A DNA stretch of 27,657 nt, from positions 1 through 27,657 of the IMG/VR virus record IMGVR_UViG_3300021178_000036; one strand, 5' to 3'. This document shows positions 1-27,657 of this stretch, one piece after another. The translations under genes were made by a program, and so were the position numbers. Every line of letters starts with the position of its first letter. The stretch's first letter is position 1. Below the pieces are notes generated by a model. The model saw nothing but the letters and a program-made list of their open reading frames with translations. It did no database searches and had not been told where the DNA came from. The stretch is from a virus.

Positions 1-109
1 CCTCGATCGCGGCTTGGAGGCTTGGTATCGAAATGAGCGGGTCGACCGCCATGGCATCGCGGATGATAGAACGAAGGCGTGCTTCCTTGTGATAGCTGAC
101 TTTTGGCAT
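1..109 (-). CDS. Partial small protein, N-terminus only
   Basis: The reading frame opens with ATG at 107-109 and runs off the left edge without a stop, giving 36 residues that begin MPKVSYHKEARLRSIIRDAM. The segment is basic and looks like two helices (RLRSIIRDAM, then SIPSLQAAIE), which would fit a DNA-binding helix-turn-helix, but too little is visible to name a family. It follows the zinc-finger gene at 147-341 and has its own TATAAT hexamer 27 bases upstream, so it may begin a separate transcript. No Shine-Dalgarno sequence precedes the start. Confidence 0.5.
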   Translation of the reverse strand, partial: MPKVSYHKEARLRSIIRDAMAVDPLISIPSLQAAIE

Positions 110-141
110 GCGGGACGTTTTCGGACGTTATTTTGATTATA
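109..141 (-). promoter_or_regulatory. Possible promoter with a repeated ACGTCC element
   Basis: Read on the minus strand, a perfect TATAAT lies at 136-141, and the stretch between it and the ATG at 109 holds two copies of ACGTCC (GTCCGAAAACGTCC). No good -35 hexamer is seen at the usual distance. The direct repeat just downstream of the -10 could be an operator. The upstream gene ends at 147, so any -35 region lies inside that gene. Confidence 0.35.
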
Positions 142-146
142 CCGCT

Positions 147-341
147 TTACGCCTTTTTCCACCCCGCAACCACTGCCAGATTCGTATACCGCCAGCAGAA
201 CGGATTCACGCAGACCGTGGCCGAGGGATGCGCCGCTCCGGCCGATATGAGCTTCACATTCGGCTTGCCGCAATCAAAACACTTCTCCCTGTTCGGCTCG
301 CCGAAATTCCCTTCGCCGTCATTTGTCAGGTTGAACTTCAT
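147..341 (-). CDS. Small zinc-binding protein
   Basis: This 64-residue protein has four cysteines arranged as C21-x2-C24 and C44-x4-C49, in the contexts CFDCGKPN and TVCVNPFCW, which suggests one structural zinc site of the zinc-ribbon or treble-clef kind. No catalytic motif, signal peptide or membrane segment is visible. Its start overlaps the end of the membrane-protein gene 319-729 by 23 bases and sits in a run of eight A residues on the coding strand. Small zinc proteins like this are common in the accessory ends of phage genomes and may bind nucleic acid or host proteins; the function is unknown. Confidence 0.6.
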   Translation of the reverse strand: MKFNLTNDGEGNFGEPNREKCFDCGKPNVKLISAGAAHPSATVCVNPFCWRYTNLAVVAGWKKA

Positions 342-729
342 TTTTTTTCAGGAGGTCGCGGATCTCGGCCAGCAGTTCATAAGTCCCTTGGGTGTAGTTA
401 AACTGCTTGATGCCGAAATGCGTACCGAAGCGCATGTTCAGCCACTCGCTGAATTTGTTGTAATGATGCACGGCATAATAGCCGATGAAGACCATGAGGA
501 CGGTCGTCACGACCGTGATCGAGACGAGGATCGGGATGCTCGTCACCTTGAATACGAGAGCGAATGTGATCAAGGCGAGGAAGATGTTGTGGAAGTCGTT
601 CAGCACTCCTAGCCCCTGGCGCAGGTAGTAATACATGCGCATGGCCCAGTTCTCCTTGCCTTTGAGGTACTGCGGATCGTCCGCCTGTAGCTCTTGTGAT
701 ATTTTTGAATCGCGCAATTCAATGTTCAT
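319..729 (-). CDS. Two-helix membrane protein, unknown function
   Basis: The 136-residue product has a polar N-terminus (about residues 1-47), two closely spaced hydrophobic segments (roughly 48-64, IFLALITFALVFKV, and 68-88, ILVSITVVTTVLMVFIGYY), and an amphipathic C-terminal tail rich in charge (LLAEIRDLLKKNE). A hairpin in the membrane with both ends cytoplasmic is the simplest reading. The start overlaps the stop of the gene at 726-1010 as ATGA, indicating translational coupling. No family was recognised. Roles such as superinfection exclusion are conceivable but nothing here shows one. Confidence 0.65.
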   Translation of the reverse strand: MNIELRDSKISQELQADDPQYLKGKENWAMRMYYYLRQGLGVLNDFHNIFLALITFALVFKVTSIPILVSITVVTTVLMVFIGYYAVHHYNKFSEWLNMRFGTHFGIKQFNYTQGTYELLAEIRDLLKKNEVQPDK

Positions 730-1010
730 TTTTGTTCATTTAACCCTTCATCGAGGTAGGAGATGAGGGTGGTGAGGGCGGCGTTAGGAGTCAGAAACTT
801 ATCCGTACCATCATCATTTCTGTCATCGTGTAACATCCTCCACACTTCTTCTTTTACCTTCTCCACTATCTCCCGTTGAAACATGGCAAGCAAGTCTTCA
901 AAGTATTTCCGTTTTAGCACCCACTTAAGTTCATTACTGGGTTCATTCTTTTCTAAGAGATACACTGCAACTAAATCTCTCTGTTGTTGTAGGAGTTGGG
1001 GGAGGGTCAT
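726..1010 (-). CDS. Hypothetical helical protein
   Basis: A 94-residue, mostly helical, highly charged protein beginning MTLPQLLQQQRDLVAVYLLE. It contains stretches such as MFQREIVEKVKEEVWRM that look like amphipathic helices. No known motif is seen. Its stop codon overlaps the ATG of the downstream membrane protein (ATGA). The 53 bases upstream hold only the ends of the neighbouring genes and a short CCAACT/AGTTGG hairpin (1060-1077) around the stop of the preceding gene. No Shine-Dalgarno sequence precedes the start. Confidence 0.6.
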   Translation of the reverse strand: MTLPQLLQQQRDLVAVYLLEKNEPSNELKWVLKRKYFEDLLAMFQREIVEKVKEEVWRMLHDDRNDDGTDKFLTPNAALTTLISYLDEGLNEQK

Positions 1011-1063
1011 GGGAGTTATTTACCTTCTGGCCTGAGGCTTCGGCTTTTGCCTTTTCTTCCAAC

Positions 1064-1732
1064 TCACAATAGTTGGTCTTTAACGTTTCTAATCCACTCC
1101 TCAATGTTCTCTACACGTTTTTCAAGGGTCAAAGCGTCAGAGGGACTGATTCCAAAGTGTTTGAGGGCTAGTTGCGGGACCACGATGCGATGCCTGTACT
1201 CGGCGTTCCACACGTAGTCGAACGACAGCCTGCGCACGTACACCCCGAGCTGGCCGACGTCGTCGAAGGAAACGTTCGCAACGAAGATTTCTTCGTTAGC
1301 TTTGAACAGAAAAAATGTAGCATATCCATCAGTTCGCAATTTGTCCTTATGTATCTTTATGAACTCGATAATCTGGCCTTGTGACAGGCACATCTCATCG
1401 GGCTTCAAGAAAATATCTTTGAATGTAGAATTTTTTTCAAACTCACAGACGGCGACTTCGATATCTTCCGATGTTTCGGGGTATATATTGTCGGTTCCCA
1501 ATTTTTTGAAATCGGAATCTATGTAGCTGAATAGGTCAGTCGCGTTCGCAATAACGGCTTGTCGTCCTCCTTCAAGTTTGATATTTTGATAGAGTATCTT
1601 GTGTTTCATTGTTTTCTTTTTCTTCATTTCGTGTTCATGACACTTCCCTGCAAGATTCTTGCAAAACCCATCTGCACCGATTCGGGCATCGCAGTAATTT
1701 TTCTTTGAGTTAGTGGGGATCATGGGAGTCAT
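1064..1732 (-). CDS. Zinc-motif protein of unknown function
   Basis: The 222-residue product begins with a cysteine/histidine knuckle (C14, C24, C31 and H34 in YCDARIGADGFCKN and GKCHEHE), resembling the short CCCH zinc motifs that open several phage accessory proteins. After a lysine-rich linker a second in-frame Met begins MKHKILYQNIKLEGG, which could be the start of an older, separate alpha/beta protein of about 180 residues. The C-terminus has a coiled segment (LTLEKRVENIEEWIRNVKDQ). The start is coupled by ATGA to the methyltransferase gene and lies in a sequence duplicated inside that gene (see 1710-1728). No function is assigned. Confidence 0.6.
   Translation of the reverse strand: MTPMIPTNSKKNYCDARIGADGFCKNLAGKCHEHEMKKKKTMKHKILYQNIKLEGGRQAVIANATDLFSYIDSDFKKLGTDNIYPETSEDIEVAVCEFEKNSTFKDIFLKPDEMCLSQGQIIEFIKIHKDKLRTDGYATFFLFKANEEIFVANVSFDDVGQLGVYVRRLSFDYVWNAEYRHRIVVPQLALKHFGISPSDALTLEKRVENIEEWIRNVKDQLL
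1710..1728 (-). repeat. Gene-boundary repeat, copy C
   Basis: These 19 bases (coding strand CTCCCATGATCCCCACTAA) are identical to 2000-2018 and are followed in both places by TCAAAGAAAA. They form the first codons of the zinc-motif gene. Confidence 0.8.
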
Positions 1733-2502
1733 ATCATGCTTTGGGCGTACCTATCGAATAATTTATGGCGTTTTTTCTCATCCCTTTCCTTCTTATATTC
1801 CTCAAAGTGCTTGTCTGCCATGACATAGGCCATGAGATACGCTTCGGGGTCGGACTTGAATGTGCTCATATTTATTACTCCGCCACACATCGAGCCGCCA
1901 CCGTTTCTAAATGTACTTTCGCCTTTCTCTAGGATTTTAGGTTCCTGCCATTTCTCGTCAGGAGCACCTTGGACGGTTCTTTTCTTTGATGATGTCATTT
2001 TAGTGGGGATCATGGGAGGGGATAGTTTCATAAATGTGAGCCAGAGAGTTTTTCCAGCTTTGCCGGAGCGATGACCGAATAGGGGGGGCACCGTCGTCAA
2101 ATCGAGTATCTCGCGCACGAGGATGTCTGATTCGCTCCACTTGAACACAAGAACACCGTCGGGCTTTAGGACGCGAAACAGCTCGCTAAATCCAGCCTTC
2201 AAGTCATCTTTCCAAGTCTTCCTGTCAAGTTCGCCATACTTCTCTTTCATCCATGACCGCTTGCCGCCACGTTTCAGGATGTGTGGCGGGTCGAATACAA
2301 CAAGCTTGAACGATTCATCCGGCAAATCTAGCTTCCTAAAATCCATCACCGCATCCGGCGCAACTTCAATCGTCGCCCCATTCGTCTGTTTTACCGGCGG
2401 CATCGTCCGATTGTCTATGTACAGCGCATCAGGATGCTTCTTGTTAAACCAGAACATCCGACTTCCGCAACACGCATCCAGTATTTTCTTTGATGATGTC
2501 AT
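1729..2502 (-). CDS. SAM-dependent methyltransferase with fused C-terminal protein
   Basis: Residues 1-159 form a compact class I methyltransferase: motif I DACCGSRMFWF (9-19), an acidic residue at the end of strand 2 (YIDNR), and motif IV FDPPH (70-74), followed by GELDRKTWKDDL and KTLWLTFMK. This matches a phage/bacterial family of probable DNA methyltransferases that normally ends at the W-L-x-F-M-K strand. Here the frame continues for 98 more residues. At residue 169 it repeats the protein's own first six residues (MTSSKK) and then becomes a charged helical tail (EEYKKERDEKKRHKLFD). The tail looks like a second gene fused in frame; internal ATG 1996-1998 could start it alone (89 residues). 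The usual catalytic NPPY/DPPY is DPPH, as is normal in this family. Confidence 0.8.
   Translation of the reverse strand: MTSSKKILDACCGSRMFWFNKKHPDALYIDNRTMPPVKQTNGATIEVAPDAVMDFRKLDLPDESFKLVVFDPPHILKRGGKRSWMKEKYGELDRKTWKDDLKAGFSELFRVLKPDGVLVFKWSESDILVREILDLTTVPPLFGHRSGKAGKTLWLTFMKLSPPMIPTKMTSSKKRTVQGAPDEKWQEPKILEKGESTFRNGGGSMCGGVINMSTFKSDPEAYLMAYVMADKHFEEYKKERDEKKRHKLFDRYAQSMI
1980..2018 (-). repeat. Gene-boundary repeat, copy B, inside a gene
   Basis: Bases 1980-2005 match 2484-2509 exactly over 26 bases, and bases 2000-2018 match 1710-1728 over 19. The copy therefore joins the two other copies and sits at the junction between the methyltransferase and its extra C-terminal domain. Confidence 0.85.
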
Positions 2503-2509
2503 TTTAGTG
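2484..2509 (-). repeat. Gene-boundary repeat, copy A
   Basis: This copy spans the stop of the gene at 2504-2731 (CAC TAA) and the start of the methyltransferase gene (ATGACATCATC). It is identical to 1980-2005. Confidence 0.85.
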
Positions 2510-2731
2510 ATTTTTATTTTGTATCCATTCCCGAAGCGACATTGCTATCATACTGTAGGAATTGTTATTGCTCGATATTCCTAACCCAAACTTTAATTGG
2601 CCCAAAGTTATTTCGTCTCTCGCCCATGCGAGAGATAGTTTGATTGTTTCTTTCGTCACGCGCCTTTTGCCTTTTGATTTTGTCAAAAACGACTTCGCCT
2701 TCCTTAACAAGTCTATTTTGTTATTTTTCAT
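2504..2731 (-). CDS. Small basic protein, possible DNA-binding
   Basis: A 75-residue Lys/Arg-rich protein (MKNNKIDLLRKAKSFL at the start). Its middle reads ETIKLSLAWARDEITLGQLK, followed by FGLGISSNNNSYSMIAMSL. The order helix, turn, helix is suggestive of a small transcription-factor-like fold, but no family was recognised. It is followed by one spare base and then the methyltransferase ATG. AAAGAG directly abuts the start and is too close to serve as a ribosome-binding site. Confidence 0.55.
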   Translation of the reverse strand: MKNNKIDLLRKAKSFLTKSKGKRRVTKETIKLSLAWARDEITLGQLKFGLGISSNNNSYSMIAMSLREWIQNKNH

Positions 2732-2755
2732 CTCTTTGTAGAAGTGCCTTGAGGG

Positions 2756-2887
2756 TTAGCCTCTTGGCTGGTTAGGAGGAAAGTAGTAATTCGTGAGACC
2801 ACAGACGGTACAAACCTCTCGTTTCAACCCGATTGCCCAAGTGTGCCCGTTAAAGTAACAAAATATTTTGGCCATGTAGTTCTTCAT
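2756..2887 (-). CDS. Tiny zinc-binding protein
   Basis: A 43-residue reading frame starting MKNYMAKIFCYFNGHTWA. It has C10, H15, C26 and C29 in the pattern C-x4-H-W ... VCTVCG. This C/H...CxxC layout recurs in small phage and bacterial zinc proteins. The start overlaps the stop of the preceding gene as ATGA, which supports it as a real gene despite its size. The function is unknown. Confidence 0.5.
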   Translation of the reverse strand: MKNYMAKIFCYFNGHTWAIGLKREVCTVCGLTNYYFPPNQPRG

Positions 2888-3045
2888 TTCTCTTGTGTTA
2901 GGAGGGCTTTGGCGGATGCGTCAATAAAGCCCTTAAAATAAGCCACACGGTTATCGTCATATTTAGCCACATTTTCGATGTCTGTCTGTAGCTCTATCAG
3001 CCTCTCCAACCACGCACGGGGGATTTCGATGGTGTTTTTGTTCAT
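2884..3045 (-). CDS. Small hypothetical protein
   Basis: A 53-residue frame (MNKNTIEIPRAWLERLIELQ ...) predicted to be two amphipathic helices, ending ASAKALLTQEK. IPRAWLERLIEL resembles the opening of small phage proteins found beside replication genes, but no function is known. It is joined by ATGA overlaps both upstream (3042-3045) and downstream (2884-2887), so it forms part of a tightly coupled run of tiny genes. Confidence 0.5.
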   Translation of the reverse strand: MNKNTIEIPRAWLERLIELQTDIENVAKYDDNRVAYFKGFIDASAKALLTQEK

Positions 3046-3155
3046 GGTTTTGCGGCTATTATCTCAAGCAGTAGTAAAACTTTCCAGAGCATAAAAATGG
3101 CAATCGTCCCAAAGATGATCTTGAGCACTTGGATTATGGTTTCGCCTGTCGTCAT
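3042..3155 (-). CDS. Tiny single-span membrane protein
   Basis: A 37-residue frame whose core, VLKIIFGTIAIFMLWKVLLL, is a single membrane span with short ends (MTTGETIIQ before it, EIIAAKP after). Both ends of the gene overlap neighbours as ATGA. It resembles the other tiny membrane proteins in this genome (8363-8452, 9589-9714, 10987-11094). The function is unknown. Confidence 0.5.
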   Translation of the reverse strand: MTTGETIIQVLKIIFGTIAIFMLWKVLLLLEIIAAKP

Positions 3156-4066
3156 GGCATTTCAGTCGATTCGATCTGTATCTGCGGCGGGTAGATGCCG
3201 TCCGGATGCCTGGCCTTGAATATCTCCCGGCGCTCGTCCATCGTCTTGCCGCCGTAGTTATAATCTCCCCGCAGAAGCGTATGATACCTGTCCGCCTCGT
3301 CCATGGCCATACGCTGTATGCCGGCCTCCCTTACCGCCTGTACGAGCGCCTTCCTGACCTTGGGGATGAAAAGGATGATCGAGGCGATCCGGCTGAACGA
3401 TTTGAATGTCCGCTTGACGTTGTCGGCCGTCTCGCGTTCGGCGAAGATGCGGATGAGCTTCTGTACCTCGCGCTTCGGGTCGCTTATCATCCACCTGTCG
3501 CGCGTCTCGCTCATGACATCCTCGAGGCGGTAACGGTAGGCATCGTCGTATTCGACCACTGTGGCGATGTTCCGCGCGGTATAGCGGGCCACGTCCTCGC
3601 GTATCCCGAGATTCATGAGGAATGAACGGGCGAATTTTTTCAGGGCCCGGGCGGAGGGCGCATGCCGTTCGTCCTTGATGAAATGCCCCTGCATGAACCA
3701 TTCGATCGGCCGGTTGAACTCGTGGAGCGCCCGCTCGAGTACCCGCATCTTCATCTTCCAGGGCAGGATGGCCAGTCCGAGGATAGGCAGGATCATCTCC
3801 TTCATGGCGAGCGTGTTCACGAATACCAGTGACAGGCGCTTCATCACGTCGACCGCGTGAAGGGCTTCGGGATACGGGAATCCCTTTTTCGGATACGGCA
3901 GGCCCTTGTAGTAGACGAGGATGCCGCCCTCCTCCGGGTATTCGACGCGCTCGAAGATGTGGAAGATCGCGCCCTGCTGCATGATCGCGCCCTTATCGCC
4001 GATCACGCTGTGGCTCTCGAAGATCTTCTGGTCCGGCATGAGGACCTGGGCCGGTCCGCTACTCAT
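3152..4066 (-). CDS. Hypothetical 304-residue protein
   Basis: I do not recognise a family. The N-terminal third is beta-rich (GAIFHIFERVEYPEEGG, then YYKGLPYP). The rest is helical and basic with hydrophobic stretches near residues 87-106 (MILPILGLAILPWKM) and 228-238 (RIASIILFIP) that could be buried helices or weak membrane segments. The gene overlaps the end of the ParB-methyltransferase gene by 8 bases and is followed by tiny genes in ATGA contact. Its position next to the modification gene suggests an accessory or host-interaction role, but nothing in the sequence shows one. Confidence 0.65.
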   Translation of the reverse strand: MSSGPAQVLMPDQKIFESHSVIGDKGAIMQQGAIFHIFERVEYPEEGGILVYYKGLPYPKKGFPYPEALHAVDVMKRLSLVFVNTLAMKEMILPILGLAILPWKMKMRVLERALHEFNRPIEWFMQGHFIKDERHAPSARALKKFARSFLMNLGIREDVARYTARNIATVVEYDDAYRYRLEDVMSETRDRWMISDPKREVQKLIRIFAERETADNVKRTFKSFSRIASIILFIPKVRKALVQAVREAGIQRMAMDEADRYHTLLRGDYNYGGKTMDERREIFKARHPDGIYPPQIQIESTEMP

Positions 4067-5336
4067 TTTCTTTTTGGCGGGCGGCTACGATCCGGTCGTA
4101 GCGCTTCCTGATCACGTCGCAGAACTTCGGATCAAGCTCGATCATGAAGGCGCGCCGGCCGGTCTTGTCGCATGCGCTCATGACGCTTCCGCTTCCGGCG
4201 AAGGGATCGAGCACGATGTCCCCGCGCTTGGTCGAGTTCCTGATCGCGCGCATAGCCAACCAGTCGGGCTTCTCGGTCGGGTGGAGATAGTTGCTCGTCG
4301 CCTTTCTCGGCATCTCCCAGACATCATACTCGTTGTCGCCGTAGAACGTATGCACGCCGTCCTTCCATCCATACATGATGGATTCGGCGGTTTTGTTATC
4401 CGCCTTTTTGCCCTTGGCGATCCATTCGTGCTTGGCCTTGTAGTCGGCGTATGAGATCGTGCCACCCGGCTTCACCCAGATGATCATGCCGGAATGATAC
4501 AGTCCTGATTTGAGCGCACTCGAGAGGAATTGCGGATAGCTCTGCCAGCCCGAGCATACATAAAAGGCTGCGCCGGTCTTTGCGACCCTCAGCATATGCG
4601 TGAACGCTTTGTCGATGAATTCTTTGAAGGCCATAGGATCCATATTATCGTTCATGAGGGACCCTTTGCCTTCCTTCTTCAGCCCCCCCCCGTGAGATTT
4701 ATAATCGACGTTGTATGGCGGATCGGTCCATATCATGTCCGGCCGCACGCTCCCCAAGAGTTTGGTGTACGTCTCAGGGTCGGTAGCATCGCCACAGATG
4801 AGCCGGTGCTCGCCGAGCTCGTATATCTCGCCCGGTTTCGATATGGGATCGCCCTCGAGCACGAGCTTGTCGTCGTCCTCCGCCTCGGGCATGTTGCGGT
4901 CGAGTATCCGGCTGATCTCATCCTCGCGCATGCCGGTTGTGGGCAATGTCGGGCTATCCTTCATCTCGACGATCATGTTGTAGAGCTTGTCCTCGTCGAA
5001 CTTGCCGCCGATCCTGTTCAGCGCTATGTTCGCCTGCTTCTCGTCCTCGAGATTGAATTCGACGGTGAAGCAAGGAATATCCCATCCGACTTCCTGTGGA
5101 CCTTTTCGGTGAAGTCCTTTGATCTCGATTCCCTTGGCCAGCAACTTTTCCACCGCTGTCAGCCTCTGATGCCCGCCCACGATCGTGCCGTATCGCTCCT
5201 TGGCGATGTTGATGACAATAGGTTCGATGAAACCTTTTGACTCGATGGACTTCATCAAGGCCTGCATCTCCGCATCCGGCATGATGCGGGGGTTGTACTC
5301 GGCGCGCTTCAGATCTTTGATGGGGAAATGGGTCAT
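4059..5336 (-). CDS. ParB-like domain fused to DNA (adenine/cytosine-N4) methyltransferase
   Basis: The 425-residue product has an N-terminal ParB/Srx-like domain (about 1-125, core motif GGHQRL at 54-59). A linker leads to IYELGEHRLICGDATD (171-186) and a beta-class amino-methyltransferase: catalytic motif DPPYNV (205-210), HPTEKP (352-357) and SAM-binding DPFAGSGS (377-384). This architecture is common in phages and prophages, where the enzyme acts as an orphan methyltransferase that protects phage DNA from restriction; no restriction endonuclease is nearby. Three consecutive GGG codons at 216-218 form a nine-G tract just after the catalytic motif. The start is coupled by ATGA to the coiled-coil gene upstream. 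The recognition site cannot be read from the sequence. Confidence 0.92.
   Translation of the reverse strand: MTHFPIKDLKRAEYNPRIMPDAEMQALMKSIESKGFIEPIVINIAKERYGTIVGGHQRLTAVEKLLAKGIEIKGLHRKGPQEVGWDIPCFTVEFNLEDEKQANIALNRIGGKFDEDKLYNMIVEMKDSPTLPTTGMREDEISRILDRNMPEAEDDDKLVLEGDPISKPGEIYELGEHRLICGDATDPETYTKLLGSVRPDMIWTDPPYNVDYKSHGGGLKKEGKGSLMNDNMDPMAFKEFIDKAFTHMLRVAKTGAAFYVCSGWQSYPQFLSSALKSGLYHSGMIIWVKPGGTISYADYKAKHEWIAKGKKADNKTAESIMYGWKDGVHTFYGDNEYDVWEMPRKATSNYLHPTEKPDWLAMRAIRNSTKRGDIVLDPFAGSGSVMSACDKTGRRAFMIELDPKFCDVIRKRYDRIVAARQKENE
4683..4691 (-). repeat. G9 homopolymer inside methyltransferase gene
   Basis: Nine consecutive G residues on the coding strand encode Gly216-Gly218, immediately after the DPPY region. 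A one-base change would truncate the enzyme before its SAM-binding motif. Confidence 0.85.
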
Positions 5337-5749
5337 GGCTTTATTTCCTTCTTAGCCGCGATCTCCTCCGGCGTAGAGACCTTGAACACCTTGATGGCAT
5401 CCGCGATCTCGAGCTGGACCACGCCGTCTTGCTGGAACTTGGCCGATTCCTCGAACATCTTCTTCATCACGTCGCGCACCGAATTGATGCGCTCCTCATA
5501 CGTCTGAACGTCCTTTTTCAGGGCTGTCCGCTTGGCCTTGTTCTCGACCGTATGATTTTCCGGCGCATCCTGCAAGGCCCATATCTCCTTCTGGGCCTTG
5601 TCTATCCGGTCCTGGTATTCCTTGACGCTCTTTTCGATCTCGGCATAGCGCGCGCCGTAATAGGAATAGAGGGCGAACGACTCCCATGCGCGCTTCTGGT
5701 GAGCTTCGATGAGTTCTAGGCGGAATTTATCTTGAAGTGTTTTGTCCAT
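5333..5749 (-). CDS. Coiled-coil protein
   Basis: A 138-residue, strongly helical and charged protein. Heptad-like spacing runs from about residue 30 to 105 (IEKSVKEYQDRIDKAQKEIW, later DVQTYEERINSVRDVMKKMF). No enzymatic motif or membrane segment is visible. Its stop overlaps the start of the ParB-methyltransferase, so the two are translated together and may act together, though this is inference only. No Shine-Dalgarno sequence precedes the start. Confidence 0.65.
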   Translation of the reverse strand: MDKTLQDKFRLELIEAHQKRAWESFALYSYYGARYAEIEKSVKEYQDRIDKAQKEIWALQDAPENHTVENKAKRTALKKDVQTYEERINSVRDVMKKMFEESAKFQQDGVVQLEIADAIKVFKVSTPEEIAAKKEIKP

Positions 5750-5750
5750 A

Positions 5751-6086
5751 TCAGTCTTCGACTATGATTCCAAGCGCCTCGTGGAACTGTGCTACCTGTG
5801 AGGTATTAATTTTTGTCTTTCCGCCTCTACCATAAAATTTGGCCTGGAATAGGTCTGCGCCACCGAGGTCTGCGTCACGGAGGTTTGCGTCACGGAGGTT
5901 TGCGTCACGGAGGTTTGCGCCACGGAGGTTTGCGCCACCGAGGTCTGCGCCACGGAGGTTTGCGTCACGGAGGTTTGCGCCACCGAGGTCTGCGCGTGCC
6001 TCTACAGCTTCAATGACAGATTCCCGAAGATTCTCTTTTTTTGATTCGTAGACTACGTCCGAATTGTACCATTTGGTTATTTTCAT
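5751..6086 (-). CDS. Pentapeptide repeat protein
   Basis: Residues 31-82 of this 111-residue protein are about ten tandem pentapeptides of the form A(D/N)LXX ([15 protein letters not shown] and so on), which fold into a right-handed quadrilateral beta-helix. A short N-terminal head ([20 protein letters not shown]) and a 28-residue C-terminal tail flank it. Known members such as Qnr and MfpA mimic DNA and protect or inhibit gyrase, and others have unknown roles. A DNA-mimic or anti-restriction role beside two methyltransferases is possible but unproved. The leader is extremely A/T-rich with no Shine-Dalgarno sequence. Confidence 0.88.
5851..5985 (-). repeat. 15-bp tandem repeat array
   Basis: Nine back-to-back 15-base units with plus-strand consensus AGGTYTGCGYCACSG, plus a partial tenth from 5986. 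They encode the pentapeptides. Variation between units is confined to a few positions, so copy-number change by slippage would keep the frame. Confidence 0.95.
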
Positions 6087-6094
6087 GATTTAAT

Positions 6095-6523
6095 TTAATT
6101 TATAATAATTTCGACATCGATTAATCCGTCACTTCGGCCTCCCTCATCATTCACATGCTTTGCAACGAATGAACCATTCAAGTGTTTATCGTTTACGAAT
6201 AATGCATCAGCGATCGATCCGAATGCATTCTCCGGATCGCAATGCTTCTCATCAGCCCAATAGATTTTAAGCTTCATCGTGGCACCCTTTGGCCCGAGGA
6301 CAAGCGGCTTTTTTGTGATGGCGATATTCCGCAGAATTTCTTGGGCATCCGGCGTATTCAGAAGCTGGCTGGTGAATTGATCAACAACGTGCTTTTTCCA
6401 GGCAACATAATTTTTTGCTCCCGGAGTCCAATGCTGTCCTCCGGTCATTTTGAGTTTCGGAAGCGCGTTTCCAGCCTTGCTTTTATGATTGCCGTAGATT
6501 GTGAATTTATATATTTTATTCAT
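6095..6523 (-). CDS. rusA: RusA-like Holliday junction resolvase
   Basis: The 142-residue size and overall layout fit the RusA family, which cleaves Holliday junctions during recombination and packaging. The signature segment is CDPENAFGSIADALFVNDKH, in which D96, N99, D106 and D112 occupy the places of the conserved acidic and Asn residues (D-x-D-N ... x-D-A-L ... D-D in the family). The first acidic pair is DPEN rather than DxDN, so metal ligands should be checked. A beta-strand MKLKIYWAD precedes it, as in RusA. The gene is coupled by ATGA to the gene upstream and belongs to the replication/recombination transcript that also holds the Sak4-like ATPase and the SSB-like protein. Confidence 0.75.
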   Translation of the reverse strand: MNKIYKFTIYGNHKSKAGNALPKLKMTGGQHWTPGAKNYVAWKKHVVDQFTSQLLNTPDAQEILRNIAITKKPLVLGPKGATMKLKIYWADEKHCDPENAFGSIADALFVNDKHLNGSFVAKHVNDEGGRSDGLIDVEIIIN

Positions 6524-6927
6524 ACAAGCACGGTGCCTTCCGGCACGATTGGATTGCCGTCATTGTCAACGTCAAATTTCTCATAGGCGACCTTGCCGCC
6601 GCGGCGGACCGGCAAGGTCACCATGATCTTGCCTGGCGTCGATGATGATGCCTTGAGGCCGCCGATCTCGTCCATGACCGCGGCAAGCTCGGCCTCGAGC
6701 TGCTTCACCTGGCTGTAGATGTCCTCGTCGATCGCCGCGAAGAAGTACTTGCGGTGCTTGCGGCAGATCGGCATCTTCTTCACCCGGAGCGCGTGGATGA
6801 TAGGCATCACGTCCTTGATGCCTGATTTTTCCACGAGCTCGGCGCGGCTGAATCCGTTGTCGGAGCCGGGCCGCATCCTCATGATGTTGAGAAGCCGGTA
6901 TTCGTTTGTAGTTAGGTTAGCTTCCAT
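6520..6927 (-). CDS. Winged-helix and coiled-coil protein
   Basis: The first 60 residues look like a winged helix (LTTNEYRLLNIMRMRPGSDN, then FSRAELVEKSGI, then VMPIIHALRVKKMPICRK). A coiled coil follows (QVKQLEAELAAVMDEIGGL, about 72-90), then a beta-like C-terminus. A DNA-binding regulator or replication accessory role fits the fold and the position between the DUF5659-like gene and the RusA-like gene. Its stop is in ATGA overlap with the resolvase start. The identification rests on pattern only. Confidence 0.6.
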   Translation of the reverse strand: MEANLTTNEYRLLNIMRMRPGSDNGFSRAELVEKSGIKDVMPIIHALRVKKMPICRKHRKYFFAAIDEDIYSQVKQLEAELAAVMDEIGGLKASSSTPGKIMVTLPVRRGGKVAYEKFDVDNDGNPIVPEGTVLV

Positions 6928-6940
6928 GGTTCGTGTTTCT

Positions 6941-7192
6941 CTATCGCTGTCGCCTCGGCGTGCCTTCCATCACGAGGCTTTTCAGCTCTTTGATCTGCAT
7001 GAAGAAGTTATAGGCGTCGATCATGAGCTCGTGCCTCTGGTACTTGCCGATCGTCGCCTCGGCGTCATCCTCGGAGCATTGGAATACGAAGACCTTGTAG
7101 CGACCGCTCTCTGACGGCTCGAGCTTTGCAAGCTTGACGCCGGTCGCGAGGAGCGCGGCGGCGTGCCCGAGGTCGTTGATCCGATATTCCAT
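6941..7192 (-). CDS. DUF5659-like protein
   Basis: An 83-residue protein with the layout of the DUF5659 family found beside phage replication genes: a helix ending in LLATGVKLAKLEPS, then a strand YKVFVFQCSED, an acidic helix (DDAEATIGKYQR), and a final helix with VDAYNFF-like ELMIDAYNFFMQIKELKSLV. The function of the family is unknown. The assignment is from memory of the pattern, not a search. Confidence 0.6.
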   Translation of the reverse strand: MEYRINDLGHAAALLATGVKLAKLEPSESGRYKVFVFQCSEDDAEATIGKYQRHELMIDAYNFFMQIKELKSLVMEGTPRRQR

Positions 7193-7207
7193 GTTGCGGG
7201 TATCATA

Positions 7208-7570
7208 TCATTTCCGGCCCTCGATGCGTGATGTGGATAAGTCTGGGGATAGCGAAGCAAGCCTTTTACGTTCTTGATCGCCAGCCAACATGCGATCGTA
7301 AATCGGCGTGCCCTTGAAGATATTCTGAATCGGAGTGATCCCATTCAGGCGCTTCTGCTCGTCTCCTCTTGCAATGTCTTCGATCCATTCGCGGACGCGT
7401 TTGTGGTCAAGCATGATGCCGATGATGAAGCTCGGATTGATCAGACCTTGGCGGATCACCACGACCTGCTTTTTATTGATCGCGTCGATGACCTTCTCGA
7501 TCTCGTCCTGGTCGATCATGATGCTCATGTCGTTCCCGGACATCTTGGCTATGTACGCTTTTGTGAACAT
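7208..7570 (-). CDS. Hypothetical replication-region protein
   Basis: A 120-residue protein with an acidic N-terminal half (DQDEIEKVIDAINKKQ), a hydrophobic core strand-helix (VVVIRQGLINPSFIIGIMLD) and a polar C-terminus that may be disordered. No family was recognised. It lies directly downstream of the winged-helix replication gene, so a replication role such as a helicase-loader partner is possible but unsupported by motifs. A perfect DnaA-box sequence lies within its last codons (7232-7240). Confidence 0.55.
   Translation of the reverse strand: MFTKAYIAKMSGNDMSIMIDQDEIEKVIDAINKKQVVVIRQGLINPSFIIGIMLDHKRVREWIEDIARGDEQKRLNGITPIQNIFKGTPIYDRMLAGDQERKRLASLSPDLSTSRIEGRK
7232..7240 (-). promoter_or_regulatory. 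DnaA-box-like site
   Basis: Read on the minus strand these nine bases are TTATCCACA, a perfect match to the bacterial DnaA box. One isolated nine-mer could occur by chance, but two near matches occur at 8346-8365, on the other side of the replication gene. Confidence 0.4.
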
Positions 7571-7579
7571 TTTTTATGG

Positions 7580-8284
7580 TTAGATGATAATGCGGTCCTT
7601 CTTTTTCTCGCGCTCCTTGTAGAGCTGCGCCTCGAGGGCTGACCAGTTCTCCTCGAGCTTCACCGGGGTCGTGATAGTGGAAACATACGTCATTTTGTTC
7701 GTCGAGGGAAGGATGGCGATGACCATGATCACGTTTTTAAAACCGAATCGCTTGATGAGCCGCATCGCTGCATCGTACTGCTTCGGGTTCTGGCCGAGCG
7801 AGTCATAGCACTTGTTCACGATCTTGAACGCGTCGAGCACTTTGTAGACATTATCCCTATCCTGTTTTGTGATTTTATCATTGATTTTAATCATCTTTTT
7901 TTCGCCCCCCTGTGTTCTTGTATTACTATTATGTATATAAGTAGAGACATGGCAATCTTTGCCAGGTGGTTTGACCGTTTTTTGCCAGGTGGTATGTGGC
8001 AATCTTTGCCATATGGTTTTGATCACCCTGATCATTTTTCCAGCCGTGTTTTTCTGTGAAACGGACAGTATTTTTAGCTCTTTCAGATGCGCTATCGCAT
8101 ATCTCACTGTCCGATCGCTCATTCCAAGGAACTCGACGAAGTGCTTGTTAGTCGCGTAGCATCCGTTCTGCCTTTCGAAGCTTCCGATTTCAACCAGCAG
8201 ACACTTTTCTTGCAGACTAAGATCAGGCGCGAGCCAGATCTCTTTCGGTATCCACACACCCTTGAAGTCTCGATGCAGTGCCAT
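7580..8284 (-). CDS. Winged-helix replication initiator-like protein
   Basis: The product (234 residues from ATG 8282-8284; an in-frame GTG at 8296 would add four) opens with HRDFKGVWIPKEIWL and LSLQEKCLLVEIGSF, then TNKHFVEFLGMSDRTVRYAI and HLKELKIL. This is the winged-helix layout of phage replisome organisers and HTH_36-type replication proteins. Residues 125 onward form a separate basic/helical C-terminal half (KMIKINDKITKQDRDNVYKV), perhaps for helicase or loader binding. The linker between the domains (about 85-115) is encoded by repeated DNA that appears to be the origin (7950-8011), as in lambda O. DnaA-like boxes lie just upstream. Confidence 0.75.
   Translation of the reverse strand: MALHRDFKGVWIPKEIWLAPDLSLQEKCLLVEIGSFERQNGCYATNKHFVEFLGMSDRTVRYAIAHLKELKILSVSQKNTAGKMIRVIKTIWQRLPHTTWQKTVKPPGKDCHVSTYIHNSNTRTQGGEKKMIKINDKITKQDRDNVYKVLDAFKIVNKCYDSLGQNPKQYDAAMRLIKRFGFKNVIMVIAILPSTNKMTYVSTITTPVKLEENWSALEAQLYKEREKKKDRIII
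7857..7949. other. AT-rich segment beside the iterons
   Basis: This stretch is conspicuously A/T-rich for this genome, with runs such as TTTTATCATTGATTTTAATC and ATTACTATTATGTATATAAG, and lies directly beside the iteron-like repeats inside the replication gene. It is the expected position of a duplex-unwinding element if the repeats are an origin. Confidence 0.4.
7950..8011. repeat. Iteron-like repeats, candidate replication origin
   Basis: TGGCAATCTTTGCCA occurs at 7950-7964 and 7997-8011. Between them is a half copy (7981-7993) sharing TTTGCCAGGTGGT with 7958-7970. GCCA recurs at 7961, 7984 and 8008, a spacing of 23-24 bases. Each full unit is also an inverted repeat (TGGCAA/TTGCCA). The two full copies are read in different codon phases (WQRLP against PGKDCH), so the repetition is kept at DNA level rather than by the protein. 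TGATCA-CCC-TGATCA follows at 8020-8034. Confidence 0.65.
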
Positions 8285-8310
8285 TATGGTCTGCACATTC
8301 TACGCCGACA

Positions 8311-8333
8311 GCCGGACCGTCGCGAGCTCCGGC
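8311..8333 (-). other. GC-rich hairpin upstream of replication gene
   Basis: GCCGGA (8311-8316) pairs with TCCGGC (8328-8333) across an 11-base loop. It lies between the tiny membrane gene and the replication gene. There is no U tract, so it is not a standard terminator. Confidence 0.35.
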
Positions 8334-8345
8334 CGTGCGCATATA

Positions 8346-8365
8346 GGTGGATAAGATGTGGATTA
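8346..8365 (-). promoter_or_regulatory. Pair of DnaA-box-like sites
   Basis: On the minus strand TAATCCACA (8357-8365) and TTATCCACC (8346-8354) each match the DnaA box TTATCCACA at eight of nine positions, in the same orientation and two bases apart. They lie about 60 bases upstream of the winged-helix replication gene. Confidence 0.4.
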
Positions 8366-8452
8366 TTTTCGGAGCAGGATGAAGACGATCACCATGCTCG
8401 GGATGAACGTGACGAGGAATGCGCCGATGAATGTCGAGAAGAAGTTTGACAT
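8363..8452 (-). CDS. Tiny single-span membrane protein
   Basis: A 29-residue frame beginning two bases after the stop of the SSB-like gene. The product is almost entirely one membrane span (FIGAFLVTFIPSMVIVFILL), preceded by MSNFFST and ended by RK, which suggests the positive end faces the cytoplasm. It is very short, so it is supported mainly by its tight coupling and its likeness to other tiny membrane genes here. Confidence 0.4.
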   Translation of the reverse strand: MSNFFSTFIGAFLVTFIPSMVIVFILLRK

Positions 8453-8454
8453 GG

Positions 8455-8811
8455 CTAAAAGGGAATCGAATCCGGATCGATTTCTTCCGTCGGATACTCG
8501 ATCTGATCGCCGATGGGCTTTCTGCCCTTCGCCGCTACCGCCGCCATTCCTTTGGAATCGGCGCGTGCCGTGCGCACGGCCCTCGTGTCGGCATCTATCT
8601 CCGTCCGGGGCTCCGCGTCCGTTCCCTGGGGCTTTTGCTCGAAGACAAACAGTTTCAGCTCGGGAAACATATTAAGCTCGAGCCGGTAACCCTCTGGTTT
8701 GTCCTGGTACGCCGGGAAGTAGGTGAGCTGTCCCACGTTCGGCCAGTACTTCTTCTCCTGGCCCTGCGACTGGTAGGTCTTGCAGGTGGTGATGTTGTAG
8801 CGTTTGATCAT
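8455..8811 (-). CDS. Single-stranded DNA-binding-like protein
   Basis: A 118-residue protein with a beta-rich N-terminal domain (ITTCKTYQSQGQEKKYWPNV, then GQLTYFPAY, then YRLELNMFPELKLFVFEQKP), a low-complexity middle, and an acidic tail ending EEIDPDSIPF. The terminal acidic-I-P-F tip is the hallmark by which SSB proteins bind their partners. An OB-fold SSB role is therefore likely though not proved; the N-terminal domain is not a classic E. coli SSB sequence. It shares a transcript with the Sak4-like ATPase, the usual partner of phage SSBs in single-strand annealing. The start is coupled by ATGA to the gene upstream. Confidence 0.6.
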   Translation of the reverse strand: MIKRYNITTCKTYQSQGQEKKYWPNVGQLTYFPAYQDKPEGYRLELNMFPELKLFVFEQKPQGTDAEPRTEIDADTRAVRTARADSKGMAAVAAKGRKPIGDQIEYPTEEIDPDSIPF

Positions 8812-9014
8812 TTGTCTTTGCTTTTGAAAGCGCTAATAAACTTATCGGCCATCCCGCTTTCGAGAATTTTCATGATGCCATAGAACATGATGCCATCATC
8901 GACTGTGTAACCGGCTATCGTCACGAGCTCGAGCATCTGCTTGAACTGATTATTTTTTGATACCTTCGCCATCTCCTTGCCAAGATTGGATAATGTTTTA
9001 TTGATTCCTTTCAT
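8808..9014 (-). CDS. Small hypothetical protein
   Basis: A 68-residue basic helical protein (MKGINKTLSNLGKEMAKVSK at the start, ending ISAFKSKDK). A central segment, MLELVTIAGYTVDDGIMFYG, could be a helical hairpin. No family was recognised. It sits between the coiled-coil gene and the SSB-like gene in the recombination cluster and overlaps the latter as ATGA. Confidence 0.55.
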   Translation of the reverse strand: MKGINKTLSNLGKEMAKVSKNNQFKQMLELVTIAGYTVDDGIMFYGIMKILESGMADKFISAFKSKDK

Positions 9015-9015
9015 T

Positions 9016-9438
9016 TTATTTTAGCACCGCTTCCGGCTTCTTCGGCGCGGATCGGCAGCTGATGAATTCGACCTCCTTGTAAATGAAACCATCCGGCAGC
9101 TTCTCGCCCTTGCCGATCAATGGCTCGAGCTTCTGCTTGACCAGCGTGCGATTGATGGAAACGGCGCGGTGCTTGATCGCCCATTCGAGCGCGTAGGATT
9201 CGACGGTGACTTCCACGCCTTTTCGGGTGGCTTTTGAATAGGTATCGCCGTCCTCGGTCTTGATGGATGAGAGCCCTTCCTTGTTGAATTCGGCGATCAG
9301 GAGCTCGGAGAGCTTGTCTTTCTGGGCCTGCAAGTCCGCTAACTTCTTCCGGCTCACCTCCTCGATCTCGCGCATGAGCTTGCGGATGCCGGCCAGCTCC
9401 TCTGCCTTGGATTTTATGCGTTCGATTGCGATGCTCAT
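9016..9438 (-). CDS. Coiled-coil recombination-region protein, Gp157-like layout
   Basis: A 140-residue protein with an N-terminal coiled coil (residues 4-50, ERIKSKAEELAGIRKLMREI and onward), then a beta segment (SIKTEDGDTYSKATRKGVEV) and a helix-strand C-terminus with one cysteine (VEFISCRSAP). Phage Gp157-like proteins have the same order (a long helix, then a strand carrying a T/S-rich modified-substrate-like edge) and sit near SSB and recombinase genes, so that is the best guess. It is coupled by ATGA to the gene upstream. Confidence 0.5.
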   Translation of the reverse strand: MSIAIERIKSKAEELAGIRKLMREIEEVSRKKLADLQAQKDKLSELLIAEFNKEGLSSIKTEDGDTYSKATRKGVEVTVESYALEWAIKHRAVSINRTLVKQKLEPLIGKGEKLPDGFIYKEVEFISCRSAPKKPEAVLK

Positions 9439-9596
9439 TTGAGTTTTTTATAAACCTCGTCTGATAATTGGTCCAGCTCCTCGTTCACAGGCGGCACGAA
9501 CCTGCCGCTGATCTCGAAGAATTTCTTGCGCAGCCATGCTTTGAATTCAGCCTTGCTCACCTTGGCCTGAGCCTTTCTCGTTTCGTTTTCAGTCAT
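9435..9596 (-). CDS. Small basic helical protein
   Basis: A 53-residue frame beginning MTENETRKAQAKVSKAEFKA and continuing WLRKKFFEISGRF, then PPVNEELDQLSDEVYKKL. It overlaps the next gene as ATGA (9435-9438) and the previous tiny gene by 8 bases, which supports translation. No function is known. Confidence 0.5.
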   Translation of the reverse strand: MTENETRKAQAKVSKAEFKAWLRKKFFEISGRFVPPVNEELDQLSDEVYKKLK

Positions 9597-9714
9597 TGAT
9601 TTTTTTGTTTATCTTCTTGCCTAATTTCCAGCCGGTCCGCACGGCGAGGACTAGGCCGATCGGCAGGCCGATCACGAGGACCGCGAAGAATACGAATAAA
9701 AATACGATGATCAT
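9589..9714 (-). CDS. Tiny single-span membrane protein
   Basis: A 41-residue frame whose first 24 residues are one long hydrophobic span (MIIVFLFVFFAVLVIGLPIG followed by LVLA). A basic tail with GKKINKK follows, predicting an N-out, C-in topology. Its ATG overlaps the stop of the Sak4-like gene (ATGA) and its end overlaps the following gene. The role is unknown. Confidence 0.5.
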   Translation of the reverse strand: MIIVFLFVFFAVLVIGLPIGLVLAVRTGWKLGKKINKKIND

Positions 9715-10706
9715 GCTTTTGCAGTCTCTGCGACTGGCGTGGCTTCGACCTTTGGTTCAGCTTTCTTCAGGCGTTTGCCGGTGCGGTCTATGACGCCGGC
9801 GTCGACGAGATCATCGAACCTGACGCGGAGGCGCCCGATAATCTCATCGTAGTTCGCCTCCTCGAGGGCAAGCTCGGTCAGCGACTTCACTACCGCCATG
9901 TATTCTACGCCGGTCGAGAGCTTCTCCTCGCTTATCGAATTCACCAGTCCCATGATTGTGCCTTTCTTGCCGGCCGAGCGCTTCTGCTTATTCGTCTGCT
10001 TCGTATCTTTCTTGGTGGCCGAATTCAGCCATTCAATCAAGAGCCGGCCAGTGCCTTCATTGATCGTGTCTACCCAATCCTTGAAAAGATTGGTACGGTC
10101 CTTCGAGCTGTGGGCGACATGATTCTGCTCGATATCCATAAAAACCGTAAATTCGTATTCCATGCCTTCACGCTGGACCGGCGCCATGCCGAGTTTCTTT
10201 ACCGAGCTTTTGCCGCTTTTCTCGTCGCGTTCGATAGCATAATCCTGTTTGCTTCTGACCGTTGCAATGATGTGGCTGTCGCAGTTAAGCATTCCATTAA
10301 CCAGTTTGCGGTGCTGAGGAGTAAGGCTTGCCCAGACGGTGAAACGGTTGCCGCCGGCGGAAAGCTTATCTGCCTGGTCAAGAAGACCTCCTTCATCGGT
10401 CCACGCATGGGAGAGCGAATCGATAATGATAACGTCATAACCGGCATCTTCGGCGGCTTCGATGGCTTCGACGTACTTGGCCGGCTGATACGGTGGTGTG
10501 AGTGTGATGATGTCATATTGTGTAAGGTCGGCATAGAGATCGCCCGAGCCGCGCTCGGTGTCGATCATGCAGATGCGTCCCTGCGGTCCGGCGATGCCAC
10601 GCGCGAGCTTCAAGGCGCTCATGGTCTTGCCGGAGCCGGACGGACCGGCGAGCCCGATGCGCAGCTTCGACTGCGACCTCTCGGCCTTTCTGATTTGTAT
10701 TGGCAT
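9711..10706 (-). CDS. Sak4-like RecA-fold ATPase (AAA_24 type)
   Basis: A 331-residue P-loop ATPase with Walker A GPSGSGKT (21-28), Walker B DVIIIDS (91-97), an acidic FMIDTERGSG-like element after strand 2 (IDTERGSGD, 48-56) and a sensor-like HIIATVRSKQDY. This is the layout of phage Sak4/AAA_24 single-strand annealing ATPases, short RecA relatives that work with SSB in recombination. A helical C-terminal extension (about 245-331, ending in an Ala/Glu-rich tail) follows a Lys-rich linker. The start MPIQIRKAERSQ was chosen over an upstream in-frame Met because the intervening 24 residues are not conserved-looking and overlap the preceding small gene. Confidence 0.8.
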   Translation of the reverse strand: MPIQIRKAERSQSKLRIGLAGPSGSGKTMSALKLARGIAGPQGRICMIDTERGSGDLYADLTQYDIITLTPPYQPAKYVEAIEAAEDAGYDVIIIDSLSHAWTDEGGLLDQADKLSAGGNRFTVWASLTPQHRKLVNGMLNCDSHIIATVRSKQDYAIERDEKSGKSSVKKLGMAPVQREGMEYEFTVFMDIEQNHVAHSSKDRTNLFKDWVDTINEGTGRLLIEWLNSATKKDTKQTNKQKRSAGKKGTIMGLVNSISEEKLSTGVEYMAVVKSLTELALEEANYDEIIGRLRVRFDDLVDAGVIDRTGKRLKKAEPKVEATPVAETAKA

Positions 10707-10716
10707 TTGTGTAGCT

Positions 10717-10842
10717 TTAATTTTTAATCTTCGACAGGATCGCGCGCATGGCTGCGTCATGATCCATGTTTCTATCACGCAAAATGCTCCGGTTGATCCG
10801 GAACCTCATTATCATTTCATAGATTTTTCGTATAGCTTTCAT
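10717..10842 (-). CDS. Small basic protein, first gene of replication operon
   Basis: A 41-residue frame, MKAIRKIYEMIMRFRINRSI and onward, ending ILSKIKN. It is basic and helical and could bind nucleic acid. It begins about 50 bases after the predicted start of transcription from the 10899-10927 promoter and ends 10 bases before the Sak4-like gene. A short leader of GAGATAATAATACAC precedes the ATG. No family was recognised. Confidence 0.45.
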   Translation of the reverse strand: MKAIRKIYEMIMRFRINRSILRDRNMDHDAAMRAILSKIKN

Positions 10843-10898
10843 GTGTATTATTATCTCACCCGGCTTGTGCGCGGGCTAGGGCATCGGCTTATGTCTAT

Positions 10899-10927
10899 AT
10901 CATACGCTTGACCGCTATGGCAAGCAA
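10899..10927 (-). promoter_or_regulatory. Sigma70-like promoter for replication operon
   Basis: On the minus strand TTGCTT (10922-10927) and TATGAT (10899-10904) are separated by exactly 17 bases, four of six and five of six matches to the -35 and -10 consensus. Transcription would start near 10892, 50 bases before the small gene at 10842 that heads the recombination/replication cluster. Confidence 0.6.
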
Positions 10928-10986
10928 GTGGCTCAACCATGCATAAACTGTGGATATCCTGTGAGCAGGGGAGGGCGGGGAAGTGG

Positions 10987-11094
10987 TCATTTCCGGCCGA
11001 AAACGAGGATCATCGAGAGGCAGAAGATGAGGTAGATGGCGGAGTAGATCGCCCGGCGAATCATCCGTTGCCGGTTCCATTCTTTGAAGTGCAT
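10987..11094 (-). CDS. Tiny single-span membrane protein
   Basis: A 35-residue frame, MHFKEWNRQRMIRRAIYSAI, continuing YLIFCLSMILVFGRK. A basic N-terminus is followed by one membrane span. It is alone between the terminator at 11115-11152 and the replication promoter, and starts without a Shine-Dalgarno sequence. The charge pattern (basic head, hydrophobic span, RK end) favours a real product, but the frame is short. Confidence 0.35.
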   Translation of the reverse strand: MHFKEWNRQRMIRRAIYSAIYLIFCLSMILVFGRK

Positions 11095-11114
11095 TTGATA
11101 TGTAACGGATTAAA

Positions 11115-11152
11115 AGCCCTACTCTTGCAACCGGAAGGCTGGGAGTAGGGCT
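11115..11152 (-). terminator. Rho-independent terminator-like hairpin
   Basis: AGCCCTACTC (11115-11124) pairs perfectly with GAGTAGGGCT (11143-11152). The loop adds a partly paired CAGCC/GGTTG with a wobble. On the minus strand the stem ends in GGGCTTTTAA, a short U tract. It closes the small-gene transcript ending at 11188. Confidence 0.65.
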
Positions 11153-11187
11153 ATGGTGGATCAGTCGCGGTTCAGGCGACCGGTAAG

Positions 11188-11355
11188 CTATTTGAACAGG
11201 ATGTATATGCATCGCCTGCGCTCTTGCGAGTAGACGACCTTGATCCTGAAACAGTGCATCGGCAGTACGACTCTCGGCACGCGCACGCGACTGATCGCGG
11301 GCAGGTGTCGGGAATAGTTAAACCTGAGCGGAGGCATCGAGAATCGGGGTCTCAT
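11188..11355 (-). CDS. Small strongly basic protein
   Basis: A 55-residue frame, MRPRFSMPPLRFNYSRHLPA onward, with a C-terminal part that alternates hydrophobic and basic residues (SRVRVPRVVLPMHCFRIKVV, then YSQERRRCIYILFK). Third codon positions are mostly G or C as in the surrounding genes, supporting coding. A start six codons later (MPPLRF, 11337) is equally possible. It overlaps the end of the zinc-finger gene by 38 bases and precedes the terminator. A nucleic-acid-binding role is only a guess. Confidence 0.4.
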   Translation of the reverse strand: MRPRFSMPPLRFNYSRHLPAISRVRVPRVVLPMHCFRIKVVYSQERRRCIYILFK

Positions 11356-11515
11356 GCGCCGCTCCTTCCTCGCCTTGGAAGGCGATGTAGAGAAACATGC
11401 AAGTTTCCGAGCAAAACTTTTTGCCGTCATACTCGAACGTTCCGAATGGCCGACCGCAGCCTTCATTCGCGCACATGATGCTCAACTGAAGCTGCTCGTG
11501 CTTTTTGTTTTTCAT
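11318..11515 (-). CDS. Small treble-clef zinc-finger protein
   Basis: A 65-residue protein with C15, C20, C35 and C39 in the contexts MCANEGCGRPF and KKFCSETCMF. The second half matches the FCSxxC knuckle of FCS/treble-clef fingers. The start at MKNKKHEQ was chosen because the upstream in-frame residues are out of character and belong to the gene before. It overlaps that gene by 53 bases. The acidic tail (GEEGAAHETPILD) is probably disordered. It is probably a nucleic-acid- or protein-binding regulator. Confidence 0.55.
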   Translation of the reverse strand: MKNKKHEQLQLSIMCANEGCGRPFGTFEYDGKKFCSETCMFLYIAFQGEEGAAHETPILDASAQV

Positions 11516-11666
11516 GTATCCAGTCGTTGTCGGCTTTGGCCGCCTCCACGCACGACGCGCAGAAGTACAGATGGCCGACCTTGATTGCGCACCGCACATT
11601 AAGTCCGCTCAGATCATCCGTGTCGAACGGGTTTTGGCAGATGGAGCAGATCACAAATTTTTTCAT
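11463..11666 (-). CDS. Small zinc-ribbon protein
   Basis: A 67-residue protein with two CxxC knuckles: VICSIC (C7, C10) and FCASC (C36, C39), plus C26, typical of a zinc ribbon. The C-terminal half is charged and helical. It is the first gene behind the operator-bearing extended -10 promoter at 11683-11730, with a predicted leader of only about 10 bases, and leads a three-gene transcript of small basic/zinc proteins. This position is where phages often put early regulators or host-takeover proteins; that role is inference. Confidence 0.6.
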   Translation of the reverse strand: MKKFVICSICQNPFDTDDLSGLNVRCAIKVGHLYFCASCVEAAKADNDWIHEKQKARAASVEHHVRE

Positions 11667-11682
11667 AGGCTAATCCATGAAA

Positions 11683-11688
11683 ATTATA
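11683..11688 (-). promoter_or_regulatory. Extended -10 promoter
   Basis: The minus strand reads TGGTATAAT, a perfect -10 with the TGn extension. The -35 zone (CTGTGA or TGTGAC) is weak, as expected of extended -10 promoters, and overlaps the operator-like repeats. Transcription would start near 11676, about 10 bases before the zinc-ribbon ATG. Confidence 0.6.
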
Positions 11689-11700
11689 CCATGTTCAAGT

Positions 11701-11730
11701 GTGAGTCACAGTGAGTCACAGGTGATTCAC
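11701..11730. promoter_or_regulatory. Three palindromic operator-like sites
   Basis: GTGAGTCAC (11701-11709), GTGAGTCAC (11711-11719) and GTGATTCAC (11722-11730) are near-perfect 9-base palindromes at 10-11 base spacing, so they face the same side of the helix. They cover the -35 region of the extended -10 promoter, the classic layout of a repressor operator. Confidence 0.6.
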
Positions 11731-11734
11731 TTGT

Positions 11735-11760
11735 GACATTAAGCGTTGGTGCTTAATGTC
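11735..11760. repeat. Perfect 10-bp inverted repeat
   Basis: GACATTAAGC (11735-11744) and GCTTAATGTC (11751-11760) are perfect inverted copies around a 6-base loop. The element is next to the operators and may be another regulator site or a hairpin. Confidence 0.7.
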
Positions 11761-11763
11761 CAC

Positions 11764-11880
11764 ACCACTTCCCTCCCCTGCTGGAATTTTCAGACTCCCC
11801 CGATAGAATATGGCTCAACCACGTTGTTTCGTGTGAAAAAGGATAGACAGGGTAAAAACGGGGGATAAGCTGTGAATAGC
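11764..11880. other. Intergenic segment without a supported gene
   Basis: No reading frame is supported here. The segment has a C-rich stretch (CCACTTCCCTCCCCTGCT, 11765-11782) that recurs inverted with a small insertion at 10964-10986, the 11-base TGGCTCAACCA (11811-11821) that recurs at 10929-10939, and weak DnaA-box-like matches near 11860-11879. Confidence 0.5.
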
Positions 11881-11928
11881 AAAAAGTTCGAGACACCCGG
11901 TGTATAGACGGGAGGACTCGAACTTTTT
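11881..11928 (-). terminator. Terminator of the late operon
   Basis: AAAAAGTTCGAG (11881-11892) and CTCGAACTTTTT (11917-11928) form a perfect 12-base stem five bases after the holin stop codon. Because A and T runs lie at the base of the stem, it can terminate transcription from either side. The loop holds a further CCCG/CGGG pairing. Confidence 0.85.
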
Positions 11929-11932
11929 CTAT

Positions 11933-12226
11933 CTAGCCTACGATGGCGGCGTTCTTGCCGGTGATCGTAAGGATCACCTTGCGCACGAGGCCGACCACGA
12001 AGCCGACAGCGCCCACGGCCGTGAGGACGGCGACGATCGCGGTGTCGACGGAGTCGATCACCTGGTTTGCGGCGTCCACTCCGACATTCACATGGAGGAG
12101 CCCGAGGACCGGGATCAGGCTGCCGAGAAGGACAGTCAATCCGCTTTTGGCGGTCAAGCCGACCTGCTGCGGGTTGGCGGACGAGAGCCAGATCCAGTCG
12201 AAGATTTTCGTGAAGAATTTATTCAT
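11933..12226 (-). CDS. Holin-like small membrane protein
   Basis: A 97-residue protein with an amphipathic N-terminus (MNKFFTKIFDWIWLSS) and two membrane segments (about 29-46, LTVLLGSLIPVLGLLHV, and 62-83, TAIVAVLTAVGAVGFVVGLV), ending in a basic RKVILTITGK tail. Size, topology and position directly after the lysin gene at the end of the late operon fit a holin, which would form the pores that release the lysin. No specific holin family is recognised, so the name is by context. Confidence 0.7.
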   Translation of the reverse strand: MNKFFTKIFDWIWLSSANPQQVGLTAKSGLTVLLGSLIPVLGLLHVNVGVDAANQVIDSVDTAIVAVLTAVGAVGFVVGLVRKVILTITGKNAAIVG

Positions 12227-12262
12227 GAAATTATTTTTAATTGCTAGCGCCGCCTCGAGAAG

Positions 12263-12351
12263 CGGAACCTGTACGCAAGATTCAGATTCGCTATGAATCG
12301 AACTGAATTGAAAAGGTCACGCCCGATGAAAACGTGTGCGTACAGGTTCCG
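12263..12351 (-). ncRNA. Branched inverted-repeat RNA candidate between lysin and holin
   Basis: A perfect 15-base stem joins CGGAACCTGTACGCA (12263-12277) to its complement (12337-12351), starting one base after the lysin stop codon. The 59-base interior can fold into two further hairpins, CACG/CGTG and ATTCA/TGAAT continued by GATTC/GAATC, giving a three-way junction. It has no U tract, so it is not a simple terminator. It may be a processed RNA, a stability element for lysin mRNA, or a control of holin translation. Confidence 0.5.
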
Positions 12352-13449
12352 TCACTTGAAGATGCCGTTCAATTTATCAATAGTCGGCTGGTCGACCACG
12401 CCGGTCTGCGTCAATCCGAAGTTGGCCTGGAACAGCACGACTGCGGCTTTGGTGATCCCGAAATAATTCCCGGTCGGCTTGATGACGGACGACACCGGGA
12501 ACATACCGAGCGATTGAAGCGCCTGTTGCAGCGCAAGAACGTCCGGTCCGGTTGAGCCGGTCTGGAGTTGCGTTGTCCACTGATGTTTCGGCGGAGGCAC
12601 GGTTGAGGGCGTCATGGCCTGGTACGAATCCGGCAGATTGATCAGGTACTGTCCGCCGTACATGCTGCCCTCATAATTCTGGCCGAGGAATTGCTGGCCG
12701 CCGATGCCGGCAGATGAGCCCCAGCTATTGTCTATGGCGAGGAATTTCTGGCCGTTCACGAGGCCGAAGTCGACGACCGGCACCTTGTGGTACCACGGAC
12801 CTGTCGGGCTTGCAGTCGGCTCCGGGAATGGCGACCGCCAGCTGCCGTTGTTGTAGCCGATCACGGTTATGGCCACGGCCTTCTTGATTCCCTGCTGCTG
12901 GTAGCCATAGAGGATCGAGGCGATTGTCTCGAAGTCGGTCGGGCACTGGATCACCTGCGCCGGCCGGTATAAAGGCGCGATGAGCTTGGCATCGAGGGGT
13001 ATCTTTGACGAATCCTCGGCTTGGCTCTCCGACAGGCCGTCCGAGGCGTACAGGGCTTCCAAGGCCATGCCTTTGGAGAGGGTGAAGTTGAAGACGTCAA
13101 TCGAGCTTGCGCCGCCGCCGGATTGGCAGACATACGGATAGACCGAATCCGGGGACAGATCGCGCCAGTAGCCGTTCTCCTGTAATTCGTCGATGGCGAG
13201 GAGCTTGGCAGCCGTGTAGCAGGTGCAGTCGCCTTTCTGTCCCTGATCGCGCTTCGGGTAGGTGGCGAATCCGCCGTTCGGATTCTTCTCAATCCAGACA
13301 GCCGGAGCTGATGCCCCCGCGATCTCCTTGTGCTGCGGAGCGTCAGGCAATAGGAAATGCTCAGGCTTGGCGAGCTCGCCGGTGCCGTTCACGCTCCCAT
13401 CGGAATGCGTATGCTCGAATAGCGCCATGAAATCTTGGAGTATGGTCAT
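12352..13449 (-). CDS. Endolysin: papain-like cysteine peptidase with peptidoglycan-binding domain
   Basis: The 365-residue protein has a papain-fold (C1A) catalytic domain. Q69-GQKGD-C75 reproduces the spacing of papain's oxyanion Gln and nucleophile Cys, H221 lies in PWYHKVPVVDFG, and N241 lies in AIDNSWG, the C1 Asn signature. Residues 293-363 are a PG_binding_1 domain (LQTGSTGPDVLALQQALQSL ... YFGITKAAVVLFQ). A Pro-rich linker (TPSTVPPPK) joins them. There is no signal peptide, consistent with release by a holin. The substrate could be a peptidoglycan cross-link or a host surface protein. It overlaps the XhlA-like gene by ATGA within the lysis cassette. Most phage lysins are amidases, glycosidases or CHAP/NlpC peptidases, so a C1A enzyme is unusual. 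Confidence 0.85.
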   Translation of the reverse strand: MTILQDFMALFEHTHSDGSVNGTGELAKPEHFLLPDAPQHKEIAGASAPAVWIEKNPNGGFATYPKRDQGQKGDCTCYTAAKLLAIDELQENGYWRDLSPDSVYPYVCQSGGGASSIDVFNFTLSKGMALEALYASDGLSESQAEDSSKIPLDAKLIAPLYRPAQVIQCPTDFETIASILYGYQQQGIKKAVAITVIGYNNGSWRSPFPEPTASPTGPWYHKVPVVDFGLVNGQKFLAIDNSWGSSAGIGGQQFLGQNYEGSMYGGQYLINLPDSYQAMTPSTVPPPKHQWTTQLQTGSTGPDVLALQQALQSLGMFPVSSVIKPTGNYFGITKAAVVLFQANFGLTQTGVVDQPTIDKLNGIFK

Positions 13450-13772
13450 AGGTATTTTAACACAATTTCGAGAACGACAAGAGCGATGCCAATGATGCTT
13501 CCCCAGGTCTTGATCATGGTCCGTATCTCATCGGTTGATGTTTCGACTTTCCGCATCCGCAATTCATGGTCGTGCGTGATTTTTTCGACTTCATTGAAGC
13601 TCTTTGTTGCGTCCTCCTTGGAGAGCTTGGTGGCATCAAGGAGGGCCACTCGCTGGCTCATCGAGCCTCCCATCTCCCTCACCTCGCGGGTCAGATTTTT
13701 AAGCTGCTCATCCACGCGGATAAGGAGCTCGTAGTTCTGCGCCGACTTTGTGTTCTGTTCGTCTGGTGTCAT
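13446..13772 (-). CDS. XhlA-like lysis-associated membrane protein
   Basis: The real start is the ATG at 13770-13772, in ATGA overlap with the glycine-rich gene, giving 108 residues. A long coiled coil (about 15-86, with IRVDEQLKNLTREVREMGGS) leads to one C-terminal membrane span (WGSIIGIALVVLEIVLKYL). This matches the XhlA haemolysin/holin-associated family of Gram-positive phages, which helps place lysins at the membrane. It lies directly upstream of the lysin gene. Alternatively it could be a plain tail-to-membrane anchor. Confidence 0.65.
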   Translation of the reverse strand: MTPDEQNTKSAQNYELLIRVDEQLKNLTREVREMGGSMSQRVALLDATKLSKEDATKSFNEVEKITHDHELRMRKVETSTDEIRTMIKTWGSIIGIALVVLEIVLKYL

Positions 13773-14461
13773 ATTGAGTATGTCTCGACGATGACCACGC
13801 CATTGCCGCCCAAGCCTGCCGTTCCCGTTCCCGTCGCGCCGCCTGCGCCGCCGCCGTAAGATCCGCCAGGATTGCCACTGGTGTTTCCGCCGATGAACCC
13901 TACGCCTCCGCCGCCAAGTTGATTGCTTCCGCCAGAACCAGCAGATGGCGATGCTCCTGATGCTGTTCCGTTCGTTCCGGGACCGCCGACGACTGCTACG
14001 GTCGATCCGGTGCCGCCTCCTACGCCGCCTGCGCCGCCGCCGCCTCCGGTCGATGCTCCGTTTGCGCCTGCCGTGCCACCAGTCGCAGTCAGATATGCCC
14101 CGAAGCTCGAGGTGCCGCCCGGCGCGCCCCCTGTGCCTACCGTGATCGCGACCGTAAGAGTGAGGACAGCCGTAAGGGTTATCATCTCCGCATATCCGCC
14201 CGCGCCGCCGCCACCGCCGCCGCCGGCCGCTGAATTGCCTGCGCCGCCATTGCCTCCGCCGCCCACTACGCGCACGCGCACCCATTTTGCTCCGGCCGGC
14301 CGGTTCCAAGTCGCATTCGCGGTATAGACAAGGATGCCGGGATTCGATGAGAACGATGGGTCGATGACGCCTCCGGTCGTAGTCGCCACGAGCTGTAAGA
14401 CGCCAGCCCTTGACTGGACGACATCCGACGCGAGAATAGTTGAGCCTGGGGAGATTGACAT
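13769..14461 (-). CDS. Glycine-rich tail adhesin
   Basis: A 230-residue protein. The N-terminal 60 residues look like a tail-attachment segment (MSISPGSTILASDVVQSRAG ... YTANATWNRPAGAKWVRVRV), then WVRVRVVGGGGNGG begins a run of glycine islands to the C-terminus (GGVGGG, LGGGGVGFIGG, YGGGAGG). This is the layout of Gly-rich tail-fiber tip domains (Gly_rich_2) and of the T-even gp38 adhesins, whose polyglycine loops carry the receptor-binding segments. It is the last tail gene before the lysis cassette, a usual place for a host-recognition protein. Confidence 0.75.
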   Translation of the reverse strand: MSISPGSTILASDVVQSRAGVLQLVATTTGGVIDPSFSSNPGILVYTANATWNRPAGAKWVRVRVVGGGGNGGAGNSAAGGGGGGGAGGYAEMITLTAVLTLTVAITVGTGGAPGGTSSFGAYLTATGGTAGANGASTGGGGGAGGVGGGTGSTVAVVGGPGTNGTASGASPSAGSGGSNQLGGGGVGFIGGNTSGNPGGSYGGGAGGATGTGTAGLGGNGVVIVETYSI

Positions 14462-14463
14462 AT

Positions 14464-15018
14464 TTAATTAATCGTTATATTCACGGCCACAGTTATATCG
14501 GTGCCCGCCGCCTTCACATATGGCGTAGTGAATAAAGCATGATTGAATAATTGCCCGGAGCTCAATGTCGCCGAGCCGTCGACGAACGTGCCGAATTCAG
14601 TATATGTCTGATTGGCGAGCGAGGCATCAGTGAAAAAGAATTGCAATTGCGCCTGGTTGTTTCCCGAGTCGACCGATGTGGCCGTGGCAGTCCGGGCTGT
14701 CGGCAATCCGAGCTTGGTGTCGGTGATGGCGACCACAGCCGATGACGTGCCGATCTCGCCCCACAGGATATTGCCGGTATAGGTGTTTACGGTACATAGA
14801 CGCTGGATGATCAGGTCTTTGCCGGTGTTCGCTCCCTGCATGATGAGATTTCGGGTCACCGAGGCCACCCGGCCTTTCTGGATTATCGAGAGCGCCGAGG
14901 CTTTTTGTCCGACCTTGATCAGATCTCGGAGGATGGCAATCGTGCCCTTCGGATGCTCGCGGATGGTGATCTCGCCAGTCATTCCCGAGGATTCATTGAC
15001 TTTGAGAATTGCCTGCAT
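14464..15018 (-). CDS. Tail tip/collar structural protein
   Basis: The start is at MQAILKVNESSGMTGEITIR (184 residues); the upstream in-frame part is basic and unlike the body and overlaps the preceding gene. The product is beta-rich, with GEIGTSSAVVAITDTKLGLP followed by FFFTDASLANQTYTEFGTFV and ending GTDITVAVNITIN. This pattern of alternating strands and a terminal D-I-T-V strand is typical of phage tail-tip or collar proteins. The 31 bases between it and the hub gene hold no Shine-Dalgarno sequence. Confidence 0.6.
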   Translation of the reverse strand: MQAILKVNESSGMTGEITIREHPKGTIAILRDLIKVGQKASALSIIQKGRVASVTRNLIMQGANTGKDLIIQRLCTVNTYTGNILWGEIGTSSAVVAITDTKLGLPTARTATATSVDSGNNQAQLQFFFTDASLANQTYTEFGTFVDGSATLSSGQLFNHALFTTPYVKAAGTDITVAVNITIN

Positions 15019-15049
15019 GGTGTTTATTGTAACATTTTTTATGCTGCCT

Positions 15050-16516
15050 CTATCCCCAACTTGCAAGGTTCCAGCTTCCGGCCTGCCCGGCTGTCGGGCT
15101 CCATTTATACGCCTTGGTTGTTTTCGATGTCGGAGCGGAGAGCGAATCGGATGATGTGAGCGTCTCATCGATCTCGAGGAGCACTTCAAGGACCGTCGTA
15201 TCGTCGGTCACGTTGGTCGCGAGTCCCTGTTGCAGGATGGTAGACATCAGATCGACGAATGTCACGTTGTCGGAGCCGAGGCATTGGACATTATAGCGGA
15301 GCTGCGTCGGCGAGTATCCCATGCCTTCGATGCGCTTGATGACGAGCGCGGTCGAGCCGGTGTACGAGACATTGAAGATGGTCGAGGTCACGTTGATCGT
15401 CTGGCCGATCCGGAGGCCCGTCGATAGCGTATTGAATTTCACGTCATGGACCTGGTCGCCGAACTGGAGTATCTCGGCCTGCGCTCTCTGCTGAGCCTCG
15501 GCGATCGATTTTATCTGCTTGTCGATGATGGCGTCCTGGTATTCGCCCCATTTCAATATCGAACTCTGGTTCAGGGCGTGGCCGATGATCGGTATCTCGG
15601 CCGTGCCGTAGACGACGATGGCGGCGGCATTGGCCGGCGTCGCCGTGAACGTGATGTTCTGCTTGGTCGAGTCGTAGAGCACGTCATATACGCCGGAGGC
15701 TCCGGAATTCGCCGTGCCGATCGTCTTTGAGACGCCGCCCACGGTCACCGTCATGGTCGACTGGATATATTTATAGCGCAGGTAGTAGACGGTCTGCGTG
15801 CCGTTCCCGAGATAGTTGTCGGGCGTGGTGATGGCCGTTAAGACGCTCTTATAGGTCGCACCGATCACGAAGACGCTGTTTTTCAGGTTGGCCAGGTTGA
15901 GATTGACGTCGATCGTCGGCCATTCCTGGTTGCCGGAGGTGTCGTCTATATTGAATGGCGCGGCGGTGCCTTCGGTGAGGAAGAAGTGCACATCCTTGGC
16001 GGAGTCCACATACCAGTCCCAGCCGATCTGCTTGGCGATCGCCTCGATGCACTTCGTCACCGGCTCATAGTTGAACTTGATCGAGGGGATGGTGTAGCCG
16101 GCCAGATTGACGTTGTTCGTGGTGAAGCCGGAGCAGTAGGTCGAGACGATGTTCTTCACGATCGTGCCCGGATCGGTCGCGGTGTATGACTGGACGACCA
16201 AGAGGCCGTTCATGTTGAATCCGAAGTCGGTGCAGGTCACCTGGTCGACGAGGAGGATGCCGCCTTTCTGCCCGTCCACGATCGTGTCGATCTCGGTGAT
16301 CGTGCCGCCGAACAGCGTGGACTTCACAGCGCCGACCGTCTCATAGAGATACACCGTGTCGCCGATCTGCGCGCCGTATTTTCCGGTCACGCGGCGGATA
16401 TCGAATTTCAGCGTCGAGACTTCCTTGGTGAGGACCATGAGTAAATCGACCGATGACCAGTCGATTGAATTCGAGACGTCGACGCCATTGGCCTGTATTG
16501 AAACGACTATTGACAT
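15050..16516 (-). CDS. Tail hub / baseplate protein (Tal- or gp27-like)
   Basis: A 488-residue protein right after the tape measure, where siphophages encode the distal tail or hub. The first third is beta-rich with TLKFDIRRVTGKYGAQIGDT and VYLYETVGAVKSTLFGGTIT, like the hub domain of gp27/Gp44-type proteins. The middle has FNYEPVTKCIEAIAKQIGWD-type helices (residues 145-180), and the end has the ALVIKRIEGMGYSP-like strand common to late-control D/tail hub proteins. Exact family unknown. It carries no lysozyme or protease motif. The TMP stop and this ATG are 3 bases apart. Confidence 0.7.
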   Translation of the reverse strand: MSIVVSIQANGVDVSNSIDWSSVDLLMVLTKEVSTLKFDIRRVTGKYGAQIGDTVYLYETVGAVKSTLFGGTITEIDTIVDGQKGGILLVDQVTCTDFGFNMNGLLVVQSYTATDPGTIVKNIVSTYCSGFTTNNVNLAGYTIPSIKFNYEPVTKCIEAIAKQIGWDWYVDSAKDVHFFLTEGTAAPFNIDDTSGNQEWPTIDVNLNLANLKNSVFVIGATYKSVLTAITTPDNYLGNGTQTVYYLRYKYIQSTMTVTVGGVSKTIGTANSGASGVYDVLYDSTKQNITFTATPANAAAIVVYGTAEIPIIGHALNQSSILKWGEYQDAIIDKQIKSIAEAQQRAQAEILQFGDQVHDVKFNTLSTGLRIGQTINVTSTIFNVSYTGSTALVIKRIEGMGYSPTQLRYNVQCLGSDNVTFVDLMSTILQQGLATNVTDDTTVLEVLLEIDETLTSSDSLSAPTSKTTKAYKWSPTAGQAGSWNLASWG

Positions 16517-16519
16517 GGT

Positions 16520-18049
16520 CTATGAATAGTTCCTAAGTTTAAGCTGGGAATTGACCGCCTTGGCGATCTGGTTGGCAAAGCGGATGGCAGCCGTCGAATC
16601 CGTGCCATAGAGGTCGCCGGAGAGGTTGATGATGATGTTCCCGCCTCCTACGCCGCTCCCTGAGCCTCCCGAGAGCGGTACGACGGCTTCCGGGCCGGAT
16701 TCGCCGATAAGAGCGAGCGTAGGCGACGATACGACGCCGCCTGAGGCCAGATGGAGAATGCCGCTTAATGCCGAGCCGGCGTTCATTATGGTCTGGCCGG
16801 GATTGAGGATCGCGCCGCCGACCGATCCGACTACGTTGCCAACCATCTTCAAGGCATTCATCGGTCCCGAAATGATGGACATGATCTTCGCCGCCCACGA
16901 GGTTATCAGATTCTCGATCCACGTCACGGCATCATTCCAGATGGTCTTGATATCCGCCCATATGGTCGTAAAGAATGATTTGAGAGCCTCGAAGACGATC
17001 TGCGCGCCGCCGAGTATCTCGTTCCAGTGCGCGATCATATATGCGGCGAGCACTCCGACTGCGGCGATGAGGGCGGCGATCGGTCCGATAGCGATAGCGC
17101 CAATGATCGCGCCCACAGCGGAGACCGCTATCATCACGCTGGTCACAATCACCACGAGAGCTGCTATGCCGGCCACCAAGCCAGCCACGGCCGCCGCGCC
17201 GATCAGAAGATATGCGACAAGCTGGGGATGCTGGGCGATCCACGCCCCGATCTTGTCGATTATGGGGATGAGCATCGTCGTCAATTTGTCGAGGACCGGG
17301 TTCAAAGCCGAGCCGACTTTATTTTGCAGATCCTCGATCGTGTTCGCGAGCTTGGCGAAACCGGTGCCGGACGCATTATCGGCCGCCTTGGCCGCGCCAC
17401 CGATCTGGGCTTCGACCGCCCTCATGATCTCGGCCTGGGCGCCGGCTACATCATTGTGCTTGGCCATCGTCTCGATCGATTTCTTCTCGGCGGCCGACAG
17501 ATCGATATTGTATGTATTGGCCAGGCGGGCCACGGCGGTCGAAGGGTCATTCAATACCTTCATCAGGGCCTGCGTGGCCTGCGGCAGGTCGGTGCCGATA
17601 TGGGTCGCCATGTCGGCAGCTACGCCGATCACATTTTCAAACGATCCCTGTAGGCTTTTATTGCCCAGGGCAAGCTGGGCGGCCGAGAGCACCTGCTGCT
17701 GCGAGAATAGCGTCGTCTTTTCTATCTGTGCGGCAAAGTCCTGCACCTTGGAGATCGGAATCGTCGATCCTGTATCCTTGAGCGTGTTGTTTATGTCGGC
17801 CAGGGACAGATTCCACTTCTCGTTCGTCCCAGCTGCGCTTTTTATCTCCTCGGAGAGGGTCGCAAAGGCTCCGCCGGCGATCACGCCGACCTGCAATGCC
17901 GCCGAACGGATATCGCCTAAAGAGGCGGCTGTTTTTTCGGAGGCGGCCGATGCCGATCCGCCCATGGCGGAGAGCTGGGATGAGACTCCGGCCAGCGTGG
18001 CGGAGGCATTGTCTACGGCGCTAACGAGTATCTGTATATTGTTATCCAT
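16520..18049 (-). CDS. Tape measure protein
   Basis: A 509-residue tape measure protein. Residues 1-130 are helical and Ala/Ser-rich, 150-270 helical (ALMKVLNDPSTAVARLANTY), and 278-340 a large hydrophobic block of several membrane-like helices. A C-terminal G-rich part with GGVVSSPTLALIGESGPEAV then gives the conserved tail-end motif of siphophage TMPs. The protein sets tail length: at about 0.15 nm per residue it predicts a tail of roughly 76 nm. Its ATG overlaps the stop of the frameshifted chaperone product by 6 bases. It sits between the chaperone and hub genes as expected. Confidence 0.92.
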   Translation of the reverse strand: MDNNIQILVSAVDNASATLAGVSSQLSAMGGSASAASEKTAASLGDIRSAALQVGVIAGGAFATLSEEIKSAAGTNEKWNLSLADINNTLKDTGSTIPISKVQDFAAQIEKTTLFSQQQVLSAAQLALGNKSLQGSFENVIGVAADMATHIGTDLPQATQALMKVLNDPSTAVARLANTYNIDLSAAEKKSIETMAKHNDVAGAQAEIMRAVEAQIGGAAKAADNASGTGFAKLANTIEDLQNKVGSALNPVLDKLTTMLIPIIDKIGAWIAQHPQLVAYLLIGAAAVAGLVAGIAALVVIVTSVMIAVSAVGAIIGAIAIGPIAALIAAVGVLAAYMIAHWNEILGGAQIVFEALKSFFTTIWADIKTIWNDAVTWIENLITSWAAKIMSIISGPMNALKMVGNVVGSVGGAILNPGQTIMNAGSALSGILHLASGGVVSSPTLALIGESGPEAVVPLSGGSGSGVGGGNIIINLSGDLYGTDSTAAIRFANQIAKAVNSQLKLRNYS

Positions 18050-18511
18050 TGGCTTTTTTCTGGCGTTTTTCGTTAGCCCTGGCCTCCTCGGATAGCATCG
18101 CCGTTATGATCCTGATGAACCATGTGGGCTGATTCCGGTACTCTTGGTATGTCCACTTGAATTCGCGGCAGAGCATCGCGGCAATCATCGGCTCGTTCAG
18201 GTCCGGGATATTGAAGGAGAAGTAGTTTTCCCAAGCATGCTCTATTTCTCCTTCGGAAAACCCGCCGAGAACAGTTCAGTGGCCTTGACCGATATCTCAA
18301 TGTATTCCGGTGCCGGCAGGTTCCTGATGCGGGCATAGGCGTCTTTGGTATCGTTCTCGAATGAGATGAGCATAGCTTCGACGATCTTGGATGACTGCGC
18401 GAATTTATCCGTGATGGAGAGCAAGGGCTCGAGCTCGGCGAAGGTCAGATATGATTTGAGGACGTAGGGCTTTGAAGATGCGGTGACAAATGCTTTTGTT
18501 TCGCGGTCCAT
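18042..18511 (-). CDS. Tail assembly chaperone, long -1 frameshift product (gpGT-like)
   Basis: If ribosomes slip back one base at GGGTTTT (18257-18263), the 89-residue chaperone is extended. Phe85 is followed by 71 new residues (SEGEIEHAWENYFSFNIPDL onward to EEARANEKRQKKANG), giving 156 residues with stop at 18042-18044. The extra frame has no other start of its own at the right place, and its codon use is like the neighbours. Gene position between tail tube and tape measure, the short protein and the frameshift are the hallmark of lambda G/GT-type chaperones, which coat the tape measure during tail assembly. Confidence 0.85.
18213..18263 (-). promoter_or_regulatory. -1 programmed frameshift signal
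   Basis: The slippery heptamer G GGT TTT (18257-18263) is followed, two bases later, by GAAGGAGAA (18246-18254), which is perfectly complementary to TTCTCCTTC (18213-18221). The loop between is 24 bases and contains the palindrome AGCATGCT (18234-18241), which could give a second hairpin or a pseudoknot. The zero-frame stop TAG lies within the loop. Confidence 0.85.
18242..18511 (-). CDS. Tail assembly chaperone, short product (gpG-like)
   Basis: The zero-frame product is 89 residues, beginning MDRETKAFVTASSKPYVLKS, mixed alpha with charged helices, and ends AGFPKEK. It is the abundant partner of the longer frameshift product. It follows the tail tube gene after 26 A/T-rich bases and shares all of its coding sequence up to the slip site with the long form. 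Confidence 0.85.
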   Translation of the reverse strand: MDRETKAFVTASSKPYVLKSYLTFAELEPLLSITDKFAQSSKIVEAMLISFENDTKDAYARIRNLPAPEYIEISVKATELFSAGFPKEK

Positions 18512-18537
18512 ATGAATGTAGGTTTAATTTTTAATAA

Positions 18538-19560
18538 TCAGTACGCCGAAATGCAATTCGTAAAGGTAGCCTTGACCATGGCGGCGTCCGTGAGCGAATA
18601 TGACGCCTTGAACTTGACCGTCTGATAGACGACGTCCTTGATTTTCCTCGGCAGGCCGAACTCGGTGAAGAATACCTTGTAGAGAAGGAGCTTGAATTCC
18701 GGATTGGCGGCGACACCATAGGTGATGTCGCTATTTACGAGATCGAACTGCATAGCCATAGCAGTGTTGTTCAACGCGAGCGTCTTGAAGTCGTTCTCAT
18801 TCTGGAAGATAGCCTCGATCGTGCCCTCGCAGGAGAGCTCCTTGTTGAGGAAGTCACGGGGCGTGGTCGAGCCGAGGACGTCGTCATCCTCCTCGTTGGT
18901 GTTGAAGGATATCTTGGCGGATTTCAGCTTGATGATGGAGCCGGTCGCTATGACCGCTGCGGTCGTGCCCATCTTGAAGGTGAGATACTGCGGGACGAAG
19001 CGGGCCTCCATCTGCTGCGAGGGGGCGAAGACCACCGCCGCTGTCGAGCCTTTCTGCGCCTTCAGAGAGACGTTGAGCTCGACGAACTTGCCCAAGGCAT
19101 AGTCTATGTCGATCTTGTGGATGACTGCGTTCGCGTGCGAGTAATCACTGGTCGGTCCGGGATTGACCGTCGGGATCGGGTCGTGGATGTAGATCGAGAG
19201 CGACTGGTGCTGGATGGTCTGGGCCACGGTGATGGCGTGGTCGTATACGACCGACTCGCCGGCATGGGTAGTCGGCGTATCGGTGCCCAAGAGCGAGAAG
19301 AACATCACGGCCGCGGTCGAGACGCCGATCGGGCACTTGATCGTGCCTTCGGCCCAGTTCTTGACGCGGGTCTGGTTGGCATTGTCCTCGATCACGCCAT
19401 AGGTCTGGATATCGACCGCATTCTTCCATTTTTCATCTACGGTCCAGTCGTCGGCCGCCATCCAGATGGCGTTCGTGACCGCCGGGGTCGATCCGCGCGT
19501 CGTCTCCTTGATGACGCCGATCTGTACGAGCTTGCCTATGCCGCGGGTTAATTGTGCCAC
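18538..19560 (-). CDS. Major tail tube protein
   Basis: A 340-residue protein with GTG start (MAQLTRGIGKLVQIGVIKET). The sequence alternates beta strands and carries the family-typical opening G-K-x-V-Q-I-G-x-x-K-E-T-T-R-G, then IDYALGKFVELNVSLKAQKG near the middle, and ends in a KFKASYSLTDAAMVKATFTN strand pair. This fits a siphophage tail tube (phage_tail_tube family). It lies between the small gene at 19562 and the chaperone gene, the usual place. The GTG begins one base after the preceding TAA. A later domain may be an Ig-like extension, not proven. Confidence 0.85.
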   Translation of the reverse strand: MAQLTRGIGKLVQIGVIKETTRGSTPAVTNAIWMAADDWTVDEKWKNAVDIQTYGVIEDNANQTRVKNWAEGTIKCPIGVSTAAVMFFSLLGTDTPTTHAGESVVYDHAITVAQTIQHQSLSIYIHDPIPTVNPGPTSDYSHANAVIHKIDIDYALGKFVELNVSLKAQKGSTAAVVFAPSQQMEARFVPQYLTFKMGTTAAVIATGSIIKLKSAKISFNTNEEDDDVLGSTTPRDFLNKELSCEGTIEAIFQNENDFKTLALNNTAMAMQFDLVNSDITYGVAANPEFKLLLYKVFFTEFGLPRKIKDVVYQTVKFKASYSLTDAAMVKATFTNCISAY

Positions 19561-19561
19561 G

Positions 19562-19798
19562 TTAGTCTATGATTTTATTTTTGATAATGGGTTCGACTTG
19601 TTTAGGAACTTCAGGGATGGGAGCGTCAGAAGCACCTTGGACGGGTTTGCCTTTTGCTTGGTAGTCCGCGACCATAGCCCGGAATATCTGCTCGGCTTCG
19701 GCCTGCGAATCTGCGGCGATCGTGACCGGTGTCGGCAAGAGCCCTGCCGCCGCGAAGTGGTACGATCCGCCCTCCTTGTTTTTTGCGTTTGATATCAT
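19562..19798 (-). CDS. Small hypothetical protein in tail cluster
   Basis: A 78-residue protein with an N-terminal beta/alpha unit (SYHFAAAGLLPTPVTIAADS, then QAEAEQIFRAMVADYQAKGK) and a Pro-rich tail ending PKQVEPIIKNKIID. Its start shares one base with the end of the tail terminator gene. It could be a head-tail or tail accessory protein; no family is recognised. Confidence 0.55.
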   Translation of the reverse strand: MISNAKNKEGGSYHFAAAGLLPTPVTIAADSQAEAEQIFRAMVADYQAKGKPVQGASDAPIPEVPKQVEPIIKNKIID

Positions 19799-20253
19799 CA
19801 GAATGTATAGGTTAACGGCACCAGAGTGGTTGCCCTAAGTGTAACATAAAACATCTCAAAGTTTTTCCCCTTTTGCCCGAGGGTCATCCGCTCGCTCATG
19901 ATCGCAGCCACGCCGAGCTGGGCCTGACCGTTCAGGGTCACATTATTGTCGAATTGCGTGGCGATGGCGTCGCGCAGGTCCTCCATGTCGCCCATGGTGG
20001 TCAGGTTGGCCGACTGCTGGATCACGAGGATGTCGAAGCGGTAGGTACGCTTATTGTTCTGCTGGTATTCCCAGACCGACTGCATCGAGGATGTGCCCAA
20101 GATGGCGCAAGGATATGACGGCGCGAATGTCGGGTCGTCGAGCGGGTTCACGTTGATGTCGCGCTCGAGAACCGAGCCTAACGTGCCCGCCGTGACGAGG
20201 GCGTTCAGGTTGACCATGATCTGCTGTTTTATGAGGTTGCCTGGGCCGGCCAT
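19798..20253 (-). CDS. Tail terminator-like protein
   Basis: A 151-residue protein in the position of gpU/Gp17-like tail terminators, which cap the tail tube and join it to the head. It has a beginning helix (NLIKQQIMVNLNALVTAGTL), a strand before TYRFDILVIQQSANLTTMGD, and a helix MEDLRDAIATQFDNNVTLNG, then two strands ending FEMFYVTLRATTLVPLTYTF. That alternation agrees with the tail-terminator fold. Identification rests on fold layout and gene order. Confidence 0.7.
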   Translation of the reverse strand: MAGPGNLIKQQIMVNLNALVTAGTLGSVLERDINVNPLDDPTFAPSYPCAILGTSSMQSVWEYQQNNKRTYRFDILVIQQSANLTTMGDMEDLRDAIATQFDNNVTLNGQAQLGVAAIMSERMTLGQKGKNFEMFYVTLRATTLVPLTYTF

Positions 20254-20708
20254 CAGAGTGCTTCCTTAATTTTTTGTAATGCGGTCCTGAATACTTGATT
20301 GATTTGGTCCTGCGATGCGGAGCGAATCTGCTCCATGTAATGGCGGCCTTGGAATCCGGGCCACATGCCGAAGCTCGGATGAGACGGATTCACCAGTCTC
20401 CTGCCGATTGCCGGCACATACCGGCCAGGCGAGGGTGGTGCGCCAAATTCTACGGCTGCGGCATAATTCACATTCTTCGGCGACCAAACGGCTTGTAGCC
20501 GGCTGATCATTGGAGGCTTGAAACTTCTAATGAGCGTACCTGTCCTGAATGGCACAGTCGATTGGTTAGTATGATCGGAGAGCGCCGCCGCCGATTCGAC
20601 GATAGCATCCTGAAGGATAGGCTCGACGACCTGCGGAGCTTTTTTGAAGGCAGCTGTCAACTGGTCAAGGCCGATGATTTGTACATTGAATGTAAATGTA
20701 TTTGCCAT
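20253..20708 (-). CDS. HK97 gp10-like head-tail joining protein
   Basis: A 151-residue protein with the hallmark of the HK97-gp10 family: a helix pair EPILQDAIVESAAALSDHTN, then VPFRTGTLIRSFKP, YAAAVEFGAPPSPGRYVPAI, and a C-terminal helix after HYMEQIRSASQDQINQVFRT. The E-F-G motif and P-x-R-T-G-x-L-x-x-S are conserved in the family. It joins connector and terminator. Confidence 0.85.
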   Translation of the reverse strand: MANTFTFNVQIIGLDQLTAAFKKAPQVVEPILQDAIVESAAALSDHTNQSTVPFRTGTLIRSFKPPMISRLQAVWSPKNVNYAAAVEFGAPPSPGRYVPAIGRRLVNPSHPSFGMWPGFQGRHYMEQIRSASQDQINQVFRTALQKIKEAL

Positions 20709-20710
20709 AT

Positions 20711-21586
20711 TCAGAAAATTGTTGACATTCTACGATAGTGACCTATCACTGCCTTGTCCTCGGCATTGAGCTCGCGGGACCACGATGTGGTCGCGCCTTC
20801 CAAGGCTTCCGATGCCTTGTCGCCCAGCTGCCGGCGCATGTACCGGCGCACCACGAGCGATTCGACGAGCTCGCTTATGTCGCCAGGAAGGAGATGGGTG
20901 TTGTTGTCGCCGGCGTTGGCCCAGCTGATCGGGTAGCCGGCCGAGTACGTCACCCTGATCATATTGTCCTGGGTCATGGGGACGAAGCCATAGAGACGGA
21001 TAAGACCAGCCTGGCCGTTGTTTATGAGCTGGTACTGGTCGGGAATGAAATTGAACCAAGCCGGATTGGTCGCCGGCGTGCCCGGACGCCACTGGAAGTT
21101 GATGAGGCCGTTCACCTGGATGATGGCGGCTGTCGCATTCGCGGTCGCCGCCGCGGCGAGCGTGATCGTGGTCGTGCCGATGGCCGTGATGTTGTTCCTC
21201 ACCTGGTTACCGCCAGTCACCAGGGTGTTTTGGATGTTATCGGCCGCCACCGGCATGCCGATCACGCAGCCGGTCGTGGTCGAGACATTGGTGACCACGG
21301 CCGAGCCGTTGGTCAGGTTGCCGGTGATGGTCGAGAAGAATACTGGCGCTTGGCGCAGGACCACGCGCATCTGCTTCGTCGAGTAGGCCGAATAGATCTC
21401 GTTATTGTATGTCGTCTGTGCGAACCGCCTTCCGCCTGTCTCGCGCTCGAACCAGTCGGTGCAAGAGTTGATCATGCGGGTGAGGAGCTTATCGAAGGAC
21501 GTCGGCTGGCTCGATATGTTTGTATCAAAAATCCTATCCTTAACTCTCTGGAGCGACGTCAATGCATAGGGAAGTATGGATTCCAT
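20711..21586 (-). CDS. Head-tail connector (gp6-like) with inserted beta domain
   Basis: Residues 1-85 and 160-291 form the connector core: TSLQRVKDRIFDTN, FDKLLTRMINSCTDWFERET followed by GGRRF, then late helices including DISELVESLVVRRYMRRQLG. These match the HK97 gp6/SPP1 gp15 adaptor layout. Residues 87-158 (ITGNLTNGSAVVTNVSTTTG onward to TAAIIQV) are an inserted repeat-like beta domain seen in varied phage structural proteins and probably exposed on the neck. The stop lies two bases before the gp10-like gene. Confidence 0.8.
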   Translation of the reverse strand: MESILPYALTSLQRVKDRIFDTNISSQPTSFDKLLTRMINSCTDWFERETGGRRFAQTTYNNEIYSAYSTKQMRVVLRQAPVFFSTITGNLTNGSAVVTNVSTTTGCVIGMPVAADNIQNTLVTGGNQVRNNITAIGTTTITLAAAATANATAAIIQVNGLINFQWRPGTPATNPAWFNFIPDQYQLINNGQAGLIRLYGFVPMTQDNMIRVTYSAGYPISWANAGDNNTHLLPGDISELVESLVVRRYMRRQLGDKASEALEGATTSWSRELNAEDKAVIGHYRRMSTIF

Positions 21587-21604
21587 AGATGGGAGGATCG
21601 TGTC

Positions 21605-21638
21605 CTCGCGTCACGCCCCCGGAGGGGCGTGTGGCGAG
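21605..21638 (-). other. Strong intercistronic hairpin
   Basis: CTCGC and CACGCCCC pair with GGGGCGTG and GCGAG around the loop CGGA: 13 base pairs with one 2x2 internal loop. It lies between the decoration-like gene and the connector gene and lacks a U tract, so it may protect or separate mRNAs rather than terminate. Confidence 0.7.
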
Positions 21639-21648
21639 AGCGCGACTA

Positions 21649-22161
21649 CTAAGTGTTAGTAGTTGTCGGCGTCTGCGTGGGCGGTAGCTCATACGCGCGG
21701 CCGAGCTCGATGAGCGTGGTCGTGGTCATGGCTGCCGCTTGGCTTCCCAGAGTGCCGTAAGCACCGCAGGATACCAACTGCACGCGCAGATAACGCTTGC
21801 GGTTCGATACCCCCAGCCCTTCGATCCTGAAGGAGTTGAGGACCGCAGTCGTGGTGGCGACTACCGTTCCGCCGATCGCGGTGCCGGTGTTGTCGTTCGC
21901 CGTCGTCCACGTCGCGTTGTCGTTCGACTCCTGCAAGGTCGCGACCGTGGAGATGTTCTGGCCGTTGTTATTGGTGATAGCCTGTGCGCCGACCGGCGTC
22001 ACATACACGCGCAATGCTCCCGAATTGAAACCCTTGGTATCAATCGAGGGGCTCGGAGTCGTCACGACGACGGCAGCCGAGCTGTTGAAGGTCGAGAGGA
22101 TCGCCCCATAGGCAGCGGTATTCTGGCCTCCAACCACTACGTTGTCTATAACTGATCTCAT
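21649..22161 (-). CDS. Head-associated beta-rich protein, decoration-like
   Basis: A 170-residue protein rich in Thr, Ser and Val with strand-forming runs (SAAVVVTTPSPSIDTKGFNS, ALRVYVTPVGAQAITNNNGQ). Position between capsid and connector and the beta-sandwich look fit a capsid decoration or head protein, though no family is recognised. The Thr-rich C-terminus (PPTQTPTTTNT) is probably disordered. It starts after an A/T-rich leader without a Shine-Dalgarno. Confidence 0.6.
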   Translation of the reverse strand: MRSVIDNVVVGGQNTAAYGAILSTFNSSAAVVVTTPSPSIDTKGFNSGALRVYVTPVGAQAITNNNGQNISTVATLQESNDNATWTTANDNTGTAIGGTVVATTTAVLNSFRIEGLGVSNRKRYLRVQLVSCGAYGTLGSQAAAMTTTTLIELGRAYELPPTQTPTTTNT

Positions 22162-22261
22162 GATAATGATGTTATGCCTTATAGCTTGTCAGCTTCATCC
22201 CGATCGACTTTTCAGAGGACCTTGACAGGCCATCGGAAACGGGATGACGGCGGGGCGACCG

Positions 22262-22390
22262 TTAGGCGGTTGCTGGTACCCCTTCTCCAGCGGCAGGTGC
22301 TGCCGTCTCGGGAGCGTTCTCGGGAGCCGACGGTGCCGGGGATTCCGGTGTCGTCGTATCCGGCGCAGGTGTTGGTGTCTCGTCGCTCAT
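22262..22390 (-). CDS. Small Pro/Ala-rich disordered protein
   Basis: A 42-residue frame, MSDETPTPAPDTTTPESPAP continuing SAPENAPETAAPAAGEGVPATA. It is all Pro, Ala, Thr and Glu, acidic and unfolded. The codon pattern and an ATG after an A-rich leader suggest it is translated. It might be a linker-like scaffold or decoy; nothing can be inferred about function. The 100 bases after it (22162-22261) hold no supported gene. Confidence 0.4.
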   Translation of the reverse strand: MSDETPTPAPDTTTPESPAPSAPENAPETAAPAAGEGVPATA

Positions 22391-22412
22391 GTTTTTATTG
22401 TTAGGCTGTTAA

Positions 22413-22470
22413 GGAATGTTTGTGCATTCCGCCCTGCCTTGAGATGAGGCAGAGGCAATGCGCAAGCGCA
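22413..22470 (-). other. Cluster of hairpins after the capsid gene
   Basis: Three consecutive inverted repeats lie right after the capsid stop: TGCGC/GCGCA (22459-22470), CTGCCT/AGGCAG (22434-22452) and GGAATG/CATTCC (22413-22430). None has a U tract. They may stabilise the upstream capsid mRNA or attenuate transcription into the next genes. Confidence 0.55.
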
Positions 22471-23784
22471 CTAGGAGACCGAGGTCTGACCGATCACGAA
22501 GGCCTGGGGAAGCACCGGAGTGAAAGCGTGGCGGTGCTTGTACACGATGCCGCGCTGATCCGCCAATGCCACTTCCTTGCCGCCGAACGAGCCTGACTCG
22601 AACTGGGCCACGCGCATCTCGCCTTTGTCGCCGAAGGCCGTGGCCTTCAGGTTGCCGAAGATGATGAATGGCGTGTTCGCCGTCGCGGCGTTTGCAGCCG
22701 GGAGAGGCGGGAGCCAGCGGTTCGTATAGACGGGGAAGCCCAAGATCTGGCCTGCCGGACGCACCGGACCGCCCAAGGGGTCCATCCCCAAGGCCACCGG
22801 CAGCGATGCCACTGAAGGCAGTCCGCCGAAAGGCAGGATGAAGTTACCCGATTGGTCCTTCTGGGTGCGGAGGGCCGCCCAGACGGTGCGGTGGCAGTAG
22901 AATGCGGCGCCGTCGAGGATCGATTCCTCGAGAAGGCCGATCATGTTCGAGCTGTCGCGGAGCACGTCGAAGCCGTTAAGCGTCGACGTGGTCGAGTCGT
23001 TGCTGAACTTGGTATAGCCCGAGGTCGAGCTATTGCCCGCATAATACTGCGTCGCAGTGATGCCGGGGACGGCACCCTGCAATCCGATGGAAAGTCCGAG
23101 GATGCCCAGGAACGGGCCCTGAACGGTCACGCCGTTCGCGGTGTTCCCTGAGCCGCCGAGGAATCCTTGCTGGTCGATCATGTTCGCGAGGGCTTCGCCG
23201 CCTAGGGCGAGGAGCCAGTCCGCGAGCTGGACCGAGGCATCCGCCAGAAGGTCGTTGCCGACCACGAAGGCGAGCTGCCATTTCTTGGCGATCAAGACCG
23301 CCTGGCCGAAGGTGATGCCGGTTACCGTGCCTGCCACGTCGACCCCGAGATACGCGCCGGTCAGGTACGATCCGGTGTAGTTCGGGATGGCGAGCTCGTC
23401 GGTCTTCATGGGCCACTTCATGGCCTGGCTCATGATGGTGCCGACCGAGGCGGCGATGCGCAGGATCGCGTCAGCGACCTCGCGGGATACCAGGTATCCG
23501 CCGCGATTGTCCTGCTCCTCGATCAGGGCTTCGTTGGCCTTCAGGTCCACGCCTTCCAACTTGGCGGCGGCCTGGGCGACCCGGACGAAGTCCTTCTTCT
23601 GCTTGTCAGACAGGAGCGTGATATCCCTTCCGAACATCGTGCGCTCCATCTTCATCTTCTCGACGACCTCCCGCGCCTTTTGCGTGGAGATGTCGCCGAT
23701 CAGAGGTTCGAGCTTCTTGGTGAAGCTCTCGTCGATCGAGTCCTCAATTGTCTTTTTGAGGGCGTCGACTTGTGTTTTTTCCAT
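22471..23784 (-). CDS. Major capsid protein, HK97 fold
   Basis: A 437-residue capsid protein. The first 100 residues are charged and helical, resembling the delta domain that acts as a scaffold and is removed by the protease. Then NRGGYLVSREVADAILRIAA begins the HK97 fold (N-arm and E-loop), followed by WQLAFVVGNDLLADASVQLA, GFLGGSGNTANGVTVQGPFL and a late CHRTVWAALRTQKDQSG. Standard signs are the LVxxEV-type start and the GxGSGNxxxG motif. The gene lies six bases after the protease gene. Confidence 0.92.
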   Translation of the reverse strand: MEKTQVDALKKTIEDSIDESFTKKLEPLIGDISTQKAREVVEKMKMERTMFGRDITLLSDKQKKDFVRVAQAAAKLEGVDLKANEALIEEQDNRGGYLVSREVADAILRIAASVGTIMSQAMKWPMKTDELAIPNYTGSYLTGAYLGVDVAGTVTGITFGQAVLIAKKWQLAFVVGNDLLADASVQLADWLLALGGEALANMIDQQGFLGGSGNTANGVTVQGPFLGILGLSIGLQGAVPGITATQYYAGNSSTSGYTKFSNDSTTSTLNGFDVLRDSSNMIGLLEESILDGAAFYCHRTVWAALRTQKDQSGNFILPFGGLPSVASLPVALGMDPLGGPVRPAGQILGFPVYTNRWLPPLPAANAATANTPFIIFGNLKATAFGDKGEMRVAQFESGSFGGKEVALADQRGIVYKHRHAFTPVLPQAFVIGQTSVS

Positions 23785-23790
23785 TGATGA

Positions 23791-25188
23791 CTACTTCGGG
23801 TCTTTGTCCTGCTTGTTAAACTTTCGCAGGACTTTGCCCAAAGCATTATCAAGCGTTCTCACCAGCTCGCGATCCTTCAGGAACTCTTCGAGTCCTTTGG
23901 ACGGTGCGTCTGCCGGTAGAGGTTTTCGACCATTCGCGGGTCTGGCATTCTCGGTGCCAGACTTCTTATCGCCCTCTGCTCCCGCGTGAGCATTCAAGGC
24001 GGTGATCAAAGCTTTCATGGTCGTGATAAACTCGTCCGCTCCTTTGCCTCCGGTCGTGTCATCCATGTCCTCGGCAACGGCGTCCGACATGTCCCTGAAG
24101 CATTCGATGAGCTTGGATGAGTGATGGAACGATTCCTTGGAATGGCGCTCATGCTCGAGATCCGTGGCATGGGTAAAATCCTTGTGATGGCCGTCGACGG
24201 CGTCCTTGAAGACCTCCATGGCGTCCTTGATGATCTGCGGTCCGTTGTTATCGTCCTCATCATCCTTTCCGGCCTCGTCATCCTTGCCGGCATCATCCTT
24301 GCTCTTGGACACGCCCTTGTAGGCGTCCTTGATGGCGTCCTTGAAGACATCCATCGAGTCCTTGATGGCGTCCTTGTGAGCCTTGTGAGCTTTCATGTGG
24401 GCGTCTTTATGAGCCTTGTGCTCGGCGGTCATGGCGTCCTTGAAAACTTGAACGGCATCCGCCATCGTGTCCTTGTGTGATTTCTCCATGTCTTTTTCGG
24501 GTACGCAGATCATCGGTCCGCCGGGGTTCGAGGGGTCATCGCTTAGGATGCCCGGAGTCCCGTCGTCGAGGGTGCAGCGTGCGCCCGGTTGAGGTTCCTT
24601 AATGCTGATAATGCCGATCCCTTTAGTTTTCATGAGAGACACATCGATCCCGAGCTCCTTGATCTGGTCCTGCGTGAGCGCGTGGGGGTTGGCCGGCACC
24701 GGCACGAACGAGAATTCCAGGAGCTCCGCCTTGGTGATGGTGTTGTAGTCTATTGTACCATGGTCGTCGACAGCGTACTCGGTCGGGATGAAGCCGACGG
24801 ACGTTGTCCGGACCATGCCAAGATCGTAGAGCCTCCGCACCTGCTGGGCGAAGGGGTTGGCCTCGATCGGCGCAAACTTGCCCTGGGCGCGGAGGGCGCC
24901 CGAGGCGTTGTCTATCGAGGTGCAGGTGCCGATCGGAAGGGCGCTGTAGTCATGAGCCCAGAGGACGACCGGATTGGTCTTATAGAAGGCCAGATTCCAG
25001 CCTGCCTGATCCACCGATTCGCCCTGGCGGTCGACATCGTCGGTCGAGACGATCACATCGAACGTGCCCGAGTCCTCGTCAGAGGCCGCTTTCGTGGCAG
25101 CGATCAGATTCTTCACGGCGCTGTCGGCGATCCGGGCGATGATCTTCTTCCTTATTTCAGTTGTGAGCTTGAGAGTGGAGTCTGCCAT
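23791..25188 (-). CDS. Prohead protease with long charged C-terminal domain
   Basis: Residues 1-185 are an HK97-type (S78) prohead protease: TNPVVLWAHDYSALPIG contains catalytic H79, and MVRTTSVGF contains nucleophile S130, followed by ELLEFSFVPVPANPHA. It matures the capsid inside the prohead. The remaining ~280 residues are low-complexity and unusual, with repeated K/H/D units (HKAHKDAHMKAHKAHKDAIK, then SKSKDDAGKDDEAGKDDEDD) and a Leu-rich helical end. This likely replaces a separate scaffold protein. A perfect TATAAT sits 13 bases ahead of the ATG, giving a nearly leaderless message. Confidence 0.9.
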   Translation of the reverse strand: MADSTLKLTTEIRKKIIARIADSAVKNLIAATKAASDEDSGTFDVIVSTDDVDRQGESVDQAGWNLAFYKTNPVVLWAHDYSALPIGTCTSIDNASGALRAQGKFAPIEANPFAQQVRRLYDLGMVRTTSVGFIPTEYAVDDHGTIDYNTITKAELLEFSFVPVPANPHALTQDQIKELGIDVSLMKTKGIGIISIKEPQPGARCTLDDGTPGILSDDPSNPGGPMICVPEKDMEKSHKDTMADAVQVFKDAMTAEHKAHKDAHMKAHKAHKDAIKDSMDVFKDAIKDAYKGVSKSKDDAGKDDEAGKDDEDDNNGPQIIKDAMEVFKDAVDGHHKDFTHATDLEHERHSKESFHHSSKLIECFRDMSDAVAEDMDDTTGGKGADEFITTMKALITALNAHAGAEGDKKSGTENARPANGRKPLPADAPSKGLEEFLKDRELVRTLDNALGKVLRKFNKQDKDPK

Positions 25189-25200
25189 GATGATGGATAA

Positions 25201-25206
25201 ATTATA
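25201..25206 (-). promoter_or_regulatory. Possible late promoter -10
   Basis: TATAAT lies on the minus strand just before the protease gene, with an A/T-rich spacer but no convincing -35 hexamer (best is GTTCAA-like). Transcription would start around 25194, five or six bases from the ATG. Confidence 0.35.
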
Positions 25207-25255
25207 ACTTTTTATAAGGGGATTGAACAGAGGATAATTTTGACGTATTCTTCGT

Positions 25256-25432
25256 TCATGTTTTTATTGCTGGCATACATAGCTCACCGACGCGGTTCCA
25301 AGCGACACAGCAGTCGAGAACACGATCGTCGTCGGCGTTGTCGAAGCTCATCGTTTTCACGTCGGAAATCATCCCCTTTATCTCGGAGAAGTGCATGTCC
25401 AGTTCTCTTTTTGTGTAGGGGATCTCACTCAT
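25256..25432 (-). CDS. Small protein following the fiber
   Basis: A 58-residue frame, MSEIPYTKRELDMHFSEIKG and onward, starting one base after the fiber stop. The Y-T-x-R-E-x-D-x-x-F opening recurs in small coiled phage proteins near tail or holin genes, supporting it as genuine. The later part holds a C-C pair (DCCVAW). It may be a fiber partner or chaperone. The 67 bases after it, before the protease ATG, hold no supported gene and contain the TATAAT at 25201-25206. Confidence 0.5.
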   Translation of the reverse strand: MSEIPYTKRELDMHFSEIKGMISDVKTMSFDNADDDRVLDCCVAWNRVGELCMPAIKT

Positions 25433-25433
25433 G

Positions 25434-27657
25434 TCAATATGTGAAGTTTGAAGACTGCTGGCAGATTATCCCGATGCTTTTCGTCGTAAGCGAAGCACTC
25501 AAGTTAAGCACCACGGTCGAAGGCGTCGAGCTCGCATCGGAGACCGTCGTTCCTCCCGATTCGTCAGAGGCCACGCAGACGGGGGTATAGGCGTATTTGT
25601 GGGCTAAATTGATTGTGAGCGAGGTTACCCCGACTCCAGTAATAGTCCGCATGGTCTGGTCGTCTCCCACGACCGAAGAGCATCCGGCTCCGCATGTCGG
25701 GCTGTTCCCTCCCGTTATCTTGTGCCCGTTCGCGTCTATCTGGAAAATAGTCGATGTAGCCGTTCCTGTGCCTGTCGTCGAGGCGATAGTGAAGAATGAA
25801 GTAAATGGCGACTGCGAGCTGTCCTCCTGGATGGATAGAAGGCTTCCTGGCGTCGTCGTGCCGCCTATGCCCACATAGTTATTATCATTCCTAACCACGA
25901 GGCCGTTATCGAGATAATAAGGCGGTGCGCTGAATCCTTTGCCAATGTATACATCAGGAATGGTGAAAGCTATGGCACAAGAATATCCTACGCCTGCACT
26001 AGTATTGTTCGTAAAACTAAAGGCTGGACCACCACATGATCCTGCGAGCTGTGAGAAATTTATTATCGCCTGCCCTCCGAAATCCGCCTGTGACAAGCCA
26101 TTCAGGAAAATGTAATTACCGGCATTACCATTATAGAGAATCGGGCCACCTGATGTGTTTGTGTCATAGCAGAGACGAGCGTCGGTATGTCCCGAAAAAG
26201 TGAATCCGTTGCCTTGAGCGCATACTCCTGCGATAGATGCCGTAGTAATCACACCTCCTTGAAGGAACGACTGACCTGTTACAGTCACTGCCGTTGAAGA
26301 AGCATACGGCAATTGCGAGGCGATAGTTCCAGTTGCCGTATAATGATCTGCCACTACGCCTGTCGAGCCGACCACGGAAAGGGCGGCATATGGAGAGGTT
26401 GTCGCTATGCCAACAAATCCACCAAATGTGCTTGTCGCTATAGATGAAGTGGCAATAAGTGAACCTACCGTAAGTGGATTTGTCGAAGTCCCTGATACGG
26501 CCGTGCCGTTCGATGAGTACCACGCGAGCTGCGGAGTATTTCCCGTGTTCACCGTGCCGCTTCCTCCGCCACCACTGCCCCCGACGCAGGTGCCGGATAT
26601 TGCAAAACATCCTTTTGAGAGATTGATTCCATTGCCGTAGAAGCTGGAAGTAGCAGTCGTGAAATTGGCGACGCCGTTCACGGAAAGGATCGAGCCTGGC
26701 GTAGTCGTGCCCAGGCCCATGTTGCCGTTGTTGGCGACGATGAGAGCGGGCGCGCCGCCTGATGCGCCGTTCGTCGTCGAGGCGATGACGAAATCGGGGA
26801 AGGGATAGGTTGATGAGGCGCTGACCGCCAGCTTCGCCCAAGGCGAGGTCGTGCCGATGCCGACGGCCGCGTCTCCGGTGTTGGATGCCGAGGCGATATG
26901 CTTGATGACCATATCGTAGGTTGACGATGCAAAGCTCGGACCAGATGAGAAAGCAATGGTATTTGAGGCGTTATTGGCCGAGGTAGCACCAAAGACAAGG
27001 CCGCCGTCTGATGTCTCGACTACCATCCCATTCGGAGGCACGCCGGAGAAAGCGGAGAAGTTCGGACCCATCAGGCAGATGTCACCTTCATTGGTCGAGG
27101 GATTAGGCGCGATTCCGCCTATAAGCCCTTGACCCATCGTGCCGCCATTTGCAAAAGTGATGCAGCCGGAGGCATATATCCCTTGATCCATATTGCCGAG
27201 CGTAAGAAGGCTTACGAGATCGGATTGGCTGGTCGATACCTGTATCTGCGGTATGGATTGCGTCAGAAATAATCCTTGGAGGTCGAACTGGCCTTGCTTG
27301 AAAGAATTGCCGACCATTATATTTCCGAGGAATGTCGAGGTGGCGGCAGACGATATGGCATTGAACGATTGAGCCGTCGAGACAGGCTGGATGGCCGTTA
27401 TGGTTCCATTTATCCTTGACGGCGAATAGGTCACGTCCGATGCCACTTGAATCGTACTGCCGGTATTCTTCAGGTCTACGGAAGTTAAGGACGGCGGACC
27501 GTTGTTCGAGGAAGATGCCACGCCGCCGTAAATCGAGACGATGCCGGAATTGATTATGTTATATCCGGTGTTCGAGGTTCCGCCGCCTTGGGCGGTCACC
27601 TGGCTGTTCCAGACGTTCATGTTACCGGCGTTGTTCATGGAGATGCCGTCAGTGACT
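25434..27657 (-). CDS. Large tail fiber or surface protein, partial at right edge
   Basis: The frame is open to the window edge, reading VTDGIS before the first Met (27638), so the N-terminus lies outside; 740 residues are visible. Repeats of the form G-[IL]-[GA]-T-T-[ST]-P occur at residues 260-272, 308-320, 410-422 and, as a variant, 590-602 (numbered from that Met), each followed by a hydrophobic strand. Ser/Thr/Gly-rich linkers (VGGSGGGGSGTVNTGN) separate them. The C-terminal 100 residues (from NGHKITGGNSPTCG) form a Cys-containing beta domain. Such repeats are familiar from large Parcubacteria surface proteins, so the phage may share adhesin domains with its host. Confidence 0.8.
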   Translation of the reverse strand, partial: VTDGISMNNAGNMNVWNSQVTAQGGGTSNTGYNIINSGIVSIYGGVASSSNNGPPSLTSVDLKNTGSTIQVASDVTYSPSRINGTITAIQPVSTAQSFNAISSAATSTFLGNIMVGNSFKQGQFDLQGLFLTQSIPQIQVSTSQSDLVSLLTLGNMDQGIYASGCITFANGGTMGQGLIGGIAPNPSTNEGDICLMGPNFSAFSGVPPNGMVVETSDGGLVFGATSANNASNTIAFSSGPSFASSTYDMVIKHIASASNTGDAAVGIGTTSPWAKLAVSASSTYPFPDFVIASTTNGASGGAPALIVANNGNMGLGTTTPGSILSVNGVANFTTATSSFYGNGINLSKGCFAISGTCVGGSGGGGSGTVNTGNTPQLAWYSSNGTAVSGTSTNPLTVGSLIATSSIATSTFGGFVGIATTSPYAALSVVGSTGVVADHYTATGTIASQLPYASSTAVTVTGQSFLQGGVITTASIAGVCAQGNGFTFSGHTDARLCYDTNTSGGPILYNGNAGNYIFLNGLSQADFGGQAIINFSQLAGSCGGPAFSFTNNTSAGVGYSCAIAFTIPDVYIGKGFSAPPYYLDNGLVVRNDNNYVGIGGTTTPGSLLSIQEDSSQSPFTSFFTIASTTGTGTATSTIFQIDANGHKITGGNSPTCGAGCSSVVGDDQTMRTITGVGVTSLTINLAHKYAYTPVCVASDESGGTTVSDASSTPSTVVLNLSASLTTKSIGIICQQSSNFTY

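Follow-up and report, generated by a model that had tools for sequence, protein, structure and literature searches.

Phages of Patescibacteria are nearly all known through metagenomes, and how such a phage treats the cell surface of these surface-dependent, episymbiotic bacteria is the question on which the present observations bear.

For groundwater-metagenome phages linked to Paceibacteria, genes acting in host surface adhesion have been proposed, including concanavalin A-like lectin domains and O-antigen sugar genes (PMC12911398). The phage described below resembles them in its probable link to Paceibacteria and in a proposed surface-adhesion role for phage genes. The genes in those phages are, however, reported as auxiliary metabolic genes, whereas our phage carries a large predicted exported repeat protein at a fixed site in the head operon, in which no lectin domain was detected. 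RSA-ATP1, together with related Absconditicoccaceae prophages, is a described tailed phage of Patescibacteria (PMC13059738). Compared by description, it is similar to ours in being tailed, in its (for our phage, likely) Patescibacteria host and in having related proviruses; it differs in its Code-25 host group, and searching the text of that report gave no mention of tail fibres and mentions of signal peptides for host proteins only.

Exported phage proteins that act at the surface of the infected cell are represented by the lipoproteins Llp of T5 (PMC9586334) and Ltp of TP-J34 (PMC3952083). The likeness (an export signal and action at the infected-cell surface) is a functional analogy only, and no homology would be expected: Llp and Ltp are small superinfection-exclusion lipoproteins, whereas the protein studied here is 1013 amino acids long, rich in repeats, without a lipobox and encoded in a head operon.

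In the open-access literature we found no description of a head operon with a cassette for exported proteins, and what appears to be new relative to these systems is a cassette of proteins with predicted signal peptides that occupies the portal-protease interval across a phage family. Dozens of related phages, probably from two host phyla, have such a cassette with predicted secretion signals in their head operon, which is at odds with the customary annotation of these genes as tail or head fibres.

The window phage and its repeat protein

The DNA analysed here (the window) is a stretch of 27,657 nucleotides, the IMG/VR fragment IMGVR_UViG_3300021178_000036, and is most of a circularly mapping tailed phage of roughly 34 kb. 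All window coordinates given in the text refer to features on its minus strand. A sister contig, IMGVR_UViG_3300050821_006364 (34,192 bases), is identical to the window (100%) over 21,776 bases and bridges both window ends; since its own ends meet inside a pentapeptide-repeat gene that is uninterrupted in the window (5751-6086), the genome is a circular map of ~34 kb. Assembly of the sister contig failed at the tandem repeat array of that gene, within which its ends fall. The 6.4 kb gained from the sister contig contain the large terminase, the portal, a 279-residue gene and the 5' start of the repeat protein gene.

The repeat protein gene lies directly upstream of the genes for an S78 prohead protease (23791-25188; PF04586, phrog_80) and an HK97-type major capsid protein (22471-23784; PF05065), the latter being the marker that defines the phage family. 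Its product, predicted to be exported and rich in Ser, Thr and Gly, is 1013 residues long (L002:9182-12223). The window covers the C-terminal 740 residues (25434-27657), with the frame open at the window end, and the 273 N-terminal residues, including the signal peptide, are absent from the window and supplied by L002:9182-10000.

Four units of the GIGTTSPxAxLxV type are present in the protein (mean 0.001 and maximum 1 in 5000 shuffles), in agreement with the repeats that an earlier, sequence-only reading had described in a 'fiber': GIGTTSPWAKLAV (26823-26861), GLGTTTPGSILSV (26679-26717), GIATTSPYAALSV (26373-26411) and GIGGTTTPGSLLSI (25830-25871). The second of these is followed by a GCFAISGTCV...GSGTVNTGNTPQLAWYSSNGTAVSGTS linker, a style that is also found in Paceibacteria host proteins (L101). 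The C-terminal N-G-H-x-I-T-x-G domain described by the same reading is likewise there, as NGHKITGG (FQIDANGHKITGG...PVCVASDESGG, about 25437-25745), and this C-terminus is related to that of the protein at the same position in L005. Paceibacteria host proteins (L098-L118) share with the phage protein a VGIGTTSPxAKLxV repeat unit, Ser/Thr-rich linkers and a GCFAxxGxCV segment, and one of them (L109) also has a signal-like start; they differ in that the phage domain following the signal peptide was not found there.

Pfam, PHROG and PDB sequence searches with the repeat protein gave no match, and no relative was found among 50,697 phage records. A pattern scan of genome contigs also gave no match, exact degenerate words being likely to miss repeat proteins, and AlphaFold2, run on residues 30-420 as a single sequence, returned an unusable model (mean pLDDT 35).

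The protein begins with MKTIYKFLIGIGSAVVLATAIFAMPVFGQAFNN, a predicted Sec-type signal peptide (MKTIYKFLIGIGSAVVLATAIFAMPVFGQA) with a hydropathy peak of 2.19 at residue 8. Residues 1-61 contain no cysteine, and thus no lipobox cysteine. The gene's ATG and the stop codon of the preceding 279-residue gene overlap (ATGA), and a start/stop overlap of this kind also occurs in L004, L079 and L193. Following the signal peptide is a motif, W-x-x-x-S-G-x-L-x-P-x-x-S-x-W-x-L-x-I-P, that is common to the window phage, L004, L005 and L079. A search of 162 Paceibacteria genomes for it gave nothing beyond a single marginal match containing stops. Because this motif is common to several phages and was not found in the sampled hosts, the N-terminus of the repeat protein looks phage-specific and its body host-like.

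Scanning for the same N-terminus returned one further contig with the motif, L193, which is otherwise a different phage. Its portal gene (phrog_12) and a 117-residue gene, which weakly resembles the end of the 279-residue gene (E 0.17), are succeeded by an ATGA-coupled gene whose product has a predicted signal peptide and the motif. The occurrence of this portal - small gene - exported protein module in a different phage lineage (L193, 5633-7720) suggests that it moves between phages.

The portal-protease interval across the phage family

For the phage family, 79 other IMG/VR loci were kept, with capsid identities of 46-73%; no close capsid relative was found among the 50,697 phage records (best 24%). 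Whereas the capsids are conserved to that degree, the repeat protein can be aligned with no more than 3 other cassette proteins and, judged by such alignments, is hypervariable within the family. In those loci that hold both portal and protease, the interval between them is either empty or contains variable genes, one or several in number and for the most part rich in Ser and Thr. The sequence-only reading had placed the gene correctly, upstream of the prohead protease, but had considered this location unusual; the portal-protease site in fact recurs family-wide.

Signal peptides were predicted with a home-made rule, not SignalP, that looks for a positive n-region, an uncharged hydrophobic core and a cleavage-like site, applied to genes called as greedy longest ORFs (some of the starts are wrong). 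Of 145 interval genes, 61 have signal-peptide-like starts, whereas among the remaining plus-strand genes of these loci the count is 13 of 617 (Fisher p ~1e-36); this p value is overstated, because related loci are not independent, although the contrast is still large. A second, similar rule, applied after removing identical proteins and correcting the start of the window protein, gave 59/138 in the interval and 15/638 elsewhere. Clear signal-peptide layouts include MKKLISKIALAAFALIAMATPAHA-QVF (L005) and MRKLAGLILMGLWAGLSIGMIAQPLSSAHA-AYL (L035). The AxA cleavage motif was dropped as non-discriminating, because shuffles reach 0.88.

Across this uncultured phage family, the space between portal and protease is occupied by a variable cassette of proteins predicted to be exported. 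In the majority of the proviruses found in Patescibacteria genomes, portal and protease have nothing encoded between them, and a signal-peptide cassette is present in an Acidobacteriota prophage (described below); the cassette is therefore not tied to Patescibacteria biology.

A proposed role at the infected-cell surface

Considering its predicted signal peptide, its host-like repeats and the similar, putatively exported proteins at the same place in dozens of related phages, the repeat protein may dress the surface of the infected cell. Our main reading, to which we would assign about even odds (roughly 0.5), is that it is a late-expressed, Sec-exported and hypervariable adhesin of a Patescibacteria phage that alters the infected-cell surface, and is not a conventional tail fibre. 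The gene lies outside the tail cluster, between portal and protease, and its product has no Pfam or PHROG match.

The position of the gene, its repeats, the start/stop overlap, its variability and the similarity of the repeats to Paceibacteria proteins are direct observations, and the course of events that we propose around them is as follows. The protein would be translated together with the head genes, with its ATGA coupling to the portal-adjacent 279-residue gene, probably late in infection, and would pass through the Sec machinery by means of its predicted signal peptide. The long variable body with its Patescibacteria-style repeats would then be either exposed on the outside of the infected cell or shed from it. 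Binding at the cell surface might be altered as a result, so that re-adsorption of progeny and of competitors would be blocked or attachment between cells changed. Since none of the genes in the 34-kb genome was recognised as an integrase, lysogenic conversion seems less likely than a role in late infection.

The main rival is a fibre of the virion head or neck. The hydrophobic N-terminus would then serve in assembly or as an anchor, and the repeat body would protrude from the portal or head and bind host cells. The head-operon site between portal and protease agrees with such a fibre, as does the coupling to a portal-adjacent gene; the repeats are of low complexity and fibre-like, the hypervariability is of the kind seen in receptor-binding proteins, and some interval genes of relatives have no predicted signal peptide. 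Exported proteins, however, would leave the compartment in which capsids are assembled, and canonical signal-peptide layouts occur in many interval proteins and in almost none of the other structural genes. The phage also has separate, ordinary tail-fibre-like genes in its tail cluster (13769-15054; phrog_863, phrog_6202 and phrog_4176). We consider a head or neck fibre rather unlikely, and the earlier suggestion that the gene might encode a head fibre is weakened by the predicted signal peptide, found also in many interval genes of relatives, and by those tail-fibre-like genes.

The host and the origin of the repeats

The adhesin reading places the phage in Patescibacteria, which comparisons of its genes indicate to be the likely host phylum; the class is probably Paceibacteria. 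When one genome per species (84,980 species) was scanned with the capsid, related capsids turned up in nine. One each belongs to Taylorbacteria, Nomurabacteria, Peribacteria and Uhrbacteria, two are labelled 'Patescibacteria group', two are small and unplaced (0.7 and 1.6 Mb), and the ninth is an Acidobacterium MAG. Whole-genome sampling added 2 more among 380 Patescibacteria genomes and none among 247 Acidobacteriota. The capsid and TerL are 50-56% and 43-56% identical, respectively, to those of named or small-genome Patescibacteria proviruses. One such provirus, UBA926, has cellular flanks, with SecA-like/Mur genes on one side and SecD/F-like genes on the other (assigned by eye).

Genes for a methylase, a RecA-like protein, a RusA-like protein and a lysin are common to the window phage and the Patescibacteria proviruses (Nomurabacteria, Taylorbacteria and UBA926). 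The ParB-N/N6 DNA methyltransferase (4059-5336) shares 62% and 59% identity with its Nomurabacteria and Taylorbacteria provirus copies, respectively, as compared with ~32-38% for methylases in other sampled genomes of both phyla and at most 38% for known phages among the matches listed. The RecA/Sak4-like AAA protein (9711-10778) is 50% identical to the UBA926 provirus copy. The endolysin (12352-13449), which combines a papain-type (C1A-like) cysteine peptidase-like N-terminal part, recognised by eye, with PG_binding_1, has distant homologues in the Nomurabacteria provirus and in related viral contigs.

Matches to the fibre repeats, with a closely similar linker style, occur in 18 of 286 Paceibacteria genomes and in none of 149 Acidobacteriota genomes. 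The claim that such repeats are typical of Parcubacteria is in this respect upheld; it does not extend to the cassette, which most Patescibacteria proviruses are missing and the Acidobacteriota prophage possesses. Two further checks that the sequence-only reading had proposed concerned spacers and tetranucleotides. A comparison of 20 kb of the window with 286 Paceibacteria genomes gave short repeat-like or provirus matches and no spacer-like match, an absence that does not amount to exclusion. The tetranucleotide correlation of the phage genome with a Paceibacteria contig was r=0.67, and is not discriminating, with a nearly equal value of 0.65 for the Acidobacteriota prophage.

It is improbable, although not negligibly so, that the host is instead an acidobacterium or a member of another soil phylum and that the likeness of the repeats to those of Patescibacteria arose by convergence of low-complexity sequence. 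In the capsid tree the window clade (L002, L004 and L005; 97% support) groups with the clade of the Acidobacteriota prophage (88% support) and not with the Patescibacteria proviruses, so that capsid phylogeny by itself leaves the choice of host undecided. That prophage does carry both an integrase and a signal-peptide cassette within a 232-kb Acidobacteriota contig. Its replication, modification and lysis genes, however, are not those that the window phage shares with the Nomurabacteria, Taylorbacteria and UBA926 proviruses: counterparts of the methylase, RecA-like, RusA-like and lysin genes were found neither in it nor in L053, L059 and L060, and the lysin is absent from G002. The lack of fibre-repeat matches in the 149 Acidobacteriota genomes also speaks against such a host, as does the shared N-terminal motif in L079, a member of a Patescibacteria-rich capsid clade.

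The prophage itself (L084) is an element of ~50 kb in the sister capsid clade, located at ~116-165 kb of the Acidobacterium MAG contig PKVY01000081.1. Its integrase is common to its viral relatives and borders the element. We considered whether the contig might be mis-binned or chimeric and rejected this, the outer genes being ordinary chromosomal ones and the integrase at the element border being that of the phage family. These features suggest that the sister capsid clade infects Acidobacteriota. The idea of a Patescibacteria-infecting phage is thus favoured by the shared provirus genes and by the repeats in Paceibacteria, but its relatives are not confined to Patescibacteria.

It is very unlikely that the gene was simply acquired from a host not long ago, as a surface gene that does nothing for the phage: the repeats and linkers of its product do resemble those of Paceibacteria proteins, down to short stretches of DNA, but its position, its coupling and its phage-specific N-terminal motif are the same in several phages, and that motif was not found in the sampled host genomes.

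More tentatively, the adhesin reading could be extended to the whole family. Phages spanning Patescibacteria and Acidobacteriota would then share a hypervariable portal-protease slot for one to several Sec-exported proteins, made with the head, that reshape the infected-cell surface and could alter attachment between an episymbiont and its partner.

Two conserved proteins were also observed in the interval of sister clades. One, of ~185 residues (MNNKxLIxxV...GGDFAGGIxPSQL), has a signal-anchor-like start and lies directly before the protease in a sister clade (L053 7825-8394, L060 7507-8055, L084 and others). The other, of ~190 residues and without a signal peptide (WWNxTDYPDPSxDPNxEIVRVT), precedes the exported proteins (for example L053 1534-2106 and L014 5097-5639) and looks like a fibre base protein.
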